The position numbers and the translations under genes were made by a program. DNA of 64,000 nt from Martelella sp. NC20 (GTDB taxonomy: Bacteria > Pseudomonadota > Alphaproteobacteria > Rhizobiales > Rhizobiaceae), in the NCBI RefSeq assembly GCF_013459645.1, contig NZ_CP054861.1, positions 2,902,001 to 2,966,000 on the forward strand, in the 5' to 3' direction. This document shows positions 1-64,000 of this stretch, in pieces. The notes under the pieces were generated by a model. That model did not search any database. It was given only the letters and a program-made list of their open reading frames with translations, and was not told the origin of the DNA. Every line of letters starts with the position of its first letter. The stretch's first letter is position 1.

Positions 1-1373
1 CATTGCTGTGTGCCAGTCCCGATGGCCCGCAGAAGGCCGAGTGGGAGAAGTGGAAATATCTCGATCGCGATAACTGGCCGCAATTGCCGGAGGATATCAC
101 GGCCGACACGCTTGTCGACAATGCGGAGGCGACAGCCCGCCTGCAGAGCGCCGCCCTTTCCGGAAGCACCGGGGCGGCGGGAGACCTGACGTCGGTTCTG
201 GCGCGGCTGCACCCCGACCGGTTCGATGACATCGTCGGGCACTGGCGCGCCGCGATGCGCGGGCAGGCCGGCGGCGAGGCTTCGGTGCTGGAAGGCGCCT
301 ATCATGCGGCAGGAACCGACGCGGAGCGCGGCAGCGTTGTCTCCGCCCTGGAAGCGCTTGCGGCCACCGGCGATATCCCGGCCAAGACCGTGCTCGCCGA
401 AATCCATATGGCCGCCTCGACCGATGATGCCGCTTCCCTCGACAAGGCCACGGCGCTCGTTGAAGAGGCCGGAGGGCAGATCAAGGGCTCCACGCTCTGG
501 CATCTCGACGATGCCTATCGCGCCGCCGGCAAGGGCCGTTACGAGCCGCCGCAGGACATGCTTTCGGACATCGCCGCCAATGGCGATTTCGAGGCCCTGC
601 TTTTCGCCGCGACCCGGGCGACAAGCGATGAGGATCGGGCGCTTTTCTATGAACGCGCCAAGGCGGCCATGCCCTGCGATCTGAACGCCCTTGCCCGCAA
701 GGCCCAGTACGCGCTGAACGCCGGGCGGCCCGATGAGGCCGACGATGCGCTCGATGTCGCCCTCGCGCTGTCGCCGGATCAGGGCTGGCAGCAGGTCAAG
801 CTCGCCGACATCTACACCACGCTCGGCTCGATCGCCGATCGCGAGGAGGCCTTCAAGCTTTATGAAGCCGCTCACGGCCAGGGTTACGAGCCCGCCTCGC
901 GCCGGCTGCTCGACTGGTATTCCGATCCCGACAGCCGGTTCTATCAGGAAGAGGAACACGCGAAACTTCTGCTGGAGGCGCTTGAGAAGGCCGCCCCTTC
1001 CGATCTCTCCGGTCTTGCCAACCGGCTGAAATATGCGCCTGAATCCGTCAGAAACAGGGTCAGCGAGGCCTTCGACATGAAGGCCGCCTATCGCAAGGCC
1101 GCAGAGGCCGGCGATCCTGTGGCCATGCGGGAACTGGCCAAGACATTGCGCCGCGACCCTGCCTCGGAAAACGAGGTGAGCGAAGCGACCGACTGGCTTG
1201 CAAATGCCGCCAACGCCGGCGATGCGGAGGCGATGCTACTGCTCGCCCAGGCCTATGCCTTCGGCGCCGGCGTCGAGCATTCGGCCGACAAGGCGATGGA
1301 ATGGCTGAAGGCTGCTGCCGCAGCGGGCAATGAAACCGCCGGGACCCTGTTCTCCGGTCTCAAACTGCATTGA
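1..1373 (+). CDS. Sel1/TPR-repeat protein, AlgK-like (5' partial)
   Basis: This is an all-helical repeat protein of at least 456 residues, open at the left edge of the window, so the true start is probably outside. The C-terminal third carries Sel1-like repeats, for example the stretches around EAGDPVAMRELAKTL and NAGDAEAMLLLAQAYAFGAG, where Ala/Gly-rich helix pairs recur about every 36 residues. The stop overlaps the start region of a gene encoding an AlgL-like alginate lyase. In alginate operons the periplasmic scaffold AlgK is a Sel1/TPR protein of similar size, so an AlgK-like role is inferred from repeats plus neighbour. No signal peptide or lipobox can be judged because the N-terminus is missing. 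Confidence 0.6.
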   Translation, partial: LLCASPDGPQKAEWEKWKYLDRDNWPQLPEDITADTLVDNAEATARLQSAALSGSTGAAGDLTSVLARLHPDRFDDIVGHWRAAMRGQAGGEASVLEGAYHAAGTDAERGSVVSALEALAATGDIPAKTVLAEIHMAASTDDAASLDKATALVEEAGGQIKGSTLWHLDDAYRAAGKGRYEPPQDMLSDIAANGDFEALLFAATRATSDEDRALFYERAKAAMPCDLNALARKAQYALNAGRPDEADDALDVALALSPDQGWQQVKLADIYTTLGSIADREEAFKLYEAAHGQGYEPASRRLLDWYSDPDSRFYQEEEHAKLLLEALEKAAPSDLSGLANRLKYAPESVRNRVSEAFDMKAAYRKAAEAGDPVAMRELAKTLRRDPASENEVSEATDWLANAANAGDAEAMLLLAQAYAFGAGVEHSADKAMEWLKAAAAAGNETAGTLFSGLKLH

Positions 1374-1375
1374 AC

Positions 1376-2500
1376 ATGACCAAACGAAAGGGCTGCGATT
1401 TGGCCGATTATTCACCGCCGCGACCATCCTTCCTCCAGTGCGGCCGGTTGGCGGCCGGGGCCGCCTTTGTTGCTCTCGCCGGCTCTCCTGCTTTCGCGGC
1501 GGATGGCGACGAGGCGTGTCCGACATTTCCGCCGCCGACCGTCACGCTCGACTATGGCAGCCGCTATGACGAAAGCAGCGTCGACCGCTCGAAACTCGAT
1601 GAGGAGAGCGACGCCGAGGTGGATGCGGCGCTGAAGGACGCCGATAGCTTCATCCGTCAGATCGCCGGCCTTGCCAATGATGCCCGGGCCAATCCCGGCA
1701 TTGCGGCCATCAACGCGGCCTGCGTGATCAACGGCATCCATGGCTGGGCCGCAGCCGATGCCTTCGGTAAATTGGAAACCGAAAACGCGAAGATGACCTA
1801 CGCCGCCCGCGTCGGCGGAATTGCCAGCGCCTACCGTCAGGTGCGCGATCTGGCCGATGGTCTGACCGACGAGAAGGCGGCGATCGAGGCTTGGCTGAAG
1901 AAGAACGGCGATGTCCTGATCGAGTACTGGGACAATGACGCCCCGCCAAAGGCGAGACTCGGCAATCTTCGGTTATGGGCGGCCTATGCGGTGACGGAAA
2001 TCGCGTTGATCGTCAAAAGCCAGGATTTCATCAACTGGGCGTTTGCAAGCCATCGCGCCGTGCTGGCGACCGTCGGCGCGGATGGCAGCATGCCCTACGA
2101 AATGCGCCGGGGGAAATATGCGCTGCATTATCAGCTCCATGCGCTCGCGCCGCTGACGGCCTCGGCCGCGCTGATCTGCCACAATGACTACAGCTATACC
2201 GCGGAGGAAGAAGCGGTGATCGAAAAGGCGGTCGGCTTCGCGTTTGCGGGCATTGAAGACCCTTCGAAGGTTGCTGAGATCGCCGGCGTCCATCAATCGG
2301 TCCCGCAGGGGCTCGCCGAACAGGAACCGTTCACGATCGCCTGGCTTGAGGCCTATCTCAGCCTGGTGAGCGATGGCGATCTCGATCGAAAGCTTGCGCC
2401 GCTGCGCCCGCTGTCCAATTCCAAGCTCGGGGGAGACATGACCCTGCTCTACCGCAACAACCCGGCGATGCAGCCGGGGTGTTTTGCTGGCGGAAAGTAG
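1376..2500 (+). CDS. AlgL-like alginate lyase family protein, periplasmic
   Basis: The protein has an N-terminal signal peptide (hydrophobic core LAAGAAFVALAGSPAFA) followed by an alginate lyase (PF05426-type) alpha/alpha-toroid domain. The ATG at 1376 is chosen because it lies just after the upstream stop; a TTG at 1370 is in frame. The region around residues 190-265 resembles Pseudomonas AlgL: a WAAY motif, then EMRRGKYALHY, which keeps the Arg (R245) and Tyr (Y252) of the active site, and a conserved Asn (N197). The His that normally follows the Asn in the family NNHSYW motif is Leu here. AlgL normally degrades misplaced alginate in the periplasm during polymer export; here catalysis may be altered. 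It is translationally coupled to the Sel1 gene. Confidence 0.72.
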   Translation: MTKRKGCDLADYSPPRPSFLQCGRLAAGAAFVALAGSPAFAADGDEACPTFPPPTVTLDYGSRYDESSVDRSKLDEESDAEVDAALKDADSFIRQIAGLANDARANPGIAAINAACVINGIHGWAAADAFGKLETENAKMTYAARVGGIASAYRQVRDLADGLTDEKAAIEAWLKKNGDVLIEYWDNDAPPKARLGNLRLWAAYAVTEIALIVKSQDFINWAFASHRAVLATVGADGSMPYEMRRGKYALHYQLHALAPLTASAALICHNDYSYTAEEEAVIEKAVGFAFAGIEDPSKVAEIAGVHQSVPQGLAEQEPFTIAWLEAYLSLVSDGDLDRKLAPLRPLSNSKLGGDMTLLYRNNPAMQPGCFAGGK

Positions 2501-3091
2501 TCAGGAACAGCGTCGAAGCTGGGCCTCGTAGGTCTGGGTCATCTTCTGGGCGCGCGCGGCAGCACTCTTGGCGACCGGCCGGCTTTTCCACACGCCGCGG
2601 GAATATCCGCTGTGGCCGGAATGATAGGCGAGGTAGAGGTTGTAGGGATCGTTGAGCGCGATGCCGTTCCGGATGTGGCTCTGATAGTGATACCAGGCGA
2701 TGAAGTAGATCGCATCGCCGAAATCCGTGCGGCTGGCGCCGCGCTGGCCGCTGCGGGACTGGTATTCCTCCCAGGTGCCGTCGAGCGCCTGCGAATAGCC
2801 GAGCGCGCTGGAGGCCCGGGGACCCGGAATGAAGCCCAGGATTTTCTTGCGTGGCGGCCGGGCGTGCGAGTCGAACGAGGATTCGACGTAGATCGTCGCC
2901 ATCAGCACCGAAACCGGCACGCCGTAATCGCGCGAGGCTTTCTCCGCGTCACGCCGCCAGTTTTCGAACATGCCGTTCTTCTGGGCGAAGATCGCACAGC
3001 TGTTGCCGACATTGCTGACCGTGGTCGAGCAAGACGCGAGCGCGGCAAGGCAGATCACCGCAAAGAGGGTTGCGATACGACGAATAGACAT
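2501..3091 (-). CDS. Transglycosylase SLT-domain lipoprotein
   Basis: This 196-residue predicted lipoprotein has a signal peptide ending in a lipobox (LAALASC, Cys about residue 21), followed by a lysozyme-like SLT domain. The catalytic-type Glu is in the segment ATIYVESSFDSHARPP, and the Gly-Tyr-Ser-Gln and AWYHYQSH segments are typical of this fold. It should cleave peptidoglycan glycan strands from the inner face of the outer membrane. The gene is convergent with the alginate-lyase-like gene, with adjacent stops and no spacer, and stands alone on its strand. Confidence 0.75.
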   Translation of the reverse strand: MSIRRIATLFAVICLAALASCSTTVSNVGNSCAIFAQKNGMFENWRRDAEKASRDYGVPVSVLMATIYVESSFDSHARPPRKKILGFIPGPRASSALGYSQALDGTWEEYQSRSGQRGASRTDFGDAIYFIAWYHYQSHIRNGIALNDPYNLYLAYHSGHSGYSRGVWKSRPVAKSAAARAQKMTQTYEAQLRRCS

Positions 3092-3302
3092 GGAAACAGC
3101 ATCTATCCGGCAGGATTTAAGAAAAGGTTCTTAAAAATGGTTAACGTCGAAATTGACGATCCCGCCCGGCTTCCGCGGCGGCCCGAAAAACGATCAACTT
3201 AGCCTTTGACAGACGGGCGGCATGACGATAAGGGACCGCCTGATGCAAAAGCGCACAGGCGCTGGTGGTGCCAGCCTTCAACCGCAACATGAGAGGTCGA
3301 TC

Positions 3303-3692
3303 GTGGCGAAAGCGGAACTCGGAACCAAAAGAACATGCCCGGATACCGGCAAGAAATTCTATGACCTGAACAAGGACCCGGTGGTTTCGCCCTATTCGGG
3401 GGGCTCCTGGCCGCTGTCCTATTTCGAGGATACCGCCTCGATCGCGGTCGTCGAAACCGAGGAAGAGGAAAACGACGTCAAGGAAGTCGACACCGAAGAT
3501 GGCGACGTCGCGTTGGCCTCGATCGAGGCGTCGGATGACGACAGCCCCTCCGACAATGTTACGGGCGACGACGATGACGATGACGATGTCGACCTTGATG
3601 ACGACGACGATACCTTCCTTGAGGCCGACGATGACGACGACGACGATGTCACCGGCATTATCGGGGTTTCGGATGACGACGACGACAGCTGA
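3303..3692 (+). CDS. FYDLN acid-domain protein (TIGR02300 family)
   Basis: This 129-residue protein starts with a conserved small domain containing two Cys-type positions and the hallmark FYDLNKDP motif. The C-terminal half is almost entirely acidic, with runs of Asp encoded by repeated GAC/GAT. The GTG at 3303 is chosen as start because it is preceded by GAGAGG at 3291-3296 with 6-base spacing and gives the family's usual MAK-ELGTKR N-terminus; the longer ATG frame from 3222 lacks support. The family is widespread in alphaproteobacteria and its function is unknown. The acidic tail suggests interaction with a basic partner or cations, which is inference only. Confidence 0.85.
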   Translation: MAKAELGTKRTCPDTGKKFYDLNKDPVVSPYSGGSWPLSYFEDTASIAVVETEEEENDVKEVDTEDGDVALASIEASDDDSPSDNVTGDDDDDDDVDLDDDDDTFLEADDDDDDDVTGIIGVSDDDDDS

Positions 3693-3929
3693 TATCGCGG
3701 CGCGCGATCATTGATGACGACGCAACGCCGGGTCCAAGCGAGCCGGCGTTTTGATTTTGGCGGCACGGAAGATCTCCGTTTTCGGGCAAGTTCGGCGGCA
3801 GATCGGGCAGGGCTGATTTTTTTCCGGGCTTTGAATTTTTTGGGGCTTGCATCGGGAGAAAAACCACAGTAACAAGCCGCCACCCGACGCGAAAACGTCG
3901 CTTCGCACTGCCCCGGCGGTCTGAAGATT

Positions 3930-4005
3930 GGGGCTATAGCTCAGCTGGGAGAGCGCCTGCATGGCATGCAGGAGGTCAGCGGTTCGATCCCGCTTAGCTC
4001 CACCA
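3930..4005 (+). tRNA. tRNA-Ala(GGC)
   Basis: This is a 76-base cloverleaf. The acceptor arm GGGGCTA (3930-3936) pairs with TAGCTCC (3995-4001), and CCA is encoded at 4003-4005. The anticodon stem CCTGC/GCAGG encloses the loop ATGGCAT, so the anticodon is GGC. The T-loop is TTCGATC. The element downstream is a TetR/phosphotransferase-like pair on the other strand; no duplicated tRNA 3' end was seen beyond it. Confidence 0.95.
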
Positions 4006-4259
4006 AACCATCTTCCTTTGTTGTAAATCGCCACATAGATTGACCTTTTTGGACGGGCTTTGACCTTTCCTGTCACTTAGCTTGGGCTTTTGTGCGTCTG
4101 GAGCCGTGGTGCGGGCTTGTTGTCTGCTTTTTCGGGAGATGGTGCTAGCGGTCACAGTTTGAGAGCGGCGATCGCTTAGTTCCGGGGTGGTTGCAATAAG
4201 CCAACCGGTTTCGCACACCTAGCTGGCGGGTAATGCTGTGTGGTGGACAAGCACTCGAC

Positions 4260-6800
4260 TCATCCAATTGTTTCGCCGCCCTGTGGCGGGGCCCGTCCGA
4301 TCTCAATCAACCCAAGGCTACCGTTGACGAACAATTCGGCCCCGTCTGGAATTGCCTCGAAACAACCTGGAACATTCACGACTGCCGGCAATCCGAACTC
4401 GCGTGCAACGATGGCCCCGTGAGAGAGATAGCCGCCAATCTCCACAACGATGCCGCTCGCCCGCAGGAACAGTGGCGTCCAGCTTGGGTCGGTGGAACGG
4501 GCCACCAGGATGTCGCCGCTCTTCAATTTCGCTGCGCTTGATGGCGAGTGCAGCTTGCCGGCCGGCCCTCGCGCCTGCCCTTGGGAAACGCCGCTGCCTT
4601 GCAGTCGATTGCCCTGGAATGCGGGCACAGAGGTCGAGAAGGTTTCCAGACCCTCTGCTTTCTCAAGGATGACATCGGCCGGTTCGGGCGCGACTTTCCA
4701 CGCTGCGAGCTGCGCCTTTCTCGCGGCAACAATGTGCTGCGCGCCATCACCATCCCAATGACCGTTCGCCCACGCCCAAAGATCCGCGAAGGTGAGAAAG
4801 AAGGCATCATCCCTATCCGCGATCCTGTTGTCAGTGGCCAGCCTTCTTCCCCATTCCAAGACGATGAGACGGGAGATTCCCACTGTCGCAACGAGGCAGG
4901 ACTTGGCCTGCTCTCGGATGCGGAAGCCCTCTGCCGCTCGATCAATCGCGTAGGCCACGATCCGGCGAAAAAGGAACGGAAGGCTGCGGAGCATGGCTTC
5001 CGCGCGGCTACGTGCTGCCTGTGCCGTCGCGGGATTGGTCGCGCCCGCTTCCAACCCTTCCGCCATGGTTTGGACCTGATCGGGCGTTTCGCACCAGCGA
5101 GGCGACGCGATGTCGAACTCGTTGAAACCGCGATGACCATATTTTTCGTTCCATCCGGTTATGGCGCTGTCATAATCCGGGCTGCCGGGAACGAAGCGGG
5201 ATCGTATGTCTTGCAACTCGTAGGCATGATCCGCGCTGACCACTCCGCCACGCGCGGCCATCAACCCACCGACCAGCGCGTCGAAATCAGAAGCGGAAAG
5301 GCGTTTCTTGCCGACCTGCCGCGCGATGCCGAGCCATGTGCTGCCCATGGCGTTCGCCAGCATGAACGGCGGCTGCCATTCGGGCTCGCTGAGCGACAGG
5401 GCTTGGGCAAGCAGGTCGGCGCGGGAAAGATGACTCAAGTCCTCTCGGCTTCGCGCCAGTGCCCGTTCCTCCATGCGCTCCAGCAGCTTCGGCAGGCTTT
5501 TCCGTCCGCGCGACAGGGCCTTCATGATCCGCGTCAGATGCAGAATTTGCCGTGGCGAGCGGCCACGGCGTTTCGTGCCGGTCTCCGGTAAACCTATCTC
5601 CGGCTGGAAGCCGCCGAATGTCCGGTTCGTTTCATCGGGCAAGATGCCGAAGGCGTCATAGGCCGAGAACTGGATGATTGCGGCATCGACATAGGCGCGT
5701 CCGTCGAAGCGCCGGACGATCTGCATCCCCTCCGGTTCGCGGTAGCCGGCGATATGATGAAGGTCGAAGAAAGTTTCGGCCGCCGTTTGTGGCACGACGC
5801 TCCATCCCATCGGCGACATGATGCCCGAAAGGACTTCCTTGAAATTGGCATTGGTCCAGATTGCCACCTGGTCGGCAATTTCAGGGAAGGTCCGATGCGG
5901 CAGGGACGTGATCGGCCGGGCCTGTAGGATGAATATCGTCTTGCCGTCCCACGCCCATTCAATGTCCTGCGGGGTCTCGCCATCGCTACAGGCCCAATGA
6001 ACCCTGTTGCATTGAACAAGGAGTTCATGCAGCGCCTCGCGCGGCAGAACCTTGCTCTCCGGGGAGGGGAAGCCACGCCGCGCAAAACGTGCGCGCAGGG
6101 TTTCGGGTTTGACCTGACCGCTGACCAGCTTGTCGCCGAGGCCCTGAACCGCCTCGACGACGAATGTATCGCGCCGCCCGTCCTTTGGATCGGCTGTGAA
6201 CGTCACGCCCGCGACGACGGGTTCGTCCTGCCCCTCGGCTCTGATCATGGCGCAGATCAGAACCGCGCCGTCGATCTCGCTATCCGATATGCCGAGACGG
6301 CGCCTGTAGGCCAACGCCTGTACCGTCCAAAGCGAGGCAAAGCATTGCAGGATTGCGTCGGCAATCTGCTCCGTCCCTCGAAGATTGAGAAAACTCTCAT
6401 GTATGCCTGCAAAAGCATGGCGAGCGCCGTCTTCGCCCGAGGCACTGGATCGCACGGCAACCGGCTCGTCGGCCAGCCCTGCTTCATTGAGCGCACCGTC
6501 AAGCTCATCGCATAAGTGCGGCTCCAACGCTGTCGTTGAAATGGCGGCACGAAGATCATCGAGCAAAGGTGCCGCGCCGTCTCCGACAACCGCCTCGAGG
6601 TCGAGTCCACCGACCTTCTCCACCATCGCCTTGATCGGCGGATGTGCAAGGATATCCCGATACATGGTTCGCTCAACCGCAAGTCCACGCGGAACGGGGA
6701 AGCCCCAGACCGAGAGCCGGGCGAGGTTCCAAGCCTTGCCGCCGACACGCTCGGGGCCGGCAGCGGCAGCCTCGGGGTAAGATAAGAATAGACGCATCAC
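4260..6800 (-). CDS. PEP/pyruvate-binding and PEP-utilising mobile-domain enzyme, rifampin phosphotransferase-like
   Basis: The 846-residue protein has three parts. An ATP-grasp (PPDK_N-type) domain covers residues 1 to about 300, with VAVRSSASGED and an ILQARPIT end motif. A central region follows, beginning WTNANFKEVLSG. A C-terminal swivelling phosphohistidine domain contains SHGAIVAREFGLPAV, with the acceptor His at about residue 794. Length and order match rifampin phosphotransferases (about 860 residues) better than PEP synthase or PPDK, which have a C-terminal PEP-binding barrel that is absent here. The enzyme probably moves a phosphoryl group from ATP through His to an unknown hydroxylated substrate. 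The start overlaps the stop of a TetR gene (ATGA), so the two are co-transcribed. Confidence 0.75.
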   Translation of the reverse strand: MMRLFLSYPEAAAAGPERVGGKAWNLARLSVWGFPVPRGLAVERTMYRDILAHPPIKAMVEKVGGLDLEAVVGDGAAPLLDDLRAAISTTALEPHLCDELDGALNEAGLADEPVAVRSSASGEDGARHAFAGIHESFLNLRGTEQIADAILQCFASLWTVQALAYRRRLGISDSEIDGAVLICAMIRAEGQDEPVVAGVTFTADPKDGRRDTFVVEAVQGLGDKLVSGQVKPETLRARFARRGFPSPESKVLPREALHELLVQCNRVHWACSDGETPQDIEWAWDGKTIFILQARPITSLPHRTFPEIADQVAIWTNANFKEVLSGIMSPMGWSVVPQTAAETFFDLHHIAGYREPEGMQIVRRFDGRAYVDAAIIQFSAYDAFGILPDETNRTFGGFQPEIGLPETGTKRRGRSPRQILHLTRIMKALSRGRKSLPKLLERMEERALARSREDLSHLSRADLLAQALSLSEPEWQPPFMLANAMGSTWLGIARQVGKKRLSASDFDALVGGLMAARGGVVSADHAYELQDIRSRFVPGSPDYDSAITGWNEKYGHRGFNEFDIASPRWCETPDQVQTMAEGLEAGATNPATAQAARSRAEAMLRSLPFLFRRIVAYAIDRAAEGFRIREQAKSCLVATVGISRLIVLEWGRRLATDNRIADRDDAFFLTFADLWAWANGHWDGDGAQHIVAARKAQLAAWKVAPEPADVILEKAEGLETFSTSVPAFQGNRLQGSGVSQGQARGPAGKLHSPSSAAKLKSGDILVARSTDPSWTPLFLRASGIVVEIGGYLSHGAIVAREFGLPAVVNVPGCFEAIPDGAELFVNGSLGLIEIGRAPPQGGETIG

Positions 6801-7378
6801 GCACGCTCCTGCGGCCCGATACCTTCGCAGGTCGTCCGAACAAGTTTAGGGATCGCTTCTGGCGGCATCGGCCCGCCTTTGACGATCTGGTGAATCATGA
6901 ATTGGACGTAGAGCCCCATGACGATGAACATCAGGGTTTCCGGGGGCAGGTCAGTGCGCAAACGACGCTCCGCCTGCGCGGCTTTCATCAGGTCAACGAT
7001 CAGATGGCGAAATGACGGATACCGGCCTCTGCTCTCTGACGGAGCATGGCGTTGCGGTGAAGTCAGGACTGAGACGGCGATCCGAGGGTACGCAAGGCAG
7101 GTCTCGGCATTTCGTTGAAGTGCTTCGACTATCAGTTCAAGCGGGTCGCTTCCTTCGGTCAAACGCTGTCTGATCTCGGCATCCCAAACACCGATCTTTT
7201 CGCCAACGATGATCTCGGCGATTTCCTCCTTGCCGGAAAAGAGGTTGTAGAGCGTGGCTCGCGTCAGTCCCGCTCGCCTTGCGATCTTCTCCATGGAGGT
7301 GGCTTCGACGCCCGCCGCCTCGAACTCGATGACGGCGGAGTCGAAAATTTGCCTGCGGGATCGTTCTGTTCTGGACAT
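6797..7378 (-). CDS. TetR/AcrR-family transcriptional regulator
   Basis: The protein has about 193 residues. A TetR N-terminal helix-turn-helix (SMEKIARRAGLTRATLYNLF) occupies residues 30-50, followed by a helical ligand-binding domain. The ATG at 7378 (MSRTERSRR) is preferred because AGAGGG lies just upstream; an in-frame ATG at 7429 falls in the AT-rich promoter zone. The gene is the first of a two-gene unit with the phosphotransferase-like enzyme. It probably represses both genes and responds to that enzyme's substrate. Confidence 0.85.
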   Translation of the reverse strand: MSRTERSRRQIFDSAVIEFEAAGVEATSMEKIARRAGLTRATLYNLFSGKEEIAEIIVGEKIGVWDAEIRQRLTEGSDPLELIVEALQRNAETCLAYPRIAVSVLTSPQRHAPSESRGRYPSFRHLIVDLMKAAQAERRLRTDLPPETLMFIVMGLYVQFMIHQIVKGGPMPPEAIPKLVRTTCEGIGPQERA

Positions 7379-7990
7379 AACGCCCTCTGATCGAAAGTTC
7401 GATTTATACGATCGTCCATTTTTATACATATGTCAATTTAATAAGACTCCAACAACGGCTCATGGGGCGTCCCGCAAGGCGTCGGAGCTTCTCTGCTAGA
7501 GGGCTAAACTCAGAGACTTCCCAATTTGCCACGACACCGATCCGCCCTGCACGTCGCCCATGACCTCGCGACCGATCTGGCGGTCGATGGGATAACGCAA
7601 AATGTTTGAGTTTCACTGAAAGGCCCGCTTCGGCGGGCCTATTTTTTTGACTTCGCGGGTCAATCTGAGTGACAAAGAAGGTTAAAGTCATGGAGGCGCC
7701 ATTTCTCGGCGATAATCATTTCAATAGGTTAGGAAGTTCAAACGGCTCAAGCCGGCTGACTCGTGACATTTATGTTGTACGAAAACCGGCTTGAAATCCG
7801 CCAGCCGTTCCTGCCGTTCGATTTCGACAACCGCTTCACCAATCCGGACATGATTTTCGAGTAGCTTTAATTCACGCGCTGTTCAGCATGCTGCGGTCAC
7901 ATTTGTTTGAAGCCTCTGCGCGGCTCGCGGCTTGTGCATTTCAGCGGTGGTCGCTAGTGAGAGTTACGGGAAACAGACGAGGTACAGGAC
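7379..7990. other. Intergenic region: tetR promoter area, terminator and short relic frames
   Basis: About 610 bases without a confident gene. The first 70 bases are AT-rich and, read on the minus strand, hold TTGACA and TATAAA-like boxes that probably drive the TetR gene; a small palindrome ACGATCGT lies between them. Further on is an isolated frame ending LAVDGITQNV* just before the terminator at 7621. A 30-codon frame at 7772-7864 (MLYENRLEIRQPF...) is unlike random sequence, with many Phe, Asn and Asp residues. Both look like tails of decayed genes, but no family was recognised. Confidence 0.4.
7621..7648 (+). terminator. Rho-independent terminator
   Basis: A perfect 8-bp stem AGGCCCGC/GCGGGCCT closes a TTCG tetraloop and is followed by ATTTTTTT. 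No intact gene lies immediately upstream on this strand, so it probably served a gene that has been lost, or an unrecognised short transcript. Confidence 0.85.
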
Positions 7991-8653
7991 ATGCCTGAAT
8001 TCGAGATCACAAAGCGGAACCTGATGCGCGGCGCGGCTGTCGGCGCGGCAATCGGAACCATGGGCCTTTCCGCCGCCCACGCGCAGGACCTGCCGGACAG
8101 CCAGGGTAGCGTCGATATGAAAAAGGCGCTCGAACCAGGCGCTCTTCCCGATATCGCTCTCGGAGAACCGGACGCGCCGGTCAAGATCATCGAATATATG
8201 TCGATGACCTGCCCGCACTGCGCCACCTATCAGGAAGAGACGTTTCCGGCGATCAAGGAAAACTTTATCGATACCGGCAAGGTCTATTACATCTTCCGTG
8301 AGTTTCCCTTCGATCCGCGCGCCATGGCGGCCTTCATGCTCGCCCGCTGCACCCCCAACGACAAGTATCTGCCGTTCGTCGACATGATGTTCCAGCAGCA
8401 GCGCACCTGGGCAACGGCCGAAGACGGCAGCGCCGCGATGTTGCAAATGGCGAAACTTGCCGGTTTTACACAGGAAAGCTTTCAGGCTTGCTTGACGGAC
8501 CAGAAGCTGCTTGATGACATTAATGCCGTCAGAACACGCGGTGCGGATGAATTCGGGGTCAACGCCACGCCGACCTTCCTGATCAATGGAAAGAAATATG
8601 CGGGGGATATGTCGGTTGACACCATGTCGGCCCTCATCAACAGCATGCTTTGA
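7991..8653 (+). CDS. DsbA-family thiol-disulfide oxidoreductase, periplasmic
   Basis: This 220-residue protein has an N-terminal signal segment (RGAAVGAAIGTMGLSAAHAQ) and a thioredoxin-like DsbA fold. The redox motif is C74-P-H-C77, and the cis-proline loop is NATPTF. It should oxidise or isomerise cysteines of exported proteins; CPHC is the same active-site pair as in E. coli DsbA. It stands directly upstream of smc, an arrangement commonly seen in Rhizobiales, and is separated from smc by its own terminator. Confidence 0.88.
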   Translation: MPEFEITKRNLMRGAAVGAAIGTMGLSAAHAQDLPDSQGSVDMKKALEPGALPDIALGEPDAPVKIIEYMSMTCPHCATYQEETFPAIKENFIDTGKVYYIFREFPFDPRAMAAFMLARCTPNDKYLPFVDMMFQQQRTWATAEDGSAAMLQMAKLAGFTQESFQACLTDQKLLDDINAVRTRGADEFGVNATPTFLINGKKYAGDMSVDTMSALINSML

Positions 8654-8675
8654 CCGCACGTTCGGAGAATTTCCG

Positions 8676-8705
8676 GCGCGCGCCAGTAATGGCGCGCGCT
8701 TTTTT
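8676..8705 (+). terminator. Rho-independent terminator after dsbA-like gene
   Basis: The 10-bp perfect stem at 8676-8685 and 8690-8699 (GCGCGCGCCA/TGGCGCGCGC) has a GTAA loop and is followed by six T residues. It lies 23 bases after the DsbA-family stop. Confidence 0.92.
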
Positions 8706-8728
8706 GTGCGACGCCTGAAGGTGGTCGC

Positions 8729-11700
8729 ATGAAATTCAACCGCCTGCGTCTGACCGGTTTCAAATCCTTTGTCGAGGCAAGCGACTTCATCATCGCGCCG
8801 GGGCTGACGGGCGTGGTCGGGCCGAATGGCTGCGGCAAGTCGAACCTTGTCGAGGCGCTGCGCTGGGTGATGGGAGAAAATTCCTACAAGAACATGCGCG
8901 CCTCGGGCATGGACGACGTGATCTTTTCCGGTTCCGGCAATCGTCCGGCCCGCAATGCCGCCGAAGTCGGCCTCCATATCGACAACTCCGACCGCACCGC
9001 GCCCGCCGCCTTCAACGACAGCGACGAAATCCAGGTCACGCGCCGGATCATGCGCGAGCAGGGCTCGCTCTATCGCATCAACGGCAAGGAAGCCCGCGCC
9101 AAGGATGTCCAGCTTCTGTTCGCCGACGCCTCGACCGGGGCCCGGTCGCCGGCCATGGTCGGGCAGGGGCGGATCGGCGAACTGATCCAGGCAAAGCCGC
9201 AGGCCCGTCGTCAGCTTCTGGAAGAGGCCGCCGGGATTTCCGGGCTTTATTCGCGCCGCCACGAGGCCGAGCTTCGCCTGCGCGGCGCCGAGACCAATCT
9301 GGAGCGGTTGGAGGACGTCACCGCCCAGCTTGGCGGCCAGATCGAGAGCCTGAAGCGCCAGACCCGGCAGGCAACCCGGTTCAAGATGCTGTCGGCGGAT
9401 ATCCGCGCCCATGACGCGATCCTGCTGCATTTGCGATGGGTCGATGCCAAGGCCGCGGAAGGCGAGGCCACGAGCGCGCTCAACCAGTTGACGTCAAGCG
9501 TTGCCGAGCGCGCGAACCAGCAGATGGAAGCGGCCAAGGCCCAGGCGATCGCGGGGTTGAAGACCCCCGAACTGCGCGATGAGGAGGTCAAGGCCGCGGC
9601 CCTTCTCCAGCGCCTGCAGATCGCCCGTCGCCAGCTTGAGGATGACGCCTCGCGCCTGATGCAGCGCCGCGACGAACTCTCCCGCCGCCTGCTTCAGCTT
9701 GGCGAGGACATTCGCCGCGAGGAGGCGATGATCGCCGACAACAGCGCGATCCTTGCCCGCCTCGACGAGGAAGAGGCCGAGCTTTCCGAACTGATCGGGT
9801 TTTCGGGCGAGGAACTCGCCGGGGCGCGGGAGAGAATGGACGAGGCTGCGGCACGGCTTGGCGAAAGCGAGGACGTGTTCACCGCGCTCACCGCCGAGCG
9901 GGCGGAGGCAGCGGCCAACCGGGCCCAGCTTGAACGGACGATCAAGGAACTTTCCGACCGTCGCCAGCGGATCGAGCGCCAGATCGGTGACGCAGGCGGG
10001 GAGCTTGCGGCGATCAGCGAACGCATTGCGGGCCTGTCTGATCCTGCCGAAAAACAGGCGGCGCTGGAAGAGGCCGTGATCGCCGAGGAGGAGGCGGGGG
10101 CCGCCGCCGAGGCGGCCGACGAGCGGCTTGCCGAGGCCCGTCGCAACGAGGTGCTGACCCGCCAGCCGGTGGACGCCGCGCGCGCAAGATTATCGGAAAT
10201 CGAGACCGAGGCGCGGACCATCGAGAAAATGCTGGCCGCGAGTGCCGCCGCCGGCGACTTCACCCCGCTTGCAGAGTTGCTGAGCATCGAGCACGGCTAC
10301 GAGACAGCCCTTGGCGCCGTGCTTGGCGATGATCTCGATGCCCCGCTCGATAGCGATGCGCCGGCCCACTGGCGCGGCAATGGCGACGGCGGCGACGATG
10401 CCGCGCTTCCGACGGGCTGCCGGCCGCTGAACACGCTTGTCGATGCGCCCGCCGAAGTATCGCGCCGCCTGCGCCAGGTGGGGCTTGTCGGCGAAGATGC
10501 CGCTCTTGCCCTGATGGCGAAGCTTGCGCCCGGCCAAGAACTGGTCACCGAGGCCGGCGCGGTGTTCCGCTGGGACGGCTTCATCAAGGGGGCCGATGCG
10601 CCAAGTGCGGCCGCACTCAGGCTCTCGCAGAAGAACCGGCTTGCGGCCCTCGAAGAGGAGCGCCGGGAGGCCGAGGTGGCTCTGGAAGACGCCCGGGCGG
10701 CGCAGGCCGAGGCCGGCGAGGCCGTTCGCGCTGAGGAGCAGGCGGTTGCCGCGACCCGCGAGGGGGTGCGCATGGCCGGCCGCGCGGTGGCCGATGCGCG
10801 CGCAGCACTTGCCGAGGCGGAGCGCGCGTCCGGCGAACTGGTGCGCCGCCGCGATGTTGCCGCCGAAACGCTGAGCCAGTTGCAGGCGCAGGGCGAGGAT
10901 ATCGTGCTGAGTTTCGAAAACGCTTCGGCGGCGCTCGCCGAGGCGCCCGATTATTCCGCCCTTGAAAGCCGGCTTGCCGCCCAGGGCGCCGAGGTGGCGC
11001 GCCATCGCGGCGAACTGGCCGAAGCGCGCGCGCGCCACGACGGCCTGGTGCGTGAAAACGACGCGCGCCAGCGTCGCCTGAGCGCAATCGCGCAGGAACG
11101 TTCAAGCTGGCAGAACCGGGCCAGAAGCGCAGAGTCGCAGATCGAGATCCTGAAGGCCCGCGAGGAGGAGGCCCGCGACGAACTGGAAGCCATCGAGGAG
11201 GCGCCGGAGGAATTCGAGGAAAAACGCCGCCTGCTGACCCGCGAGCTGGAGCAGGCGGAAGACGCCCGCAAGGCCGCCGCCGACCGGCTGGCCGAGGCCG
11301 AAACCGCCCAGCGCGAGGCCGACAGGGTTGCCGCCCAGGCGCTTTCCAATCTGGCCGAGGCCCGCGAGAAGCGCGGCCGGGCCGAGGAGCGGCTGGTCTC
11401 CGCCCGCGAGCGCCGCGAGGGCGCGGAAAAGCGCATTCACGAGGTGCTGGAAGTCGCCCCGCACGAGGCGTTCCGGCTGACGGGGCTTGCCGCCGATGCC
11501 GAACTGCCCGAGCCGGCGGCGGTCGAGCGCGCGCTGGAGCGGCTGAAGGTCGAGCGCGAGCGGCTGGGCGCTGTCAACCTGCGCGCCGAGGAGGAGCAGA
11601 GCGAGCTTTCGGCACAGCTCGATGCGCTGGTGCGCGAACGCGACGATATCATCGAGGCGATCCGCAAGCTGCGCGGCGCGATCCAGAGCCTGAACCGGGA

Positions 11701-12190
11701 AGGGCGCGAGCGGCTGTTGGCCGCTTTCGACGCCGTCAACGCGCAGTTCCAGCGGCTGTTCGTGCATCTGTTCGGCGGCGGCATGGCCGAGCTTCAGCTG
11801 ATCGAATCCGACGATCCGCTGGAGGCGGGGCTCGAAATTCTCGCCCGTCCGCCGGGCAAGAAGCCGCAGACCATGACGCTGCTTTCCGGCGGCGAGCAGG
11901 CGCTGACCGCGATGGCCCTGATCTTCGCCGTCTTTCTCACCAATCCGGCGCCGATCTGCGTGCTGGACGAGGTCGATGCGCCGCTCGACGACCACAATGT
12001 CGAGCGCTACTGCAATCTGCTCGACGAAATGGCGGCGACCACCGAAACCCGCTTCATCGTCATCACCCACAACCCGATCACCATGGCGCGCATGGACCGG
12101 CTGTTCGGCGTCACCATGGCCGAACAGGGCGTGTCGCAACTCGTCTCCGTCGACCTGCAGACGGCCGAAAAACTGGTTGAGGAAGTCTGA
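8729..12190 (+). CDS. smc: Chromosome segregation protein SMC
   Basis: This is a full-length 1153-residue SMC ATPase. The N-terminal head has Walker A GPNGCGKSN at residues 31-39. It is followed by a long Ala/Glu/Arg-rich coiled coil, a hinge region near residues 500-620, a return coiled coil, and a C-terminal head with the ABC signature LLSGGEQALTAMAL (about 1050) and Walker B CVLDEVDAPLDD (about 1077). The dimer organises and segregates newly replicated chromosomes together with the kleisin ScpA and ScpB, which are not in this window. The gene is monocistronic, bounded by terminators on both sides. Confidence 0.97.
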   Translation: MKFNRLRLTGFKSFVEASDFIIAPGLTGVVGPNGCGKSNLVEALRWVMGENSYKNMRASGMDDVIFSGSGNRPARNAAEVGLHIDNSDRTAPAAFNDSDEIQVTRRIMREQGSLYRINGKEARAKDVQLLFADASTGARSPAMVGQGRIGELIQAKPQARRQLLEEAAGISGLYSRRHEAELRLRGAETNLERLEDVTAQLGGQIESLKRQTRQATRFKMLSADIRAHDAILLHLRWVDAKAAEGEATSALNQLTSSVAERANQQMEAAKAQAIAGLKTPELRDEEVKAAALLQRLQIARRQLEDDASRLMQRRDELSRRLLQLGEDIRREEAMIADNSAILARLDEEEAELSELIGFSGEELAGARERMDEAAARLGESEDVFTALTAERAEAAANRAQLERTIKELSDRRQRIERQIGDAGGELAAISERIAGLSDPAEKQAALEEAVIAEEEAGAAAEAADERLAEARRNEVLTRQPVDAARARLSEIETEARTIEKMLAASAAAGDFTPLAELLSIEHGYETALGAVLGDDLDAPLDSDAPAHWRGNGDGGDDAALPTGCRPLNTLVDAPAEVSRRLRQVGLVGEDAALALMAKLAPGQELVTEAGAVFRWDGFIKGADAPSAAALRLSQKNRLAALEEERREAEVALEDARAAQAEAGEAVRAEEQAVAATREGVRMAGRAVADARAALAEAERASGELVRRRDVAAETLSQLQAQGEDIVLSFENASAALAEAPDYSALESRLAAQGAEVARHRGELAEARARHDGLVRENDARQRRLSAIAQERSSWQNRARSAESQIEILKAREEEARDELEAIEEAPEEFEEKRRLLTRELEQAEDARKAAADRLAEAETAQREADRVAAQALSNLAEAREKRGRAEERLVSARERREGAEKRIHEVLEVAPHEAFRLTGLAADAELPEPAAVERALERLKVERERLGAVNLRAEEEQSELSAQLDALVRERDDIIEAIRKLRGAIQSLNREGRERLLAAFDAVNAQFQRLFVHLFGGGMAELQLIESDDPLEAGLEILARPPGKKPQTMTLLSGGEQALTAMALIFAVFLTNPAPICVLDEVDAPLDDHNVERYCNLLDEMAATTETRFIVITHNPITMARMDRLFGVTMAEQGVSQLVSVDLQTAEKLVEEV

Positions 12191-12224
12191 GGGTCGGTTG
12201 CGGGCGGCGTTATCGACCAAAGAA

Positions 12225-12245
12225 CGGTGTTCGCACCGCTTTTTT
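12225..12245 (+). terminator. Rho-independent terminator after smc
   Basis: The stem CGGTG (12225-12229)/CACCG (12234-12238) has a TTCG tetraloop and is followed by C and six T residues, 34 bases after the smc stop. Confidence 0.8.
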
Positions 12246-12309
12246 CTCAAGGCCCCAATTCTCATTTCGCCCATGATGCTCTAACGTCTCGAACCAGAAG
12301 AGGAATTCG

Positions 12310-12345
12310 CGCTTTCCGGAAACGGTGGAGATGATCCGGAAAGCG
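12310..12345 (+). repeat. Inverted repeat just upstream of ppdK
   Basis: The perfect 10-bp arms CGCTTTCCGG (12310-12319) and CCGGAAAGCG (12336-12345) are separated by 16 bases. They end just before the ppdK ribosome binding site (GAAGGCGG, 12349-12356). In the RNA the hairpin would sit at the very 5' edge of the ribosome site. It may be a regulatory leader, an operator, or a degenerate intergenic repeat. Confidence 0.55.
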
Positions 12346-12360
12346 GGTGAAGGCGGATGC

Positions 12361-15036
12361 ATGGCGAACTGGGTTTACGGCTTCGGCGCGGGAGATGAGC
12401 ACGAGATTGACCGCGACCGGCTCGGCGGCAAGGGTGCGGGGCTCGCCGAAATGGTGCGCATGGGCCTGCCCGTGCCCCCAGGCATAACCATCGTCTCCGA
12501 TGTCTGCCGCTATTTCTACGATCACGGGCGCAGTTTCCCAGACGGGCTGAAGGAAGAGGTCGCCAGAGGGCTTGGCGCGGTTGAGGAGGCGACCGGCCGC
12601 CGCTTCGGTTCCGGCGAACGTCCGCTCCTGCTGTCGGTCCGGTCCGGGTCGCGGGTTTCGATGCCCGGCATGATGGACACGATCCTCAATCTCGGCCTCA
12701 ACGACGAGACCGTGCTGTCGCTTTCCGCCGACACGGGTGACGCGCGGTTCGCCTGGGACAGTTATCGCCGGTTCATCCAGATGTACGCCGATGTCGCGCT
12801 CGGGCTCGACCAGGAGGTGTTCGAGGAGCTTCTCGAAGAGCGGCTTTCCGAACTCGGCCACCACTCCGAGACCCAACTGACGGCCGGCCAGCTTGAGGAT
12901 ATCGTCACCAGTTACAAGGAACTGCTCAGCGAGGAGCTGGATTGCGATTTTCCGCAGGACCCGTTCGAACAGCTCTGGGGCGCGATCGCGGCGGTATGTG
13001 CAAGCTGGACCAGCGCGCGCGCCACGGCCTACCGCACGCTGCACAACATACCTGTGGAATGGGGCACGGCGGTCAATATTCAGGCGATGGTGTTCGGCAA
13101 TCTCGGCAACGGGTCCGCCACCGGCGTCGCCTTTACCCGCAATCCCTCAACCGGCGAGAATGCGCTATACGGCGAGTTTCTGGTCAACGCCCAGGGCGAG
13201 GACGTCGTTGCCGGCATTCGCACGCCCCAAAGCGTGACGGAAGCCGGGCGCATCGCTTCGGGCAGTGAAAAACCCTCGCTCGAGAAGCTGATGCCGGAGG
13301 CGTTTGAGGAGCTTTCCAGGTTTGCGGCCCGGCTTGAGCGCCAGTATGGCGACATGCAGGACATGGAGTTCACCATAGAGCGCGGCAAGCTGTGGATGCT
13401 GCAGACCCGCGGCGGCAAACGCGCGGCGGGCGCTGCGGTGAAGATCGCGATGGACATGGCCGATGAGGGGCTGATCAGCCGCCGGGAGGCGATCATGCGC
13501 ATCGATCCGGCGACCCTCGACCAGATGCTGCATCCGACCATCCGCCCGGAATATCGCGGTACCCAGATCGGTTCCGGCCTGCCGGCCTCGCCGGGGGCCG
13601 TGACCGGCGAGATCGTGTTTACGGCCGAAGAGGCGATAGCCGCCAAGGCCGAGAAACGCAGGGTCATTCTGGTGCGCACCGAAACCAGCCCGGAGGATAT
13701 CCACGGCATGACATCGGCGGTCGGCGTGCTGACCACGCGCGGCGGCATGACGAGCCATGCGGCCGTGGTCGCCCGCGGCATGGGCGTGCCCTGCGTGACC
13801 GGCGCCGGAAACATGCGGGTCGATCGTTTCGACAATATCCTCCACGGCATTGGCGGGGTGATGCTCCATGCCGGCGACAAGGTGACGATCGATGGCGCCA
13901 CGGGCCGGGTGATGAAGGGCGCGGCGCCGACGCAGAAGCCGGCGCTTTCCGAGGATTTCCAGCGGCTGATGGTCTGGGCCGACGACGTGCGGCGCATGAA
14001 GGTGCGCACCAATGCCGATACGCCGGCCGATGCCCGCGCCGCGCGCGATTTCGGCGCCGAGGGGATCGGCCTTTGCCGAACCGAGCACATGTTCTTCGAT
14101 GGCGGGCGCATTCACATGATGCGGCGGATGATCCTCGCTGAAACCGAAGAGGGCAGGCGGGCGGCGCTCGACCAGCTTCTGCCGATGCAGCGGGATGATT
14201 TCGAGGCGCTGTTTTCGATCATGCACGGCCTGCCGGTCACGATCCGCCTGCTCGATCCGCCGCTGCACGAGTTTCTGCCGAAGACCGACAGCGAGGTGGA
14301 CGATGTTGCCGTTGCGCTCGGGATGGATAAGCTGGCGCTCAGGCATCGGCTCGACGCGCTTTATGAATCCAACCCGATGCTCGGCCATCGCGGCTGTCGG
14401 CTTGCGATCTCCTATCCGGAGATCACCGAGATGCAGGCGAGGGCGATTTTCGAGGCGGCCGTTGCCGCCGCCCGCGCCACTGGCGAGGCGGTTGTGCCGG
14501 AAATCATGGTGCCGCTGGTGTCGTTGCGCGCCGAGTTTGACTATGTGAAGGCGCGCATCGACGCGGTCGCCCGCGAGGTGATGTCTGAGACCGGCATGGA
14601 GATCGAATATCTCGTCGGCACCATGATCGAACTGCCGCGCGCGGCCCTTCGCGCGCACAAGATTGCCGAAACCTCGGCGTTCTTCTCGCTCGGCACCAAC
14701 GACCTGACCCAGACGACGTTCGGGCTGTCGCGCGACGATGCGCCCGGTTTCATCGGCACCTATCAGAAAAAGGGCATTATCGAGCGCGATCCGTTCGTCT
14801 CGCTGGATTTCGACGGCGTCGGAGAATTGATGCGGATGGCCGTCGAGCGCGGTCGGCAGACCAAGAGCGATCTCCAGATCGGCATCTGCGGCGAGCATGG
14901 CGGGGATCCCGTTTCGATCCGCTTCTGCGAGGGGCTGGCGCTCGACTATGTCTCGTGCTCGCCGTTCCGGGTGCCGACCGCGCGCCTGGCCGCCGCCCAG
15001 GCGACGATCCGCCAGTCTCAGGCAGAAAGCCTGTAG
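12361..15036 (+). CDS. ppdK: Pyruvate, phosphate dikinase
   Basis: This 891-residue enzyme interconverts pyruvate, ATP and Pi with PEP, AMP and PPi. Its domains are in the usual order: an N-terminal nucleotide-binding domain (LGGKGAGLAEM, then SVRSGSRVSMPGMMDT), a central phosphohistidine domain with GGMTSHAAVVARGMG (His about 465), and a C-terminal PEP-binding barrel with GTNDLTQTTFG and GICGEHGGDP, which holds the catalytic Cys. The ATG at 12361 is chosen over 12325 because GAAGGCGG lies just upstream and MANWVYGFG is the usual family N-terminus. It likely serves gluconeogenesis or PEP balance. The 3' end overlaps the convergent metallo-hydrolase gene by 19 bases. Confidence 0.96.
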   Translation: MANWVYGFGAGDEHEIDRDRLGGKGAGLAEMVRMGLPVPPGITIVSDVCRYFYDHGRSFPDGLKEEVARGLGAVEEATGRRFGSGERPLLLSVRSGSRVSMPGMMDTILNLGLNDETVLSLSADTGDARFAWDSYRRFIQMYADVALGLDQEVFEELLEERLSELGHHSETQLTAGQLEDIVTSYKELLSEELDCDFPQDPFEQLWGAIAAVCASWTSARATAYRTLHNIPVEWGTAVNIQAMVFGNLGNGSATGVAFTRNPSTGENALYGEFLVNAQGEDVVAGIRTPQSVTEAGRIASGSEKPSLEKLMPEAFEELSRFAARLERQYGDMQDMEFTIERGKLWMLQTRGGKRAAGAAVKIAMDMADEGLISRREAIMRIDPATLDQMLHPTIRPEYRGTQIGSGLPASPGAVTGEIVFTAEEAIAAKAEKRRVILVRTETSPEDIHGMTSAVGVLTTRGGMTSHAAVVARGMGVPCVTGAGNMRVDRFDNILHGIGGVMLHAGDKVTIDGATGRVMKGAAPTQKPALSEDFQRLMVWADDVRRMKVRTNADTPADARAARDFGAEGIGLCRTEHMFFDGGRIHMMRRMILAETEEGRRAALDQLLPMQRDDFEALFSIMHGLPVTIRLLDPPLHEFLPKTDSEVDDVAVALGMDKLALRHRLDALYESNPMLGHRGCRLAISYPEITEMQARAIFEAAVAAARATGEAVVPEIMVPLVSLRAEFDYVKARIDAVAREVMSETGMEIEYLVGTMIELPRAALRAHKIAETSAFFSLGTNDLTQTTFGLSRDDAPGFIGTYQKKGIIERDPFVSLDFDGVGELMRMAVERGRQTKSDLQIGICGEHGGDPVSIRFCEGLALDYVSCSPFRVPTARLAAAQATIRQSQAESL

Positions 15037-15917
15037 CGGTTATTCAGCAGGGGCGGGCCATCGGTTGTCACCCTGCCGCGCTCAACGAGATCCTCCAGAT
15101 GCGCGAGCACGGAAAGGGCGGCCGCGCCATGCAGCCGTGCGTCCGTGGTGCGGTAGATCACCTCCACGATCCCGGCGATGGTTTCGTCTCCGGCAGCGAG
15201 CCGCTCGAGGATCGCCTTTTCGCGCATGCGCCGGTGCGAGCGGGTGGCGCGCAATACGCCCTTGGCATCGCTGATGATATCGCCATGGCCCGAGAAGTAG
15301 ACGGTTTCCGGTCGCTCCAGCAGTTTTTCGATCGAGGCCATGTAGTCGCCCAGCGAGCCATCGGGGGGAGCGACAATCGTGGTCGACCAGTCCATCACAT
15401 GATCGCCGCAGAACAGATAGGGCGTGCTCTGAAGCGCGAAGGCGAGGTGATTGGCGGTGTGACCGGGCGTGTGCACGGCCTGAAGCGCGAAGCCGTCGAC
15501 GGCGATGCTGTCGCCATCGCCGAGAACGACATCCGGCTGGAGGGTCATATCGGCGCTTTCGGCAAAGGGATTTGTCTCGCCGGCAAACAGCGGGCGGGAT
15601 TGCCGGTGCGGCCCGAAACCGGCGATCGGCGCTCCGGTTTCGGCCTTGAGCCTGCGGGCCATCGGCGAATGGTCGTTATGGGTATGGGTGACGGCGATGA
15701 AACGGACCTTGCGACCGCCGATGGCGGCAAGCCAGTGCTCCAGATGACCGTCGATCTCAGGGCCGGGATCGATGATGATCAGTTCGTCGCGGCCGACGAG
15801 ATAGCCATTGGTGCCGTGAAAGGTGAACGGCGACGGGTTTTTCGCCGTCAACCGGGCAATGCCCTCGGCAAGCGGCACGGCGCGCCCATAGGCCGGATCG
15901 AATTCGGGTATGCTCAT
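15018..15917 (-). CDS. Metallo-beta-lactamase-fold hydrolase (glyoxalase II-like)
   Basis: This 299-residue protein has the metal-binding signature THTHNDHS (residues 76-83) and downstream ligands HTPGHT, CGDHVMD and FSGHGD, typical of binuclear zinc hydrolases of the RNase Z/glyoxalase II superfamily. A C-terminal helical domain containing RRMREKAILERL matches the LACTB2/YcbL-like group, which act on thioesters or RNA. The substrate cannot be told from sequence. No signal peptide is seen, so it is cytoplasmic. It is convergent with ppdK. Confidence 0.8.
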   Translation of the reverse strand: MSIPEFDPAYGRAVPLAEGIARLTAKNPSPFTFHGTNGYLVGRDELIIIDPGPEIDGHLEHWLAAIGGRKVRFIAVTHTHNDHSPMARRLKAETGAPIAGFGPHRQSRPLFAGETNPFAESADMTLQPDVVLGDGDSIAVDGFALQAVHTPGHTANHLAFALQSTPYLFCGDHVMDWSTTIVAPPDGSLGDYMASIEKLLERPETVYFSGHGDIISDAKGVLRATRSHRRMREKAILERLAAGDETIAGIVEVIYRTTDARLHGAAALSVLAHLEDLVERGRVTTDGPPLLNNRYRLSA

Positions 15918-16101
15918 CGCATTTCCTTCAACATGCTGCCTTGCCTGTCTGACATTGTGCGCACAAAAAGCAAGACCATTGCCGGCCAGCGCGTATCGCC
16001 GACGAAATTCTCTTCACGCGGACAGATTTAGGCGTTGAGACCGGGCGTGAGCTTTGCTAAGACGCTGTGCGCCTCGCCGGCCCCGGCCCGCGGGCCGTTG
16101 C

Positions 16102-16176
16102 TGGGGTGTAGCCAAGCGGTAAGGCACCGGTTTTTGGTATCGGCATGCGCTGGTTCGAATCCAGCCACCCCAGCCA
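16102..16176 (+). tRNA. tRNA-Gln(TTG)
   Basis: This is a 75-base cloverleaf. The acceptor TGGGGTG (16102-16108) pairs with CACCCCA (16166-16172), followed by discriminator G and encoded CCA at 16174-16176. The anticodon stem CCGGT/ATCGG encloses TTTTGGT, giving anticodon TTG. The T-loop is TTCGAAT. A truncated sugar-epimerase gene abuts the 3' end on the other strand. Confidence 0.95.
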
Positions 16177-16300
16177 GATCAATTTTCAATTGCGGCGAAA
16201 GCGTGTCAAGCGCTGTCACCTCGTAGCCCTTGGCGTGCAGAGCGCGAGCCAGGTTCGAACCGATGAAGCCGGCGCCGCCGGTGATGAGGACCCTCGTCAT
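16177..16300 (-). pseudogene. NAD-dependent sugar epimerase/dehydratase, N-terminal fragment only
   Basis: About 41 codons of an extended short-chain (SDR) nucleotide-sugar epimerase are intact, with the Rossmann start MTRVLITGGAGFIGSNLARA. The frame then runs straight into the antisense strand of tRNA-Gln and ends at 16028 without further family sequence. The start codon overlaps the stop of the preceding glycosyltransferase fragment (TAATG), so the two were once an operon. About 85% of the gene is missing. The break coincides with the tRNA 3' end, as expected for integration or recombination there. Confidence 0.75.
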
Positions 16301-16964
16301 TATTGTCTCACTTTCTTGCTGTCAACCGAACTGTCGTCGAGCAGATCGGTAATGAATTCATCTATCGTGCGGACTGTCTGGCGGGTGTCATGCCGGTCAA
16401 GCTTGGCGATAAGCCGCGGCAGTTGTTCCGGCGCGCTCTCGAGAGGGAAGGTGGCCACTTCTCCGTCGTTGAAAACGCCCGAGCGCGCCACATGCGGGTT
16501 GTTCGTAATGACGGGCACGCCCATGCTGAGCGACTCGAAACAGCGCACCGTTATGCCGCTTTGCAGCGGATGCGCGTAGTCGAGCGTGGCCCTTGAATTG
16601 GCAATCGCATCCATCGCCTTGTCGTAGCTCAAAGCTTTTCGGGAAATATGACGCCTGAGCCGGAAAGCCGCGAGCGGCGCGCGCAATACATGCGGAATGT
16701 AGGTGAACAGGCTGCCGGCATAAAGAAAGACGAAGACCCGCTGGCCGTTCAACGCCTTCAATGCCCGGTCGACATAATGCAGGCGCTGGGAGTGGACCCG
16801 CATCACGATCGACAGATCGTAGGCCGGCTCATCCGACTGACGCCTGGAGGTCGTGCCGGTGAACAAATGAACGAGCGGAACGCCGAAACGTTCGGAATCG
16901 GCGATGTCGAAGGTCGCAAACCGGTCGGTCTCGTCCGACTTCTGCTCTGCTGCGTGGCCGGATT
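16300..16964 (-). pseudogene. Glycosyltransferase, C-terminal fragment (5' truncated)
   Basis: The open frame has no ATG and continues upstream from a TTG at 16866 to the end of fcl. Its translation (FATFDIADSERFGVPL..., then ESLSMGVPVITNNPHVA) resembles the C-terminal half of polysaccharide-type glycosyltransferases, where a conserved Glu-Ser/Gly-Val-Pro-Val-Ile segment binds the nucleotide sugar. About 220 residues remain, against 330 or more in such enzymes. A run of seven C (7 G on the coding strand) near 17007-17013 separates this frame from an in-frame ATG, so a frameshift is also possible. Probably non-functional. Confidence 0.6.
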
Positions 16965-17933
16965 CTACTCCGTCGTTGAAAAGCCTAACGTGCGCGCAGA
17001 AAAATCCCCCCCGAGAAAAGCCTCATAGGCATCGCGGATACCATCCTCGAGGTCGATCTTCGGCGCCCAGCCCATGGCGCTGAGCTTGTCGGCGCTCATC
17101 AGCTTGCGCGGCGTGCCGTCGGGCTTGGAAAGATCATGGACGATCTCGCCTTCAAAGCCCACGACCTTGCAGACCAGCTTGGTGAGATCGAGGATCGAGA
17201 TATCGGTGCCGGAGCCGACATTGACGTGCTCCTCGCCGGAATAATTCTTCAGCAGGAAGACCAGCGCGTCGGCGCAGTCATCCGCATGGAGGAATTCGCG
17301 CAGCGGCGTGCCGGTGCCCCAGACCACCACTTCTTTCGCGCCGGAAGCCTTGGCCTCATGCGCCTTGCGGATCAGCGCCGGCATCACATGGCTCGAATTC
17401 AGATCGTAATTGTCGCCCGGGCCGTAGAGATTTGTCGGCATCGCCGAGATGTAGTCGCGACCGTGTTGCCGGCGATAGGCCTGGGCGAGCTTGATGCCGG
17501 CGATCTTGGCGATCGCATACCATTCATTGGTCGGCTCCAGCGGGCCGGTCAGAAGCGCATCCTCGCGGATCGGCTGCTCGGCGAATTTCGGGTAGATGCA
17601 GGACGAGCCGAGGAACAGCAAACGGTCGACGCCGCTCTTGTGGGCGGCCTCGAAGATGTTCGCCTCGATCATAAGATTGTCGTAGAGAAAATCGGCCGGA
17701 TAGGTGTCGTTGGCGAGAATCCCGCCGACTTTTGCCGCGGCCATGATAATCGCATCGGGCTTTGTCTCGCGGACGAAGGCTTCGACCTCGGCCTGCCGCT
17801 TCAGGTCGACCGTACCGCGCCCGGCAGTGATCACCTCGCAGTTTTCGCTCGCCAGACGGCGGACCACGGCGGAGCCTACCATGCCGCGATGGCCGGCCAC
17901 CCAGATTTTCTTCTCCGCGATATCGAAGGGCAT
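16965..17933 (-). CDS. fcl: GDP-L-fucose synthase
   Basis: This 322-residue extended SDR catalyses the epimerase/reductase step from GDP-4-keto-6-deoxy-D-mannose to GDP-L-fucose. The NADP-binding motif is [14 protein letters not shown] near the N-terminus, the substrate Ser-Ser-Cys is in [16 protein letters not shown], and the catalytic Tyr-Lys is in YAIAKIAG. The [10 protein letters not shown] segment is characteristic of WcaG/Fcl. It follows gmd with a 31-base gap in the same operon. The last residues ([10 protein letters not shown]) are unlike typical Fcl ends and lie just after a G7 run, so the C-terminus may be altered. Confidence 0.95.
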
Positions 17934-17964
17934 GGGGTCTCTTTCGTTCTAAAACTGAAGTCGT

Positions 17965-19086
17965 TCAGCCTTCGAGGCTGACCGGCAGGTCGAGCCCGTG
18001 CGCCTTCAACAGCGCATAGCGCCGCGCGGCTTTGTGATCCTCGACCACCATTTCCCGGCACATGTCGCGAGCCGTGATCTCCGGCACCCAGCCGAGCTTT
18101 TCTTTCGCCTTTGTCGGGTCGCCGAGCAGCGTGTCGACTTCGGCGGGGCGGAAGTAACGCGGATCGATCTTCACGATCACGTCGCCCGGTTTCACATTGG
18201 GCGCCAGATCGCCGATTACGGCCTCCACCGTGCCAACCTCATCGACGCCGGAGCCGGAAAAGGCGAGCGTGATGCCGAGGTCGGATGCCGCCCAGGTGAT
18301 GAATTCGCGCACCGAATACTGCTTGCCGGTCGCGATCACAAAGTCCTCGGCCTGATCCTGCTGCAGCATCATCCACTGCATGCGGATATAGTCCTTGGCA
18401 TGGCCCCAGTCGCGCAGTGAGCTGATATTGCCCATATAAAGGCATGACTCGAGGCCGAGCGCGATGTTTGCAAGGCCGCGCGTGATCTTGCGGGTGACGA
18501 AGGTCTCTCCGCGGCGCGGGCTTTCATGGTTGAACAGGATGCCGTTGCAGGCATACATGCCGTAGGCCTCGCGATAGTTGACCGTGATCCAGTAGGCGTA
18601 GAGCTTGGCGGCAGCATAGGGCGAGCGCGGATAAAACGGCGTGGTCTCGCGCTGCGGGGTTTCCTGCACGAGGCCGTAGAGCTCCGACGTGGAGGCCTGA
18701 TAGAACCGCGTCTTGTTCTCCAGCCCGAGGAAGCGGATCGCCTCCAGCAGGCGCAGCGTGCCGATCGCATCGACATCGGCGGTATATTCGGGCGCTTCGA
18801 AGGAGACCGCGACATGGCTTTGCGCGCCGAGGTTATAGACCTCGTCCGGCTCGATATCGCGGATGATACGGGTCAGGTTCGAGGTGTCGGACAGGTCGCC
18901 ATAATGCAGCTTCAGCCGCGCATTCGAGGCGTGTGGATCCTCGTAGAGATGATCGATACGCTGGGTATTGAACGACGAGGCGCGGCGCTTGATGCCGTGA
19001 ACCTCATAGCCTTTTTCGAGAAGTAATTCCGTGAGATAGGAGCCGTCCTGACCGGTAACCCCGGTTATCAAAGCCGTTTTCGTCAA
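17965..19086 (-). CDS. gmd: GDP-mannose 4,6-dehydratase
   Basis: This 373-residue enzyme makes GDP-4-keto-6-deoxy-D-mannose, the precursor of GDP-L-fucose and GDP-rhamnose. It begins with the nucleotide-binding motif [15 protein letters not shown] and the NADP phosphate-contacting segment [16 protein letters not shown]. The catalytic elements are the Thr of QASTSELYG and the Tyr-Lys pair of [28 protein letters not shown] is a Gmd signature. It is the first gene of gmd-fcl. Fucosylated or deoxyhexose-containing surface polysaccharide is the likely end product. Confidence 0.97.
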
Positions 19087-19552
19087 TTTTTCTCTCTTGA
19101 ATTGATTTTCAAAGAATATCAGCCGCTATCAATTTGCGATGCGAGACATTGATAACTCCGAGTTTCATAGTCGTCATCGGCGTCGAATCTGGCCAAATAT
19201 GATGCGCCGGAGCATACACTATGCTGACGTTATTGCACTCACTATTTGGCCAAGCCAACGGGATCGTCTCGGCGGAGAAAACACCAAAGCCGACATATGC
19301 CGAAGTCGGCTCGCAGCAATAGCTCTCCTCACTCTCGCGGCATTCAACGCCGCGGTGCACTTTCGCTCCGACCTTGACAGTCCGCACTTTGGAATCCGTT
19401 TCACAACGACAAACACATTCTGTCAAAGTGGTGCTGGCCGACATGGCCGGTTTCTATACCGCCGATGACAGAAATGCGGACCCCGTTCCATGCATTTAGC
19501 CTGGTTCCGTGGCTTGTCGGCAGGTGCCAATGACGTCCGGCTACCATGCCGT
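19087..19552. other. Intergenic region upstream of gmd
   Basis: About 466 bases of visibly lower GC than the surroundings. Overlapping short frames exist on both strands, but none shows a ribosome site, a conserved motif or biased codon use. The part nearest 19087 must hold the gmd promoter. No terminator or clear repeat was seen. Confidence 0.4.
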
Positions 19553-19906
19553 TCAATCCGGCGGCGTATAGCCGTCCGGGAACTGCAGCAACCGGTCGCA
19601 GGCGCCGCTATTGCCATAGAGTGTCTGGTATTGTTCGGCCTGCTGGCGCGCGCGCAGACGCGCGGCGTCGATGTCGGCTTCGGTGGCGCCCGACTGGAGC
19701 GCCTTGGCGAATGTCGCATCGGCGGCGTCGTTGAGGCGGCGCGTGGCGCGAAGGCCGCCATATGACTGGCAGTCCGCGGCGCCGAGTTCGGCGCGGGCAG
19801 CCTGATCGAGCATGATTTCGTCAGGGCCTTCCGGCGCGGCCGTCTGGCAACCGGCCAGGGCGAGCATCGCTGCCAGGGGAATGGCAATACGGTATGGGAT
19901 GGTCAT
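19553..19906 (-). CDS. Small lipoprotein of unknown function
   Basis: This 117-residue predicted lipoprotein has a short basic N-terminus, a hydrophobic stretch and a lipobox (LALAGC). The mature part is Ala/Gln-rich and mostly helical with two further Cys residues (ADCQSYGG and NSGACDRL) that could form a disulfide. The ATG at 19906 is chosen because AGGAGG lies 6 bases upstream; the longer frame to 19990 has no lipoprotein signal at its start. No family was recognised. It stands alone between gmd and the galactonate genes. Confidence 0.7.
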   Translation of the reverse strand: MTIPYRIAIPLAAMLALAGCQTAAPEGPDEIMLDQAARAELGAADCQSYGGLRATRRLNDAADATFAKALQSGATEADIDAARLRARQQAEQYQTLYGNSGACDRLLQFPDGYTPPD

Positions 19907-20237
19907 CTGGCGCCTCCTGAAATCGCCCGCCGTCGGGCGGGTCATTGCCGCGAATATCCGATACTCGCAGCGTGAGCGCAAGCGCCCCATGAAAGGATTA
20001 TGCCTTGCGGCTGCGGCCGATCCCGTCGACCGCCGGCCGATGTGCTGACATCAGCGGCAATTCTTGCCGGGCCGGCGGCTCGGCGTGATGAAATGGCGCT
20101 GCGCGTCGCGGCAGCCTGGGTCTTCCGGCCCGGCCGGAACCGGGTCGGCGCACACGCTTTCCGCTTTCGTGCTCTGTTGCCTCTCGTTCCTTGCTGTCGC
20201 CCTCCTGCCTGTGCGGGCTTGTCGACGAGCCGGCGCA

Positions 20238-20867
20238 TCAGATCCGCTGCATCGCTTCGATGAACAGCTTCGCTTTCTCGCCGACGGCTGCTGCGTCCAT
20301 GCCGGGCTTGTAGAGCGCTCCGCCAATGCCGAAACCGGATGCGCCGGCCCTGGTGTAGGCTTCCATGTTTTCGGGCGTTACGCCGCCGACGGCGAACACC
20401 GGGATTTCTTTTGGCAGGACCGCTTTCCACGCCTTGATGACGATCGGCGGAATGGCCTCGGCGGGGAAGGCCTTGACGCCGGTGGCGCCCGCCGCGACGG
20501 CGGCGAAGGCTTCCGTTGGCGTGGCAACGCCCGGCAGGCTGATCATGCCCCTTGCGGCGGTCGCCGCGATCACCGCCGGGTTTGCGTTGGGCGAGATGAT
20601 GACCCTTGCCCCGGTCGCTGCGACATCTGCGACTTGCGCTGGCGTCAGCACGGTGCCCGCGCCGATCAGCGCGCGGTCGCCGAAACGGTCCTGCAGCCTT
20701 TCGATGCTCTTCAGCGGTTCGGGCGAATTGAGCGGCACCTCGATGATGCGCCAGCCGGCATCGATCAGCGCCTCGCCGACCGGCTCGGCTTCCTCGGGTC
20801 TGATGCCGCGCAGAATCGCGATCATGTTGCATGCTTTCAGCGCTTCGGTGAAATTCATCGCGTTCAT
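20238..20867 (-). CDS. dgoA: 2-dehydro-3-deoxy-6-phosphogalactonate aldolase
   Basis: This 209-residue class I aldolase of the KDPG/KDPGal family cleaves 2-keto-3-deoxy-6-phosphogalactonate to pyruvate and glyceraldehyde-3-phosphate. The Schiff-base Lys is K132 (GVKAFPAEA) and the acid/base Glu is E43 (IIEVPLNSP). The NSP after the Glu and the GVTPENM segment favour the galactonate (DgoA) rather than the gluconate (Eda) branch. The start overlaps the stop of the kinase gene, so the genes are translationally coupled. It is the last step of the pathway encoded in 20238-31051. Confidence 0.92.
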   Translation of the reverse strand: MNAMNFTEALKACNMIAILRGIRPEEAEPVGEALIDAGWRIIEVPLNSPEPLKSIERLQDRFGDRALIGAGTVLTPAQVADVAATGARVIISPNANPAVIAATAARGMISLPGVATPTEAFAAVAAGATGVKAFPAEAIPPIVIKAWKAVLPKEIPVFAVGGVTPENMEAYTRAGASGFGIGGALYKPGMDAAAVGEKAKLFIEAMQRI

Positions 20868-21805
20868 TCCTGTTCCGTCGATTGCAGTTTGCCGGTGATG
20901 CGTTGGACGCCGAGGGTCGCGGCATCGTCCGGGCCCGGCTTGATCTTCACGTCAAAAAGCGGCGCGACGCGCCCGTAGCGCAGGGTCAGCGCCGTGTTGC
21001 CGATGATGCCGATCGCTTCTCCGGGATGCAGCCATCCGGCAGCCCGCGCCTGACGGAACTCCGAGCCGATGATGAGGCCCGAAACGTAATCCGCGACATC
21101 TTCGGGCTGAAGCGCGCCGGCGAGAACGCCGCTGCGGGCGCTGAAGACGGCGGCAAGCAGGGCATCGGCGGCAGGCTCGTCGCTCGCCGCAAATTCCGCT
21201 CCCCGGTCGAAGGCGGACCAGAGCGGCTTGCTGCCGGGAGCGGGCTCGGCGGCGCGCGCGATGAAGGAATGCCGGGTCAAAAGCGCGAATATCTCTCCGG
21301 TGGCATAGGTCTGGAAGGCGGCGATACGGCCGTTTTCGATACGCGCCCACTTGCTGTGGGTGCCGGGCAGCACCAGCGTGTGGTCCTCGGCAAGGCCATA
21401 GCCGACGATCTGCGTTTCCTCGCCGCGCATGACATCGGGAAACGGTTTTGCGGCCGGGTCGCGCAGGCCGGGCAGAAAAGTCATGGTCGCGCCGTTTTGC
21501 AGCGTGATGCGCTTTGCGCCCGCGGCAAGTTCCGCCGGGCCTGCCGGCGCATCGACATATGGCACCTCGACCCAGCCGCTGCGGCTGGTGATCATGCCGC
21601 AGGCGGTCACGGGGAAGGGGCCGTGTTCGGCAAACCACGGGCCGATCGCCGCCATCAGAGCCGCCTCGAACGCGCCGCCTTCCACGAACTGGATGCCGCC
21701 ACTCGGGCTTTCGCATCTGTCCAGCACGAGGCCGTCGGTCGAAAGCAGCGTGGCGCGGAGCGAACTGGTGCCCCAGTCGAGAATGGCGGAAACGGTCTGG
21801 GTCAT
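20864..21805 (-). CDS. dgoK: 2-dehydro-3-deoxygalactonokinase
   Basis: The enzyme phosphorylates 2-keto-3-deoxygalactonate with ATP. It has a phosphate-1 loop LDWGTSSLRATLLS at the N-terminus and the DgoK signatures GMITSRSGWVEVPYV and VLPGTHSKWA. The ATG at 21805 (MTQTVSAILDWG) gives the usual family start; in-frame ATGs at 21835 and 21853 would add 10 or 16 residues with no better ribosome site. It overlaps dgoA by 4 bases and lies downstream of the GntR gene on the same strand. Confidence 0.9.
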   Translation of the reverse strand: MTQTVSAILDWGTSSLRATLLSTDGLVLDRCESPSGGIQFVEGGAFEAALMAAIGPWFAEHGPFPVTACGMITSRSGWVEVPYVDAPAGPAELAAGAKRITLQNGATMTFLPGLRDPAAKPFPDVMRGEETQIVGYGLAEDHTLVLPGTHSKWARIENGRIAAFQTYATGEIFALLTRHSFIARAAEPAPGSKPLWSAFDRGAEFAASDEPAADALLAAVFSARSGVLAGALQPEDVADYVSGLIIGSEFRQARAAGWLHPGEAIGIIGNTALTLRYGRVAPLFDVKIKPGPDDAATLGVQRITGKLQSTEQE

Positions 21806-21951
21806 GCGGTCGGTCTCATTTTCAGGTGTGGGCATTTCACGGAAAATTCGCATGTATTTTGTCTTGGCGCATTTCGCGTCTGCGAAATACCAGCCGGCAA
21901 AAGGCTGCGCCGCGAAATCGTGTCATTTATGTATGATCTTTCATCCGATTT

Positions 21952-22740
21952 CTAGTCACTCTGTTCCATTTTGGAGGCGAGCCGCGTCCGGCGCAGCGCG
22001 TCGGTCATCTCGCTTCTGGCGACGCCGATGAGCTGTTCCATGGCATGGCGCGCGGCATCGGGTCGGCGCATCCTGATGGCTTCGAGCACATCCTGATGGG
22101 CAAGGATCGCCTGCTCATGGGATTGGCTGGCGCGGTTCGTGAAGCGGAAGCTCGCTAGAAGCGCTGCCCGGATGGCGCTGGCGAACTGGCGATAGACCCA
22201 GTTGCCGCTGGCATTGATGATCGCGGTGTGGAATTCGAGGTCGGCCCGGCTCCATTCCTCATTGTCGCGGGAATTGGCCTCGACCATATCCTCGAAGGCT
22301 TTCGCGATCTGGTAGAGCTGTCTCGCGTTCGCGTTCGCGGCAGCCTGGGCGGCCGCGGCCGGCTCCAGAAGTTGCCGGGCGTCGATCAGCGATGAGTAAA
22401 AAGCGTCGTCCGCCCCGACAGATAACATGATGTCGAGCACGGTGGGGTCGAGGTAGTTCCAGTTTTCGCGCGGCAACACGATGGTGCCGGCGCGGGTGCG
22501 GGAGCGCACCATGCCGAGGGCGGAAAGATACTGCATTGCCTCGCGCAGGCTGGTGCGGCTGACGCCGAACCTTTCCGTCAGTTCCACCTCGTTGGGCAGG
22601 GTGGCGCTCTCGGGAAATGTGCCGGAAACGATCAGTTCAACGAGGGACTGGAGCAGCGCCTCCCGTACGCTGCGCTTGCCGCGCTGGGCGATCGGCGCGC
22701 CGTCTTCCGTCAGTATGTGAGTCATTGCTTCGCTTTTCAC
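21952..22740 (-). CDS. GntR-family (FadR subfamily) regulator, probable galactonate regulator
   Basis: This protein of about 262 residues has a winged-helix N-terminus (LPNEVELTERFGVSRTSLREAM) and an all-helical FCD effector domain, residues about 100-245, with metal/ligand positions in DARQLLEP, DLEFHTAI and HQDVLEAI. FadR-type GntR proteins such as DgoR repress galactonate genes. The position, at the head of dgoKA and divergent from the ABC transporter and dgoD genes, supports the same job here. The start is either M1 (22740) or M6 (22725). Confidence 0.85.
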   Translation of the reverse strand: MKSEAMTHILTEDGAPIAQRGKRSVREALLQSLVELIVSGTFPESATLPNEVELTERFGVSRTSLREAMQYLSALGMVRSRTRAGTIVLPRENWNYLDPTVLDIMLSVGADDAFYSSLIDARQLLEPAAAAQAAANANARQLYQIAKAFEDMVEANSRDNEEWSRADLEFHTAIINASGNWVYRQFASAIRAALLASFRFTNRASQSHEQAILAHQDVLEAIRMRRPDAARHAMEQLIGVARSEMTDALRRTRLASKMEQSD

Positions 22741-22969
22741 TGGTTCCCCTTGGTTCGAACGCCTTGATTCGTGAGTGCTTGTCCCGTTGGGCGCCTCAAG
22801 CCGAGTTCGTCACCGCATTCGATATAGGTAATATGATAGAAATAGAACTCTCATTCAAATCAGAAAATAAATCATATTTATAATTGACATTGATCGGACG
22901 TATTATAAAGATCGTGCCGCCGGGACGGCATGGCCTCCGGCAGGGAAAACGTCCACAGGGAGGAGCACA
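22741..22969. promoter_or_regulatory. Divergent control region of the galactose/galactonate locus
   Basis: This 229-base, AT-rich gap between the GntR gene and the transporter must hold both promoters. On the plus strand TTGACA (22884-22889) is followed by TATTATAAAG (22901-22910). The spacing to TATAAA is 14 bases, shorter than the sigma-70 ideal, so assignment is tentative. The transporter start at 22970 is preceded by a strong GGGAGGAG ribosome site. Confidence 0.5.
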
Positions 22970-23941
22970 ATGAAGCTCATCATCAAGGCGGCCTTGTTGG
23001 CCGCCGCCGCATTGTCGAGTGTGACAGCCGCTTCGGCGCAGGAAGATCTCAAGGTCGGCGCGATCTACATGGATGCGCAGGGCTTTTATGCCGGCGTCCG
23101 CAAGGGCATCCAGGATGGCGCGGAAGACGCCGGCCGCAACCTCGTCATTGTCGAAACCAACGCCCAGGGCGATGTCAGCAAGGAATCGTCCTTTATCGAC
23201 TCGCTGATTTCGGCCGATGTCGAGGCGATCATCGTGTCGCCGGTCTCCGCTGACGGCTCCTATCGCGCGATCCGCCGGGCCCACGACGCCGGCATCCCGG
23301 TGGTCTGCTACAATACCTGCCTCAACGACGCGGACATGAAGGAATACATCTCCGCCTATGCCGTCGGCGACCCCTATGATTTCGGCCACAAGCTCGGCGA
23401 TGCCGCCGCCGATTACTTTATCGCGGAGGGCAATGACGCGCCCAGGATCGCCGTGCTGAACTGCGAGTTCGTCGAGGTCTGCATCACCCGCAGAGAGGGT
23501 TTCGAGGAAGCGCTGATGGCCAGGGTGCCGGGCGCCGAGATCGTGGCCAACCAGGAAGGCGCCACCCTCGACAAGGCCGTTTCGGTCGCCACCACCATGC
23601 TGACCTCCAACCCTGATGTCGACGCCTTCTTCGGCGAGGCCGGCGGCGCCACGCTCGGGGCCGCGCGCGCCGTGCGTTCGCAGGGCAGGGAAGGCGAGGT
23701 CGTCGTTTTCGGTGGCGACATGACCACCGAAATCGCCCAGGAACTTGCCGATTTTACCGTTATCAAGGGAGTTGTGGATATCTCCGGCCAGGGCCTTGGC
23801 AAGCTTGCGCTGGCGCAGGCGATCAAGTCGATCGATGGCACGCCGCCGGAAGGCATCAGGGTTCCCTATGATATCGATCTCTACAAGTCGCCGGAAGATG
23901 GCAAGGCCTGGCTCGAGGCGCATGCCGACGGTATTCCGTGA
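22970..23941 (+). CDS. Sugar ABC transporter substrate-binding protein (ribose/galactose type)
   Basis: This 323-residue periplasmic binding protein of family 4 (RbsB/MglB-like) has a signal peptide ending ASA-QE. It has the two-lobe type I fold, with DVEAIIVSPVSADGS in lobe one and NPDVDAFFGEAGGATLGAARAV in lobe two. Three Cys residues around VCYNTC and LNCEFVEVC are unusual and might form disulfides. It is the first gene of the plus-strand operon running to 31051. The neighbouring enzymes suggest D-galactose, a related aldose or galactonate as ligand. Confidence 0.88.
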   Translation: MKLIIKAALLAAAALSSVTAASAQEDLKVGAIYMDAQGFYAGVRKGIQDGAEDAGRNLVIVETNAQGDVSKESSFIDSLISADVEAIIVSPVSADGSYRAIRRAHDAGIPVVCYNTCLNDADMKEYISAYAVGDPYDFGHKLGDAAADYFIAEGNDAPRIAVLNCEFVEVCITRREGFEEALMARVPGAEIVANQEGATLDKAVSVATTMLTSNPDVDAFFGEAGGATLGAARAVRSQGREGEVVVFGGDMTTEIAQELADFTVIKGVVDISGQGLGKLALAQAIKSIDGTPPEGIRVPYDIDLYKSPEDGKAWLEAHADGIP

Positions 23942-23989
23942 TCGGTAGCCCGGTTTAGCCAAAGGCTGCACCACCCAGGCAAACATCGA

Positions 23990-24014
23990 GATGCCGCCGC
24001 AACCCGGCGGCATC
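23990..24014 (+). repeat. Intercistronic stem-loop between binding protein and ATPase genes
   Basis: A perfect 10-bp hairpin, GATGCCGCCG (23990-23999)/CGGCGGCATC (24005-24014), with a 5-base loop and no T-run. In other ABC operons such a structure protects the upstream binding-protein mRNA and lowers expression of the ATPase gene. The same use is inferred here. Confidence 0.6.
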
Positions 24015-24033
24015 GCCATCAACGGGAAGACCA

Positions 24034-25560
24034 ATGACGTCTGCATCTCAGATCAACAGTCCGGAAGTGCCGGCGCTCGTCTCGATGACAGGGTGTACGC
24101 GGCGCTATCCCGGCGTGCTGGCCCTCGACAATGCCGCCTTCGAGGTCGCGCCGGGCGAAGTGCGCGCGCTTCTCGGCAAGAACGGCGCTGGCAAGTCCAC
24201 GCTCATTCGCATGCTGACGGGCGCCGAAGTGCCTGACAGCGGAACCGTCCTGATCGACGGCGAGGAACTGACGCATACGGGTTCCGCCCGCGCGCAGCAG
24301 GCCTTTGCGCACGGCGTTCGGGTGGTCTATCAGGAACTCAGCCTCATCCCCGGCATGTCGCTCGCCGAGAACCTGTTCCTCGGCCGCTGGCCGCGAAAGG
24401 GCGGCGTCATTCGCCACCGCGCCATGATCGCGGAGGCCAACGAGGCCATGCATCGTCTCGGGCTTGACCTCTCGCCCGATACTCTCGTTTCGGCTCTGAG
24501 CCCCGCCGAGCGCCAGCTTCTGGAAATCGCAAGGGCGCTGCTCGGCAATCCCAAACTGGTGATCCTTGACGAGCCCACGAGTTCGCTTGCGGCGGCGGAG
24601 GCCGAGAAGGTGATGGCGGCCGTGACGCGCGTTGCGGCGCAAGGCATCGCGGTGATCTATGTCAGCCACCGGATGAATGAAATACGCCAGATCGCCCATT
24701 CGGCCACGATCATGCGCGACGGCCGGATCATCGATACCGTCGATGTGAAAAACGCCGATACCCGCCAGATCGTCCGCCTGATGCTCGGCTCGGAAAGCGC
24801 CGAGGCGGCCGTGCTGGAAGATGCAAGCCAACCCGAGATCGTGCTCGAGGTCGGGGATCTGGCGGTGGCGCCGAAACTGTCGTCGGTGTCGTTTTCGCTG
24901 AAGAAGGGCGAGGTTTTAGGCATTGCCGGCCTGCTCGGCTCCGGCCGGACGGAACTGTTGCAGGCCATCATGGGGGTACGCCGCGGTGAATCTGGCGAGA
25001 TATTCGCCAATGGCAAACCGGTAAAAACGCTCGGCTACAAGCAGATGGTCGGGCTCGGCTTCGGCTACACCCCCGAAAGCCGCAAGGAAGAGGGCATCGT
25101 TCCGCTGCTCGGCGTTGATGAGAACACGCTTGCAACGCGCTTTGAAGGCGTCACCGTCAACGGCGTGCTGTCGGCCCGGCGGATGGCGGAGGCGACCCGG
25201 AAGATCATCGACCGGCTCCATATCAAGACGGCGCGGACCGATACGCCGATCGGCACGCTCTCCGGCGGCAACCAGCAGAAGGTCGTGATCGGCCGCTGGG
25301 TCTATGCCGGCAGCCGCGTGCTCCTGCTCGACGAGCCCACTCGCGGCGTCGATATCGAGGCCAAGGCCCAGATCTATGCAATCATTCGCGAACTTGCCGC
25401 CGAAGGCCGCAGCATCGTTTTCGTCTCCAGCGAGATCGAGGAACTGCCGCTGGTGTGCGACCGGGTGCTGGTCCTCCGGGAGGGCGCGCTCCGGGAAGAG
25501 TTCAAATCACCCAACATCGATCAGGACACCTTGATGGCGGCCTGCATTTCCGGACACTGA
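24034..25560 (+). CDS. Sugar ABC transporter ATP-binding protein, two ATPase domains (RbsA/MglA type)
   Basis: This 508-residue tandem ATPase energises the carbohydrate transporter (CUT2 class). The first domain has Walker A LGKNGAGKST, a slightly degenerate signature LSPAERQLLEIARAL and Walker B LVILDEPTSSL. The second has the degenerate Walker A LLGSGRTE usual in the class, a consensus signature LSGGNQQKVVIGRW and Walker B LLLDEPTRGVD. It is followed after 8 bases by the permease gene. Confidence 0.94.
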   Translation: MTSASQINSPEVPALVSMTGCTRRYPGVLALDNAAFEVAPGEVRALLGKNGAGKSTLIRMLTGAEVPDSGTVLIDGEELTHTGSARAQQAFAHGVRVVYQELSLIPGMSLAENLFLGRWPRKGGVIRHRAMIAEANEAMHRLGLDLSPDTLVSALSPAERQLLEIARALLGNPKLVILDEPTSSLAAAEAEKVMAAVTRVAAQGIAVIYVSHRMNEIRQIAHSATIMRDGRIIDTVDVKNADTRQIVRLMLGSESAEAAVLEDASQPEIVLEVGDLAVAPKLSSVSFSLKKGEVLGIAGLLGSGRTELLQAIMGVRRGESGEIFANGKPVKTLGYKQMVGLGFGYTPESRKEEGIVPLLGVDENTLATRFEGVTVNGVLSARRMAEATRKIIDRLHIKTARTDTPIGTLSGGNQQKVVIGRWVYAGSRVLLLDEPTRGVDIEAKAQIYAIIRELAAEGRSIVFVSSEIEELPLVCDRVLVLREGALREEFKSPNIDQDTLMAACISGH

Positions 25561-25568
25561 GGGAGACG

Positions 25569-26573
25569 ATGATGTCGCACAATGACGCGGCCAATCCGGC
25601 TGCAACCAAAAAGAAGAGCGGCTTCGGCGTCTCGAAGCACGTAAACGAACTCAGCCTGTTCGTGGCGATCGCGCTGCTTTATGTGATTTTCGGAACGACC
25701 GCCTACGGCTTCCTGTCGTTCAACAATCAGGTGAATATTCTCCGCGACGCGGCGACGATCGGCATTGCGGCATGGGCGATGACGCTGATCATCATCTCCG
25801 GCGAAATCGACGTCAGCGTCGGTCCCATGGTCGCCTTCGTCTCCGTCGCTTTGGCCTACCTGCTGCAATGGGGTTTTCCGACGCCGATCGCCTTTCTGCT
25901 GGCGGTAGCACTCGGCGCCGGGCTCGGCGGCATTTCCGGCGTGCTGCGCGCCTATTTCGACGTGCCGTCCTTCGTGGCGACGCTCGGCATGTGGAGCGCG
26001 TTGCGCGGCCTTGCGCTGTTCTTCACGGATGCGCTGCCGGTTTCGATCGGGCGCAACGATACGCTGGACGCGCTGGACCGCTCGGTTCTGGGCATCCCGC
26101 CGGCGGCGATCATCATGCTCGTCCTGTTCGCGGTGTTCGCCTTCGTCAGCCGCAAGACGGCGTTCGGGCGGTCGGTATTCGCGATTGGCGGCAATGCCCA
26201 TGCGGCCTATCTCAGCGGCATCAACGTATCGCGGATTCGCGTGGCGATCTTCGCGATCGGCGGCGCGATGGCGGCGATCTCCGGCATCCTGCTGGTCTCG
26301 CGTCTCGGCTCGGGCAATGCGACGGCGGCAAGCGGCCTCGAATTCGATGTGATCGCGGCGGTGGTCGTCGGCGGCACGGCGCTTTCCGGCGGTCGCGGCT
26401 CGATGCTGGGCACGCTTCTCGGGGTTCTGGTGATCACGCTTATCGGCAATGGCCTTGTGCTTCTCGGCATCAACCCGTTCTTCCAGCAGGTTGTCCGGGG
26501 CCTCATCATCGTCGTTGCCGTGCTCGCCAACATGCAGGCGATCAAGCGCAGCCTTGCCCGCAACAAGGGGTGA
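25569..26573 (+). CDS. Sugar ABC transporter permease (RbsC type)
   Basis: This 334-residue inner-membrane permease has about ten hydrophobic helices. The BPD_transp_2 features are GEIDVSVGPMVAFVS and VVVGGTALSGGRGSMLGTLLG. The double ATG at 25569/25572 follows GGGAGA, and the longer frame from 25455 overlaps the ATPase gene and is not used. A cytoplasmic Lys-rich N-terminus precedes the first helix. With the genes on both sides it forms a complete CUT2 importer. Confidence 0.93.
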   Translation: MMSHNDAANPAATKKKSGFGVSKHVNELSLFVAIALLYVIFGTTAYGFLSFNNQVNILRDAATIGIAAWAMTLIIISGEIDVSVGPMVAFVSVALAYLLQWGFPTPIAFLLAVALGAGLGGISGVLRAYFDVPSFVATLGMWSALRGLALFFTDALPVSIGRNDTLDALDRSVLGIPPAAIIMLVLFAVFAFVSRKTAFGRSVFAIGGNAHAAYLSGINVSRIRVAIFAIGGAMAAISGILLVSRLGSGNATAASGLEFDVIAAVVVGGTALSGGRGSMLGTLLGVLVITLIGNGLVLLGINPFFQQVVRGLIIVVAVLANMQAIKRSLARNKG

Positions 26574-26578
26574 GCGGA

Positions 26579-27466
26579 ATGGCGGTCGTTGATATCAGCT
26601 CTGGCGCCCTGTCGTTGCGCGCATCCACCAATGGCTGCGTGATCCTCGGCTTCTGGCGGGACGGGGAAAGCGGCCGTGTGCCCTTGCTGCGTCCAGCGCA
26701 GGGCGGGGCGGATGCGCTGTCGTCGTCCTGCTATCCGCTCGTGCCGTTCGGCAACCGGGTGAGGGGCAACCGGTTCGAATTCATGGGCCGGAACCACGCG
26801 CTGACCGCGAATACCGACTGGGACCCGCATTATCTTCATGGCGAGGGCTGGCTCTCGCAATGGTCGCTCGAACAACATGAGGCCGACCGGCTGGCGATGC
26901 GTTTCCGTCATTCAGGCGGCGGCACGCCCTATGTCTATGAGGCGTGGCAGTGTTTCACGCTTGCCGACGGAGAATTAAAGCTTACCCTCACCGTCGAAAA
27001 CCAGGGGGACGAGGCCCTGCCATTCGGTCTCGGCTGGCATCCCTATTTCCCGATGACGCCGGAGACGACGCTCATGGCGCCCGCCCGGAAGTTCTGGACC
27101 GAGGTTGAGGGGTGGCTGCCCGGCGAGGCCACGGAAATCCCCGCCGACCTCGATTTCAGCAAGCCGTCGCCCTTGCCGCATCGCTGGGTCAATAACGGGT
27201 TCGAAGACTGGTCGGGTGAGGCGGTGATCACGTGGCCGGAACGCGCGACGAGGCTCCACATGAAGGCGGAACCGCTGTTCAGGCACGCCTTCATCTTCGT
27301 CTCGGATACCGCGTTCGACCCCGGCTTTCAGCGGGACTATTTCTGCTTTGAACCGATGACGCATCTGGCGGACGGGCACAATATGCCCGATCTCGGCGGG
27401 CTTCGTGTTCTTCAGCCCGGCGAAAAACTGTCGGGCAGTATCTGGCTGGGAGCGCAGGACCTATGA
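26579..27466 (+). CDS. Aldose 1-epimerase (galactose mutarotase family)
   Basis: This 295-residue beta-sandwich protein interconverts the alpha and beta anomers of an aldose. Family features are GNRVRGNRFEF near residue 60, the catalytic-type His in YLHGEGWLSQW, and GWHPYFPM. It lies 5 bases after the permease gene and overlaps the GMC oxidoreductase start by 4 bases (ATGA). A mutarotase next to a dehydrogenase would supply the anomer oxidised to the lactone in the non-phosphorylative galactose route. Confidence 0.88.
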   Translation: MAVVDISSGALSLRASTNGCVILGFWRDGESGRVPLLRPAQGGADALSSSCYPLVPFGNRVRGNRFEFMGRNHALTANTDWDPHYLHGEGWLSQWSLEQHEADRLAMRFRHSGGGTPYVYEAWQCFTLADGELKLTLTVENQGDEALPFGLGWHPYFPMTPETTLMAPARKFWTEVEGWLPGEATEIPADLDFSKPSPLPHRWVNNGFEDWSGEAVITWPERATRLHMKAEPLFRHAFIFVSDTAFDPGFQRDYFCFEPMTHLADGHNMPDLGGLRVLQPGEKLSGSIWLGAQDL

Positions 27467-29100
27467 GTATCCGCAACGAAACGGCCGGGCAGGGGCGCTA
27501 CGACTATATCCTCGTCGGCGGTGGCAGTTCGGCCTGCGTGGTCGCGGCCGGTCTGGTCGAAAGCGGCGCGCGCGTGCTTATGCTGGAGCGCGGCCCCGCG
27601 AAAGTCAGTCCGATCATGCATTTTCCCGCCGGCTACATGAAGTTCCTGGCGAAGGATACCTATCTTTCGATGCACGCGACCGCGCCGCAGCCTCAGCTTG
27701 ACGGGCGCGGGCCGATCGTGCCGCAGGGCAAGGTGCTGGGCGGCGGCAGCACGGTCAACGCCATGGTCTACATGCGCGGCCAGGCGGCCGATTTCGACCT
27801 CTGGAACGCGTTGGTGACGGACGGCGAAAACGACGGCGCATGGTCCTATCGCGATATCCTGCCTTACTTCAAGGCGCAGGAAGACAATGACCACCTCGCC
27901 GGTGAATATCACGGCGTCGGCGGCCCGTTGAAAATCTCCCATCTCGGCCACACCAGTGCGATGACCCGCGCCTATGTCAAAACCCTTCAGGGCATGGGCA
28001 TTCCCTACAACCCCGATTTCAACGGCGAAAGCCCGTTCGGCGTCGGCTTCATGCAGCACACTATCGACTGGCGGACGCGGCGGCGTTGCAGCGCGGTCGA
28101 CGCGTTTCTGGCGCCGGTCATGGGCAACCCGCTGCTGACGATCGTCACCGGGGCGACGGTCACCGCGATCCGGATGGATGGCGACCGGGCGGTCGGCGTC
28201 GATTATGCGCGCGGCGGGGCCAGCACGTCGGCATTCGCGGACAGCGAGGTGATTCTGGCCGCTGGCGCTTACCAGACCCCCAAACTTCTGATGTTGTCCG
28301 GGATCGGGCCGGAGGATGAGCTCAACCGCCACGGCATCGGGGTCAGGGTCGCTCTTTCAGGCGTTGGGCGCAATCTGCAGGATCACTATGAATGCCCGGT
28401 GGTCGCCACCACCAGAGGCTCATATGGCTATTACGGCCAGGATCGCGGCTGGCCGATGATCAGGGCGGGGCTTCAGTACCTGCTGTTCAAGTCCGGCCCG
28501 GCATCCACGACAGGGGTCGAAACCTGCGCCTTCCACGACCCGGAGGGCAACAACGACTGGCCGACGATCCAGATGTTCTGTGTGCCGACCGTCTATCTCG
28601 ACCGCGATGTCATGGGCGCGGACCCCGGTGACGGCGTGACCATCAATTCGCTGCTGCTGCGGCCGAAATCGCGCGGTTCGGTAACGCTCGCCTCCGGCGA
28701 TCCGTTTGCCGACCCGGTGGTCGATACCCGGATTTTCAGCCACCCGGACGATCTCAGGGTGACGATGGCGGGGTTGCGCTATGCGCGAACCGTGCTTGCG
28801 GCCTCGCCGATGCGCGAACTGATCGACAGGGAAATCTTTCCGGGCGCCGAGGTGACCAGCGACGAGGCGATCGCGGCGCATTGCAGGCGCACCGTCAAGA
28901 CCGGCTATCACCCGGTCGGCACCTGCAGGATGGGGCATGACGGCGATCCGGATGCTGTGCTCGATTCCCGCCTCAGGGTCCGGGGCACACGGGGGCTACG
29001 GGTCATCGACGCTTCGCTGATGCCAACCATCGTCAGCGGCAATACCAATGCCGCCGTTCTTGCCGCCGCCGCCAAGGCGACCGACCTCATACTGTCCTGA
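27463..29100 (+). CDS. GMC-family FAD-dependent oxidoreductase
   Basis: The 545-residue flavoenzyme has an N-terminal ADP-binding motif (GGGSSACVVAAGLVESG), GMC signature 1 (PQGKVLGGGSTVNAMVYMRG), signature 2 around LAAGAYQTPKLLMLSGIG, and the catalytic His in HPVGTCRMGHD. GMC enzymes oxidise alcohols, choline or sugars; this one looks closest to the choline/alcohol dehydrogenase group. In this operon it may oxidise a sugar or polyol that feeds the galactonate route, which is inferred from context only. Confidence 0.88.
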   Translation: MSIRNETAGQGRYDYILVGGGSSACVVAAGLVESGARVLMLERGPAKVSPIMHFPAGYMKFLAKDTYLSMHATAPQPQLDGRGPIVPQGKVLGGGSTVNAMVYMRGQAADFDLWNALVTDGENDGAWSYRDILPYFKAQEDNDHLAGEYHGVGGPLKISHLGHTSAMTRAYVKTLQGMGIPYNPDFNGESPFGVGFMQHTIDWRTRRRCSAVDAFLAPVMGNPLLTIVTGATVTAIRMDGDRAVGVDYARGGASTSAFADSEVILAAGAYQTPKLLMLSGIGPEDELNRHGIGVRVALSGVGRNLQDHYECPVVATTRGSYGYYGQDRGWPMIRAGLQYLLFKSGPASTTGVETCAFHDPEGNNDWPTIQMFCVPTVYLDRDVMGADPGDGVTINSLLLRPKSRGSVTLASGDPFADPVVDTRIFSHPDDLRVTMAGLRYARTVLAASPMRELIDREIFPGAEVTSDEAIAAHCRRTVKTGYHPVGTCRMGHDGDPDAVLDSRLRVRGTRGLRVIDASLMPTIVSGNTNAAVLAAAAKATDLILS

Positions 29101-29112
29101 TCGGAACCAGCC

Positions 29113-30261
29113 ATGAAGATCACCAAGCTTACCACCTATCTGGCGCCGCCGCGCTGGCTGTTTCTGAAGATCGAAACCGATGAGGGCATTGTCGGCTGGG
29201 GCGAACCGGTTGTCGAAGGGCGGGCGCTGACCGTTCAGGCGGCGGTCGCCGAGATGGCGGATTATCTCATCGGCAAGGATCCGTTTCTGATCGAGGATCA
29301 CTGGACCGTGCTTTACCGGGGCGGCTTCTACCGGGGCGGCGCGATCCACATGTCGGCGCTGGCGGGCATCGACCAGGCGCTGTGGGACATCAAGGGAAAG
29401 GCGCTCGGGCAGCCGGTCCATGCGCTGCTCGGCGGCCAGTTGCGGAACCGCATCAAGGTCTATTCGTGGATCGGCGGCGATCGCCCTTCCGACGTCGCCA
29501 GGAACGCAAGGGAAATGGTCGCGCGCGGCTTCAAGGCGATCAAGCTCAACGGCTGCGAGGAAATGCAGATCGTCGATACCAATGAGAAAGTGGAAAAGGC
29601 GGTCGAGACCATCGCGATCATCCGCGAGGCCGTCGGCCCCCATATCGGCATCGGCGTGGATTTTCACGGCCGGGTCCACAAGCCGATGGCCAAGGTTCTG
29701 GCCAAGGAACTGGAGCCCTACAAGCTGATGTTCATCGAGGAGCCGGTGCTTTCGGAAAACAGGGAAGCCCTGCGGGAGATCGCCAACCATTCCTCCACGC
29801 CGATCGCGCTTGGCGAACGGCTTTATTCTCGCTGGGATTTCAAGCCGATCTTCGAGGGCGGCTATGTCGACATCATCCAGCCGGATCTGTCGCATGCGGG
29901 CGGCATCACCGAATGCCGCAAGATCGCCGCCATGGCGGAGGCCTATGACGTCGCGCTGGCGCCGCATTGTCCGCTCGGGCCGATCGCGCTTGCCGCCTGC
30001 CTTCAGGTGGACGCCGTCTCCTACAACGCCTTCATCCAGGAGCAGAGCCTCGGGATCCACTATAACGAGACCAACGACATCCTCGATTACATTTCGAACA
30101 AGGACGTGTTCGAATATGCCGACGGCTTCGTCAGCATACCGCAGGGGCCGGGGCTGGGCATCGAGATCGACGAGGCCTATGTGATCGAACGCGCCAGAGA
30201 AGGGCATCGCTGGCGCAATCCGATCTGGCGTCATCCGGATGGAAGTTTCGCCGAATGGTGA
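29113..30261 (+). CDS. dgoD: D-galactonate dehydratase
   Basis: This 382-residue enolase-superfamily enzyme dehydrates D-galactonate to 2-keto-3-deoxygalactonate. It has the same length as E. coli DgoD and aligns with the remembered sequence essentially without gaps, for example [32 protein letters not shown] (metal Asp and catalytic His), [13 protein letters not shown], and [15 protein letters not shown] with the second catalytic His. The C-terminus [15 protein letters not shown] also matches. This makes the functional call strong and anchors the whole locus. Confidence 0.96.
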
Positions 30262-30271
30262 GGAGCGGACA

Positions 30272-31051
30272 ATGACAGGACGGCTTTCCGGCAAGCGCAT
30301 ATTCGTCACCGGCGCGGCGCAGGGTATCGGTCTTGCGATCGCAAGGGCCTTCGGGAACGAAGGTGCGTCACTCTTCATGGTCGACCGCGATGGCGCGCTT
30401 CTGGAGCGCGAGGCCGGGGCGCTTGTCGCATCCGGCGGGGCGGTCGGCTGGTGCGCCGTTGATATCACCGATGCCGGGGCGATCGCAGCCGCCATGCGTC
30501 AGGCGGCGGATGAAGTCGGACCGATCAACGCGCTGGTCAACAATGCCGGCGTCAATGTCTTTTCCGCGCCGCTCGAGACGACCGACGAGGAATGGAACCG
30601 GTGCTTCGACATCAATCTCAAGGGTGCGTGGAACTGCTGCAAGGCGGCGCTTCCAGGCATGATCGGGGCCGGCGGCGGCGTCATCCTCAACATCGCCTCC
30701 ACCCATGCCTTCACGATCATCCCGCATACCTTCCCTTATCCGCTGGCAAAGCACGCGCTGCTTGGCATGACCAAATCCCTCGGCCTTGAATATGCCGCGA
30801 GCAATATTCGGGTAAACGCGCTCGCGCCCGGCTATGTGGCGACGCAGAAGGTCATCGACTACTGGAACGGCTTTCCCGATCCCGAGGCTGCGAAAGCGGA
30901 GACCCTGAGCCTCCATCCCGGCGGGCGGATCGCCACCCCCGGCGAGATCGCGATGGCGGCGGTGTTCATGATCTCCGACGAATGCCCGTTCATGAACGCG
31001 ACCTGCCTGACCGTCGACGGCGGCCTCAGCGTACAGCAACATCCTGCCTGA
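30272..31051 (+). CDS. Short-chain dehydrogenase/reductase, possible sugar dehydrogenase
   Basis: This 259-residue classical SDR has the cofactor motif TGAAQGIG, NNAGVN, the catalytic Ser in NIASTHAF and Tyr-Lys in YPLAKHA. The ATG at 30272 has GAGGAG 7 bases upstream; the longer frame begins inside dgoD. It is the last gene of the operon. Because no other NAD-dependent galactose dehydrogenase is present, it is a good candidate to oxidise the aldose to its lactone. Homologues also act on fucose or on other sugar acids. Confidence 0.85.
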   Translation: MTGRLSGKRIFVTGAAQGIGLAIARAFGNEGASLFMVDRDGALLEREAGALVASGGAVGWCAVDITDAGAIAAAMRQAADEVGPINALVNNAGVNVFSAPLETTDEEWNRCFDINLKGAWNCCKAALPGMIGAGGGVILNIASTHAFTIIPHTFPYPLAKHALLGMTKSLGLEYAASNIRVNALAPGYVATQKVIDYWNGFPDPEAAKAETLSLHPGGRIATPGEIAMAAVFMISDECPFMNATCLTVDGGLSVQQHPA

Positions 31052-31140
31052 GCCGACCGCACGGGCGTCAGCAGGTTCGTCCGGGGACGTGGCAGGCCTG
31101 ATTGTCGAAAATAAAGTCCGCCATTCCGGCAATCGCCCGA

Positions 31141-33021
31141 TCAGGCGGGCTGTTGGCGCAGCACCGGCGGCAGCGTTATCATAAGGCGCGCCTTATCTTT
31201 CGAGCGGGAGAAGGCGACGTCGCCGCCAAAACTGCGGGCGCGTTTTACCATGTTGGCGAGACCATGACCCTTGCCCGGACAAGGGCTGCCGGTGACATCA
31301 TTCTCAACGGTGATGATGGCGTCTCCGCTTTCATTGGTGGTTGCCGAAATCGATATATGCGTTGCCGGACCATGTTTCACCGCGTTGGTGACGGCTTCCT
31401 GCAATATTCTCAACAGCGCGAGGGCGTTTGAGGGGGTGACGCCGGTGACGACCGGCATTTCTGTGGTCAGCCAGTCGAGCCGGATCCCCATACGGTGCAG
31501 TTGAGGGCCGGTCCGCTCGCGAAAGCTGGCCAGCGCAACGCGCAGATCCGTGTCGCTCAGATCGAGAGACTGGATGACCAGCCGGAGATCGCCGAGAGCA
31601 TCGCGCGCGGTGCAGCGGATCGCGTCCCGGTCAAGCGGCTCTCTCTCCGTCTGCGCCATGATCGACACGAGGTAGCCGCTCAATCCGTCATGCAGGTCCC
31701 GCATCAGCCGGTCGCGCTCCCGCTCCAGGGTCATATGCGTCGCGTTCCTGCGTTCTTTTTCATTAAGCAGTCTCAACTCGCTCTCCTGCTCGTCGAGCTT
31801 CCGTCTCAGACGGATGTTCGCGCTGTCAACCTGATTCAGGCTTTGCACCAGTCTGATGGTGATGATCAGTAGGGCGGCCAGGAGAGTGGCCATCTCGATA
31901 TAGGGGGTCAGCATATGCGCGCCGCCGGTAATGCCAAACAGCAGGCCGACATCGTGAAGTCCGAACAGCAGGCAGAGCACGAGTGGGATTGCGATGATGG
32001 CGGCGATCGGGTCTCTTGATCGAAAATAATGTGCGATGGCAATCCACAGGGCCGCGACCATGGCGGTAATGCTCAGAATGTTGCCGATGGCTGCAATGAC
32101 CGGTCCCGAGGCGACGCCGGCCCAATACGCCATGAGCAGAGTGATCGGCAGGCCCAGGGCGATGTAGAGCGATTTCCGGACGAACTTCCGGCCGGCCATT
32201 TCCAGCGTCAGGACGACAGCGATCAGCAGCGTGCCCAGTTGCAGCGTTGCATAATAAAGTCGCGGCACTCCGGTTCCCGCAAGCGTGCAGCCATATTGGG
32301 TGGCCGTCAACGCCAGGCTGAAGGCCATGATCAGGCTGAACCAGCGGGAAAAGCCATCTGAGGGCCGCAGCAACGCGATCACGATGACGCTGATGGTAAT
32401 CATCGCCTTGAGCAGCAGCGAGGTGAAACGCCATTGTTCGAAGAGGAAGCCATATAATTTCTGGTAGGGCAGAAAGACGGAATACGAGGTCAGGTAAACC
32501 GGCGACAGATAGCTTGAGATCCAGCCATCGACCCGACTATGCAGGATTTCGAGTTCGTTTTCGCCCTTGCGAACCGCAGAAGGACTGATGTCGAACGCAT
32601 AAAAGTCGCCAAGGCGCGGCGAGGTGAGGAGCGAGACGTCGCGCCGTTCGAGGGCGATCCCATTCAGGCGAACGTCGATCGTCTGGCGCACCGCCGGAAA
32701 GAAAAGAACGGGATGATCTGCAGGGATCGCGTTCGATGTGAAATGGATCCTGTAGAGCGCTTCGGTGCGCAACGTCTTTGTCGCATGAGGGCGGGTGTAG
32801 GGAAGCGATATTTCCCGGACCGGCGAGCCGCCTTCTTCAAGTGTTGCGGAACGCAGGACAACAGCATCGCGCGGCGTTGGCAGGGATAGGAAGAACGGCA
32901 TCGCGCAGCAAACCGCGATGCCGATTACGACAAGCGTCGAGCGCAAAACAGACCATAATTTCAGGTTGGTGAACCGGGCCTGAAGCTCTTTTACCAACAA
33001 AGCTGTAGGACCTGCAGTCAA
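31141..33021 (-). CDS. Sensor histidine kinase, 7TM-DISM type with HisKA_3/NarL-class core
   Basis: The 626-residue kinase has one membrane anchor (residues 28-48), a periplasmic beta-rich domain (about 50-180), seven hydrophobic helices (about 200-390) and a coiled coil. The dimerisation/phosphoacceptor box LMRDLHDGLSGYLVS has H444. An HATPase domain follows, with NAVKHG and GHGLANMVKRARSFGG. This layout is that of 7TMR-DISM receptors joined to a NarX/DesK-like kinase. The periplasmic domain may bind a carbohydrate, as proposed for DISMED2. It overlaps the regulator gene by 4 bases (ATGA). Confidence 0.88.
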   Translation of the reverse strand: MTAGPTALLVKELQARFTNLKLWSVLRSTLVVIGIAVCCAMPFFLSLPTPRDAVVLRSATLEEGGSPVREISLPYTRPHATKTLRTEALYRIHFTSNAIPADHPVLFFPAVRQTIDVRLNGIALERRDVSLLTSPRLGDFYAFDISPSAVRKGENELEILHSRVDGWISSYLSPVYLTSYSVFLPYQKLYGFLFEQWRFTSLLLKAMITISVIVIALLRPSDGFSRWFSLIMAFSLALTATQYGCTLAGTGVPRLYYATLQLGTLLIAVVLTLEMAGRKFVRKSLYIALGLPITLLMAYWAGVASGPVIAAIGNILSITAMVAALWIAIAHYFRSRDPIAAIIAIPLVLCLLFGLHDVGLLFGITGGAHMLTPYIEMATLLAALLIITIRLVQSLNQVDSANIRLRRKLDEQESELRLLNEKERRNATHMTLERERDRLMRDLHDGLSGYLVSIMAQTEREPLDRDAIRCTARDALGDLRLVIQSLDLSDTDLRVALASFRERTGPQLHRMGIRLDWLTTEMPVVTGVTPSNALALLRILQEAVTNAVKHGPATHISISATTNESGDAIITVENDVTGSPCPGKGHGLANMVKRARSFGGDVAFSRSKDKARLMITLPPVLRQQPA

Positions 33022-33671
33022 AATTGCATCAGTCCCTGCCGGGTTGCCTCAAAAACGGCCTCGGACCGGTTTGTGACCTGAAGCTTGCGATAAATATTGC
33101 GGATATGGACGGGCACGGTCTGTCTTGAGATATGCAGTTGCTGGGCGATTTCCGCATAGGTGAACCCTTTGGAGATTCCCCACAATACGTCCATCTCTCG
33201 TGACGTCATATTGACGGCCGGCTCCCATTTGTGGGTGTCGGGCGACTGTTCGCAGAGCTGCCTTACAAGGATGCGGGCGATCCGGGACGATATTGGCGAG
33301 TGCCCTGCCATCAGGCTCTCCACGGCCTCGATGAGGTCCAGGCTGTCCGCGTCCTTGAGCAGGTAGCCTGAAGCCCCGGCACCGATCGCCTCAAGCACGG
33401 ACCTTTCATCAGCGAGAACGGAAATGACCATCGACTCCGCCCGCTCATGCGTTTTGCGAAGCGCGCGGATCGCATCGAGACCGCTGCCGTCGGGCAAATT
33501 CAGATCCACGATCAGAAGATCGACTTCGCTCCGCTGATAGGCCGCAAGCGTTTCCGCCAGGGTCGCGCAGGAGGCGACGAGATCGCCGTCCGCCCAGCCG
33601 TTGATCAGGCTGGCCAGCCGCTCGCGCACAATGTCGTCATCCTCGCACAAAACGATCCGATAGGGTGCCAA
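33018..33671 (-). CDS. Response regulator, NarL/LuxR family
   Basis: This 217-residue regulator has a receiver domain (phospho-acceptor D56 in LLIVDLNLPDGSG, acidic pocket CEDDD, Lys in YLLKDADS) and a C-terminal LuxR-type helix-turn-helix (TSREMDVLWGISKGFTYAEIAQQLHISRQTV). It is the first gene of a two-gene operon with the 7TM kinase, its certain partner. Targets are not evident; the neighbouring sugar loci are candidates. Confidence 0.92.
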   Translation of the reverse strand: MAPYRIVLCEDDDIVRERLASLINGWADGDLVASCATLAETLAAYQRSEVDLLIVDLNLPDGSGLDAIRALRKTHERAESMVISVLADERSVLEAIGAGASGYLLKDADSLDLIEAVESLMAGHSPISSRIARILVRQLCEQSPDTHKWEPAVNMTSREMDVLWGISKGFTYAEIAQQLHISRQTVPVHIRNIYRKLQVTNRSEAVFEATRQGLMQF

Positions 33672-33700
33672 AGAAGAACTCTCTATTCCAGCCCGATGCG

Positions 33701-33807
33701 CTAGAGCATTTCCGGTGAAAACAGGATCACCGGAATTGCTCTATCTATTTGTTTTGACGCATTTTCGCGGACGTCAGGTGATTCCACCTGACTGCGAAAT
33801 GCGCTAG
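33701..33807. repeat. RIME-like palindromic intergenic repeat, copy 1
   Basis: Two consecutive dyads. The first pairs AGAGCATTTCCGGTGA (33703-33718) with TCACCGGAATTGCTCT (33727-33742). The second pairs GCATTTTCGCGGACGTCAGG with CCTGACTGCGAAATGC around a short centre. The overall plan (TAGAGC start, central TTTGTTTT, GCGC-TAG end) is that of rhizobial intergenic mosaic elements and is shared with 43969-44072. Confidence 0.75.
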
Positions 33808-33971
33808 GTACCACCCTGGCTGCGTTGGTGCAGTCAGTCCTACTTTGTTTTCTGTGATGCACGGATGAGCAATACCATAAACATGGTATTTTGTGAGTTC
33901 TCTCGAACCTATACCACCCCCTTCAACGCTTGAGGAAGTTTTTCGAATCTTGAGCCACAACGGGGATTAAA

Positions 33972-34235
33972 ATGCATTCCGCCACTGAAAGACGACGGGT
34001 TGAACCAGACCGAAAGCGTAAATCGCCGTCACGTATCTTTACGTGCCGATGCGGTCATCGTCTGCGTTTTGGTTCTGCTACCTGCGGTAGCTGCTATCAC
34101 ATTACGCCGTTCTACAATCGCCGCTGGCCCTATCTGATGCTCTCGATAGTCTTGGGGGTGTTGGGTGTACTGATAATGATATTCAGCGCATTGCTTCTGT
34201 ATATGAAAGTTTCTGGTGCTAATAACTTTATGTAG
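33972..34235 (+). CDS. Small membrane protein with a zinc-ribbon-like Cys motif
   Basis: This 87-residue protein has a basic N-terminus, a Cys cluster CRCGHRLRFGSATCGSC that could bind one zinc, and one C-terminal transmembrane helix (about 53-78). ATG follows GGGGA at a plausible distance. Base composition is clearly more AT-rich than neighbouring genes, which may mean recent acquisition. No family was recognised. The ribbon would face the cytoplasm if the positive-inside rule holds. Confidence 0.55.
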   Translation: MHSATERRRVEPDRKRKSPSRIFTCRCGHRLRFGSATCGSCYHITPFYNRRWPYLMLSIVLGVLGVLIMIFSALLLYMKVSGANNFM

Positions 34236-34570
34236 TTGTATTTTACATAGACAAAGATTCACTGACGTATAAATTTGAAATTCGGGTTCCGTTGCTGATC
34301 ATGCCGCTATGATCTGCGACGGAGCCCGGTCCTTTTTGACGAACTACATTTGAGTGGCCTGTGACCGGAATATTTCCATGGCGGCCGACAAGAGTCTGCC
34401 GCGGCTGCCCCGCGTTGACAGAGTGGCGTTATAGGTAAGAGGTAATTTACCTTATTCCGCCTGAGCCTTGTTCGGTCCGGCTTTGGTCCATGGCTTAAAC
34501 CTTCCGATGGAATCCGGCTCGAAAATGCCAAACCCTGCACCAAACGCGCTCGCTCCCCCGACGCGGGGTC
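34236..34570. other. Intergenic region
   Basis: About 335 bases between the small membrane protein and the end of the ABC-transporter operon. It is AT-rich at the left. No gene, clear terminator or tRNA was seen; one short minus-strand frame (34307-34543) has no supporting features. Confidence 0.4.
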
Positions 34571-35311
34571 TCAATTTACCCCGGTAATCATGGCAATGAT
34601 TTCGTTCTTGTCGGTTTCAGCGGTGTTGCGCACCCCGATCTGCTTTCCCCGGCGCAACACGCATATCCGGTCGGAGAGCTTGAAGACCTGATCGAGGCTG
34701 TGGCTGACGATCAGGATGCCGATATCGCGTTTCCTCAGCGTCTGAACGATCTCCTCGACCTTCGCGGTTTCGGCCACCCCGAGGGCGGCCGTCGGTTCAT
34801 CGAGCAGGACCAGCTTGCTGGCCCAGTGCGTGGCGCGGGCGATCGCGACGCCCTGCCGCTGGCCGCCGGAGAGGTCGCGGATCGTCGCATGGGCGGAGGG
34901 AATGCGCACGTCCAGTTCCTTCACCAGCATTTCGGTTTCCGCGATCATCTTCCTGCGGTCGAGCAGGCCGAGCGCGTTGACCGGTTCGCGCCCGAGAAAC
35001 AGGTTCATGTAGACGGTCTGCTGGTCGGCGAGCGCGAGGTCCTGGTAGACGACCTCGATACCGTGGCTGCGCGCCATCGTGGCATTCGCCATCGTCACAG
35101 GCTTGCCGTCGATCGCGATCGTGCCCGAGGTCGGCGCATGCACGCCGGAGATGATCTTGATGAGGGTCGACTTGCCCGCGCCGTTATCGCCGACCAGCGC
35201 GACGATCTCGCCGGGATGAACCGCGAGCGAAAAATTCTCGATGGCGACCACGGCGTCGAAGCTCTTGTGAATGTCCCGGAGTTCGAGAACCGGCTGTTCA
35301 GTTGGCATCAC
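34571..35311 (-). CDS. Sugar-type ABC transporter ATP-binding protein, single ATPase domain (FrcA-like)
   Basis: This 246-residue ATPase has Walker A GDNGAGKST, signature LSGGQRQGVAIARA, Walker B LVLLDEPTAALG and the switch His in LIVSHSLD. Unlike the 508-residue RbsA type at 24034 it has one domain, as in rhizobial FrcA, so it probably works as a homodimer. It ends the operon that starts at the ROK gene and lies 6 bases after the YhfX-like gene. Confidence 0.92.
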   Translation of the reverse strand: MMPTEQPVLELRDIHKSFDAVVAIENFSLAVHPGEIVALVGDNGAGKSTLIKIISGVHAPTSGTIAIDGKPVTMANATMARSHGIEVVYQDLALADQQTVYMNLFLGREPVNALGLLDRRKMIAETEMLVKELDVRIPSAHATIRDLSGGQRQGVAIARATHWASKLVLLDEPTAALGVAETAKVEEIVQTLRKRDIGILIVSHSLDQVFKLSDRICVLRRGKQIGVRNTAETDKNEIIAMITGVN

Positions 35312-35317
35312 GTTCTC

Positions 35318-36517
35318 CTAAAGCGGCCAGGCGGCGGTCTCGCCATTGGTGTATTCGATGGTCTCGACCTTCGGCGCGCCGCTCGCAATGCCGGAGACGC
35401 CGACGACATAGGCGCGGGTGACGAAAGCCTGTCCGCGAAAGCCGAAAATCGCGGTGTCGCCGGGCTTCGGCGCGGCGGGACCGGCAGCGTCGATCATGGC
35501 GTAATAGTCGATCATCGAAGGCGGCGGCACCTCGACGCTGCGAAGTGCCGCGGCCGCCGTCGTCGGCTCGGCGGAGACGATCGCCCTGACATCGTAATCG
35601 GGAAAGATCGGGTCGATGTAGAAGCCGCCGCCGAACGCATAGGCCTTGCCGCCCGAAAGGTGCGAGACCTCGGTGAGGTAGAGCATTGCGGGACGCTCCG
35701 GCAGTTCCTCGACGACATGGAGCGCGGTCGTGCCGTGCAGGCCGTTGCCGGGTTCCACCTGGGTAGCGCCGGCCTCGGCGAGCGCTGCAAGCACGACGCT
35801 CGACGTCGTGCCGGGCGCGTTGACCTCGATATCGCGGCGGCCGCTTCTGGCGAGCGCCTCGGCGGCCTTCGAAAGCGTCGCGAGGTTTTTCGTCGGCAGA
35901 ACCTTGCGGCTTTCATGATCGTAGAGCAGGGCGGGGAAGGTGGTAATACCGGCGAAACGCCCGCCATCCAGGCTGTCCAGCATGTCGGCGACAATGGTCA
36001 CGTCACTTGCTGCAAAGCCGCCTTCGTGACCGCGGTAAAAGGTATCGCCCTCGGCATGGATGCGGGCGAGAAGGTTCTGCGTGCGGCCCGCCTTTGCCGA
36101 TGCGGAAGCCGCTTCCAGCGCCTTTTCGGCGTTGAAAACGGTCCAGTAGTCGGGGGCGAGAGTTCTGGCGGCCGCTTCCGCCTCTGCGCGGGCGATCTGT
36201 TGCAGGTGTCCGAGGTGGCCGACCTTCATGCCGGCATTGTGGGTCGCGCGGGCGCAGGCCATGTCGACGGCGACCGAGCGCTCGATGCCGCCGCGCATGA
36301 TCGCCCGGCAGGCCGAGCTTGCGCGGCCGAACTGCTTCGTCATGGCGAAGATCTTCAGGCCGTGGCGATCGGCTTCCGTTTTCAGGTGACGGGCGTTCGC
36401 CTCGAGCGTGTCGAGATCGATGACATAGGCGTTCGCCGGGATCTTTCCCGCCTGATGGAGCGTCTGGGCAGCCTCGATGAAGGCGGGGTTTCGGTTGCGG
36501 AGGCTTTCAAGAAACAT
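35318..36517 (-). CDS. YhfX-like PLP-dependent protein (alanine racemase N-terminal fold)
   Basis: This 399-residue protein has an alanine-racemase-like barrel, with the probable PLP Lys K61 in FAMTKQFGR, then VDMACARATHNAGM, TTFPALLYD, and a C-terminal beta domain. The order and spacing closely match E. coli YhfX, a fold-type III PLP protein of unknown substrate, including the opening NPAFIEAAQTLHQAGKI and the Gly-Gly-Gly-Phe-Tyr segment. Its place between the permease and ATPase genes ties it to the imported compound, perhaps a D-amino acid or an amino-sugar conjugate. Confidence 0.85.
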   Translation of the reverse strand: MFLESLRNRNPAFIEAAQTLHQAGKIPANAYVIDLDTLEANARHLKTEADRHGLKIFAMTKQFGRASSACRAIMRGGIERSVAVDMACARATHNAGMKVGHLGHLQQIARAEAEAAARTLAPDYWTVFNAEKALEAASASAKAGRTQNLLARIHAEGDTFYRGHEGGFAASDVTIVADMLDSLDGGRFAGITTFPALLYDHESRKVLPTKNLATLSKAAEALARSGRRDIEVNAPGTTSSVVLAALAEAGATQVEPGNGLHGTTALHVVEELPERPAMLYLTEVSHLSGGKAYAFGGGFYIDPIFPDYDVRAIVSAEPTTAAAALRSVEVPPPSMIDYYAMIDAAGPAAPKPGDTAIFGFRGQAFVTRAYVVGVSGIASGAPKVETIEYTNGETAAWPL

Positions 36518-36527
36518 CTGTCGCTCC

Positions 36528-37490
36528 TTATCTGGATTTGTCGCGCAGCGAGACGGAAACGGCGGCGAGGATGATCAACCCACGAACGATCATCTGGTCG
36601 GAGACCGACAGGCCCATCAGGATAAGGCCGTTGTTGAGCATGCCCATCATCAGCGAACCGACGAGCGCCCCGATGACCGAGCCCTTGCCGCCGCTCAAAA
36701 GCGTGCCGCCGACGATGACGGCGGCAATGACGGTCATGAGATCGGTCTCGCCAAGTGTATATTTTGCGGCCTGCAGGCGGCCGGCATAAAGCAGTCCGGC
36801 AAGGCCGGCGAGGCCGCCCGAGATCATCAGCACGGCCAACCGCATGCGGGTGACGCTGATGCCGGAGACGCTGGCCGCGCGGGCATTGTCCCCAAGCGCC
36901 AGCACATGGGCGCCGAACCGGGTGTGCCGGTAGATGATATGGCCGAAACCGACGGCGATGATGACCCACCAGATCAGCGAGGGAATGCCCAGAAGCGAAC
37001 CGGAGCCGAAAAAGCCGGTGAATGTCTCGTTGATCACGGGAATGCTGCGCAGATTGGTCATCGAGCGGGAGACGCCGGCAAACAGCCCCATCGTCGCGAG
37101 CGTGACCAGGAATGACGGCAGCCGGACATAGGCGACCAGCACGCCGTTGATGAAGCCGATCAGAAGTCCTGCGGCAAGCCCGGCGGCGATGCCCGCCGCA
37201 AGGCCGTAGCTTGCAAGCGTCACTGCCGCCGCAAGGGCCGAGACTGCGACGGTGGAGCCGATCGAAAGATCGATCTCGCCGGCGGAGAGAACGAAGACCA
37301 GCCCGATCGCCATGATCGTGATCGGGGTGGTCTGCAGCACGATGTTCGTCAGGTTGCGCACCGTCAGAAAACCGCTGTCCTTCAGGACGACCGCGAAGAA
37401 CAGGAAGATCGCCACGAAGCCGATGTAAACCACATAGTGTTTGAGGTTCGCATAGCTTGCCAACCGGCGCCTTGCCATAGCGTGAGACAT
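36528..37490 (-). CDS. Sugar-type ABC transporter permease (RbsC/FrcC-like)
   Basis: This 320-residue inner-membrane protein has about nine to ten helices and the CUT2 signature elements GEIDLSIGSTVAVSAL and VIVGGTLLSGGKGSVIGALVG. It should pair with the binding protein at 37554 and the single-domain ATPase at 34571. It is 10 bases upstream of the yhfX-like gene. Confidence 0.92.
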   Translation of the reverse strand: MSHAMARRRLASYANLKHYVVYIGFVAIFLFFAVVLKDSGFLTVRNLTNIVLQTTPITIMAIGLVFVLSAGEIDLSIGSTVAVSALAAAVTLASYGLAAGIAAGLAAGLLIGFINGVLVAYVRLPSFLVTLATMGLFAGVSRSMTNLRSIPVINETFTGFFGSGSLLGIPSLIWWVIIAVGFGHIIYRHTRFGAHVLALGDNARAASVSGISVTRMRLAVLMISGGLAGLAGLLYAGRLQAAKYTLGETDLMTVIAAVIVGGTLLSGGKGSVIGALVGSLMMGMLNNGLILMGLSVSDQMIVRGLIILAAVSVSLRDKSR

Positions 37491-37553
37491 TCCTGCTCTC
37501 CTTGCATTGTCATCGTGTCGGCGGAAAGCGGCGGCCGGGGCCGCCGCTCAGGC

Positions 37554-38615
37554 TTATTTTGCGGCGTCGAGGACCGATTTCGGCGCGTCGCGGTTGAGCG
37601 ATTCCTGCCAGCCTTCGGCGACATTGTCCTTGGTGACGGTAAGCGCCGGCGCCACGATGAACGGCGGGACATCCTCGCCGGCAAGCGATTTCATTCCGGC
37701 AACCGCCATCGCCCGGCCGAGTTCGTAGGCCTTGTCGGCAACGATCGCGGTCACATTGCCGCCGCGCACCATGTCGAGCGCCACGGGCTCGGCAAGATCG
37801 AGCGTTACAATCTTCGTGGTCTTGTTGCCGTTTGCGCGCAGCGCCGCCAGAACGCCATCGGCGGGTTCTGCCCAGGTCACGTAAATGCCGTCGAGATCGG
37901 GGTTCTTCAGCAGCATCGCATTGGCCAGTTCCTCGGCGCGGGCCGGGTCTGAAATGCCCTGCTCGGCGGTGATCTGGATATCGGGATAGTCCTGCTCGAT
38001 CGTCGATTTGAACGCCTGGTCGCGCTGGTTGGTGACGTAGTAGCTGGCGTCGTGGAAGATATAGCCGACGTTGCCGCTGCCGCCGATGCCGCTGGCAAGC
38101 GCATCGGCCGCCTGCTTGCCCATCTGATAGAGGTCGTCGGTCACGATCGCGGCATAATCCGTGCCGTGTTCGTAGCCTGCCGGAAGGTTGGACAGGAAAA
38201 CCAGTTCCGTTCCATCGGCAATCGCCTGCCGGAAGGCCTCGGCCGAGGTGGTGGGATCGAGCGGCAGCGCAAGGATGATGTTCGGCTGAGCGGCAAGCGC
38301 TGTCTCGATGTCGCTGCGCTGCTTGGCGGGATCGAAGCCCGCATCGGTCTCCACGACCACGTCGATGCCGGCTTTGGCGAATTCATCCCTGGCGCCGGCC
38401 GAAACCGCGTTGATGAAATCGGAGGACGTGTGCCACAACAGCGCCGCCTTGTAGCCCTTGCCGGAAAGCGCCGAAAGGTCGCTGTCCGACAGCGTGATGT
38501 CCTGGCTGGGCGTTGCCGCTTCGCCGGACGGGCCCACGGTCTGGGCCTCGGCGGCGATCGACCAGAGCAATGCGGTGCCTGCGACCGCTGCGATGGAGAT
38601 GGATTTCGGTATCAT
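37554..38615 (-). CDS. ABC transporter substrate-binding protein, CUT2-like
   Basis: This 353-residue periplasmic protein has a signal peptide ending AAEA-QT and a type I periplasmic-binding fold (AKAGIDVVVETDAGFDPAKQ, ALPLDPTTSAEAFRQA, NPDLDGIYVTWAEPADGVL). The ATG at 38615 is preceded by AGGGGAA; the longer frame to 38666 overlaps no better site. The sequence is divergent from ribose/galactose binders, so the ligand is open. It lies between the M20 gene and the permease gene in the ROK operon. Confidence 0.88.
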   Translation of the reverse strand: MIPKSISIAAVAGTALLWSIAAEAQTVGPSGEAATPSQDITLSDSDLSALSGKGYKAALLWHTSSDFINAVSAGARDEFAKAGIDVVVETDAGFDPAKQRSDIETALAAQPNIILALPLDPTTSAEAFRQAIADGTELVFLSNLPAGYEHGTDYAAIVTDDLYQMGKQAADALASGIGGSGNVGYIFHDASYYVTNQRDQAFKSTIEQDYPDIQITAEQGISDPARAEELANAMLLKNPDLDGIYVTWAEPADGVLAALRANGNKTTKIVTLDLAEPVALDMVRGGNVTAIVADKAYELGRAMAVAGMKSLAGEDVPPFIVAPALTVTKDNVAEGWQESLNRDAPKSVLDAAK

Positions 38616-38647
38616 GTTCAGGTTCCCCTTTTCTCGGTTGAACAATT

Positions 38648-39901
38648 TCATTCGGCGACACCGCAATAGCGCGCCATGAACGTGGCGAAGGCCACGATGC
38701 CGGCGAGATATTCATCGATGTCGACGTGTTCCTGGAATGTATGGCAATTGCGGATGTCGCCCGGGGCGCAATAGACCGCTTGTATTCCCAGCCGGTTGAC
38801 CAGGAATGGCGTTTCCGACCAGAACGGCGCGCCTTCAAGCCTGCCGCGACCGGCCATTGCTCCGCTCACGCAGCGGCTCAGAAGGTCGACCTCCGGCAGG
38901 CTGGTTTCGATCTCCGCGGCAGAGCCGCCAAGCGGATGGTCGCGTCCGGCGGGATAGCTGATCTCCACACCGATCTCGGGATCCAGGATCGCGCCGTGGA
39001 TGACCGCTTCCATCTGCCGGGCGGCGTCATCCAGCGATTCACCCGGCAGGAGCTTGCGAATGAGCGATAGCCTGCAGGTTTCGGGAACGGCGATGAAACC
39101 ACCGCCTGTAAGTCCGGTGATCAGCAGAAACCCGTTGCCGATGAGATCATGCGATGCCCTTGCCGAAATCTCGTCGGAATGCGCCCAGAGAGCCGACATT
39201 ACCGCGTGGCTCGCCTTGAGCGCGTCCTTGCCGCGTTCGGGTACGCCGAAATAGGCGGAACGTCCGGTAATCGTGATATCGGCTATGAAGAAGCCGATCT
39301 GCGCCGTATAGATCGAAAGCTGCGTCGGCTCGACATAGACCGCGAAATCGGGCCTTGCGACGTCGCCCGCTTCGATGCGGTCGGTATAGGCCTTGATGCC
39401 GGCGGAGACCCCGGTGCCTTCCTCGCCGCTTTCCTCGTCGCCGACAAAGGCGAAGGCGACATCGCCGCGAAGCGCGATGCCGGCAGCGTCCAGAAGCGAG
39501 AGCGCGGCGAGCGCGCTGCAAATGCCGCCCTTCAGGTCGCCCGCGCCGCGTCCCCATATGGCGTCGTCGACAATGGCGCCGGCAAACGGGTCCTCGCGCT
39601 CGGTGCCGGCCCAGTGTTCTCTCCAGCCATCGACATGAACGGTGTCGGTGTGGCCGATGAACAGGAGCCTTTTGCCGCCGCCCTTGCCCTTGCGTTCGCC
39701 CCAGATATTGGGGCGGCCGGGCAGGAAGTCGGCGCGATGGAGGTTCGTTATGGCGCGGGCCGACATTTCGTCGCCCAAGAGGTCGACGAAATTGGCTTCG
39801 TTGCCGGTGATGCTTTCGCGCCCGATCGCCCGGCGCAGCAGGCCGATCGCATCGTCGCGGGCAAGAAAGGTCCTCAGTTTTTCGGTCAGGTCGTCGGTCA
39901 T
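38648..39901 (-). CDS. M20-family metallo-amidohydrolase (ArgE/DapE-like)
   Basis: This 417-residue dizinc enzyme has first-metal ligands in FIGHTDTVHVDG (H84, D86), the bridging Asp in GRGAGDLKGG (D122), the catalytic/ligand Glu pair in GDEESGEEG (156-157), and a C-terminal ligand His in CHTFQEHVD. A dimerisation insert is present in the middle. M20 enzymes remove N-acyl or peptide groups from amino acids. Within a transporter-racemase operon it probably hydrolyses the imported compound. Its start overlaps the ROK stop (ATGA). Confidence 0.9.
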   Translation of the reverse strand: MTDDLTEKLRTFLARDDAIGLLRRAIGRESITGNEANFVDLLGDEMSARAITNLHRADFLPGRPNIWGERKGKGGGKRLLFIGHTDTVHVDGWREHWAGTEREDPFAGAIVDDAIWGRGAGDLKGGICSALAALSLLDAAGIALRGDVAFAFVGDEESGEEGTGVSAGIKAYTDRIEAGDVARPDFAVYVEPTQLSIYTAQIGFFIADITITGRSAYFGVPERGKDALKASHAVMSALWAHSDEISARASHDLIGNGFLLITGLTGGGFIAVPETCRLSLIRKLLPGESLDDAARQMEAVIHGAILDPEIGVEISYPAGRDHPLGGSAAEIETSLPEVDLLSRCVSGAMAGRGRLEGAPFWSETPFLVNRLGIQAVYCAPGDIRNCHTFQEHVDIDEYLAGIVAFATFMARYCGVAE

Positions 39902-41115
39902 TGTCCTGCGACCTTCAATGCAAATCCGGTGGCGGGCGGCAGGGAAAGGCGGCTGCCGCCGAGCGCCTCAGTGCTGAACAACGCGTTGTGGAGGTGTTCG
40001 AGACCGATGGCGGCCGCGCCGATGAGGGCGGCGCCCGCGCCGAGCGGGCTTTGCGCGACCTCGACCGGGTAGGGGAAGCAGGCGGGCAGGAAGGTCCGCA
40101 CGCGGGCGAGCAACTCGCTGCGCAGCCCGATCGAGCCGCCGAGGATCACCTTTTGCGGATTGGCGATCGCGGCGATCGCGCCGATCCCGCGCGCCAGATA
40201 TTTCGCCGTTTCGTCGAGAACTTGCGCGGCATGAACGTCGCCTTCATTGGCGCGCTCGAAGATCACCGGCACGCCGGCTTCCTTGCCCGAAAGCGCCTTG
40301 TACCGCGCCATGATGCCGATCGAGGCCGTGACCCGCTCGAATGCGCCGGAGCGCAGCGATTCCGGATCGAACGGATCGGCGCCGAAGGGCAGAAAGCCAA
40401 GTTCGCCGGCGGAATGGGTCGCGCCGCGCACCAACCGGCCGTCAACCAGCAGGCCGCAGCCAATGCCGGTGCCGACGGCGATATAGGCGAGATTGTCGAT
40501 GTTCTGGCCTTCGCCCTGCCAGTTTTCGCCGATGACGGCGAGATTGACGTCGTTCTCGATCACCACCTCGACGCCCATCGCCGCGCCAAGCGCGCCGGCG
40601 ACATCCATCTTGTCGAAGCCGGCAAGGTTCGGCGCCATCAGCACGCGGCCGGTGTTCTTCTCCGGCGCGCCGGGAACGCCGATGACGGCCAGCCTGATGC
40701 GTTCGCGGGCGATATCCTTCCGTGCGACGGCCCGCCAGCAGAGATCGGCAATCTGGTCGATCACGAACTGGCCGCCGCGCGGATCGGTCGGCATGACCTC
40801 CTCGGCGACAACCTGGCATGCAAGATCGAGGATCGCGGCCCGCGCCTTGGTGCCGCCGAGATCGACCGAGGCGATATAGGCGGCATCGGGCACGAGTTCG
40901 TAATTGACGGCGGTGCGGCCGATATGGCCGCTGCTGCGGCCTGATTCCCGGATCCAGCCGTCGACTTCGAGCTGTCGCACGATTTCGGAAACGGTCTGTT
41001 TCGACAGTCCGGTCTGCTTGGAAATGGATGCACGGGAAATCTGCCCGCCCTGAATGATCGCCTCCATGACGGCCCGCTCGGAGAATTTCCGGGAGATATT
41101 ACCCGCGTCGCTCAT
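39898..41115 (-). CDS. ROK-family transcriptional repressor
   Basis: The protein has about 405 residues. A MarR-like winged helix (SRASISKQTGLSKQTVSEIVRQLE) is fused to a ROK sugar-kinase-like domain (VDLGGTKARAAILDL, AVGTGIGCGLLVDGRLVRG, HSAGELG). The CxCGxxGC zinc motif of active ROK kinases is absent after HSAGELG, which fits a pure regulator. The start at 41115 (MSDAGN) is preferred over 41130 because a perfect palindrome ends at 41130. It leads the operon and probably controls it in response to the transported compound. Confidence 0.9.
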   Translation of the reverse strand: MSDAGNISRKFSERAVMEAIIQGGQISRASISKQTGLSKQTVSEIVRQLEVDGWIRESGRSSGHIGRTAVNYELVPDAAYIASVDLGGTKARAAILDLACQVVAEEVMPTDPRGGQFVIDQIADLCWRAVARKDIARERIRLAVIGVPGAPEKNTGRVLMAPNLAGFDKMDVAGALGAAMGVEVVIENDVNLAVIGENWQGEGQNIDNLAYIAVGTGIGCGLLVDGRLVRGATHSAGELGFLPFGADPFDPESLRSGAFERVTASIGIMARYKALSGKEAGVPVIFERANEGDVHAAQVLDETAKYLARGIGAIAAIANPQKVILGGSIGLRSELLARVRTFLPACFPYPVEVAQSPLGAGAALIGAAAIGLEHLHNALFSTEALGGSRLSLPPATGFALKVAGQ

Positions 41116-41129
41116 ATATGCTTCTTTCA

Positions 41130-41146
41130 TTCGTTCTATGAACGAA
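41130..41146. promoter_or_regulatory. Probable ROK repressor operator
   Basis: A perfect dyad, TTCGTTC-TAT-GAACGAA, has 7-base arms around a 3-base centre. It lies directly upstream of the ROK start in an AT-rich promoter zone. Position and symmetry suit autoregulation of the operon by the ROK protein. Confidence 0.65.
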
Positions 41147-41241
41147 CTAATTAAACCAGATGCGGAAATGCGTCAAGCCGCAAGAGTGTTTTCGGGGAGG
41201 GCGGCTTGTGCGGCCCGGTTCGGCAGGGAGTACAGCCTGCT

Positions 41242-42681
41242 TCAGCAGGGAATATTGATGATCGCCCGCAAGCCGCCGAGCGGGCTGTCGCCGAGCGTGA
41301 CGTTGCCGCCATGGGAGCGGGCGATATCGCGGGCGATCGCAAGACCGAGGCCGGTGCCGGAGGAATCGAGATTGCGGGCATTGTCGAGCCGCAGGAACGG
41401 CTTGAACACCTCCTCGCGCATTGAGGCCGCAATGCCTGGTCCGTCGTCGTCGAAGGTCACGGTCAGCCATTTTTCACCATGCTCGGCGGTGATTTCCAGC
41501 CTTTCGGCATGGCGTTTGGCGTTGGAGGCGAGGTTGGCGACAAGGCGCGCGAAGGCATTGGGCCTGACCGCAACATCGTCCGCGCCGATCACCACATAAT
41601 GCAGCGATTTGCCGGACAGCTCGAAATCTTCCTGCTGGCGGCGGAACAGCGCCGAGAGACTGGCGGTGCCGGTGGTTTCCTCGGCGTCGCCGCGGGCAAA
41701 GTCGATATAGCCCTGCAGCATCTTCTGCATTTCCTCGATATCCAGATTGAGGGCCTCGACCTCCGGGCTTTCGCCGATCAGGGCAAGCTGCAGCTTGAAC
41801 CGGGTGAGGATGGTGCGCAGGTCGTGGCTGACGCCGTTCAGCATTGTGGTGCGCTGCTCGATCTGGCGTTCGATGCGCTCGCGCATCAGGATGAAGGCGA
41901 GGCCCGCGCGCCGGATTTCGATCGCGCCGCGCGGCGTATAGGGCACCACCGAGCGATGGCCCTTGCCGAATTCCTCCGCGGCCTGGGTCAGCTTCAGGAT
42001 CGGCCGGATCTGGCCGCGCAGGAACAGCGTCGCGATCCCGATCAGCACCAGCGAGGTGCCGACCATCCACAGAATGAAGATATGTGTGTTCGACGCGTAG
42101 GTCATCGAACGGCGCGCGAAGATGCGCAATATGCCGTCGTCGAGCTTGATGCGGATCTCGACGAAACGGGAATCGCCGAGCGTGTCGATCCAGAACGGAC
42201 GCCCGATCTTGGCCGAGATCAGTTCCGCCAGCACCTGATCGAGCAGGCCGAAAAACGGTTTCGGCAGTGGCGGCGGAAGCTTGGCGCCCGGCTCGAATGC
42301 AACGCGAAGCCCCATGTCGCGCGTGGCAATCGAGATGATCTCGCTTTCATATTCGTCGCCGGTCGCATCGATCAGGTCGATGATCGCCGCGATATCGCCG
42401 GTGACGGCATCGGCAAGGCGGCGGGTCACCATCTGCCAGTGGCGCTCCATGAACACGGTCGCGACGACCGCCTGCAGCAACAGCATCGGAATGATGATGA
42501 TCAGCAGCGAGCGGGCGAACAGGCCGCGCGGCACGCGATGATGCGTCCAGCGGGCGACGACCTTGTAGGCGCCGGCGGTATGGCGCAGCCCCGGCAGCCG
42601 CTCCAGTGCGCGCGTCCGTCTCCTGAGGGCATCCGCCGCTCTTGAACAGGCCTTTTCAAAGCTCGCGGGCCAGAGGTTCAA
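41242..42681 (-). CDS. EnvZ-like sensor histidine kinase
   Basis: This 479-residue kinase has transmembrane helices at about 58-78 and 203-222 enclosing a periplasmic domain of roughly 125 residues. A HAMP domain (LRGQIRPILKLTQAAEEFGKG), an EnvZ-type phosphoacceptor box LNGVSHDLRTILTRFK (H286), and an HATPase domain with FDDDGPGIA and GLGLAIARDIARSHGG follow. It is 9 bases downstream of its OmpR-type partner. Envelope or osmotic sensing is likely by family. Confidence 0.9.
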   Translation of the reverse strand: MNLWPASFEKACSRAADALRRRTRALERLPGLRHTAGAYKVVARWTHHRVPRGLFARSLLIIIIPMLLLQAVVATVFMERHWQMVTRRLADAVTGDIAAIIDLIDATGDEYESEIISIATRDMGLRVAFEPGAKLPPPLPKPFFGLLDQVLAELISAKIGRPFWIDTLGDSRFVEIRIKLDDGILRIFARRSMTYASNTHIFILWMVGTSLVLIGIATLFLRGQIRPILKLTQAAEEFGKGHRSVVPYTPRGAIEIRRAGLAFILMRERIERQIEQRTTMLNGVSHDLRTILTRFKLQLALIGESPEVEALNLDIEEMQKMLQGYIDFARGDAEETTGTASLSALFRRQQEDFELSGKSLHYVVIGADDVAVRPNAFARLVANLASNAKRHAERLEITAEHGEKWLTVTFDDDGPGIAASMREEVFKPFLRLDNARNLDSSGTGLGLAIARDIARSHGGNVTLGDSPLGGLRAIINIPC

Positions 42682-42690
42682 TTTCGCGTC

Positions 42691-43392
42691 CTAATCCCGG
42701 CTCAGGCGGTAGCCGATGCCGCGCACGGTCTGGAGATAAAGCGGGTTCGCCGGGTCGGTTTCGATCTTGCGGCGCAGCCGGTTGATCTGGACGTCGATGG
42801 TGCGCTCGTTGATCTCGCTGGCGCTGCTGACGAGATCGTAGCGCGCGACCGTTTCGCCGGCCTTTTCAGCCAGCATCGTCATGATGTCCTGCTCGCGGTC
42901 TGTAAGGCGGATCGGCGTGACCCCTTTCTTCAACTCGCGCCTGGCGAGCGAGAAGGAATAGGGGCCGAACACGACCTGATCGATCGCCGGCGTCTTCGGC
43001 ATCTCGGCGCGGCGCAGGATGTTGCTGATCCGCAGCAGCAGTTCGCGCGGCTCGAACGGCTTGACCAGATAGTCGTCGGCGCCCGCCTCGAGGCCGGCAA
43101 TGCGGGCGTCGGCCTCCGCCTTTGCCGTCAGCAGCAGCACGGGGACCGGGCGGAATTCGCCCAGATGGCGGGTCAGCGATACGCCGTCCTCGCCCGGCAT
43201 CATCACGTCGAGGACGAGGAGATCGAAGTCGAGCCCTTCCAGTTTGCGCCGCGCCTCGGCGGCATCGGCCGCCGTCGAGACCCGGTAGCCGTTTTCGCCC
43301 AGATAGCGTTTGAGAAGCGTGCGGATACGGGTATCGTCGTCAACGATCAGCAGATGGGCTGCGTCATCATCGACTGCTCTGGCTTCGCTCAT
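42691..43392 (-). CDS. OmpR-family response regulator
   Basis: This 233-residue regulator has a receiver domain (IVDDDTRIR acidic pocket, phospho-acceptor D62 in LLVLDVMMPGEDG, LLTAKAEAD, DDYLVKPFEP) and a C-terminal OmpR winged helix (LTDREQDIMTMLAEKAG ... INRLRRKIETDPANPLYLQTVRGIGYRL). It overlaps the upstream MarR gene by 4 bases and precedes its kinase, forming a three-gene operon. Confidence 0.94.
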   Translation of the reverse strand: MSEARAVDDDAAHLLIVDDDTRIRTLLKRYLGENGYRVSTAADAAEARRKLEGLDFDLLVLDVMMPGEDGVSLTRHLGEFRPVPVLLLTAKAEADARIAGLEAGADDYLVKPFEPRELLLRISNILRRAEMPKTPAIDQVVFGPYSFSLARRELKKGVTPIRLTDREQDIMTMLAEKAGETVARYDLVSSASEINERTIDVQINRLRRKIETDPANPLYLQTVRGIGYRLSRD

Positions 43393-43880
43393 GCTCCATT
43401 CCCTTTCTCGGCCTGCGGCGAAACCTGCGCTCCGGCACGGGGATCATGATCGCACATTCTTGTCAGAAATTGGCCGACCGCCCGGCGCTCGTCCTCCCGC
43501 ATCGCCGCAAATGCCCTGTCGATGCGCCGCAACTGCGGTGAAAGCAGCTCCCCGCGCAGCCGCTCGCCTTCACGGGTCAGAAACAGCCGGCGCTGACGGC
43601 GGTCCTCCGGTCCCGCGGTCTGGCGGATATAGCCGCCATCGATCAGCTGTTTCAGCACCCGTGCCAGGCTCTGCTTGGTGATGCGCAGAATGTCGAGAAG
43701 GTCGGCAACGCTCATCCCCGGCCGGCTGCCGACGAAGTGGATGACCCGGTGATGCGCGCGGCCGAAGCCGATCTCGCCGAGGATCGCGTCCGGATCGGCG
43801 GTGAAATCGCGATAGGCGAAAAACAGAAGCTCGACCACCGTCAGGTCCGCGACCTCGGTCTCGGGCGTCTGTTCGGGCAT
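43389..43880 (-). CDS. MarR-family transcriptional regulator
   Basis: This regulator of about 163 residues has a winged helix (MSVADLLDILRITKQSLARVLKQLID) and the wing sequence AGPEDRRQRRLFLT typical of MarR. The ATG at 43880 (MPEQTPETEV) is chosen with AGGCG upstream; a TTG at 43943 could add 21 residues. It is the first gene of the unit with the OmpR/EnvZ pair, linking a soluble ligand sensor to a two-component system. Confidence 0.88.
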   Translation of the reverse strand: MPEQTPETEVADLTVVELLFFAYRDFTADPDAILGEIGFGRAHHRVIHFVGSRPGMSVADLLDILRITKQSLARVLKQLIDGGYIRQTAGPEDRRQRRLFLTREGERLRGELLSPQLRRIDRAFAAMREDERRAVGQFLTRMCDHDPRAGAQVSPQAEKGNGA

Positions 43881-43968
43881 GATCGCCTGGCGTTTCGCTC
43901 CCAAAGCCTGTTTCCTTTCGCCCGGACGGGCTTTTGCAATCAAATCAAGTCTGACATAGGTGTTGTGT

Positions 43969-44072
43969 TAGAGCGTGTCCGCGCTTCCTTGAATCGCGAA
44001 CGCACTCAAACCTTTTGTTTTTTTGCGCGTCCGGACGGAAAACCGGTGTCCACTTTTCCTGGACGCGCTCTA
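43969..44072. repeat. RIME-like palindromic intergenic repeat, copy 2
   Basis: The outer arms TAGAGCGTGTCC (43969-43980) and GGACGCGCTCTA (44061-44072) enclose inner dyads (GCGTCCGGACG; AACCGGTGTCCAC). The central AACCTTTTGTTTTTTTGCG resembles the centre of the repeat at 33701. It sits between the divergent MarR and glyoxalase-like genes, so it is transcribed as part of a leader or lies in their promoters. Confidence 0.75.
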
Positions 44073-44132
44073 GGTTTAAAACGGACGCGGACGAAATGGA
44101 AGCCGTCCGTCCGCAAGGGAGATATCAGCTTC

Positions 44133-44780
44133 ATGGCGCAGATCCAGGCCGGGATCATTCCCGTCACCCCTCTTCAGCAGAACTGCACCGTGCTGTTCGA
44201 CCTCGAAAGCCGCGAGGGCGTCGTCGTCGATCCCGGCGGGGATGCCGATGTCATCATCCAGGTCGTCGAGGAAAACGGCATTGCGCTGAAGGCGATCTGG
44301 CTCACCCACGGCCATCTCGATCACGCCGGCGGGGCGATGGAGCTGAAGGAGCGTCTGGGTCTCGAGATCATCGGCCCGCATGAGGATGACCGCTTCATTC
44401 TGGAGAATATCGAGGAAAGCGCCGAGCGCTTCGGCATGGCGGGCATGGTGCGCAATTGCTTTCCGGACCGCTTTCTGACCGAGGGTGAAACAGTGGGGTT
44501 CGGCGACCATGTGTTCGAGGTCTATCACACCCCCGGCCACGCGCCCGGCCATGTGATCTTCTTCAACCGCGCCCAGAAATTCGCCGATGTCGGTGATGTG
44601 TTGTTTCACGGCTCGATCGGGCGGAGTGATCTGCCGGGCGGCGACCACGATACCCTTCTCGCCTCGATCCGCGACAAGCTGTTTCCGCTCGGCGACGACG
44701 TCGGCTTCATCTGCGGTCATGGACCAGGCGGACGCATCGGCGATGAACGCCGCAACAACCCGTTTCTCAAGGGGCTCTGA
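44133..44780 (+). CDS. Metallo-beta-lactamase-fold hydrolase, GloB/YcbL-like
   Basis: This 215-residue cytoplasmic protein has THGHLDHAGG metal ligands, a later HTPGHAPGHV His, the bridging Asp in VGDVLFHGSIGRSDL and the final His in ICGHGPGG. YcbL-type enzymes hydrolyse S-lactoylglutathione and related thioesters. The ATG at 44133 gives the family start MAQIQAGIIPVTPLQQNC; upstream frame extends into the repeat and is not coding. Confidence 0.88.
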   Translation: MAQIQAGIIPVTPLQQNCTVLFDLESREGVVVDPGGDADVIIQVVEENGIALKAIWLTHGHLDHAGGAMELKERLGLEIIGPHEDDRFILENIEESAERFGMAGMVRNCFPDRFLTEGETVGFGDHVFEVYHTPGHAPGHVIFFNRAQKFADVGDVLFHGSIGRSDLPGGDHDTLLASIRDKLFPLGDDVGFICGHGPGGRIGDERRNNPFLKGL

Positions 44781-44809
44781 GCGGCCTCTTGGTCCGCCGG
44801 GTTCGCACT

Positions 44810-45463
44810 CTACCCTGCGATCAGGATCTGTTCCGCCCCTTCGCGGCCGTCACTGGCGAAGACGGCGCGGCCGCCTTCCATGCGCACGCCGCCGGAGGCG
44901 AGCCGGCGAAGTGCGGCGGGATAAAGCCTGTGCTCCACCGTCAATATCCGCTCCGAGAGTGAACCTGCGGTATCGCCCGGCATGACCGGAACGGCTGCCT
45001 GGCCGATGATCGGCCCTTCGTCCATGCCCTCGGTTACGAAATGCACGGAGCAGCCGGCGATGCGCATGCCGGCGTCCAGTGCGCGCTGATGGGTGTCGAG
45101 GCCTGGAAACAGCGGCAGCAGCGAGGGGTGGATGTTGATGATCCGCCCCTCATAGGCGCGGATGAAATCGCCCGAAAGCAGGCGCATGAAACCGGCAAGG
45201 CAGATGAAATCGGGCGCGAGACCGGCCAGTACGCTCAGGATCGCAGCCTCGTGCGCCTGTTTGCTGTCGTAGTCCCTGCGGGCGAGGGCGTAGGTATCGA
45301 TGCCCCGCGCCTTCGCCTTCGCAAGTCCGCCGGCATCCGGCCTGTCGGAGAGGACGGCGATGATTTCGGCCGGAAAATCGGGAGCCGCGCAGGCGTCAGT
45401 GAGCTTGACCATGTTGGAGCCGCTGCCGGAGATGAAGACCGCAACCCGCTTCCGTCCGCTCAT
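44810..45463 (-). CDS. purN: Phosphoribosylglycinamide formyltransferase
   Basis: This 217-residue enzyme formylates GAR using 10-formyl-tetrahydrofolate in purine synthesis. It has the phosphate loop FISGSGSNM, catalytic Asn/His in [14 protein letters not shown], and the Asp segment [14 protein letters not shown]. The start overlaps the stop of purM (ATGA), so the two are translated together, as in many proteobacteria. Confidence 0.96.
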
Positions 45464-46533
45464 AGCGCGATCATGCCCTTGTAGACCGTGCCATCCATGC
45501 CGTCCTTGCGTGCGATGATGCGGCCGAGCCTGAAGCCCTGTTCGCCTTGCCCCGCCAGAGCCTCAAGCACGGCGTCGAGCTGGTCTTCGCGGCAGACGCC
45601 GATCATGCCGACGCCGCAGTTGAAGGTGCGCATCATTTCGGCGGGGGCGACGCCGCCGGCGCGCGCGATCCAGGAGAACACGGCAGGCACGGAAATCGCC
45701 TCAAGATCGATCTCGGCCGACAGTGTGGCCGGCAGAACGCGCGGAATATTCTCGGGAAATCCGCCGCCGGTGATGTGGGCGAGCGCCTTGATCGCGCCGG
45801 TCTCGCGGATCGCCGCCAGAAGCGGCTTCACATAGATGCGGGTCGGCTCGAGCAACGCCTCGCCGAGGCTCTTGCCCGGAGCGAAGGGGGCCGGCGCCTG
45901 CCAGCCGAGGTCGTTCATTTCGGCAACCCGGCGCACCAGCGAAAATCCGTTTGAGTGAACGCCCGAAGAGGCGAGGCCGAAGATCACATCGCCTTCCTCG
46001 AGGCTTTCCGAGGGCAGCAGCGTGCCGCGCTCGGCAGCGCCCACGGCAAAGCCGGCAAGGTCGTAGTCGCCTTTGGCATACATGCCCGGCATTTCCGCGG
46101 TCTCGCCGCCGATCAGCGCGCAGCCGGCCTGGCGGCAGCCCTCGGCGATGCCCTCGACGATCAGCGCGCCTTCATCCGGATCGAGCGCGCCGGTGGCGAA
46201 ATAGTCGAGGAAGAACAGCGGCTCGGCGCCCTGCACCACGAGATCGTTGACGCACATGGCGACGAGGTCGATGCCGACCGTGTCATGCTTGCCGGCTTCG
46301 ATCGCGATCTTCAGCTTGGTGCCGACGCCGTCATTGGCGGCAACCAGCACGGGGTCTGTAAAACCCGCCGCCTTCAGATCGAAAAGTCCGCCGAAACCGC
46401 CGATTTCGCCGTCCGCGCCGGGGCGTCGCGTCGATTTCACCGCAGGCTTGATTTTCTGGACCAGAAGGTTGCCGGCATCGATGTCGACGCCCGCATCGCT
46501 GTAGGTCAGGCCGTTTTTTCGCGTCTCGCTCAT
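45460..46533 (-). CDS. purM: Phosphoribosylformylglycinamidine cyclo-ligase
   Basis: This 357-residue enzyme catalyses ATP-dependent closure of FGAM to AIR, the fifth step of purine synthesis. It has the PurM N-terminal signature [14 protein letters not shown], then [43 protein letters not shown] and [13 protein letters not shown]. The ATG at 46533 is chosen because it gives the conserved N-terminus; the upstream frame extension is not conserved. It is the first gene of purMN. Confidence 0.96.
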
Positions 46534-46809
46534 GGGGCGGTCCCTCATGCAAAAGGTAAAGCCGGGCATTGCATGGAGTTTTGCCCGATGCAAGTGTGGA
46601 ACCGGACCATGAGGCCGATATCGACAAATAACGCGCGCGCGAGCGTATCGGATACAGTGGATATCGGGGAGGGGCGCTTGGCGATCAGCTTGTCGCTTGA
46701 CGCTGGCTGCTGTTTGCTCAACAAACGGTATGGGCCGCGGTCTTCCTCAGGAGATCGCGGACCGTGTAGCCAAAATCGTCTGAGCGCGAACCGGAGCGGG
46801 AGTTTTTTC

Positions 46810-47937
46810 ATGGCGGGTCGGATCAGTGCCGCGGGATTGCGCAGGCAGCTCTATTTCTGGCTGCTGTTTGCCGCCTTTGTCGCGCTTTTTCTATATGTTT
46901 TCCGCGGCATATTGCTGCCTTTCGTCGCCGGGATGGCGCTCGCCTATTTCCTCGATCCGATTGCCGATCGGCTTGAAAAGCTCGGCTTCAACAGATTGTG
47001 GGCGACGACCACGATCATGCTGTCCTTCCTGGTGATCGTCATTGTCGTGCTGCTGCTGTTCATCCCGCTCCTGGTGTCGCAGGCCTATGACGTCGCCCAG
47101 CAGTTTCCGAAATACCTGCAACAGCTTGAGCAGTATCTGGAGACGACGGAATTTTCCAAGCTGATCGACTGGGGCAACGACCAGCTCGCATCGCTGAGCG
47201 AGAATGTCGGCAAGATGCTGTCCGGGGGCGCGTCGATCGCCGGCTCGCTGTTCGGCGGCATCTGGAACTCGTCGATGGCCGTGGTCAATCTGGTGTCCTT
47301 CTTCGTGCTGGCGCCGGTCATCGCCTTCTATCTTCTGCTCGACTGGGACCGGATGGTCCAGAAGATCGATCAGTGGATCCCGCGCGGTCAGGTGGACGAT
47401 GTCCGCTACCTTGCCCATGAGATCAATTCGGTGATTTCCGGTTTCGTGCGCGGGCAGGGGTCGCTCTGCCTCATTCTCGCGATCTATTACGCGATCACGC
47501 TCAGCCTTGCGGGGCTCAATTTCGGCGCTCTTATCGGGATTTTCGCCGGCCTTGTCAGCTTCATTCCATATCTCGGCTCGACCTCAGGCCTGATCCTGTC
47601 GATGGGCGTGGCGCTGTTCCAGTTCTGGCCTGATTTCTGGATGATCGCGCTGATCTTCGGGATCTATCTGTTCGGCCAGTTCCTGGAAGGCAATGTGCTG
47701 CAGCCAAAGCTTGTCGGCTCCAGCGTCAGGCTGCATCCGGTCTGGCTGATGTTCGCGTTGTTTGCCTTCGGCGTGCTGTTCGGCTTTGTCGGCCTGCTGG
47801 TCGCGGTGCCGGTTTCCGCAGCCGTCGGCGTGCTGGTGCGGTTTGCGATCGACCGCTATCTCACCAGCGATCTTTACTGGGACGGCATCGAGCACCATGG
47901 CGAAGAGCCATCGCCGGTTGTCGAAGAGGGGAAGTGA
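46810..47937 (+). CDS. AI-2E family transporter (PerM-like)
   Basis: This 375-residue inner-membrane protein has about eight helices and a central soluble stretch (residues 95-150). Family signatures are PFVAGMALAYFLDPIADRLEKLG and GLVSFIPYLGSTSGLIL near the C-terminal helices, with QFLEGNVLQPKLVG. Members export small molecules or ions; the substrate here is unknown. It is divergent from purM, and its TGA overlaps the GTG of hdaA. Confidence 0.9.
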   Translation: MAGRISAAGLRRQLYFWLLFAAFVALFLYVFRGILLPFVAGMALAYFLDPIADRLEKLGFNRLWATTTIMLSFLVIVIVVLLLFIPLLVSQAYDVAQQFPKYLQQLEQYLETTEFSKLIDWGNDQLASLSENVGKMLSGGASIAGSLFGGIWNSSMAVVNLVSFFVLAPVIAFYLLLDWDRMVQKIDQWIPRGQVDDVRYLAHEINSVISGFVRGQGSLCLILAIYYAITLSLAGLNFGALIGIFAGLVSFIPYLGSTSGLILSMGVALFQFWPDFWMIALIFGIYLFGQFLEGNVLQPKLVGSSVRLHPVWLMFALFAFGVLFGFVGLLVAVPVSAAVGVLVRFAIDRYLTSDLYWDGIEHHGEEPSPVVEEGK

Positions 47938-48629
47938 GCCTGACCGTGCTGCGTGACAAAGCCCGTGCGATGCAATTGCCGCTGGAACTCGGCCACGACC
48001 CGGCTGCCGACCGCGACCATCTGCTGATCTCGCCTTCGATCATGCCGGCGATCGACCTGATCGACCGCTGGCCGCACTGGCATGCGCCGGTCACCGTGCT
48101 CGTCGGCCCGCCGGGCTCGGGCAAATCCCATCTTGCAACGATCTGGAAGGGGTTGAGCCAGGCGCGTCCGGTGACGGAGGAATTGCGGGAAGGGCGCGCC
48201 ATCGCGGCCCGGCAGGGGGCGTTCCTGTTCGAGGATGCAGACCGCGAGGCCTTCGACGAGACCGGGCTGTTTCACCTGATCAACACCGTGCGCCAGAATG
48301 GCGGCAGCCTGCTGGTCACCGCCCGTTCGCTGCCGCAGCTCTGGTCAATATCGCTGCCCGACCTGAAATCCCGGCTTGCCGCCGCCACGACGGTGGAAAT
48401 CGGCGCGCCGGACGATGTCCTGCTGCAGCAGGTGATCTTCAAACTGTTTGCCGACCGCCAGATCGAGGTCGACGACCGGCTCGTGGCCTATATCGTCACG
48501 CGGATGGAGCGTTCGCTCGATGCCGCAAGCCAGATCGTGGACGCGATCGACAAGCTGGCGCTGTCGCGCGGCCGCCGCATCACCCGGGCAATCGCTGCGG
48601 ACGTGCTGGCGGAGCGCGAAGCGATCTGA
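47934..48629 (+). CDS. hdaA: DnaA regulatory inactivator HdaA
   Basis: This 231-residue DnaA-like AAA+ protein has Walker A VGPPGSGKSHLA, a degenerate Walker B (FLFEDADR), sensor-1 LVTARS, and the arginine-bearing helix DLKSRLAA. The N-terminal MQLPLELGHD matches the QLxL clamp-binding motif of Hda proteins, which bind the DNA polymerase sliding clamp and stimulate ATP hydrolysis on DnaA to stop re-initiation. The DnaA DNA-binding domain is absent, as in Hda. The GTG start at 47934 overlaps the upstream stop. Confidence 0.9.
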   Translation: MSLTVLRDKARAMQLPLELGHDPAADRDHLLISPSIMPAIDLIDRWPHWHAPVTVLVGPPGSGKSHLATIWKGLSQARPVTEELREGRAIAARQGAFLFEDADREAFDETGLFHLINTVRQNGGSLLVTARSLPQLWSISLPDLKSRLAAATTVEIGAPDDVLLQQVIFKLFADRQIEVDDRLVAYIVTRMERSLDAASQIVDAIDKLALSRGRRITRAIAADVLAEREAI

Positions 48630-48635
48630 AGCCGT

Positions 48636-49679
48636 TCACTCGCCTTCTTCGAACAGCCGGAACTGGGTGAGATCGGCATCCTTCGGGGGCGTGAGGCCGA
48701 GATGCTTCCAGGCCGTTGCCGTCATCACCCGCCCGCGCGGGGTGCGCTGGATGAAGCCCTGCTGGATCATGTAGGGCTCGATGATATCCTCGATCGCGTC
48801 GCGCGGTTCGGAAAGCCCCGCCGCGATCGTCTCGATCCCCACCGGCCCGCCGCCGAAATGCTGGCAGATCATGTTGAGATAGCGCCGGTCGAGCTGGTCG
48901 AGGCCCATATGGTCGACCTCGAGCCGTGTCAGCGCCTCGTCGGCGATCGCGCGGCTGACCCCCGGCGCATCCGCCACTTCGGCGAAATCGCGCACCCGGC
49001 GCAGCAGCCTGCCGGCGATGCGCGGCGTGCCGCGGGCGCGGCGCGCGATCTCGCGGGCACCGTCATCGCTCATGCCGAGCCCCATCAGCCGGGCACCGCG
49101 GCGGATGATCAGTTCCAGCTCCTCGACGGTGTAGAAATTGAGCCGGACGGGAATGCCGAAGCGGTCGCGCAGCGGCGTCGTCAGCAGGCCGAGCCTTGTG
49201 GTGGCCGCAACCAGCGTGAATTTCGACAGGTCGATCTTCACCGAGCGCGCCGCCGGCCCCTCGCCGATGATCAGGTCGAGCTGAAAGTCCTCCATCGCCG
49301 GATAGAGGATTTCCTCGACCGCCGGGTTGAGCCGGTGGATTTCGTCGATGAACAGCACGTCGCGCTCTTCGAGATTGGTCAGAAGCGCCGCCAGATCCCC
49401 GGCCTTGGCGATGACGGGTCCGGAGGTCGAGCGGAAATTGACGCCGAGTTCCTTGGCCATGATTTGGGCGAGCGTGGTCTTGCCGAGGCCGGGCGGGCCG
49501 ACGAACAGAACATGGTCCAGCGCCTCACTGCGCCTCTTGGCGGCCTCGATGAAGACCTTCAGATTGGCGCGCGCCTCCGCCTGGCCGGTGAAATCGTCCA
49601 GCGTCTGCGGCCTCAGCGCCGTATCGAGGTCTTCGCCCCGCTTGTCCGGCGTAATCAGGCGGTCGGCTTCATTGCTCAT
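48636..49679 (-). CDS. ruvB: Holliday junction branch-migration helicase RuvB
   Basis: This 347-residue AAA+ motor has Walker [10 protein letters not shown], Walker [10 protein letters not shown], sensor-1 [10 protein letters not shown] and a C-terminal winged helix ([12 protein letters not shown]). It forms hexamers that drive branch migration with RuvA at Holliday junctions. It is downstream of ruvA with a 142-base gap, and convergent with hdaA with 6 bases between stops. Confidence 0.97.
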
Positions 49680-49821
49680 TATTCAAGTTCTTTTCCATAT
49701 TTGCGCACGTCCAGCAAAGGCGGCTACCGATTTTGCGTCCGAACGCGCGTCACAACAGATTGTCGGAGTGCTGCTTGAACGCGGACACACCGGGAACAGG
49801 TCGGAGCATAAACGTGCAGCA

Positions 49822-50442
49822 CTAGGACGACAATTCCCTCAGGCCCAGCCGGATCAACGTTGCGCTCGCCGCATCCTCGCCGGCCTGTTTCAGCGCGGCG
49901 GAGACGGCGCCTGCGGCCTGGTCGCGGGAATAGCCGAGATTGGTGAGCGCGGAAATCGCATCGGAAACGGTGCCTGGTGCAGCCCCGTCGCCGACCTCCC
50001 TGCGGAAGGAAATGGCCTCGCCGTCTCCGAGCGAAAGCCCGGCGGGCACCTTGTTCTTGAGTTCCGTGACGATCCGGGTCGCGACCTTCGGCCCGACGCC
50101 CGGCGCGCGCGATACGGCGGTCTTGTCGCCGAGCGCGATCGCATTGGAAATCTCGCCGGCCGACAGCGTCGTGAGGATCGCCAGCGCCACCCGCGCGCCG
50201 ACGCCCTGGACGCTCTGCAGAAGATTGAACCAGCCGCGTTCCTCCGCGCTCATGAAGCCGTAGAGGCGCAACTGGTCCTCGCGCACGAAGGTCTCGATGA
50301 ACAGCACCACGGCCTCGCCGACGGAACCGATGCGCGACAGCGTGCGCGCCGAGCAGTAAGCGACGTAGCAGACGCCGTGAACATCGACCACCACGTGGTC
50401 GTCGCCGATCTCGTCGATCACGCCCTTGAGCTTGCCGATCAT
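49822..50442 (-). CDS. ruvA: Holliday junction DNA-binding protein RuvA
   Basis: This 206-residue protein starts with [12 protein letters not shown] and has the OB fold, helix-hairpin-helix motifs ([17 protein letters not shown] and [19 protein letters not shown]) and a C-terminal three-helix domain that contacts RuvB. The tetramer holds the four-way junction open. It lies between ruvC and ruvB on the same strand. Confidence 0.96.
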
Positions 50443-50540
50443 GCCCGTTGTTCCTTCCGACGTGACATGTTCACGTGTCTGCCTCTTGTTCTCGCAGCGT
50501 GTGCTGCGTACCGTTCACTCACCGCATAGCCCCCAAACCT

Positions 50541-50576
50541 TCTCGCCCCGGAGGGGAGAGATGTCGCGACAGCGAC
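50541..50576. repeat. REP-like palindromic repeat between ruvC and ruvA
   Basis: Two adjacent dyads, CTCGCCCCGGAGGGGAG and GTCGC-GACA-GCGAC, lie in the 243-base ruvC-ruvA gap. The sequence resembles short palindromic intergenic elements common in rhizobial genomes. It could also form RNA hairpins that separate ruvC and ruvA expression. Confidence 0.55.
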
Positions 50577-50685
50577 AGTGAGGGGGGAGTCCATCCCCGC
50601 GAACGCCCTCACGTTTGGCAATGCTGCCCACTGCCCCTTTCGGGGCATCTCTCACGCTTGCCGGGCCTTTTGCCGCTATGCCAAC

Positions 50686-51204
50686 TCACCCGATCGCCGC
50701 CATGGCCGCCTTCATCATCCGGTTGCCGCCGCGATTATGGGCATGGCAGATGGCGATGGCCAATGCGTCCGCAGCGTCGCTGCCCTTGAACTGGACCCGC
50801 GGCATCAGCACTTTCAGCATCATGTGGATCTGCTGCTTGTCGCCATGGCCGACGCCGATCACCGCCTTCTTCACGGCGTTCGGCGCGTATTCGGCCACCT
50901 TGAGCCCGGCCAGCGAAGGCACCAGCAAGGCGATGCCGCGGGCCTGACCGAGCTTCAGCGTCGCCACCGCGTCCTTGTTGACAAAGGTCTGTTCCACCGC
51001 CGCCTCGTCCGGGCGAAAGCTGTGCACCACTTCGGAAAGTCCGTCATGGAGCTGGCGCAGGCGCGAAGCGAGCTCCATATCGCCATCCGAAGTGACCGTG
51101 CCTGAATCGATGAATTTAAGGGAGTTTCCCAATGTTTCGATAACGCCCCAGCCGGTGCGCCGCAGCCCGGGATCAATGCCTATGATGCGAATCGTCTTTT
51201 CCAT
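50686..51204 (-). CDS. ruvC: Crossover junction endodeoxyribonuclease RuvC
   Basis: This 172-residue RNase H-fold nuclease has the first catalytic Asp in [13 protein letters not shown], Glu in EQTFVNKD (AAVEQTFVN), and the C-terminal Asp cluster in [16 protein letters not shown]. It resolves Holliday junctions moved by RuvAB. It is the first of ruvC-ruvA-ruvB on this strand, with short non-coding gaps rather than overlaps. Confidence 0.96.
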
Positions 51205-51254
51205 GGTTTCACCCTATCGCTCTTGCCCCAAGGCTTCCATAGAAAAGTGAACAA

Positions 51255-51292
51255 AACAAAAACATACGGAGGGTCGGCTGGCCCCCCGCATG
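51255..51292 (-). terminator. Terminator after aldo/keto reductase gene
   Basis: Read on the minus strand, a hairpin of about 11 pairs with a few G-T pairs (CATGCGG... with ...CCGTATG, 51263-51292) is followed by TTTTTGTTTT. It separates the aldo/keto reductase from ruvC. Confidence 0.75.
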
Positions 51293-51319
51293 TTTTACAT
51301 TGGCCGATTTGAGGTGCGA

Positions 51320-52201
51320 TCAGGCCGCGATCGCGTCGAGCCGCTTCAGGTGATCCTTACTGAGTGTCAGTTCGGCGGCAGCGATGTTATCGCGCAGATG
51401 CGCGCGCGACGAGGTGCCGGGGATCACGAGAATGTTCGGGCTGCGCTGCAACAGCCAGGCAAGCGACACCTTCTGGATCGAGGTGTCGAGTTCGGCGGCG
51501 ACCGCGTCGAGCATCGCCGCCTGATAGGGCAGGAAACCGCCCAGCGGGAAATAAGGTACGTAGGCGACACCCTGTTCGGCAAGGCTATCGATCATCGCGT
51601 CATCATCGCGGTGGATGAGGTTGTAGTGGTTCTGCACGCACACGACCGGGGCGATGTCCTGCGCGATCCTGATCTGGCTTTCCGTCACGGTCGAAATGCC
51701 GATATGGTCGATCAGACCTTCGTCCTGCATTTTCCGCATTGCCTCCATCGGGGTGGCGATCTCGCTGTCCGCGCTGAAACCGCTGACGCTGCCCATGCGC
51801 AGGTTGACGATCGCGATCCGGTCCAGCTTCAGCCGCTGCAGATTGTCCTCGACCGAGCGGCGGAGGAAATCCGGGCTATGGTCCATGTTCCAGCCGCCCG
51901 CGTCATCGCGCCAGCCACCGATCTTGGTAACCAGCGTGAGATTGTCGGGGTAGGGGGTAAGCGTTTCGGCAATCAGCCGGTTGGTCACATGGGGTCCGTA
52001 GAAATCGGAGGTGTCGATATGATCGATGCCGAGCGAAAGCGCCTCGCGCAGCACCGCGCGGCATTCCTCCGGGTCCTTCGGCTCGCCGAAAACATGAGGC
52101 CCCGCAAGCTGCATGGCGCCGAAGCCCATGCGATTTACGGAAATTACCGTTCCGGGAAAGGTGAAACGGCCGGCGGCCGATGCGGGTGATGAGGTGGTCA
52201 T
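51320..52201 (-). CDS. Aldo/keto reductase
   Basis: This 293-residue NADPH-dependent reductase of the (beta/alpha)8 AKR fold has HIDTSDFYGPHVTNRLI (catalytic Asp and Tyr), VTKIGG (catalytic Lys) and a C-terminal cofactor loop VIPGTSSRAHLRDN. The ATG at 52201 (MTTSSPASAAGRF) is chosen; the frame upstream lies over the divergent LysR gene and is not coding. The LysR neighbour probably controls it. Substrate unknown. Confidence 0.9.
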   Translation of the reverse strand: MTTSSPASAAGRFTFPGTVISVNRMGFGAMQLAGPHVFGEPKDPEECRAVLREALSLGIDHIDTSDFYGPHVTNRLIAETLTPYPDNLTLVTKIGGWRDDAGGWNMDHSPDFLRRSVEDNLQRLKLDRIAIVNLRMGSVSGFSADSEIATPMEAMRKMQDEGLIDHIGISTVTESQIRIAQDIAPVVCVQNHYNLIHRDDDAMIDSLAEQGVAYVPYFPLGGFLPYQAAMLDAVAAELDTSIQKVSLAWLLQRSPNILVIPGTSSRAHLRDNIAAAELTLSKDHLKRLDAIAA

Positions 52202-52288
52202 GGACGTGCTCCTTGTGCATTCATGGAGCGGATATAGGCAACAGGGGGTCGCTTGAAAATCCGGACAAACGCGAATACGGTGATCGGC

Positions 52289-53215
52289 ATGGCGAACAAT
52301 AGAATGCTTCCCTCCTTCGATGATCTGCTGACCTTTCTGGTGATCGCCCGCACCGGCGGGTTTCGCGCCGCGGCCAAGCGTCTTGGCAATTCGCCCTCGA
52401 CGGTGAGCGAGACGATCACCCGGCTCGAAGCCGAGCTTGGCGTACCGCTGATCATCCGCACCACCCGCAGCGTCCACTTGACGGAGGCCGGAAGGGCGCT
52501 CGCCGAACGGCTGGAGCCGGTGGTTGCCGAGACCCGCTCCGCGATCGCTGATGCCACCAGCAGCGAAGGCGCCGTGCGCGGTCGGTTGAAGATCCAGGTG
52601 CCGGGCGCGGTGATGGAGGATATTCTTCCGCCGATCATCGACGGCTTTGCGAGGGCCAATCCGGAGGTTCGGCTGGAAATCCTCGTCGACGACCGCTTCA
52701 CCGACATGATCGCCACCGGCTGCGACGCCGGCATCCGCTACGGCGAACATCTGGCACAGGACATGATCGCGACACCGATCGGCCCGGCCCGGCAGAGCTC
52801 GGCGCTCGCCGCCGCGCCGGACTATCTCGCTCGCCGCGGCAAACCGCTGCATCCGCGCGATGTGCTTTCGCATGATTGCATCCGCCTGCGGTTCGCTTCG
52901 GGCGCGCTGACGGAGTGGGAGTTCGAGAAGGATGGCGAAAACCTGCAACTCGATCCGGCCGCGCGGCTGATCATCGCCACCACCGGCTGGCGCGCCGCCT
53001 TCCGGCTTGCGATTGCCGGCCACGGGCTGATCTACAGTTTCCGCAACTGGCTGGAGCCGCATTTCGAAACCGGCGAACTGGTGCCGGTTCTCGAAGACTG
53101 GTGCCCGGACTTTGAGGGCCCGTTTCTCTATTATTCCAGCCGCCTGACCCCACGCCCGCTGCGCGCCTTCATCGATTTCGTGGCCGCGCAGAGACGGCAG
53201 GCCGCAGAGGGTTGA
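52289..53215 (+). CDS. LysR-family transcriptional regulator
   Basis: This protein of about 308 residues has an N-terminal helix-turn-helix (TGGFRAAAKRLGNSPSTVSETITRLEAELG) and a periplasmic-binding-like effector domain (GRLKIQVPGAV, VLSHDCIRLRF). The ATG at 52289 (MANN) or 52304 may be the start; upstream frame to 52253 begins with TTG. It is divergent from the aldo/keto reductase gene, with the usual LysR layout of a shared control region. Confidence 0.9.
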   Translation: MANNRMLPSFDDLLTFLVIARTGGFRAAAKRLGNSPSTVSETITRLEAELGVPLIIRTTRSVHLTEAGRALAERLEPVVAETRSAIADATSSEGAVRGRLKIQVPGAVMEDILPPIIDGFARANPEVRLEILVDDRFTDMIATGCDAGIRYGEHLAQDMIATPIGPARQSSALAAAPDYLARRGKPLHPRDVLSHDCIRLRFASGALTEWEFEKDGENLQLDPAARLIIATTGWRAAFRLAIAGHGLIYSFRNWLEPHFETGELVPVLEDWCPDFEGPFLYYSSRLTPRPLRAFIDFVAAQRRQAAEG

Positions 53216-53297
53216 TAATGGCTCTAACGGGTTTTGATTCCGGATGAATTACGGGCTTGTTAAGTATAAGTGGCTATAACTGTGAACGGAGCAGAAA

Positions 53298-53531
53298 TTG
53301 ATCCAGATCATTCTTTTTATTGCTGGTGCTTTGACAGTGGCAGCGGGGGGTATTGAGTACCTGTCGGCCTATCAGGATATTGCGGCGGCTTCGGACGCGT
53401 TCGGCGTGGTCCTTCGGCCTCAGGCAACGACGGGTGCCGTTCTGTGGGTGGGTGGATTCTGTATGATTGGCCTGTCCGCTCTTATTGGTCTGGCACGGAC
53501 CGTGATCAAGTCAATTGAAGCGCGCGCGTAA
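53298..53531 (+). CDS. Small two-helix membrane protein
   Basis: The 77-residue protein begins at a TTG with GGAG 8 bases upstream. It has two hydrophobic helices (residues 3-22 and 45-66) separated by a polar segment, and ends in a basic tail. No family was recognised. Codon use is less GC-biased than neighbours. It is transcribed alone, about 80 bases after the LysR gene. Confidence 0.55.
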   Translation: MIQIILFIAGALTVAAGGIEYLSAYQDIAAASDAFGVVLRPQATTGAVLWVGGFCMIGLSALIGLARTVIKSIEARA

Positions 53532-53569
53532 GACGAGGCACCAAAGCTGGGCAAATATCGATGATCAAC

Positions 53570-54085
53570 TCATGGTTGGTCGTCGCCAAAGCAATAGGAT
53601 ATCGCTTTGGTCGCTGCGCGCGTCGAGCCGCGAAGCGGATAGCTTACCGGGTCGCCATCGGCCAGCTTCACATAGATTTTGCTCTGACCGTCGCGCATCT
53701 CTTCCAGAAGGCGCAGTGCGGGTTCGTCTTCGAGAGGAAAATCAATAGCCACCGTATTTTCGCCGATCACAGATGCACGCGCGAAGCCCAGATGGGATTC
53801 GAACTTGTCGATGATGATGCCGAATGAAAGCGGCCTGTCTGTTATGCCGTCAGTTCCGATCGAATAACTGATGCCCAACCTGAAAATGATGGCATTGCTG
53901 CCTTCCTCGCAAAGAACAAGAAGGGCGCCGGAGGCATCCTCGAAATAGGACATCGCTAGGCTGCCCTTGTTGTCGAACGGGTCCTCGTCGATTTCGACCG
54001 TCCATTCCTGGTAGCCAGCGAAAGCGCAAGGCGTTGCAGCAATCAATCCGGCGGTCGTCATGGCTAAAAAAGCGGATTTTAGCAT
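53570..54085 (-). CDS. Secreted protein of unknown function
   Basis: This 171-residue protein has a signal peptide (MLKSAFLAMTTAGLIAATPCAFA) and a beta-rich mature part with two Cys (LLVLCEEGSN and ISYCFGDD) that may pair. The WTVEIDEDPFDNKGS opening and alternating strands resemble periplasmic invasion-associated-locus-type small proteins, without a firm match. The ATG at 54085 follows GGGGGA. It is convergent with the small membrane protein gene. Confidence 0.7.
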   Translation of the reverse strand: MLKSAFLAMTTAGLIAATPCAFAGYQEWTVEIDEDPFDNKGSLAMSYFEDASGALLVLCEEGSNAIIFRLGISYSIGTDGITDRPLSFGIIIDKFESHLGFARASVIGENTVAIDFPLEDEPALRLLEEMRDGQSKIYVKLADGDPVSYPLRGSTRAATKAISYCFGDDQP

Positions 54086-54244
54086 GTGTTCCCCCGAAAC
54101 GATTGCCGACGGCAAAGGTTAACCCGACGGTAGGGGCGGCGCAACCTCAATCATTATCTCGCGACAGCAACACGCGGGCTTTGCAAATCCTCCGCGTCGT
54201 TCCTAATTATGTGTCAAAGACACACATTCCGGAACAGGATTTCC

Positions 54245-55249
54245 ATGACCGAATTTTCCATTCTCGACCTTTGCCCGGTTGTCGAAGGCGGCACCGTTTC
54301 CGAAGCGCTCGATGCCACGCGGCAGATGGCGCGGGCGGCGGAGGCGGCGGGCTATACCCGCTTCTGGCTTGCCGAACATCACGGCATGGCCGGCATCGCA
54401 AGTGCGGCGACCTCGCTGGTGATCTCGGAGGCCGCCCGGGCGACCAGCACCATCCGCGTCGGCTCCGGCGGCATCATGCTCCCCAATCATTCGCCGCTGG
54501 TGATCGCCGAACAGTTCGGCACGCTGGAGGCGCTTTATCCGGGCCGCATCGATCTCGGTCTCGGCCGGGCGCCCGGAACCGACATGAACACGGCGCGCGC
54601 TCTGCGCCGCAACCTCGATGCCGGCGCCCAGACCTTCCCGAACGATATCGTCGAGCTGCAGCAGCTGATGGACGATCCGGCCGAGGGCCAGCGGCTTCTC
54701 GCCAATCCGGGGGCAGGGGCCAAGGTGCCGGTCTATATTCTCGGCTCCTCCACCTACAGCGCGCATCTGGCCGCCATGCTCGGCCTGCCGTATGCCTTCG
54801 CGTCGCATTTCGCGCCCGACATGCTGTTCGAGGCGCTTCACATCTACCGGACCAATTTCAAGCCCTCGGCGCAACTCGACAAGCCCTATGTGATCGTCGG
54901 CGTGATGGGCGCGATGGCGGATCGCGATGACGAGGCCGATTATCTGTTCACATCCGCGCTGCAAAGCTTCGTGGCGCTGCGCCGCAACGCCCGCGGCAAG
55001 ACGCCCCGCCCGGTCGACAGCATGGACGGCATCTGGACCGAGATGGAAAAGATGTCGATCGAGCACACCTTCCAGTTCGCCGTCGTTGGCGGGCCGGAAA
55101 AGGCGAAGGCGAAAATGGAAACATTCATCGCCGATACAAAGGCCGACGAGGTGATCATTTCGCTGCCGATCCATTCGGTGGAGGCGCGGTTGAAATCGGT
55201 CGCGATGTTCGGCGAGATGCGGCGCGAGCTGGCCAGACCGCCAGCATGA
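54245..55249 (+). CDS. Luciferase-like flavin monooxygenase family protein
   Basis: This 334-residue TIM-barrel protein of the LLM class has [19 protein letters not shown] at the N-terminus, the [10 protein letters not shown] motif, [16 protein letters not shown], and [13 protein letters not shown]. This is the luxA-like subgroup of FMN-dependent, typically uncharacterised oxidoreductases (MsnO8/YhbW type). The ATG at 54245 gives the usual family start. A partner flavin reductase is not in the window. Confidence 0.9.
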
Positions 55250-55346
55250 CGACGCTGCAGCCGCCTTCGATGAAAGGCGGTTGCAGTTCCCGGCTCGGTC
55301 GAAGCCTGTGCGGGACAATGTTTCCAACGGTTTCGCCGGCGACCAA

Positions 55347-56162
55347 CTATCCGTTCGGAAAAATGAAGCTCAGACCGAGACGGGCGCCCCAGCGATCCGG
55401 CCCGCCATCCGGCGTTTCAGCCCAATAGCGAACGCCGGCCGTCAGGTTGACCGGTTGGTCGCCGAACTTGACGAGCCTGCTCAACGTCAGGTCGACCGGA
55501 ACGGACCAGGCATCGTTTTCCCAGTCATAGGTCGTTTCTGTCGTCAGCCCAACGCTCCAGACGCGTGAGAAGCGATAGGTGATGAACGGCTGAAGAAATG
55601 TCGCATTGACATCGTCTCTGTTGTCGTTGCCGGCGAAAGACCAGACGTGACTGCCAAGGAAGCCGACCGTGGTCGGTCCGGTCTGCTTGATGATGATGGC
55701 AGTCGGTCCCGCGCCCCATTTCTCACCGCCGAGATAGTCATCCGTGGCGGTCGGCAGCAGAAAGATCGGCCCCGCGCCCCAGATCAGCCCGTCGACGCCG
55801 GTATCGACCGGTGACAGAAACAGGCTCGTCGTGGTGTCGCCAAGCCCGAACTGCTTTCCGGAGGGGCCGAATACGTCATTCTGGAAAACGACCGGTACGA
55901 TGGTACGTGTGATCAGATTCCAGTTGTCATTCAGCTCGAACGGAATGATCGGCTTGAACTTGGCGACGAAGCGGTCGCCGTCTGCCGGCCCGTAACCGGT
56001 GTCGTAGTACATATCCACCGGCACCACGATCATCGCGCCAAGCGGATTGGCCAGTTTCCTGGCCATATCGGTATTGGTATCGGCGGTGTTTTGACTTGCT
56101 GCGGGCTCGGCAAAAAGCATGGACAGCACAGCGGCTGCCGATGCACAGATGACACGGCGCAT
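55347..56162 (-). CDS. Outer-membrane beta-barrel protein (phenol-degradation MetA-like family)
   Basis: This 271-residue protein has a signal peptide (SMLFAEPAASQ) and then many short amphipathic strands ending in FIFPNG, an aromatic-containing terminus. Motifs such as NLITRTIVPVVFQND, FGLGDTTTSLFLSP and WGAGPIFLLPTATDD are typical of the MetA-pathway/neuromedin-like transporter group of outer-membrane proteins. Function is unassigned. Confidence 0.78.
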   Translation of the reverse strand: MRRVICASAAAVLSMLFAEPAASQNTADTNTDMARKLANPLGAMIVVPVDMYYDTGYGPADGDRFVAKFKPIIPFELNDNWNLITRTIVPVVFQNDVFGPSGKQFGLGDTTTSLFLSPVDTGVDGLIWGAGPIFLLPTATDDYLGGEKWGAGPTAIIIKQTGPTTVGFLGSHVWSFAGNDNRDDVNATFLQPFITYRFSRVWSVGLTTETTYDWENDAWSVPVDLTLSRLVKFGDQPVNLTAGVRYWAETPDGGPDRWGARLGLSFIFPNG

Positions 56163-56368
56163 CGAAATCTCCTCCCAGGATTTTCAATTTTCACAGCTAT
56201 GAGGCTACAGCATCGGAACAAGTACAAAAAATTAAATTTACAATTTAACCCAGTTTATTTGAAATGTATTATATTTGTATTTAAGTTATAAATAAATTTA
56301 CTTAAATATATCTTTCGAGATTTTCAGCCTCGAAAATCGCGCCCACGCTCGTCCGCCGGCAAGGCAAA

Positions 56369-56394
56369 GCCGCCGGCACTCGCGGACCGGCGGC
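56369..56394 (-). terminator. Hairpin downstream of yebC
   Basis: The perfect 8-bp stem GCCGCCGG/CCGGCGGC has a 10-base loop. On the minus strand it is followed by TTTG, a weak T-run, 25 bases after the YebC stop. It is a likely but not strong terminator. Confidence 0.55.
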
Positions 56395-56419
56395 TGTAAA
56401 ACTCAAACGGAAATGCAGA

Positions 56420-57166
56420 TCAGGCGGAGAGCCTGGCCAGGACCTCGTCATCGACCTCGAAGTTCGAGTAGACGTTCTGGACGTCGTCATCGTCGTCGAG
56501 GTTGTCGATCAGGCGCATCAGCGAGGTGGCGCGCTCCTCGTCGACGGGAATGGTGTTCTGCGGCTTCCAGATCGCCTTGACGCTTTCGGCTTCGCCAAGC
56601 GCCTTTTCCAGCGCGGAGGAGACTTCGTTGATATCCTCGAAGCCGCAGTAGATCGTATGGCCGTCCTCGTCGGAGACGACATCCTCGGCGCCGGCCTCGA
56701 TGGCGGCCTCCATCATGGCGTCGGCATCTCCCGTTTCCGGCTTGTAGACGATTTCGCCGACATGATCGAAGGAGAAGGCGACCGATCCGGTTTCGCCCAG
56801 TGCGCCGCCGGCCTTGGAGAAGATCGAACGCACGCTCGACGCCGTGCGGTTGCGGTTATCGGTCAGCGCCTCGACGATGACGGCAACGCCGCCGGGACCA
56901 TAGCCCTCATAGCGCACTTCGTCATAGTTTTCCGCGTCGCCCCCCGACGCCTTCTTGACGGCGCGCTCGATGTTGTCCTTCGGCATCGATTGGGACTTGG
57001 CGTTCTGGATGGCCAGGCGCAGGCGCGGATTCATGTCCGGGTCGGGCGCGCCCATCTTTGCGGCAACGGTGATTTCGCGCGCCAGCTTGGAGAACATTTT
57101 AGACCGCACCGAGTCCTGCTTGCCCTTGCGGTGCATGATGTTTTTGAACTGTGAATGGCCAGCCAT
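56420..57166 (-). CDS. yebC: YebC/PmpR-family regulator/translation factor
   Basis: This 248-residue protein begins with the invariant [18 protein letters not shown], followed by [23 protein letters not shown], and the second and third domains with [23 protein letters not shown]. YebC/TACO1 proteins bind nucleic acid, and some relieve ribosome stalling at proline runs. In alphaproteobacteria it is often near ruvCAB, as here within about 6 kb. Confidence 0.95.
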
Positions 57167-57242
57167 GGAGCCCCGCCCTGTTTTTGTTTGTCAGATTGAG
57201 CGCCTTATAGGGGGCCGAGGCCTTTCGTTCAAGTCCGGTGCT

Positions 57243-58052
57243 CTACCATACACCCTGCAGCAGCAGGATCTGCGGCGGACGCGGCAGGGAAGAGAGCGAC
57301 ACGTTGAAGGTCCGGCTTTCGGAATAGACGATTTCATAATCGCCGGAAAACATCGCCGCGAAATCGCGCACCCGCGGGCCGGTGCGGTGCATCGGCAGCA
57401 CCACCGAGGAATGCAGCCGTTCGATCACGTTTCTCATGCTTTCCGCCCCGAGCGTCAGACCCCCGTCAACGGGCACCATGACCACATCCAGCCGGCCGAT
57501 TTCAGCGATATGGCTGTCGGCAAGCTCGTGATGGAGATGGCCAAGGTGCCCGATGCAGAGGTCCGCCACCTCGAAGATAAAGATCGAATTGCCATCCGCC
57601 TCGAAATTGCCCCAGGCGCGGATATCGGTGGTGACATTGCGGATATAGACATCGCCGACGACCAGATCATGATCGATCGGCTCGCCGGGATTGTCGCCCC
57701 AGCCGTGCAGAACCATGCCGATATCGGGATCGGGCGTCAGCGTGAAATGGCTTTCATGCGCCTTGTTCATCGTCGCGACATCCGGCGCGCCGCCGGGCAG
57801 GAGAAAGCCGGAATAATCGGTCGCGATCCGCACGCCGCCGGGGCTTTCGATCAGGAATGTCGAATGGCCGATAAAGCTGATCGAGATTTCCGGGGCCTCA
57901 TAGGCCACCGGCGAAAAGCTTGCGAACTTCACATCGGGCAACCGCTCGGCGATCGCCTGGCACTGGCTGACCGGCGGGCGCGCCTCCTGGGCAACGCCCG
58001 TTGCAACGAACGCCATAAACGCCGGAACAAGCGCCGCGAACAAGCGAAGCAT
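57243..58052 (-). CDS. Exported metallo-beta-lactamase-fold protein (UlaG-like)
   Basis: This 269-residue protein has a signal peptide (LRLFAALVPAFMAFVATGVAQ) and a UlaG-type metal-hydrolase fold: SISFIGHSTFLIESPGGVRIATDYSG, IGHLGHLHHELAD, and VVMVPVDGG. The classic HxHxDH is replaced by the ATMNKAHESHF region, so metal binding could differ. The ATG at 58052 has GAGGG 9 bases upstream; 58058 is an alternative. It is divergent from the ion-channel gene. Confidence 0.75.
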   Translation of the reverse strand: MLRLFAALVPAFMAFVATGVAQEARPPVSQCQAIAERLPDVKFASFSPVAYEAPEISISFIGHSTFLIESPGGVRIATDYSGFLLPGGAPDVATMNKAHESHFTLTPDPDIGMVLHGWGDNPGEPIDHDLVVGDVYIRNVTTDIRAWGNFEADGNSIFIFEVADLCIGHLGHLHHELADSHIAEIGRLDVVMVPVDGGLTLGAESMRNVIERLHSSVVLPMHRTGPRVRDFAAMFSGDYEIVYSESRTFNVSLSSLPRPPQILLLQGVW

Positions 58053-58258
58053 TGCCATTCCCTCGGATTGTCCTGATCGCGGCAGTTTGCAGGAGAACCG
58101 CCGAAAGGTCCATGTAGGGCGACGACCGGGCTCATCACACATTCGTGAAGATGGCCACGTCGATGAAGACGAATCTCGCGGTCGGCTCACTTGCTTTCAG
58201 AGCGGACTTTCACCATCTCGATTGCCGGACTGGGTTCACCGCGGGGAGTATGCGGACA

Positions 58259-59059
58259 ATGCGTGAAAAGGTGCTGGCTTTGATGAATTCCCGGCTCTGG
58301 GAGTCCTTCATCCTTACGGTCATCGTGGTCAACGCCATCACTTTGGGGTTCGAGACGTCCGAAACCGTCATGAGTAGTTTTGCCGGTCCGCTGCTGCGTT
58401 TGTTCGACGGCCTGGTGCTCACCATTTTCGTGATCGAGATCGCGTTGCGCCTCTATGCCAACAGGCTTCGGTTCTTTCGCGATCCGTGGAGTATCTTCGA
58501 TTTCACGATCGTCACGATCAGCCTTCTGCCGGCAACGGGCCCGCTTCAGGTGCTGCGCGCATTGCGGATCCTGCGCGCGCTCCGGCTTTTGTCGATGATC
58601 CCGTCATTGCGGCGCGTCATCGGCGGGCTGGTGGCGGCCCTTCCCGGCATGGGCTCGATCATCGTGCTGATGGCGCTGGTGTTCTACATCTTCGCCGTGA
58701 TCGCGACCAAGCTCTACGGCGAGGCCTTTCCCGAATGGTTCGGCTCGCTCGGCGCGTCGATCTATTCGCTGTTCCAGATCATGACGCTGGAAAGCTGGTC
58801 GATGGGCATCGTCCGGCCGGTCATGGAGGTCTATCCGAACGCCTGGCTGTTCTTCGTCCCGTTCATCCTGTCGACCGCGTTTACCGTGCTCAACCTGTTC
58901 ATCGGTATCATCGTCTCGGCGATGCAGAAGGAGCATGAGCAGGAGCTTCTGGAAGAAAGCCGACAGGCACGCGAGCCGGAAATGCAGTTGATCCTCTCGG
59001 AGCTGAAGGCGCTGAGGCAGGAGGTGGCATCGCTGAGGAAGGAACAGCCTGCCTCGTGA
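58259..59059 (+). CDS. Voltage-gated sodium channel, bacterial NaChBac type
   Basis: This 266-residue protein has six transmembrane helices. S4 shows gating arginines at every third position (R100, R103, R106, R109, in VLRALRILRALRLL). The pore loop is TLESWS (176-181), and TLESW is the sodium-selective filter motif of bacterial Nav channels. S6 is TAFTVLNLFIGIIVSAM. The C-terminus (about 222-262) is a coiled coil that would hold the tetramer. The ATG at 58259 is chosen with GGGGAG 10 bases upstream; 58145 and 58250 are alternatives. Roles in ion homeostasis or motility are inferred. Confidence 0.9.
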   Translation: MREKVLALMNSRLWESFILTVIVVNAITLGFETSETVMSSFAGPLLRLFDGLVLTIFVIEIALRLYANRLRFFRDPWSIFDFTIVTISLLPATGPLQVLRALRILRALRLLSMIPSLRRVIGGLVAALPGMGSIIVLMALVFYIFAVIATKLYGEAFPEWFGSLGASIYSLFQIMTLESWSMGIVRPVMEVYPNAWLFFVPFILSTAFTVLNLFIGIIVSAMQKEHEQELLEESRQAREPEMQLILSELKALRQEVASLRKEQPAS

Positions 59060-59130
59060 GAGCGGGCCGAGACCGCTGACAAAGCAATAAGCTTTGACCA
59101 TCATTTGTCATCGGCCCTTCGTTCTTGTGT

Positions 59131-59239
59131 CATGCTCGGACTTGATCCGAGCATCCAGGCGGTTTAAGTCGCTGAATTTGCAAAGGTCTATAACGATCCC
59201 TTGCCGGGCGGCCTGGATCCTCGGGTCAAGCCCGAGGAT
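59131..59239. repeat. REP/RIME-type palindromic intergenic element, split by IS110
   Basis: The left arm GTCATGCTCGGACTTGATCC (from 59131) and the following GAGCATCCAGG are mirrored by CCTGGATCCTCGGGTCAAGC (from 59214) and CCGAGGAT (59232-59239). The matching last bases GAC are found at 60398-60400, on the other side of the insertion sequence. Each arm is itself a hairpin (CTCGGACTTGATCCGAG; CTCGGGTCAAGCCCGAG). Such elements are common in alphaproteobacterial intergenic DNA. Confidence 0.8.
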
Positions 59240-59264
59240 TGTTTGTTGAATGCAGGTTATGATG

Positions 59265-59430
59265 TTGGCGCAGCTGCGGGCTCTTTCACAGCCCGCAGCT
59301 GCTGTGGCAGGCGACCGTCCGAGGATTGGGCAACACCCGACGTCATCAAGGTCACTGCCGCACTCTGCCATCGCTTGGAGAGTTGATTGGGCCGCTGCCT
59401 GGCACGCCCGCAAACAATCCGAAGCCTAGA
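59265..59430 (+). ncRNA. Candidate bridge RNA of the IS110 element
   Basis: The RNA begins with a 13-bp hairpin (59270-59282/59290-59302, 7-base loop). Then come two stem-loops with internal loops. The first has stems GGCA..GACC/GGTC..TGCC and a GGG/CCC cap; its internal loop holds CCGAGGAT (59319-59326), identical to the left target, and CGTCATC (59341-59347), the reverse complement of the right target GATGACG. The second has a GGGC/GCCC cap; its loop holds AGAGTTGAT (59379-59387), identical to the right donor end, and CAAACAATC (59411-59419), the reverse complement of the left donor GATTGTTTG. Exact ends are estimated. Confidence 0.8.
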
Positions 59431-59445
59431 GAGGATAGCATCACC

Positions 59446-60396
59446 ATGACCTTTTTGCATCATCCCCCGTGCCGTTGCCTTGGCGTCGATGTCGCCAAGG
59501 ACACCATCGCCATTTTTGACGGCCGCATCGCGACGGTCATTCCCAACCAGCGAAAACAGATCCGGCACTTCCTGCGAAAGTGCGATGTCGACCTGGTCAT
59601 TTGCGAGCCCACCGGCGGCTACGAGATCATCTTGATGGAAGAATGCCGGGGCCTGAAACTTCCGCTCCATCGCGCCGACACACGCAAGCTCAAGGCTTTC
59701 ATCCGGTCACGCGGCCGCTTGGGCAAGAGCGATGCGATCGATGCGCGGGAAATGGTCGCCTATGGGCTGGAGCGATGGGCAACCCTGCCTTTATGGCATG
59801 CGGAGGACCCCTGTGAGGCAAGGCTCAAGGCTCTCGTGCGCCGCCGCGCCGATCTGGTGGCCATGAGGGTGGCCGAGCAGAATCGCGCCAAGGCCCCAAG
59901 CGCGCGCGAACTGGGCGGGCGCGACCTGGCCGCCACCTTCAAGGCCCTGCTCACTGTCCTCAACCGGCAGATCGTGCTTGTCGACAAAGCCATCAGTGCG
60001 CTGATGCGCTCCGCATCCCTTGTGCAGAGGGCCAGGACCGCAACCGCCATGAAGGGTATCGGCGAAACGACGGCCGCAGCCCTCATTGCCGCCATACCGG
60101 AACTGGGGAAGATGGACCGAAAGCAAGCAGCGGCTCTGGCGGGCCTGGCGCCTCATCCAAACGAAAGCGGCAACAAGATCGGCTACCGCAGGATGCGCGG
60201 TGGACGGCCAGCCGTGCGAACGATCCTGTTCATGCCCGCCATGCAGGCCGCACAAGGAAGGGGCGAATTCGTCGAATTCTACAAACGCCTCATCCACAAC
60301 GGTAAAAAGCCAATCGTCGCCCTCGCCGCGGTCATGCGAAAGATAGTCATCACATTGAATGCAAGGTTCAGAGACCAGCTAAGCCAACAGAGTTGA
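59446..60396 (+). CDS. IS110-family transposase (DEDD recombinase)
   Basis: This 316-residue recombinase has a RuvC-like N-terminal domain with the DEDD residues D15 (LGVDVAKD), E54 (ICEPTGGYE), D96 and D99 (KSDAIDA). A central coiled region follows, and then a C-terminal Tnp domain (ATAMKGIGETTAAALIAAIPE ... LAPHPNESGNKIGYRRMRG) with the catalytic-type Ser S241. All key residues are intact, so the element may be active. The ATG at 59446 follows AGAGAGGA; the longer frame would overlap the RNA region. Confidence 0.93.
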   Translation: MTFLHHPPCRCLGVDVAKDTIAIFDGRIATVIPNQRKQIRHFLRKCDVDLVICEPTGGYEIILMEECRGLKLPLHRADTRKLKAFIRSRGRLGKSDAIDAREMVAYGLERWATLPLWHAEDPCEARLKALVRRRADLVAMRVAEQNRAKAPSARELGGRDLAATFKALLTVLNRQIVLVDKAISALMRSASLVQRARTATAMKGIGETTAAALIAAIPELGKMDRKQAAALAGLAPHPNESGNKIGYRRMRGGRPAVRTILFMPAMQAAQGRGEFVEFYKRLIHNGKKPIVALAAVMRKIVITLNARFRDQLSQQS

Positions 60397-60483
60397 TGAC
60401 GCGGAATATGGGGAGAGGTTTGTCAGCAAACTGGGCCCGCGCCGTAAGGGCGGGCCGATCTCGGTCTGACGATCAGAAGCGTC

Positions 60484-62004
60484 TCAAGTGGTCGCGATCA
60501 TCAGCTTCTTGCCGGTGAGCTTGGCAAGCTGGTCCAGCCGCCCCTCCACCCGCTCGCCGATGAAATCGGCATGCTGCTCGGGCACCACCAGTTCGAGGTC
60601 GAAATCCTTGTTCTTCGCCGGCAGGAAATCGAGCGCGCCGACAATACCGGGCATCGAGGCCGAGAACAGGTAGGCGACGCGCAACAGGCCGCCAAGCAGC
60701 TTGGCGCGTTCCAGCAATTCGGGCGTCGCGATCGTGCCGAGGCCGTCGGTATGGTCGTCGTCGCGCAGGCCTTCGTAGCGGTAGTAATTGGTGAGCGCGA
60801 TGAAGGCGCGGCCGGGATGGGTGATGCCGGTCAGCGCCGAGTGGGCGATCACGTTCAGCGACTGGCGGCCGCGGAAATCGGGATGGGCGCGCCAGCTGAT
60901 ATCGGCCAGCAGACACGCGGCCTGCCGGTAGCGCGCTTCCTCGGGCGTTTCCTCGATGCCGAAACGGCGCAGCATCAGCCCTGTCCAGGCGGCGATCTCG
61001 GCGGCGTGTTTGGGCGAGCGGGCGCGCAGCAGCGCCAGTTGGCGGGCGGCCACCAGCAGCGGATCCTGGTCCTGTTCCTCCGCGCTCAGCAGCGAATAGA
61101 GCAGGCCCTCGCGCACCCCTTGCGCCGAAAAGCTGATCGCCTTCGGCTGCATGACGCTCAGCACTTCGCGCATCGCGATCGCGCCGAACGGCAGCAGCAT
61201 GCGGCGGTTCTTGGAAACCGCCTGCCAGGCCGGGTCCTTCTGTTCCTCGTCGCCGCCGATGCGGTCTAGAAAGGCCATCATCTCGTCGAAGCCGAGTTCA
61301 TAGCCCTGCATCATCGTCAGCGGATAATTGTTGATCTCCATATGGAGCCTGGCGATGTTTCGCCAGGTGCCGCCGACGGCATAGAAGGTGCGGCCCCGCC
61401 CTTTTTCCAGGAACGTGACCTTCTTGACCTGTTTCCTGGCGAAGTTGCGGGCCTTGGAAAGCGAGCCTTCCGAAAGCTCCGACAGCCTTATGCCGCCGAG
61501 CGGCAAGGTGATGCCGTCGCCATAGGTCTTGTCCTTGATGTCGATGAGTTCGAGCGAGCCGCCGCCGAGGTCGCCTGCAATGCCGTCCGGCTGGTGAAAT
61601 CCGCTGATGATGCCGTAGGCGGAATAGAGCGCCTCCTCGCGGCCGGTCAGAACCCGGACATCCAGCCCCAGGATTTTCTCCGCCGCCTCGATGAAGGCCG
61701 GGCCGTTGGTGGCCTCGCGCGCCGCCGCCGTCGCCAGAACATGCATGGTGACGGAACGGGCCTGGGTTGCGAGCGCCCTGAAGCGCTTCAACGCCCTCAG
61801 GGCGCGTTCCACGCCTTCCTCGTTCATCTTGCCGCTGGCAGCGATCCCCCGGCCGAGGCCGCACAGGACCTTTTCGTTGAACAGCACCGTCGGCGCGCGC
61901 GACAGGCCCTCATAGATGACGATGCGAACCGAGTTCGATCCGATATCGACCACGGAGACAGGGGAGATTCCGCGAAGGCGCCCCTGCGCTTCTGATTCGA
62001 CCAT
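60484..62004 (-). CDS. ppx: Exopolyphosphatase, Ppx/GppA family
   Basis: This 506-residue enzyme of the ASKHA fold removes terminal phosphate from polyphosphate or converts pppGpp to ppGpp. It has phosphate-1 SVVDIGSNSVRIVIY, AREATNG with the catalytic-type Glu in LTGREEALYSAYG, and phosphate-2 GDLGGGSLELIDI. A C-terminal HD-like helical domain (ADISWRAHPDFRG) completes it. It is 11 bases downstream of ppk, so both arms of polyphosphate turnover are in one operon. Confidence 0.94.
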   Translation of the reverse strand: MVESEAQGRLRGISPVSVVDIGSNSVRIVIYEGLSRAPTVLFNEKVLCGLGRGIAASGKMNEEGVERALRALKRFRALATQARSVTMHVLATAAAREATNGPAFIEAAEKILGLDVRVLTGREEALYSAYGIISGFHQPDGIAGDLGGGSLELIDIKDKTYGDGITLPLGGIRLSELSEGSLSKARNFARKQVKKVTFLEKGRGRTFYAVGGTWRNIARLHMEINNYPLTMMQGYELGFDEMMAFLDRIGGDEEQKDPAWQAVSKNRRMLLPFGAIAMREVLSVMQPKAISFSAQGVREGLLYSLLSAEEQDQDPLLVAARQLALLRARSPKHAAEIAAWTGLMLRRFGIEETPEEARYRQAACLLADISWRAHPDFRGRQSLNVIAHSALTGITHPGRAFIALTNYYRYEGLRDDDHTDGLGTIATPELLERAKLLGGLLRVAYLFSASMPGIVGALDFLPAKNKDFDLELVVPEQHADFIGERVEGRLDQLAKLTGKKLMIATT

Positions 62005-62015
62005 AAATACCCGGC

Positions 62016-64000
62016 TTATTTATTGCGGCCCGACAGCAGGCCGGCGATGAGCTTCGGCGCACTTGATTTCAATGCTTCTCCGCGGCCGGACAGGCTCGGA
62101 TTGGTCATGAAATACTCCTGCGCGTTGAACGGTTCCTCGCCCTCGCGCGGTTCCGTCCGCCGCGAGGTTCCGTCGGGCAGTATCTCGTAGCTCTGCTGGT
62201 TGTCAATGATATTGCCCAGCATGATCTGGGACAGAACCTGTTCATGCACGGTGGGGTTGGTGACCGGAACGATCGTCTCAACCCGGCGATCGAGGTTGCG
62301 CGGCATCAGGTCGGCCGAACCGAGATAGACGTGAGCGTTTTCAGACGGCAGGCCGTGGCCATTGCCGAAACAGTAGATCCGGGAGTGCTCCAGGAAGCGG
62401 CCGACGATCGACTTGACGCGGATATTCTCCGAAAGCCCCGGCACCTGCGGGCGCAGGCAGCAGATGCCGCGCACCACGAGGTCGATCTGCACGCCTTCAC
62501 CGCTCGCCCGGTAGAGCGCATCGATGATCTTGGGGTCGACCAGCGAGTTCATCTTCATCCAGATCGCGCCGGGAAGGCCGCTCCTGACATGCTCGATCTC
62601 TTCCTCGATATGCTGGAGAATGCGCGGGCGGAGCGTCTTGGGCGACACCGCGATCTGCATGTTTTCCTCAAGCTCGCCGTAACCGGTGATGAAGTTGAAT
62701 ATCTCGGCGATGTCGTTGGCGATTTCGGGATTGCAGGTGAAATAGGAAAGGTCGGTATAGATCTTGGCCGTGATCGGGTGGTAGTTGCCGGTGCCGATAT
62801 GGCAATAGGTTCTGAGGTTCTGCTCCTCGCGGCGCACCACCATCGAAAGCTTTGCGTGGGTCTTCAGCTCGATGAAGCCGAACACCACCTGCACGCCGGC
62901 GCGTTCCAGGTCGCGGGCCCAGCGGATATTGGCCTCCTCGTCGAAGCGGGCCTTGAGCTCCACCAGCGCCGTTACCGATTTTCCGGCTTCGGCGGCGTCG
63001 ATCAGCGCGCGCACGATCGGGCTGTCATTGGAGGTGCGGTAAAGCGTCTGCTTGATGGCGAGCACGTTGGGGTCGCGCGCGGCCTGGATCAGGAACTGGA
63101 CCACGGCGTCGAAGGATTCGTAAGGGTGGTGAACCACGAAATCCTTCTCGCGGATCGCGGCGAAAGTGTCGCCGAGATGTTCGCGGACGCGTTCGGGAAA
63201 GCGGGGGTTGAAGGGCTTGAACAGCAGATCGGGGCGCGGCGCCTTGGTGATTTCCGATAGCGTGTTGAGCGCCAGCAGGCCGGGCAGCACGGCCACGCGG
63301 TCCTCCGGCACGCCGAGTTCATGGATCACGAAATGGCGCAGCGATGCCGGCATCTCGCTGTCGGTCTCGATCCGGATCACCGAGCCGCGGCGGCGGCGCT
63401 TCAGCGCGCTTTCGAAATAGCGCACCAGGTCCTCGGCCTCTTCCTCCAGTTCGATATCGCTGTCGCGGATCAGCCGGAACGTGCCGTAGCCCTGCACCTC
63501 GTAGCCCGGATAGAGCCGGTGGATGAACAGGCCGATCACGTCTTCCATGGTGATATAGCGGATCGCGCCGTCGAGATCGGGCAGGCGTATGAAGCGGTTC
63601 ATCGACGGCGGCAGGCGCAGCATCGCGTTCATCGTTTCGCGGCCATGGCGGCTGACGAGTTGAAGCCCCATGGTGAAGCCGAGATTGGGGATGAACGGGA
63701 AGGGATGCGCCGGATCGATCGAAAGCGGCGTCAGAACCGGGAAGATCCCCTGCTCGAATTCATTGGTGAGCCACAGCCGGTCCTCGTCCGAGATCACCGT
63801 CGGGCGCACGATCATCACGCCTTCATTGGCCATGTATTGCTGGAGAACGGCCAGCGCCGCCTGCTGCTCCATCTGCAGATTGTCGATTTCGCGCAGGATG
63901 TCGGCAAGCTGTTCGGACGGCGTCTTGCCGTCGGCGGAAAGCATGGTGACGCCCTGGCGCACCTGACCTTCGAGGCCGGCCACCCGGACCATGAAGAACT
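62016..64000 (-). CDS. ppk: Polyphosphate kinase 1 (5' partial at window edge)
   Basis: At least 661 residues of the kinase that makes polyphosphate from ATP are present; the frame is open at 64000, so roughly the first 60-80 residues are missing. Visible parts are the head domain, then catalytic domains with phospholipase-D-like segments. These include [35 protein letters not shown], the probable autophosphorylated His in [14 protein letters not shown], and [18 protein letters not shown]. The second conserved His region [11 protein letters not shown] is also present. It is the upstream gene of ppk-ppx. Confidence 0.95.

Follow-up and report, generated by a model that had tools for sequence, protein, structure and literature searches.

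Structure of the insertion sequence and its genomic copies

The window, i.e., the entire analyzed stretch of 64,000 nt, contained an insertion sequence of 1.16 kb (59240..60397, forward strand) located between the frames 58145-59059 and 60484-62004, and its boundaries were established by reading the sequence and comparing copies. The element consisted of a left non-coding end of about 206 nt, a recombinase gene (59446..60396, forward strand) encoding a product of 316 aa, and a right end comprising only the stop codon and the core; the TGA stop (60394-60396) overlapped the left donor and the core. The recombinase matched PF01548 (38.4 bits, cut-off 29) and PF02371 (58.5 bits, cut-off 21.3), as well as the NCBIfam model NF033542, "IS110 family RNA-guided transposase" (148 bits, cut-off 140). 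The residues D15, E54, D96, D99, and S241, pointed out in an earlier reading made without database searches (hereafter, the sequence-only reading), were present, were invariant across 35 aligned sequences including the window protein, and lay in segments that aligned with those of IS621. A profile of the 35 relatives identified two proteins of solved structure, those of IS621 and ISCro4, as homologues. Judging by its DEDD RuvC-like domain and its C-terminal Transposase_20 domain with a conserved Ser, the element is a member of the IS110 group of the IS110 family.

The core AT occupied 59238-59239 at the left boundary and 60396-60397 at the right one, with one of the two counted as part of the element. 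The sequence-only reading had given the core as GAT, which had to be corrected on the basis of another genome of the same genus (G006), containing ten copies of the element that were ~73–75% identical in protein. The base preceding AT in these copies was C on the left flank in five of ten and G on the right in all ten; consequently, G is not exchanged, GAT was rejected, and the core is AT, with the shared G lying outside it. This third shared base probably corresponds to the position that is read by the handshake bases in IS621, as described in the available text of PMC11208158.

Eight full-length, near-identical copies were found in the genome to which the window belongs (G000). The other seven differed from the window copy by 0–3 bases, which suggests a recent spread of the element in this genome, and a 377-codon frame without stops was open in all eight, so that the element appears intact. 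It is improbable that the element is a dead relic with fossil guides: some relatives elsewhere (L122, L132, and L249) look damaged, but the catalytic residues are conserved and the eight copies share the near-identity and the open frame described above. In addition to these copies, 13 further places matching PF01548 were observed in G000, of which two scored lower than the family cut-off.

Predicted bridge RNA, its guide segments, and a proposed junction promoter

The left end is predicted to encode a bridge RNA of ~165–170 nt (59270..59440, forward strand), both ends of which are putative. On the same strand it would comprise a 5' stem-loop (59270..59302), a target-binding stem-loop (59304..59361) with the LTG segment, a short GGG/CCC hairpin, and the RTG segment, and a donor-binding stem-loop (59373..59425) with the LDG and RDG segments. 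The fold of 59266-59440 had an energy of −81.9 kcal/mol (z −3.68) and consisted of the 5' hairpin and two stem-loops. When the parts were folded alone, the 5' hairpin (59266-59305) was strong (z −4.75), the target loop gave a moderate z of −1.90, and the donor loop (z −0.24) was no better than shuffled sequences.

Among the matches to Rfam in 58900-60700, none of ten reached the gathering score; therefore, a covariance model was built from the left ends of relatives. The alignment of 24 left ends with 28 pairs had 96.6% of cells paired, and double changes were found in 11 of the 28 pairs (eight of them belonging to the target stem and two to the tip of the donor hairpin, with one more in the small hairpin that separates the target guides), a value reached by none of 500 shuffles and by none of the slid versions, which were all lower. 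The main donor stem was invariant, so covariation in the relatives is no test of that stem. The consensus of relatives left the target guides unpaired in the first loop and paired GTT of LDG with AAC of RDG. The minimum-energy fold of the single sequence paired 4 of 8 bases of LTG, 3 of 7 of RTG, 4 of 9 of LDG, and 5 of 9 of RDG. Thus, the placement of the guides in internal loops, as proposed in the sequence-only reading, holds in the consensus of relatives, whereas the single-sequence fold pairs some guide bases weakly across the loops.

In broad scans, the model matched 14 genomes in the order set (397 searched) and 3 in the phylum set (398 searched), with G000 and G367 belonging to both sets. 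Applied to 84 loci, after the exclusion of seven duplicate stretches (L243–L247, L250, and L251), it gave 80 hits, of which 72 were kept (24 used in model building and 48 not); the dropped hits were the weak ones of L134, L086, L181, and L187–L190 and a second, partial hit in L132. Loci L181 and L187–L190 of G006 contained other IS110 copies with 32–35% identity and weak matches to the RNA model (26.8 bits).

All four guide segments proposed in the sequence-only reading were found again on the forward strand together with their partners. LTG (CCGAGGAT, 59319-59326) was identical to the left target flank (59232-59239), and RTG (CGTCATC, 59341-59347) was the reverse complement of the right target GATGACG (60395..60401, forward strand). 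LDG (AGAGTTGAT, 59379-59387) was identical to the right element end, i.e., the left donor (60389..60397, forward strand), and RDG (CAAACAATC, 59411-59419) was the reverse complement of the left element end GATTGTTTG (59237-59245). The longest exact matches of LTG, RTG, LDG, and RDG were 8, 7, 9, and 9 nt, respectively, and ended at the junctions. These single lengths were reached in 70, 139, 16, and 6 of 20,000 dinucleotide shuffles of 59246-59445, while the summed length of 33 was reached in none (maximum 26), which bears out the earlier statement that a chance origin of the four matches is very unlikely.

A predicted −10 box, TATGAT, was located at 59258..59263 on the forward strand. When the two ends are joined (60393-60397 + 59240), the sequence reads TTGATT-17-TATGAT; the −35 box is absent from the inserted form, where AGGATT occupies its slot, and no promoter-like site was found in the scan of 59100-60500 in this form. 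Of 38 distinct left ends, 35 had the motif TANNNT at a spacing of 17 or 18, and each of the remaining spacings between 8 and 31 was represented by one left end at most, although the −10 hexamer of the relatives often agreed with the consensus at just 3 or 4 of 6 positions. The circle junction is thus predicted to complete a promoter for the bridge RNA, which agrees with the promoter formed across the circle junction in IS621 according to the available text of PMC11208160.

Target sites and covariation of guides with flanking DNA

The left target flank of the window copy was formed by a palindromic REP-like repeat ATCCTCGGGTCAAGCCCGAGGAT (59217..59239, forward strand), which continued beyond the element with GACG (60398-60401). 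An inverted partner repeat with a C-type arm, GAGCATGAC, was located ~60 bp upstream (59132..59154, reverse strand); in the window, the G-type repeat was occupied by the element and the C-type partner was empty. In G000, 50 intact CCGAGGATGACG sites were counted versus 2 for the reversed control pattern. The palindromic repeat (up to 2 mismatches) was found in 46 of the 101 genomes searched, including the genome of the window, and at the places listed in related genomes it often formed inverted pairs ~70–140 bp apart.

The flanks of the other copies fitted the same guides: they were exactly CCGAGGAT on the left and GATGACG on the right in seven of the eight G000 copies, and the flanks of the remaining copy, L007 (CCGGGGAT and GATGACA), had one mismatch per guide, two in all, so that the refutation which the sequence-only reading had envisaged from other copies did not occur. 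Six copies were located inside the palindrome ATCCTCGGG-TCAAG-CCCGAGGAT-GACG or one of its variants, with 8 or 9 of 9 arm bases, and of the two arms of the palindrome only the one bordered by GATGAC was used. The left flanks of two copies, L004 and L005, had 91% identity over 176 bp, and these two elements seem to have entered duplicates of a single, longer repeat unit. Outside any repeat, copy L008 (2639-3991) matched the guides exactly at a site in the 3' portion of a tctA-like transporter frame (the product matched TctA, PF01970, E-value = 3 × 10−133); its site had a palindrome score of 5 of 9 arm bases, and 97.5% of 200 shuffles reached as much. Copy L007 was also located outside a palindrome, between two possibly phosphatase-like frames.

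For the comparison of guides with flanks across relatives, the left boundary was taken from the donor motif, independently of LTG. For the congener G008, which has broken copies and a match on contig 19 (64613-65110), guides were read from the single copy L135 (PVUG01000019.1, Martelella mediterranea USBA-857; match starting at 64613). Of the 72 rows, 66 entered the LTG statistic; those left out were L249 and L252 (misplaced left boundary), L122 and L146 (no left boundary), and L124 and L128 (flank cut short). LTG matched its own flank at a mean of 5.48 of 6 non-core positions over 22 LTG types, including that of the window (66 copies), compared with 3.54 for shuffled pairings, none of 20,000 of which was as high; shuffling over LTG types leaves the relatedness between the elements in, and the within-genome tests given below handle kinship better but are small. 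By copy, the match was 6 of 6 in 37, 5 of 6 in 25, and 4 of 6 in 4. Guide and flank were identical, for example, as CTCGCAAT, CGTAGGAT, CCTGGGAT, and GCGGGGAT; mismatches included two in L114, one in L118, and three in L228, and in L252, read by eye, the flank TCAAATAAT faced LTG TCGAATAAT.

The right guide was far more uniform: RTG read GATGAC in 67 of 72 RNAs, and 53 of the 55 right flanks found began with GATGAC. In L133, RTG and right flank had both changed to GATGAGG, while the right junction of L131 did not fit (GATTGTGACG); near position 2428 of this locus, the junction was AGTTGATTGTGACGG in place of AGTTGATGACGG, as if extra bases had been inserted at the crossover. At the seventh right-target base (54 rows, with L131 and the rows lacking a right end excluded), G in the reverse complement of RTG faced G in 23 rows, C in 5, A in 2, and T in 1; A faced A in 14, G in 6, and C in 1; and T faced G and C in 1 each. 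As for the donor guides, 68 copies were compared for RDG and RD, which agreed at all 9 positions in 42 (three forms: GATTGTTTG, GATTGTTCG, and GATTGTCTG) and at 7 or 8 positions in the others, and LDG agreed with LD at 9 of 9 in 43 of 55 and at 7 or 8 in 11, with one row misread; in this comparison, L116 was off by one base owing to a gap. Both LD and LDG were TGACTTGAT in L253, while six copies had LD TGAGTTGAT with LDG still AGAGTTGAT, i.e., one mismatch. The architecture of target and donor guides described for IS110 bridge RNAs, which the sequence-only reading had recognized at this locus, is thus backed by covariation of guides and flanks across the relatives.

Guide alleles differing by one base were found within a single genome. 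In G006, LTG was CCGAGCAT (LTG-C) in six copies, five of which had C-type flanks, and CCGAGTAT (LTG-T) in four copies, all of which had G-type flanks (target class of the two alleles compared, p = 0.024); of the two, only LTG-C is a Watson–Crick match to its target. The 53 empty sites of this genome were C-type in 10 cases, G-type in 41, and A-type in 2. As only 10 of 53 empty sites were C-type, the preference of the LTG-C copies for such targets (5 of 6) does not reflect the background (p = 0.003), whereas the occurrence of LTG-T at G-type sites (4 of 4), without a Watson–Crick match, could not be distinguished from it (p = 0.38). In G000, LTG-G copies were located at G-type targets in 8 of 8 cases versus 30 of 54 empty sites (p = 0.014). 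G006 copies whose RTG ended in U had GACA in 5 of 9 A/G sites versus 5 of 53 empty sites (p = 0.0036), the tenth copy having GACC; the RTG test in G000 was not significant (7 of 8 versus 45 of 54, p = 0.62). When the occupied sites were limited to the pattern of the empty sites (CCCGAG on the left), the values were p = 0.010 for LTG-C, p = 0.013 for RTG-U, and p = 0.039 for LTG-G of G000. It should be noted that the six within-genome tests were one-sided and uncorrected, that the three restricted repeats used fewer sites, and that the empty sites of both genomes were counted by eye. The LTG-C copy at a G-type flank was L171, the left palindrome arm of which was C-type; this base was possibly converted from the donor during insertion.

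These data also bear on the explanation that the recombinase itself reads the palindromic repeat, by shape or by sequence, and that the left end resembles the target by coincidence or as part of a regulatory sRNA. Many sites are indeed palindromic (of 66 sites, 36 had at least 8 of the 9 arm bases and 51 had at least 7), IS110 elements in REPs, among them ISRm19 of Sinorhizobium, had been described before guides were known (available text of PMC1525189), and regulatory sRNAs are reported for ISPpu9 (available text of PMC8450116). However, L008 and L007 are located outside palindromes, yet the guides fit exactly in the former and with two mismatches in the latter, and the exact match of L008 without a palindrome favors sequence guides over palindrome shape. 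Moreover, a single arm of the palindrome was used in the six repeat copies, flank and LTG covary over 22 LTG types, and copies of G006 that closely resembled one another but carried different LTG alleles occupied different targets. Direct reading of the repeat by the recombinase is therefore very improbable, and targeting by RNA guides is preferred.

Proposed mechanism and relation to known systems

The DEDD/Ser recombinase, the conserved structure of the left-end RNA, the four complementary guides, and the covariation of guides with DNA are features of the sequences themselves. Taken together with the published mechanism, from which transcription, RNA binding, and recombination are carried over, they make us highly confident that the element is an IS110-group insertion sequence working as described for IS621. 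The overall interpretation in the sequence-only reading, an IS110 element whose guides can be read, is accordingly supported by the copy flanks, the consensus fold, and the covariation. The recombinase would excise the element as a circle in which TTG at the right end is brought next to the left end, and this junction would complete the promoter from which the bridge RNA is transcribed. The first loop of this RNA would pair with the host sequence CCGAGG-AT-GACG, LTG with the bottom strand and RTG with the top strand, and the second with the circle junction AGAGTTG-AT-TGTTTG; the recombinase would then exchange strands at the AT core, so that the DNA partners of the recombination would be CCGAGGATGACG and AGAGTTGATTGTTTG. 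RTG would read the outer border GATGAC of the REP-like palindromes and LTG the palindrome arm, and hence insertion into the repeat would take place in one orientation. A change of LTG base 59324 from G to C would be expected to move the preference to CCGAGCATGACG.

An IS1111-type element or a TIGR-Tas-like nuclease is extremely improbable: IS1111 membership presupposes a right-end guide RNA and subterminal inverted repeats of 7–17 bp, whereas here the left end holds the guide RNA and the stop codon and core that make up the right end leave no room for one; TIGR-Tas systems are defined by a tandem guide array together with a Tas protein, and the match to the Tas protein model was weak (31.8 bits, cut-off 100), while the IS110 model passed its own cut-off.

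With about even confidence, the IS110 clade to which the element belongs is considered to be specialized on alphaproteobacterial REP-like palindromes, with the right guide near-frozen on GATGAC, an outer border common to many such repeats, the left guide following the host arm base by base, and the two alleles in one genome, which use different repeat classes, representing retargeting in progress. If so, natural retargeting is visible here and can be scored against empty sites. The one-base alleles of G006, together with the empty-site counts, provide a natural experiment in which the specificity of bridge RNAs can be followed in vivo down to the single base. The pattern of the guides also suggests a route by which repeats may be followed from host to host, the guide for the shared border being kept and the other varied. 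Irrespective of the clade, the element is a compact candidate bridge recombinase (1.16 kb, 316 aa, AT core) with a full set of readable guides and eight genomic copies.

Among the literature matches listed (titles and abstract openings, with subscription journals thinly covered), none concerned this element or its clade. All of its features match published bridge-RNA biology; thus, the kind is already known and the element is newly documented. The closest comparison is with IS621 of E. coli (PDB 8wt6), the bridge-RNA mechanism of which is given in PMC11208158, while bridge RNAs, REP targets, and guide covariation over thousands of elements are reported in PMC11208160. According to the available text of these papers, the two elements have in common the domain layout and catalytic residues, a left-end RNA that runs in the same order from a 5' hairpin through the target loop to the donor loop, guides directed at either strand of the target and of the donor, a REP target, and a junction-spanning promoter, which is predicted here. 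Unlike IS621, the present element is distant in sequence, has the core AT instead of CT and the target CCGAGGATGACG, and its right end is shrunk to the stop codon and core; it should be noted that recombination by IS621 is also supported by AT cores (available text of PMC11208158). ISCro4 (PDB 9t56) has a homologous recombinase (E-value = 4.2 × 10−34 with the profile of 35 sequences). ISRm19 of S. meliloti, ISPa11, ISPpu9, and ISPpu10 are likewise IS110-family elements in palindromic repeats, known here from their description in the available text of PMC1525189. A published case of natural redirection by a changed target-matching RNA segment is the seekRNA of ISEc11 and ISXne4 (available text of PMC11187229); these differ in belonging to the IS1111 family and in being two distinct ISs whose sites are mostly different, rather than one-base alleles among the copies of one genome. 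The value added by the present element lies in the quantitative natural test and in the observation that the right guide hardly changes while the left one evolves.
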